Shown piece after piece: positions 1 through 5,535 of a stretch of DNA of 5,535 bases. A model generated the notes under the pieces. The model ran no database searches, was not told the DNA's origin, and saw only the letters and a list, made by a program, of their open reading frames with translations. The first letter of the stretch is position 1, and each line of letters begins with the position of its first letter. A program made the translations under genes and the position numbers. Location of the stretch: positions 1,848,653 through 1,854,187 of the forward strand of contig CP059256.1 in NCBI GenBank assembly GCA_013693755.1, read 5' to 3'. This DNA comes from Burkholderiaceae bacterium (GTDB lineage Bacteria > Pseudomonadota > Gammaproteobacteria > Burkholderiales > Burkholderiaceae_C).

Positions 1-339
1 GACGCCCGCGAAGACCTGATCCGCCGCATGCTGCGCGCCTATGAGCGCTCCAGCCTCACCCCGGCGGCATACCGGGAGCGCGTGCGCAGCCGCGACGAAG
101 CCGCCAACGCCTTGCTCGACGAAGCGCTCAGCCGCGCGGCCCAGCGCGCTGCGAGCGACGAAGCCCTGCTGCGGGCCTTCGAAGCCAGCGGTGCCTCGCC
201 AGGCGCGTTCGCCCAGACCTACGGCCTGCCGGTGGGCAGCGTGCGCGAAGCCCTGGCGCGCGCGGCACAACCGTCAACGCCAGGACGCGCCCGCGGCCGA
301 CGCGCGCGAAGCCGCCGTCTGAGGCTCAGGCAACGCTGA
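1..339 (+). CDS. 3' end of an unrecognised alpha-helical protein (5' end outside window)
   Basis: The frame is open from the first base and stops with TGA at 337-339; an internal ATG at 28 exists, but the open frame upstream suggests the true start lies outside. The visible ~112 residues are rich in Ala, Arg, Glu and Leu, look helical, and carry no motif I recognise. Up to about base 265 the codons have the G/C third bases expected here. After that this frame becomes Arg-rich with many A-ending codons, while the +2 frame (281-322, ending DAREAAV then TGA at 320-322) has better codon use. A frameshift around 262-280 is therefore likely, and the natural stop is probably 320-322. The frame-1 stop at 337-339 lies inside the mobile element that starts at 329, so the element supplies it. 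Function unknown. Confidence 0.55.
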   Translation, partial: DAREDLIRRMLRAYERSSLTPAAYRERVRSRDEAANALLDEALSRAAQRAASDEALLRAFEASGASPGAFAQTYGLPVGSVREALARAAQPSTPGRARGRRARSRRLRLRQR

Positions 340-489
340 ACAAGTCCCTCGCGCGCCGCGCATCCTGGCGGCGGGCGGGCTACCTCAAAGCAAATGCTCG
401 CCATAGCCCCCGCTATGTCTGCGCTTTGCGCCTCGCACCCCATCCCGCGGCCAGGCGCGCGCCATCGCGGGGACTTATTCAGCGTTGCC
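329..489 (+). mobile_element. 161-bp palindromic MITE-like element, copy 1
   Basis: Seen directly: terminal inverted repeats at 329-348 (GGCAACGCTGAACAAGTCCC) and 470-489, matching in 19 of 20 positions. A perfect 4-bp direct repeat CTCA flanks the element at 325-328 and 490-493. A central imperfect hairpin pairs 400-407 with 412-419 (one mismatch) and GCAAA at 390-394 with TTTGC at 425-429. The element has the same length as the copy at 3597-3757, in the same orientation, with about 16 differences in 161 bases. It encodes no credible protein and no transposase, so it would depend on one supplied in trans. The 4-bp duplication fits an IS5-type parent, but the parent is not in the window and this assignment is inference. 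It lies between the partial gene at 1-339 and the peroxidase gene, and may act as a bidirectional terminator. Confidence 0.88.
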
Positions 490-490
490 C

Positions 491-976
491 TCAGGCCGCC
501 AGCGCCGCCTCGATGTCCTTCTCCAGGGCGCGCGGCTCGTCGGTCGGCGCATAGCGGCGGATCACCTGCCCGTCCTTGCCCACCAGAAACTTGGTGAAGT
601 TCCATTTGATCGCCTGGGTGCCCAGCAGACCCGGCGCCTCCTTCGTCAGCCAGCGAAACAGCGCGTGCGCGCCTGCCCCGTTGACCTCCACCTTCGACAT
701 CATCGGGAAGCTCACCCCGTAGTTGCGCTGGCAGAAGGTGGCGATCTCCGAATCGCTGCCCGGGTCCTGTCCGCCGAACTGGTTGCACGGAAAACCCAGC
801 ACCACCAGGCCGCGCGCGGCCCACTGTTCGTGCAGGGCCTGCAGGCCGGCCAGTTGCGGCGTGAAACCGCAGGCGCTCGCGGTGTTGACGATCAGCAACA
901 CCTTGCCGCGGAAACGCGACAGCGCAACCGGCTGTCCGCTGATGTCCTGGGCTTCGAAGTCATAGACGGTGGTCAT
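491..976 (-). CDS. Glutathione peroxidase-family (thioredoxin/glutathione-dependent) peroxidase
   Basis: The 161-residue product has a thioredoxin-like fold and reduces hydrogen peroxide or organic hydroperoxides with thiols; it is probably cytoplasmic, as no signal peptide is seen. Family signatures are clear: NTASACGFTPQ with the peroxidatic Cys at residue 36, FPCNQFGGQ with the active-site Gln at 70, and the WNFTKF block with Trp125 and Asn126, completing the catalytic tetrad. Cys82 in FCQRNYGVSFP sits where the resolving Cys of thioredoxin-dependent members lies, so thioredoxin may be the true reductant (inference). The start ATG at 974-976 is preferred over one at 1051 because an AGGAGA ribosome site lies 8 bases upstream and the family begins just before this point. 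Length is normal for compact bacterial members (gpx/btuE-like). The TGA stop falls within the target duplication of mobile element copy 1. The frame is intact. Confidence 0.95.
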   Translation of the reverse strand: MTTVYDFEAQDISGQPVALSRFRGKVLLIVNTASACGFTPQLAGLQALHEQWAARGLVVLGFPCNQFGGQDPGSDSEIATFCQRNYGVSFPMMSKVEVNGAGAHALFRWLTKEAPGLLGTQAIKWNFTKFLVGKDGQVIRRYAPTDEPRALEKDIEAALAA

Positions 977-1140
977 GGTCGAGGTCTCCTGTGGAAAGCC
1001 GCAGTATGCGGGCCGGCACGTGGCCCTCGCGCGCAAACGGGTTCCCGGCAATAATTCCTACAAATTGATACGTCCGTCGCGCGGGAGGCTGCGATGACGG
1101 CTCCCCTTCCGCAGTTTTGCTGCCCTATCCGCCACCCCTC
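977..1140. promoter_or_regulatory. Divergent intergenic region between the peroxidase gene and gene A
   Basis: This 164-base stretch must hold the promoters for the peroxidase gene (leftward) and gene A (rightward). The only A/T-rich island is at about 1049-1071 (GCAATAATTCCTACAAATTG onward), the best candidate for promoter elements, but I cannot assign convincing -35/-10 boxes. A good GGGAGG ribosome site at 1083-1088 precedes an ATG at 1094, which opens a frame different from gene A and runs to 1390; its codon use is poor and it may be spurious or a short overlapping leader. No regulator operator was recognised. Confidence 0.35.
985..990 (-). promoter_or_regulatory. Ribosome binding site of the peroxidase gene
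   Basis: AGGAGA on the minus strand, 8 bases before the ATG at 974-976. It decides between this start and the in-frame ATG at 1051, whose extra 25 residues are Arg/Ala-rich and unlike the family. Confidence 0.75.
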
Positions 1141-2117
1141 ATGGTTTCCACGCGACCCATCGCCTTGTTCGGCCTGTCTCCCACCGAGCGGGTGCTGCTG
1201 TCCGAGGCCTTGTTCCCCGAGGGCGGCTCGCCCATCCCCGGCGCCGTGCAGGTCGACAGCCCACTCGACGCCTGGCTCGTCATCGCCGACGCCCGCAACG
1301 TCGACGCCCTGCGCACGCTGCAGCACGATGCGCCGCAGGCCAAGGTGCTGCTGCTCGGCACCAGCGACGCGGGCACCGGCTGGCCGGTGATCGCACGGCC
1401 CCTGCGGCTGCATGCCGTCATCGAAGCCGCCAAGCTCATGCTCGTGCATGCCGAGGCCGGCCCGCATGAGATGCCGGCGGACGGCGCGCCGCCCCCGGCA
1501 GCGGCCGCCCCGCAGCCGGTCGCGCCGGAGCCCCCGCGGCCGCCCGAGCCACCGGCCGTACCGCCCGTTCCAGCGCCGCAGCCGGTGCCCGACCCGCACG
1601 ACACCGTGCCCGGTCCCGCCGCGCCATCCGCCCGGCGGTTGTTTGCCCGGGTCATGGCGAAACCACCGGCTTCGAAGACACCCGGGTCGTCACCACCATG
1701 CCCTCGGTCGTCCCCTCCGACTGGGAGGACGACGGCCACGCGCCCGTGCCCGAAGGCTCCACGCTCATCCTCGTGGTCAGCCAGCCCGGCACGGCCACCG
1801 GCGGGCTGCTGCGCATCCTCAAGTCCTCGGGCTACACCACCGAATTCGCCGCCGATCCTGAAGCCGCGCTGCGCCAGATGAGCCGCAAGCGCTATGCCTT
1901 CGTATTCCTCATAGAGGTGTCCCTCGGCCCGGCGGCCATCGCGCTGTGCCGGCGCATCGGCCGCGAAGTCGCGCCGGCCGCACGCCCGTCGCGGGTGATC
2001 GTCATTTCCGACCACCGTCGCTGGTGGCCGCGGCTGCGGGCGTGGCTCGCCGGCTGCGACACCTGGCTGCAAGTGCCGCTGCACCGTGCCTCGCTGCTTG
2101 CCTATCTGCGGCGCTGA
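1141..2117 (+). pseudogene. Gene A: two-domain receiver-like protein, frameshifted as sequenced
   Basis: Joining two frames gives about 325 residues. Residues 1-105 (MVSTRPIALFGLSPTER...) form a receiver-like alpha/beta domain ending WPVIARPLRLHAVIEAAKLM, where the RPL corresponds to the KP motif of response regulators. About 115-165 is a Pro/Ala-rich linker. The C-terminal part is a second receiver-like domain (own entry). The first frame stays open to 1881, but the linker and C-terminal domain read properly in another frame from about 1656, a -1 change around 1640-1658, simplest as loss of one G before GGCGAAACC. The ATG at 1141 lacks a clear ribosome site; it is chosen because it aligns exactly with the start of paralogue gene B (both have Gly-Leu at residues 11-12). 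There is no DNA-binding or enzymatic output domain. It could be an unusual regulator, a decayed gene, or an intact gene with a sequencing error. Role unknown. Confidence 0.6.
1698..2117 (+). CDS. C-terminal pseudo-receiver domain of gene A, as an intact reading frame
   Basis: This is the part of gene A readable without the upstream frame change, from ATG 1698 to TGA 2115-2117 (139 residues); no ribosome site precedes the ATG, so it is unlikely to be an independent gene. The domain runs from about 1764. STLILVVSQ is the first strand, YAFVFLIEVSLG the strand that normally carries the phosphorylated Asp, and RVIVISD the strand with the conserved Ser/Thr. WLAGCDTWLQVP replaces the usual AGADDYLxKP. 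The acidic pair after strand 1 is missing, the phosphoacceptor position is Ile followed by Glu, and the Lys before Pro is Val. By these changes it should not be phosphorylated in the usual way. Confidence 0.6.
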   Translation: MPSVVPSDWEDDGHAPVPEGSTLILVVSQPGTATGGLLRILKSSGYTTEFAADPEAALRQMSRKRYAFVFLIEVSLGPAAIALCRRIGREVAPAARPSRVIVISDHRRWWPRLRAWLAGCDTWLQVPLHRASLLAYLRR

Positions 2118-2291
2118 CCTTCGGGGCGGTGGTCTGGCTGCCCGCCGGCACGCAGCCTCTGCGGTCGAAGTTCGCAGTTTTGCCGACTGCGATGTGTGCC
2201 GCACGCCCGCGGCCGGCTGGTTTGCCCTAAGCTTTCGCGCGTTCTTGACGTCCACCCGGCCGAAAACCCCGTTCAAGCCCTTGCTCGCCCG
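2118..2291 (+). other. Intergenic region between genes A and B
   Basis: The 174 bases between the two paralogues hold no gene. The only structure seen is a perfect 7-bp stem with a 7-base loop at 2172-2192 (TCGCAGT/ACTGCGA); no T-run follows, so it is a poor intrinsic terminator. The string CGCAGTTTTGC at 2173-2183 also occurs at 1110-1120 upstream of gene A. TTGACG near 2246 resembles a -35 box but has no matching -10. No Shine-Dalgarno sequence precedes the ATG at 2292, as in gene A. Confidence 0.4.
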
Positions 2292-2655
2292 ATGAGTGCT
2301 TCCATCCGCATCGCCAGCATCGGTCTGCCACCGCACGAGCGGCAGTGCATCGACGCCTTCGTCGCGCAAGACCGGCGGTACCGCATCACGCTCGACCTCA
2401 AGCGCGCCGACCTCATCATCGTCAATGGCGACGACGCGGCGGCCATGCTCTCGCGTGGATGCCTCGGAACTGCAGGCCGTTCTGCAGGTCGGCACGCCCT
2501 TGCGGGCGTCGCATTGGCCCAGCGTTGAGCGCCCGCTCGACGTCGCCCGCCTCGGCGAAGCCATCCATCGCCTGATGCCGGCTGCCACCGCCTGGTCTGA
2601 CGCACCGCCGGTCAGCACCGCGAGCGCCCAGGAGTCCGTGGCGGCCAGGCCTGCG

Positions 2656-2799
2656 TTCGAGCCCTCGCGCAGCTTCGAGCCCACCCGGCCTTTCGAACCC
2701 ACGCAGACCCTCGAGGCCACGCAAGCCTTCCAGGCCACCCGTCCCACCGAACGGGCGCCCGCATTCGCCGCCACCGAGCCGTTTGCGCCCTTGCGGCGG
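2656..2799 (+). repeat. 18-base coding repeat (hexapeptide FEPTRP-like) in the gene B linker
   Basis: Eight consecutive 18-base units encode FEPSRS, FEPTRP, FEPTQT, LEATQA, FQATRP, TERAPA, FAATEP and FAPLRR. The first three are nearly identical and the later ones diverge. A further FAATKP-FSPSEL pair follows a short gap. The consensus is an aromatic or Leu, then E/Q/A, P/A, Thr, R/Q/E, P/A. Gene A has a Pro/Ala linker at the same place without this repeat. Such units can act as a flexible spacer or as repeated peptide ligands; which applies here is unknown. Confidence 0.8.
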
Positions 2800-3091
2800 G
2801 AAGCGGCCGGCAGCGACATTGCGCCCGCGCCGGATTTCGCGGCGACCAAGCCGTTTTCTCCCTCGGAACTCGAATCGGTCGCCACCGCGACGCTTGCCCC
2901 CAACGCCACGCGCCCATCGACGAGAGCAGCGTGCTGCTGTGGCGCGATGCGCAGCGCAAGGCGGCAGTGGACGTGCCAGCGGCCGAGCCGGTCGTCGCGC
3001 CGGTTCCACCGGGCCGGCTCAAGATCGAGGCGGCGCCGGTCGCTCCAGAGCCGGTGGCCGCGCCGGGCGGGGTCGAAGAGGAAGAGGCAGT

Positions 3092-3568
3092 GACCGTTCC
3101 GCCATCGGCGACCTCGGGGCTGTCGCCGCGCCCAGTGCGGGCGGGGGCGACAGCGTCTCCTCCGAGTTCCCCGACAGTTCCACCTCTCGCGGCCGCGTGC
3201 TGCTCATCGGACACACGCGATTGCTGCAAAGCGCGTTGATGCGCGCGCTCGGCCGCCTGGGCTTCGTCGTCGACCATGCCACAGGCACACTGGCGGCGCT
3301 CGCCCGTATCCAGGTCGAGACCTACGACTTCGTGCTGTTCGACGACGAATCCCTCGGCGTCGACACCCTTGCGAGCTGCCGCGCCCTTCACCGGCACAAC
3401 CGCCGCCATCCCGCGAAGCGCGCACCGCGCATGGTGGTGCTGGCCAAGTCGCGGCCGCGCCTGCGCCGCGCCTTCGCCTGGCTGGCCGGCTGCGATGCCT
3501 GGATGGTGCTGCCCGAGGAAGCGCCGGCCTTGCGCCAGTACCTGCGCAAATCCGCGCCGCGCCGCTGA
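3092..3568 (+). CDS. C-terminal receiver-like domain of gene B, last reading frame
   Basis: From about 3092 the coding frame is the one ending at TGA 3566-3568; no convincing start codon of its own is seen, so it is the tail of gene B. The receiver-like domain begins near 3194 with GRVLLIGH. YDFVLFDDESLGVD retains an Asp (codon at 3341) where response regulators are phosphorylated. MVVLAKS follows, then WLAGCDAWMVLPEEAPALRQYLRK in place of the usual AGADDYLxKP with Lys lost. The acidic residues after strand 1 are absent (IGH). It matches the gene A C-terminus at WLAGCDxW and at the final LxxYLR. Confidence 0.6.
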   Translation, partial: DRSAIGDLGAVAAPSAGGGDSVSSEFPDSSTSRGRVLLIGHTRLLQSALMRALGRLGFVVDHATGTLAALARIQVETYDFVLFDDESLGVDTLASCRALHRHNRRHPAKRAPRMVVLAKSRPRLRRAFAWLAGCDAWMVLPEEAPALRQYLRKSAPRR

Positions 3569-3596
3569 ACCTGGCGTCGCACGCGCAGGCGGTTAG

Positions 3597-3757
3597 GGCA
3601 ACGCTGAACAAGTCCCTCGCGCGCCGCGCATCCCGGCCGCGGGCGGTCTGCTTCGTTGCAAATGCTCGCCATAGCCGCCGCTATGGCTGCGCTTTGCGCC
3701 TCGCATTCCATCCCGCGGCCGCGCGCGCGTCATCGCAGGGACTTATTCAGCGTTGCC
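3597..3757 (+). mobile_element. 161-bp palindromic MITE-like element, copy 2
   Basis: Terminal inverted repeats at 3597-3616 and 3738-3757 are identical to those of copy 1. The perfect 4-bp direct repeat TTAG lies at 3593-3596 and 3758-3761. The central hairpin here is perfect over 8 bp (GCCATAGC 3668-3675 with GCTATGGC 3680-3687, 4-base loop), with GCAAA 3658-3662 pairing with TTTGC 3693-3697. GC-rich subterminal arms (GGCCGCGGG and CCCGCGGCC) add to the palindrome. Because each copy has its own matching duplication, the two inserted independently. It sits between gene B and the convergent EamA gene, whose TAA stop lies in the duplicated target. Confidence 0.9.
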
Positions 3758-4618
3758 TTAGCGGGCGCGCGGCCAGGCGGCCAGCGCCGCCGCCAGCACC
3801 ACCAGCGCACCACCAGTCAGCGTGCGCGCAGAAAGCTCCGCCGCCCCCAGGGCCACCGAGGACAGGCTGGCGAACACCACTTCGGAGAGCATCACCAGCG
3901 CCGTCACCTGTGCCGGCAGGCGCGCCGCACCGTACTGCAGCGCCAGATTGCCCAGCAGGAACGCCGTTGCCAGACCGAAGGCTACCGGCAGCCACTGCGC
4001 CAGGGGTGCTGCCTGCAAGGCCTGCAGCGCCGCCCCGCCTTGCGTGGCCAGCGCGACGACCAGCGCCGTGACGGTCCCGCCGCCGAACATCGCCAGCGCG
4101 CGCGATTCTCCCGGCGTGTCGCGCAGCCGGCGCAGCAGCACGTTGGTCAGCGCAAAACTCAGCCCACCAGCCAGCGCCAGGCCATCGGCCAGGCCCTCGG
4201 GCACGGGCCAGGGCGAGTCAACCGGTTTGAGCACCAGCGTCACACCCGCCAGGGCCAGCACCAGCCGCATGAGGGCGCCGGCGCTGGGGCGTTCGTTCAG
4301 CAGCGCCCACGCCAGCAGCACCGACCACGCCGGCATCAGGTAGAACAGCAACACCACCCGCACCACGTCGCCCACCGTCACCGCCCAGTTGAAGCAGACG
4401 TTGGTCAGACCGGAGGCCAGCGCCAGCCACCACAAGCCCCGGTGCGAACGCATGCCGCGCAGCATCGAAGGCTTCCAGAGCCCCATCGCCAGCAGGACGG
4501 CGCCGTACACGAGAGCGGTGGCCCACAAGGGATGCACGCCGAGATCGTGCAGCGTGCGCAGCGGCCACCAAGAAAGCCCCCAGACCAGGGCATTGAAGGC
4601 CAGCGCCAGCACCGACAA
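3758..4618 (-). CDS. EamA-family (DMT superfamily) permease
   Basis: The 286-residue inner-membrane protein has about ten hydrophobic segments arranged as two EamA repeats. The first repeat ends with RVVLLFYLMPAWSVLLAWAL followed by NER, and the second contains LPAQVTALVMLSEVVFASLS, both characteristic of drug/metabolite transporters. Substrate cannot be read from the sequence; relatives export amino acids, metabolites or drugs. The likely start is TTG at 4616-4618, with GTG at 4610-4612 as an alternative. No ATG lies upstream before the lplT stop at 4643-4645, which is in the same frame and only eight codons away, and no ribosome site is visible. Translation is therefore probably coupled to lplT. 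The TAA stop overlaps the target duplication of mobile element copy 2. The frame is intact and of normal family length. Confidence 0.9.
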   Translation of the reverse strand: MSVLALAFNALVWGLSWWPLRTLHDLGVHPLWATALVYGAVLLAMGLWKPSMLRGMRSHRGLWWLALASGLTNVCFNWAVTVGDVVRVVLLFYLMPAWSVLLAWALLNERPSAGALMRLVLALAGVTLVLKPVDSPWPVPEGLADGLALAGGLSFALTNVLLRRLRDTPGESRALAMFGGGTVTALVVALATQGGAALQALQAAPLAQWLPVAFGLATAFLLGNLALQYGAARLPAQVTALVMLSEVVFASLSSVALGAAELSARTLTGGALVVLAAALAAWPRAR

Positions 4619-4642
4619 GCCGCGCGCCGCGTGCGCGCGGCC

Positions 4643-5535
4643 TCAGCCATGGCTGCGGTCGCCCCGGGCAATCGCGATCAGGTGTTGCACCTCTTCCGGG
4701 TGCTCGCGCAGGTTGCGCGCATGCCAGCGCTGGATCAGCCACATGTTGCCCGCCACCACCAGACCGAAGCCGGTGATGGCGCCGAATGCAGACAGACCCA
4801 GGCCGGTGAACAGGCTGTAGAGCGCACCCATGCCCAGGATGGCGGCTTGCTCGTTGAAGTTCTGCACGGCAATCGAGCGGCCTGCGCCCATCAGGTTGTG
4901 CCCGCGATGCTGCAGCAAGGCGTTCATCGGCACCACCATGAAGCCGCCGAGCCCGCCGAGCAGAATCAGGAACGGCACCGCGACCCACACGTTGCCGATG
5001 AAATTCATGCCGATCACCAGCACACCCATCAGGATGCCCAGCGGCATCACCCTCGGCGCCATCTCCAGCCGGCAGCGCAGCGAGGCGAGCACCGCACCCA
5101 CGGCCGTTCCGATGGCCACCACGCCCACCAGGGACGAGGCCTGGGTGGTGCTGTAGCCCAGCGCGGCGGCAGCCCAGGCCAGCACGATGTAGCGCAGATT
5201 GCCCGACACGCCCCAGAACAGCGTGGTGGTCGCCAGCGAGATCTGCCCGAGCCGGTCACGCCACAGGCGGGTGTTGCACTGCCAGAAATCGGGCAGCAGG
5301 GCCAACACGTTGCGCGGCAGCGGGCGCAGGGTCACGCCGGTCTCGGGAATGCGGGTGTTGAACCAGGCCGCCACCGCATACACCACGATCAGCACGGCAA
5401 TCGACGCCTCGGCCGGGGTGTCGATGCCAGTGTCGATGAAGGGCACGTCCACCGCCAGCAGCAGGCCCGAGAGCTTCGGCCCGACGAGCTGCCCGCCCAG
5501 CAGCACGCCGAGAATGATCGAAGCAATGGTCAGCC
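4643..5535 (-). CDS. lplT: Lysophospholipid transporter LplT (MFS), N-terminal part outside window
   Basis: About 297 residues are visible; from memory of E. coli LplT (about 397 residues) roughly the first 140-150 are missing beyond 5535. The block LGGFMVVPMNALLQHRG, then MGAGRSIAVQNFNEQAA, matches the LplT signature closely, as do LFWGVSGNLRY and the MPLGILMGVLV segment. LplT is a major facilitator that flips lysophospholipids, notably lysophosphatidylethanolamine, across the inner membrane for reacylation by acyl-ACP synthetase Aas; no aas gene is in view. A polar tail of about 25 residues (RWHARNLREHPEEVQHLIAI) extends past the last membrane segment. The next gene on this strand is the EamA permease, 24 bases downstream and in the same frame, so the two are probably co-transcribed. 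The frame is intact. Confidence 0.87.
   Translation of the reverse strand, partial: LTIASIILGVLLGGQLVGPKLSGLLLAVDVPFIDTGIDTPAEASIAVLIVVYAVAAWFNTRIPETGVTLRPLPRNVLALLPDFWQCNTRLWRDRLGQISLATTTLFWGVSGNLRYIVLAWAAAALGYSTTQASSLVGVVAIGTAVGAVLASLRCRLEMAPRVMPLGILMGVLVIGMNFIGNVWVAVPFLILLGGLGGFMVVPMNALLQHRGHNLMGAGRSIAVQNFNEQAAILGMGALYSLFTGLGLSAFGAITGFGLVVAGNMWLIQRWHARNLREHPEEVQHLIAIARGDRSHG

Follow-up and report, generated by a model that had tools for sequence, protein, structure and literature searches.

Two 161-bp repeats in a Burkholderiaceae genome are probably IS5-ended MITEs sharing a core hairpin with elements that have other ends

The window and its two repeats

The window, by which we mean the whole 5,535-nucleotide stretch of DNA analysed here (Burkholderiaceae bacterium, GCA_013693755.1, contig CP059256.1), contains two repeats of 161 bp in the same orientation which are identical at 145 of 161 positions and whose flanks include the stop codons of a glutathione peroxidase gene and an EamA-type gene (Table 1). 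The 20-bp ends of the copies, GGCAACGCTGAACAAGTCCC and GGCAACGCTGAATAAGTCCC (the reverse complement of the opposite end), match at 19 of 20 positions in both copies, with the duplications CTCA/CTCA around copy 1 and TTAG/TTAG around copy 2. An earlier sequence-only reading of this DNA had given the same lengths, orientation, ends and flanks, and was accurate to the base. The upstream reading frame that closes within the left end of copy 1 is backed by a 46% match to a gene of the congener Tibeticola sediminis.

RNA folding of the repeats gave z-scores against shuffles of -7.5 for copy 1 (+ strand), -8.85 for copy 2 (+ strand) and -12.2 for copy 2 (- strand). The window sequence had no match to Rfam at the gathering score, which rules out a known Rfam family, and when copy 2 and one relative were compared with Rfam at relaxed E-values, only sub-threshold microRNA models were returned. 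No Pfam-named protein was found inside the element, and there was no plasmid match to it at E ≤ 1e-5 in a search from which near relatives of the host were possibly excluded.

Table 1. Positions of the repeats and associated features in the window.
Feature	Position	Strand	Basis or remark
MITE copy 1 (family A), 161 bp	329..489	+	sequence comparison
MITE copy 2 (family A), 161 bp, 145/161 identical to copy 1	3597..3757	+	
Left target duplication CTCA, copy 1	325..328	.	sequence
Right target duplication CTCA, copy 1	490..493	.	contains glutathione peroxidase gene stop TGA (491-493, - strand)
Left target duplication TTAG, copy 2	3593..3596	.	sequence
Right target duplication TTAG, copy 2	3758..3761	.	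contains EamA-type gene stop TAA (3758-3760, - strand)
Left 20-bp end, copy 1	329..348	+	TGA at 337-339 closes upstream reading frame 1-339
Right 20-bp end, copy 1	470..489	-	
Left 20-bp end, copy 2	3597..3616	+	
Right 20-bp end, copy 2	3738..3757	-	
Core hairpin, copy 1	380..440	+	model R1, 63 bits
Core hairpin, copy 2	3648..3708	+	model R1, 82.5 bits

Family A copies and their target sites in the host genome

When the host genome (one contig of 3.28 Mb, estimated to be 92.66% complete) was searched for the 20-base end with up to three mismatches, we found 71 and 72 sites on the two strands (143 sites, against 0 for the reversed control) and at least 57 distinct full copies of 156–162 bp, of which 40 are 161 bp long and one (L059) was provisionally marked as intragenic. 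These copies, which we refer to as family A, bear out the earlier proposal of a non-coding, multi-copy MITE, as do the IS-like ends, the perfect duplications at 24 of the copies and the lack of a transposase gene inside the element. The 4-bp duplications expected across copies were seen in part, being perfect at those 24 copies and imperfect at the other 33. The target duplication of the IS5 family is typically 4 bp with the consensus YTAR, and the 24 perfect duplications, read in core orientation, were CTAA (5), TTAG (4), CTAG, TTAA, TTGA and TGAA (2 each) plus seven singletons, with the YTAR-like subset CTAA/TTAG/CTAG/TTAA making up 13 of the 24.

Gene calls, which were home-made and based on the codon usage of 199 long ORFs, placed a predicted stop in the duplication or 0–1 bp from the element edge for 16/57 family A copies, compared with 5/53 non-coding YTAR sites in the flanks used as a control (Fisher p = 0.016), and the count rises to 20/57 when stops inside the element end are included. 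The support for stop-codon-tolerant targeting is moderate, and if copies go in at stop codons, this would explain how a compact genome could take up dozens of them with its genes unbroken.

Full-length partners and comparison with a congener

A full-length insertion sequence with matching ends, sought as a check on the earlier reading, was found in T. sediminis and in members of two further genera of the host's family, the elements being 1167–1182 bp long with near-identical ends. The ends of three such partners (L181, L182 and L196) match the MITE ends at 14–19 of 20 positions, and the partners are flanked by the duplications TTAA, CTAG and TTAG. Their transposases are 320–332 aa long, and those of L181 and L182 match the NCBIfam model transpos_IS5_4 (IS5 family). 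In the host genome there were 16 DDE_Tnp_1 matches, no match to PF05598, and, in an assembly estimated to be 92.66% complete, no homologue of the L181 transposase at E ≤ 1e-20, so that the presumed mobilising class of transposase is missing from the host matches and found in T. sediminis. Because no transposase of the matching class was detected there, the family A element looks stranded in the host (again, with the genome estimated to be 92.66% complete), and its present mobility is therefore unsupported. It should be noted that a mobiliser in the same genome is not needed for membership of the IS5-family MITEs by descent.

We compared the host with the congener at both window sites, at a congener copy (C1:21778–21938) and at the end of an alanine-racemase-like gene. 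The congener copy has TTGA on both sides and corresponds to uninterrupted host sequence, giving a clean filled/empty pair. At window site 2, the corresponding congener genes lie 14 bp apart with the element absent. At window site 1, a stub of the element end with four mismatches remains in the congener, and this insertion therefore probably predates the species split. The earlier reading had called for empty sites in relatives, and this was borne out by the clean pair and by site 2 while site 1 retains its end-stub. The element thus has IS5-like ends, 4-bp YTAR-like duplications and a filled/empty site pair, is short and lacks a transposase, and a mobilising transposase in the same genome was not found in the host.

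We also note that two different elements have settled at the same gene end in the two species, as the alanine-racemase-like gene (a label which we take from its C-terminal sequence) has a family A copy at a TAG stop in the congener and a copy of a second family, B, at a TGA stop in the host.

A covarying hairpin at the centre of the element

The core of the element is an asymmetric hairpin of about 47 bp whose stems covary and which has two bulged T's. We aligned 60 cores, chosen for diversity from 128 distinct cores and representing several end types, in an alignment (A1) of 62 columns with 83% mean identity, in which the bulged T's occupy columns 16 and 42 and column 19 is mismatched with column 44. 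The hairpin pairing is satisfied in 97.3% of cells (88.6% in shuffles, and 29–41% for slid structures), and covariation was 0.228 against 0.071 in shuffles (0/500 as high), although relatedness is still present in the sequences compared in this way. Ten pairs have changed on both sides, and one of the A1 pairs is C-G in 29 sequences and G-C in 28. Within the limits of these controls, the covariation supports the suggestion that the hairpin has been kept by selection on its folded form.

Searches with the covariance model R1 found the core in 181/299 genomes and 102/141 sampled genera of the host's family (E ≤ 1e-4), and in 34/370 genomes and 29/273 sampled genera of the host's class (E ≤ 1e-5), where 32 of the 34 positive genomes lie outside the host's order. 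Copy numbers per genome from these searches are lower bounds, with 18 (family) or 14 (class) candidates scored in each. A stricter pattern search of the order, in which 12 of the 399 genomes were from the host's family, was positive for 4/399. Integron attC sites have RYYYAAC / GTTRRRY boxes at the base of the hairpin, and an attC site was ruled out by eye as the base of the A1 consensus, GTTGCAA...TTTGCGCC, misfits GTTRRRY.

Other elements that carry the core

When the central part of the element was used as the query, 73 sites were found in the host, about 25 of which belong to family B. The copies of this family that we read (26 of 27 rows, with L254 3770 excluded as a family A copy) are 155–159 bp long with the ends GAAGTTGTGAACGAA and 3-bp duplications which are mostly TGA and which, as registered, are perfect in 14/26 copies. 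In the host, a shortened IS5-type transposase of a different subgroup (transpos_IS5_3, DUF4096) survives as a relic next to a B end. The core is also carried by a third host family, D, of which five copies with the ends ATCCGGCAGTT were read.

The model hits defined 59 loci, of which five were too short, leaving 54 that were examined for paired ends with a duplication. These were present at 29 and missing at 25, and were seen for 2/162 random centres. Seven of the 29 are inner-arm pairs (93–102 bp) and the remaining 22 are full elements of 156–165 bp with several end types, though at least L298, L340 and L349 among them are one or two bases out of register; full-length paired ends with a duplication are therefore lacking at 32/54 loci. 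The end types found among the model-hit loci were GGCAACGCTGAAC, GAGCGTGTTTACG, GAGGCTGAGAGGC, TACTCTGCTTCG, CTTCTTGCGATC and GGAACCTCTGAT, making at least seven kinds together with family B. The core was absent from the full-length partners L181, L182 and L196 when up to nine substitutions were allowed, and an R1 search of 46 of the 60 IS-bearing loci (L177–L236) gave one weak match of 22 bits in L198. Inheritance of the core from the parent insertion sequences is ruled out by its absence from these three partners and near-absence from the other IS-bearing loci searched.

Origin of the repeats and role of the core

We consider it likely that the window repeats are a multi-copy, non-autonomous MITE with IS5-type ends which was moved in trans by a transposase of the IS5 family not found in the host, and whose core hairpin is shared with MITEs that have other ends; that it is a trans-mobilised mini-transposon is well supported. 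An IS5-family DDE transposase, acting in trans, would have bound the 20-bp ends and placed the element in YTAR-like targets, and insertions at gene ends would have been tolerated because such targets often include a stop codon. The suggestion that these are fixed regulatory or structural repeats rather than products of transposition can draw on the 33/57 copies without perfect duplications and on the failure to detect a mobiliser in the host, but we find it wholly implausible given the two perfect duplications in the window and 24 genome-wide, the clean empty site, and the full-length elements with matching ends; the duplications and empty site rule out a repeat that has never moved.

The usual way to recognise a MITE is by its ends, and its interior is treated as filler. 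Here the core recurs across differing ends and the interior therefore persists while the ends differ, unlike in the usual MITEs, and the interior hairpin appears to be more lasting than the ends. We tentatively propose, with about as much doubt as conviction, that the bulged hairpin and not the ends may be the essential heritable part of a superfamily of ~160-bp mini-transposons, in which one covarying core found across Burkholderiales and other gammaproteobacterial orders is combined with seven or more kinds of ends, uses whichever IS5-type transposase is at hand, and serves as a portable module for mobility or regulation. If this is true, elements that searches by end sequence would separate could be found with one covariance model, what a MITE interior does would become directly testable, and it would suggest how mini-transposons switch transposases.

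The end types may descend from one palindromic ancestor of ~160 bp, with the ends having diverged along with different IS5 subgroups and the central hairpin having been held meanwhile by selection on its folded form. The alternative is that unrelated IS5-type MITEs repeatedly captured one core by recombination or template switching in one cell, with no common ancestor of the end types. Median core identities would fit such capture, since the host A cores resemble host B cores (0.851) about as much as they resemble each other (0.872), and slightly more than they resemble congener A cores (0.83; the seven congener cores include one of family D, whose removal left the medians unchanged), with host D at 0.766. 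The 3' arms of A and B also align at the level of chance, 127/500 shuffles being as good, so that shared descent of the end types over their full length is uncertain. Set against capture are the 5' arms, whose alignment was bettered or equalled by 1/500 shuffles, the equal core offset and near-equal length of A and B (161 and 159 in the compared pair), and the 156–165 bp length of 22/22 full elements. We regard capture as rather unlikely and prefer one ~160-bp ancestor with diverged ends over core exchange between families.

The recurrence of the hairpin, in many related bacteria, in elements of similar size but with quite different ends points to a function of the hairpin itself. Palindrome correction is known for quasi-palindromes, and it could be argued that the pairing reflects correction during replication, in which one arm templates the other, followed by recent amplification rather than structural selection; the covariation shuffles leave both relatedness and this process uncontrolled. 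We think this improbable, however, as correction would tend to remove the unpaired bulges and invariant columns that have been kept, and the core is recognisable across many genera. A stronger competitor, which we doubt but take seriously, is that the core works as RNA, being transcribed from the gene upstream and acting at the mRNA 3' end (in RNase processing, stability or termination), and kept because it benefits the host or allows the element to be tolerated. This would agree with the covarying stems, with family B, in which 16/26 copies start at a co-directional gene stop, as against 0/26 at an antisense stop (p = 3e-5), and with the cleavage by RNase III described for Correia-element transcripts in the sections of PMC10969869 available to us. 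The bias of family B may, however, stem from the TGA target itself, many copies lie away from gene ends, and no Rfam family was matched. A sense-strand RNA role for family A is unsupported by the orientation counts, which were split 6 vs 13 at stops (p = 0.17, non-significant), and it is for family B that we keep this alternative. Our preferred account is that the DNA strand may fold and join both ends at a fixed spacing, which would favour mobilisation; this DNA-folding role is a guess which we put slightly ahead of a role as RNA at host transcript 3' ends, which we consider nearly as likely.

Comparison with known systems

A MITE cited in PMC10969869 has reportedly been found in Polaromonas sp. 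JS666, which belongs to a related genus in the same bacterial family as the host, and this may be the same element. Our literature search, which covered titles and the starts of abstracts and few subscription papers, found no description of the element or of a core shared by elements with different ends. We regard the novelty of both as provisional.

The Correia or nemis elements of Neisseria are also short and palindromic, occur in many copies and have hairpins in their transcripts, but they have other ends and another duplication, and no core common to other end types is described for them in the parts of the source consulted (PMC10969869). QMITE2 of Coxiella and the REP-type palindromes resemble our element in being intergenic palindromes with a bulged or imperfect hairpin, and differ in that the window hairpin sits within IS5-type ends and target duplications and is missing the GTAG motif at its base, which is named as a hallmark in those same parts (PMC10969869).

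The closest likeness is to the IS5 subgroup with DUF772 and DDE_Tnp_1 (transpos_IS5_4), with which the window repeats share their ends and 4-bp YTAR-like duplications, the ends of L181, L182 and L196 being nearly equal to theirs. In contrast to these full-length elements, the window repeats are 161 bp long without a transposase and contain a hairpin core that the former are missing, and because this interior is conserved across end types, the element is more than an IS5-type MITE.

Juxtaposition with a multi-copy insertion sequence and tandem arrangements

The host carries an insertion sequence in 12 copies that encodes a DDE transposase of ~380 aa, and its flanking sequences show that it frequently adjoins a MITE end, with a TGA or TTA common to both. 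The MITE copies concerned comprise five of family B (the second host family, with mostly TGA duplications) and at least two of family A (the family of the window copies).

MITEs and their relatives also adjoin one another. Two family B copies stand in tandem with one TGA common to both, and in host and same-genus congener (Tibeticola sediminis) alike, an element of family D, the third host family, has at its edge a YTAR where a family A element directly adjoins it. The congener's full-length IS5-type element is followed by TTAA and then by a repeat of the same end (one mismatch), forming a tandem. Elsewhere in the host, family B ends occur as inverted pairs spaced only about 44 bp apart, and these close-set pairs are perhaps deletion products from which the core, the ~47-bp hairpin inside these families, has been lost.

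Coordinates of MITE-associated features and window reading frames
Feature	Locus or window position	Host genome position
12-copy insertion sequence beside MITE end	L243, L244, L271, L005, L274, L256	near 1465253, 1478432, 2300144, 3059697, 3144906, 3161775
Tandem family B copies	L272:1550-1870	
Family D element adjoined by family A	L244:4363-4623, L302	
Congener IS5-type tandem	L181:770-1945 (repeated end at 1945)	
Close-set inverted family B ends		591248-591291, 1629262-1629305
Regulator-like reading-frame groups	window 1141-2117, 2296-3568	
Elements at alanine-racemase-like gene stop	L247:1752-1910, L365:9511-9671	
Family B copy in SAH riboswitch	L377:7000-7154	about 1835999-1836153

Genes and regulatory motifs compared with the congener

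The window contains a related pair of regulator-like reading-frame groups which appear to be frameshifted or duplicated. In the congener a single gene occupies the corresponding place, and both groups match it weakly (about 34%). At the stop of an alanine-racemase-like gene, the host has a family B element and the congener a family A element. A further family B copy interrupts a SAH riboswitch in the host, where the aptamer scores 44.1 bits with the element within the motif; the uninterrupted aptamer of the congener scores 53.6 bits.
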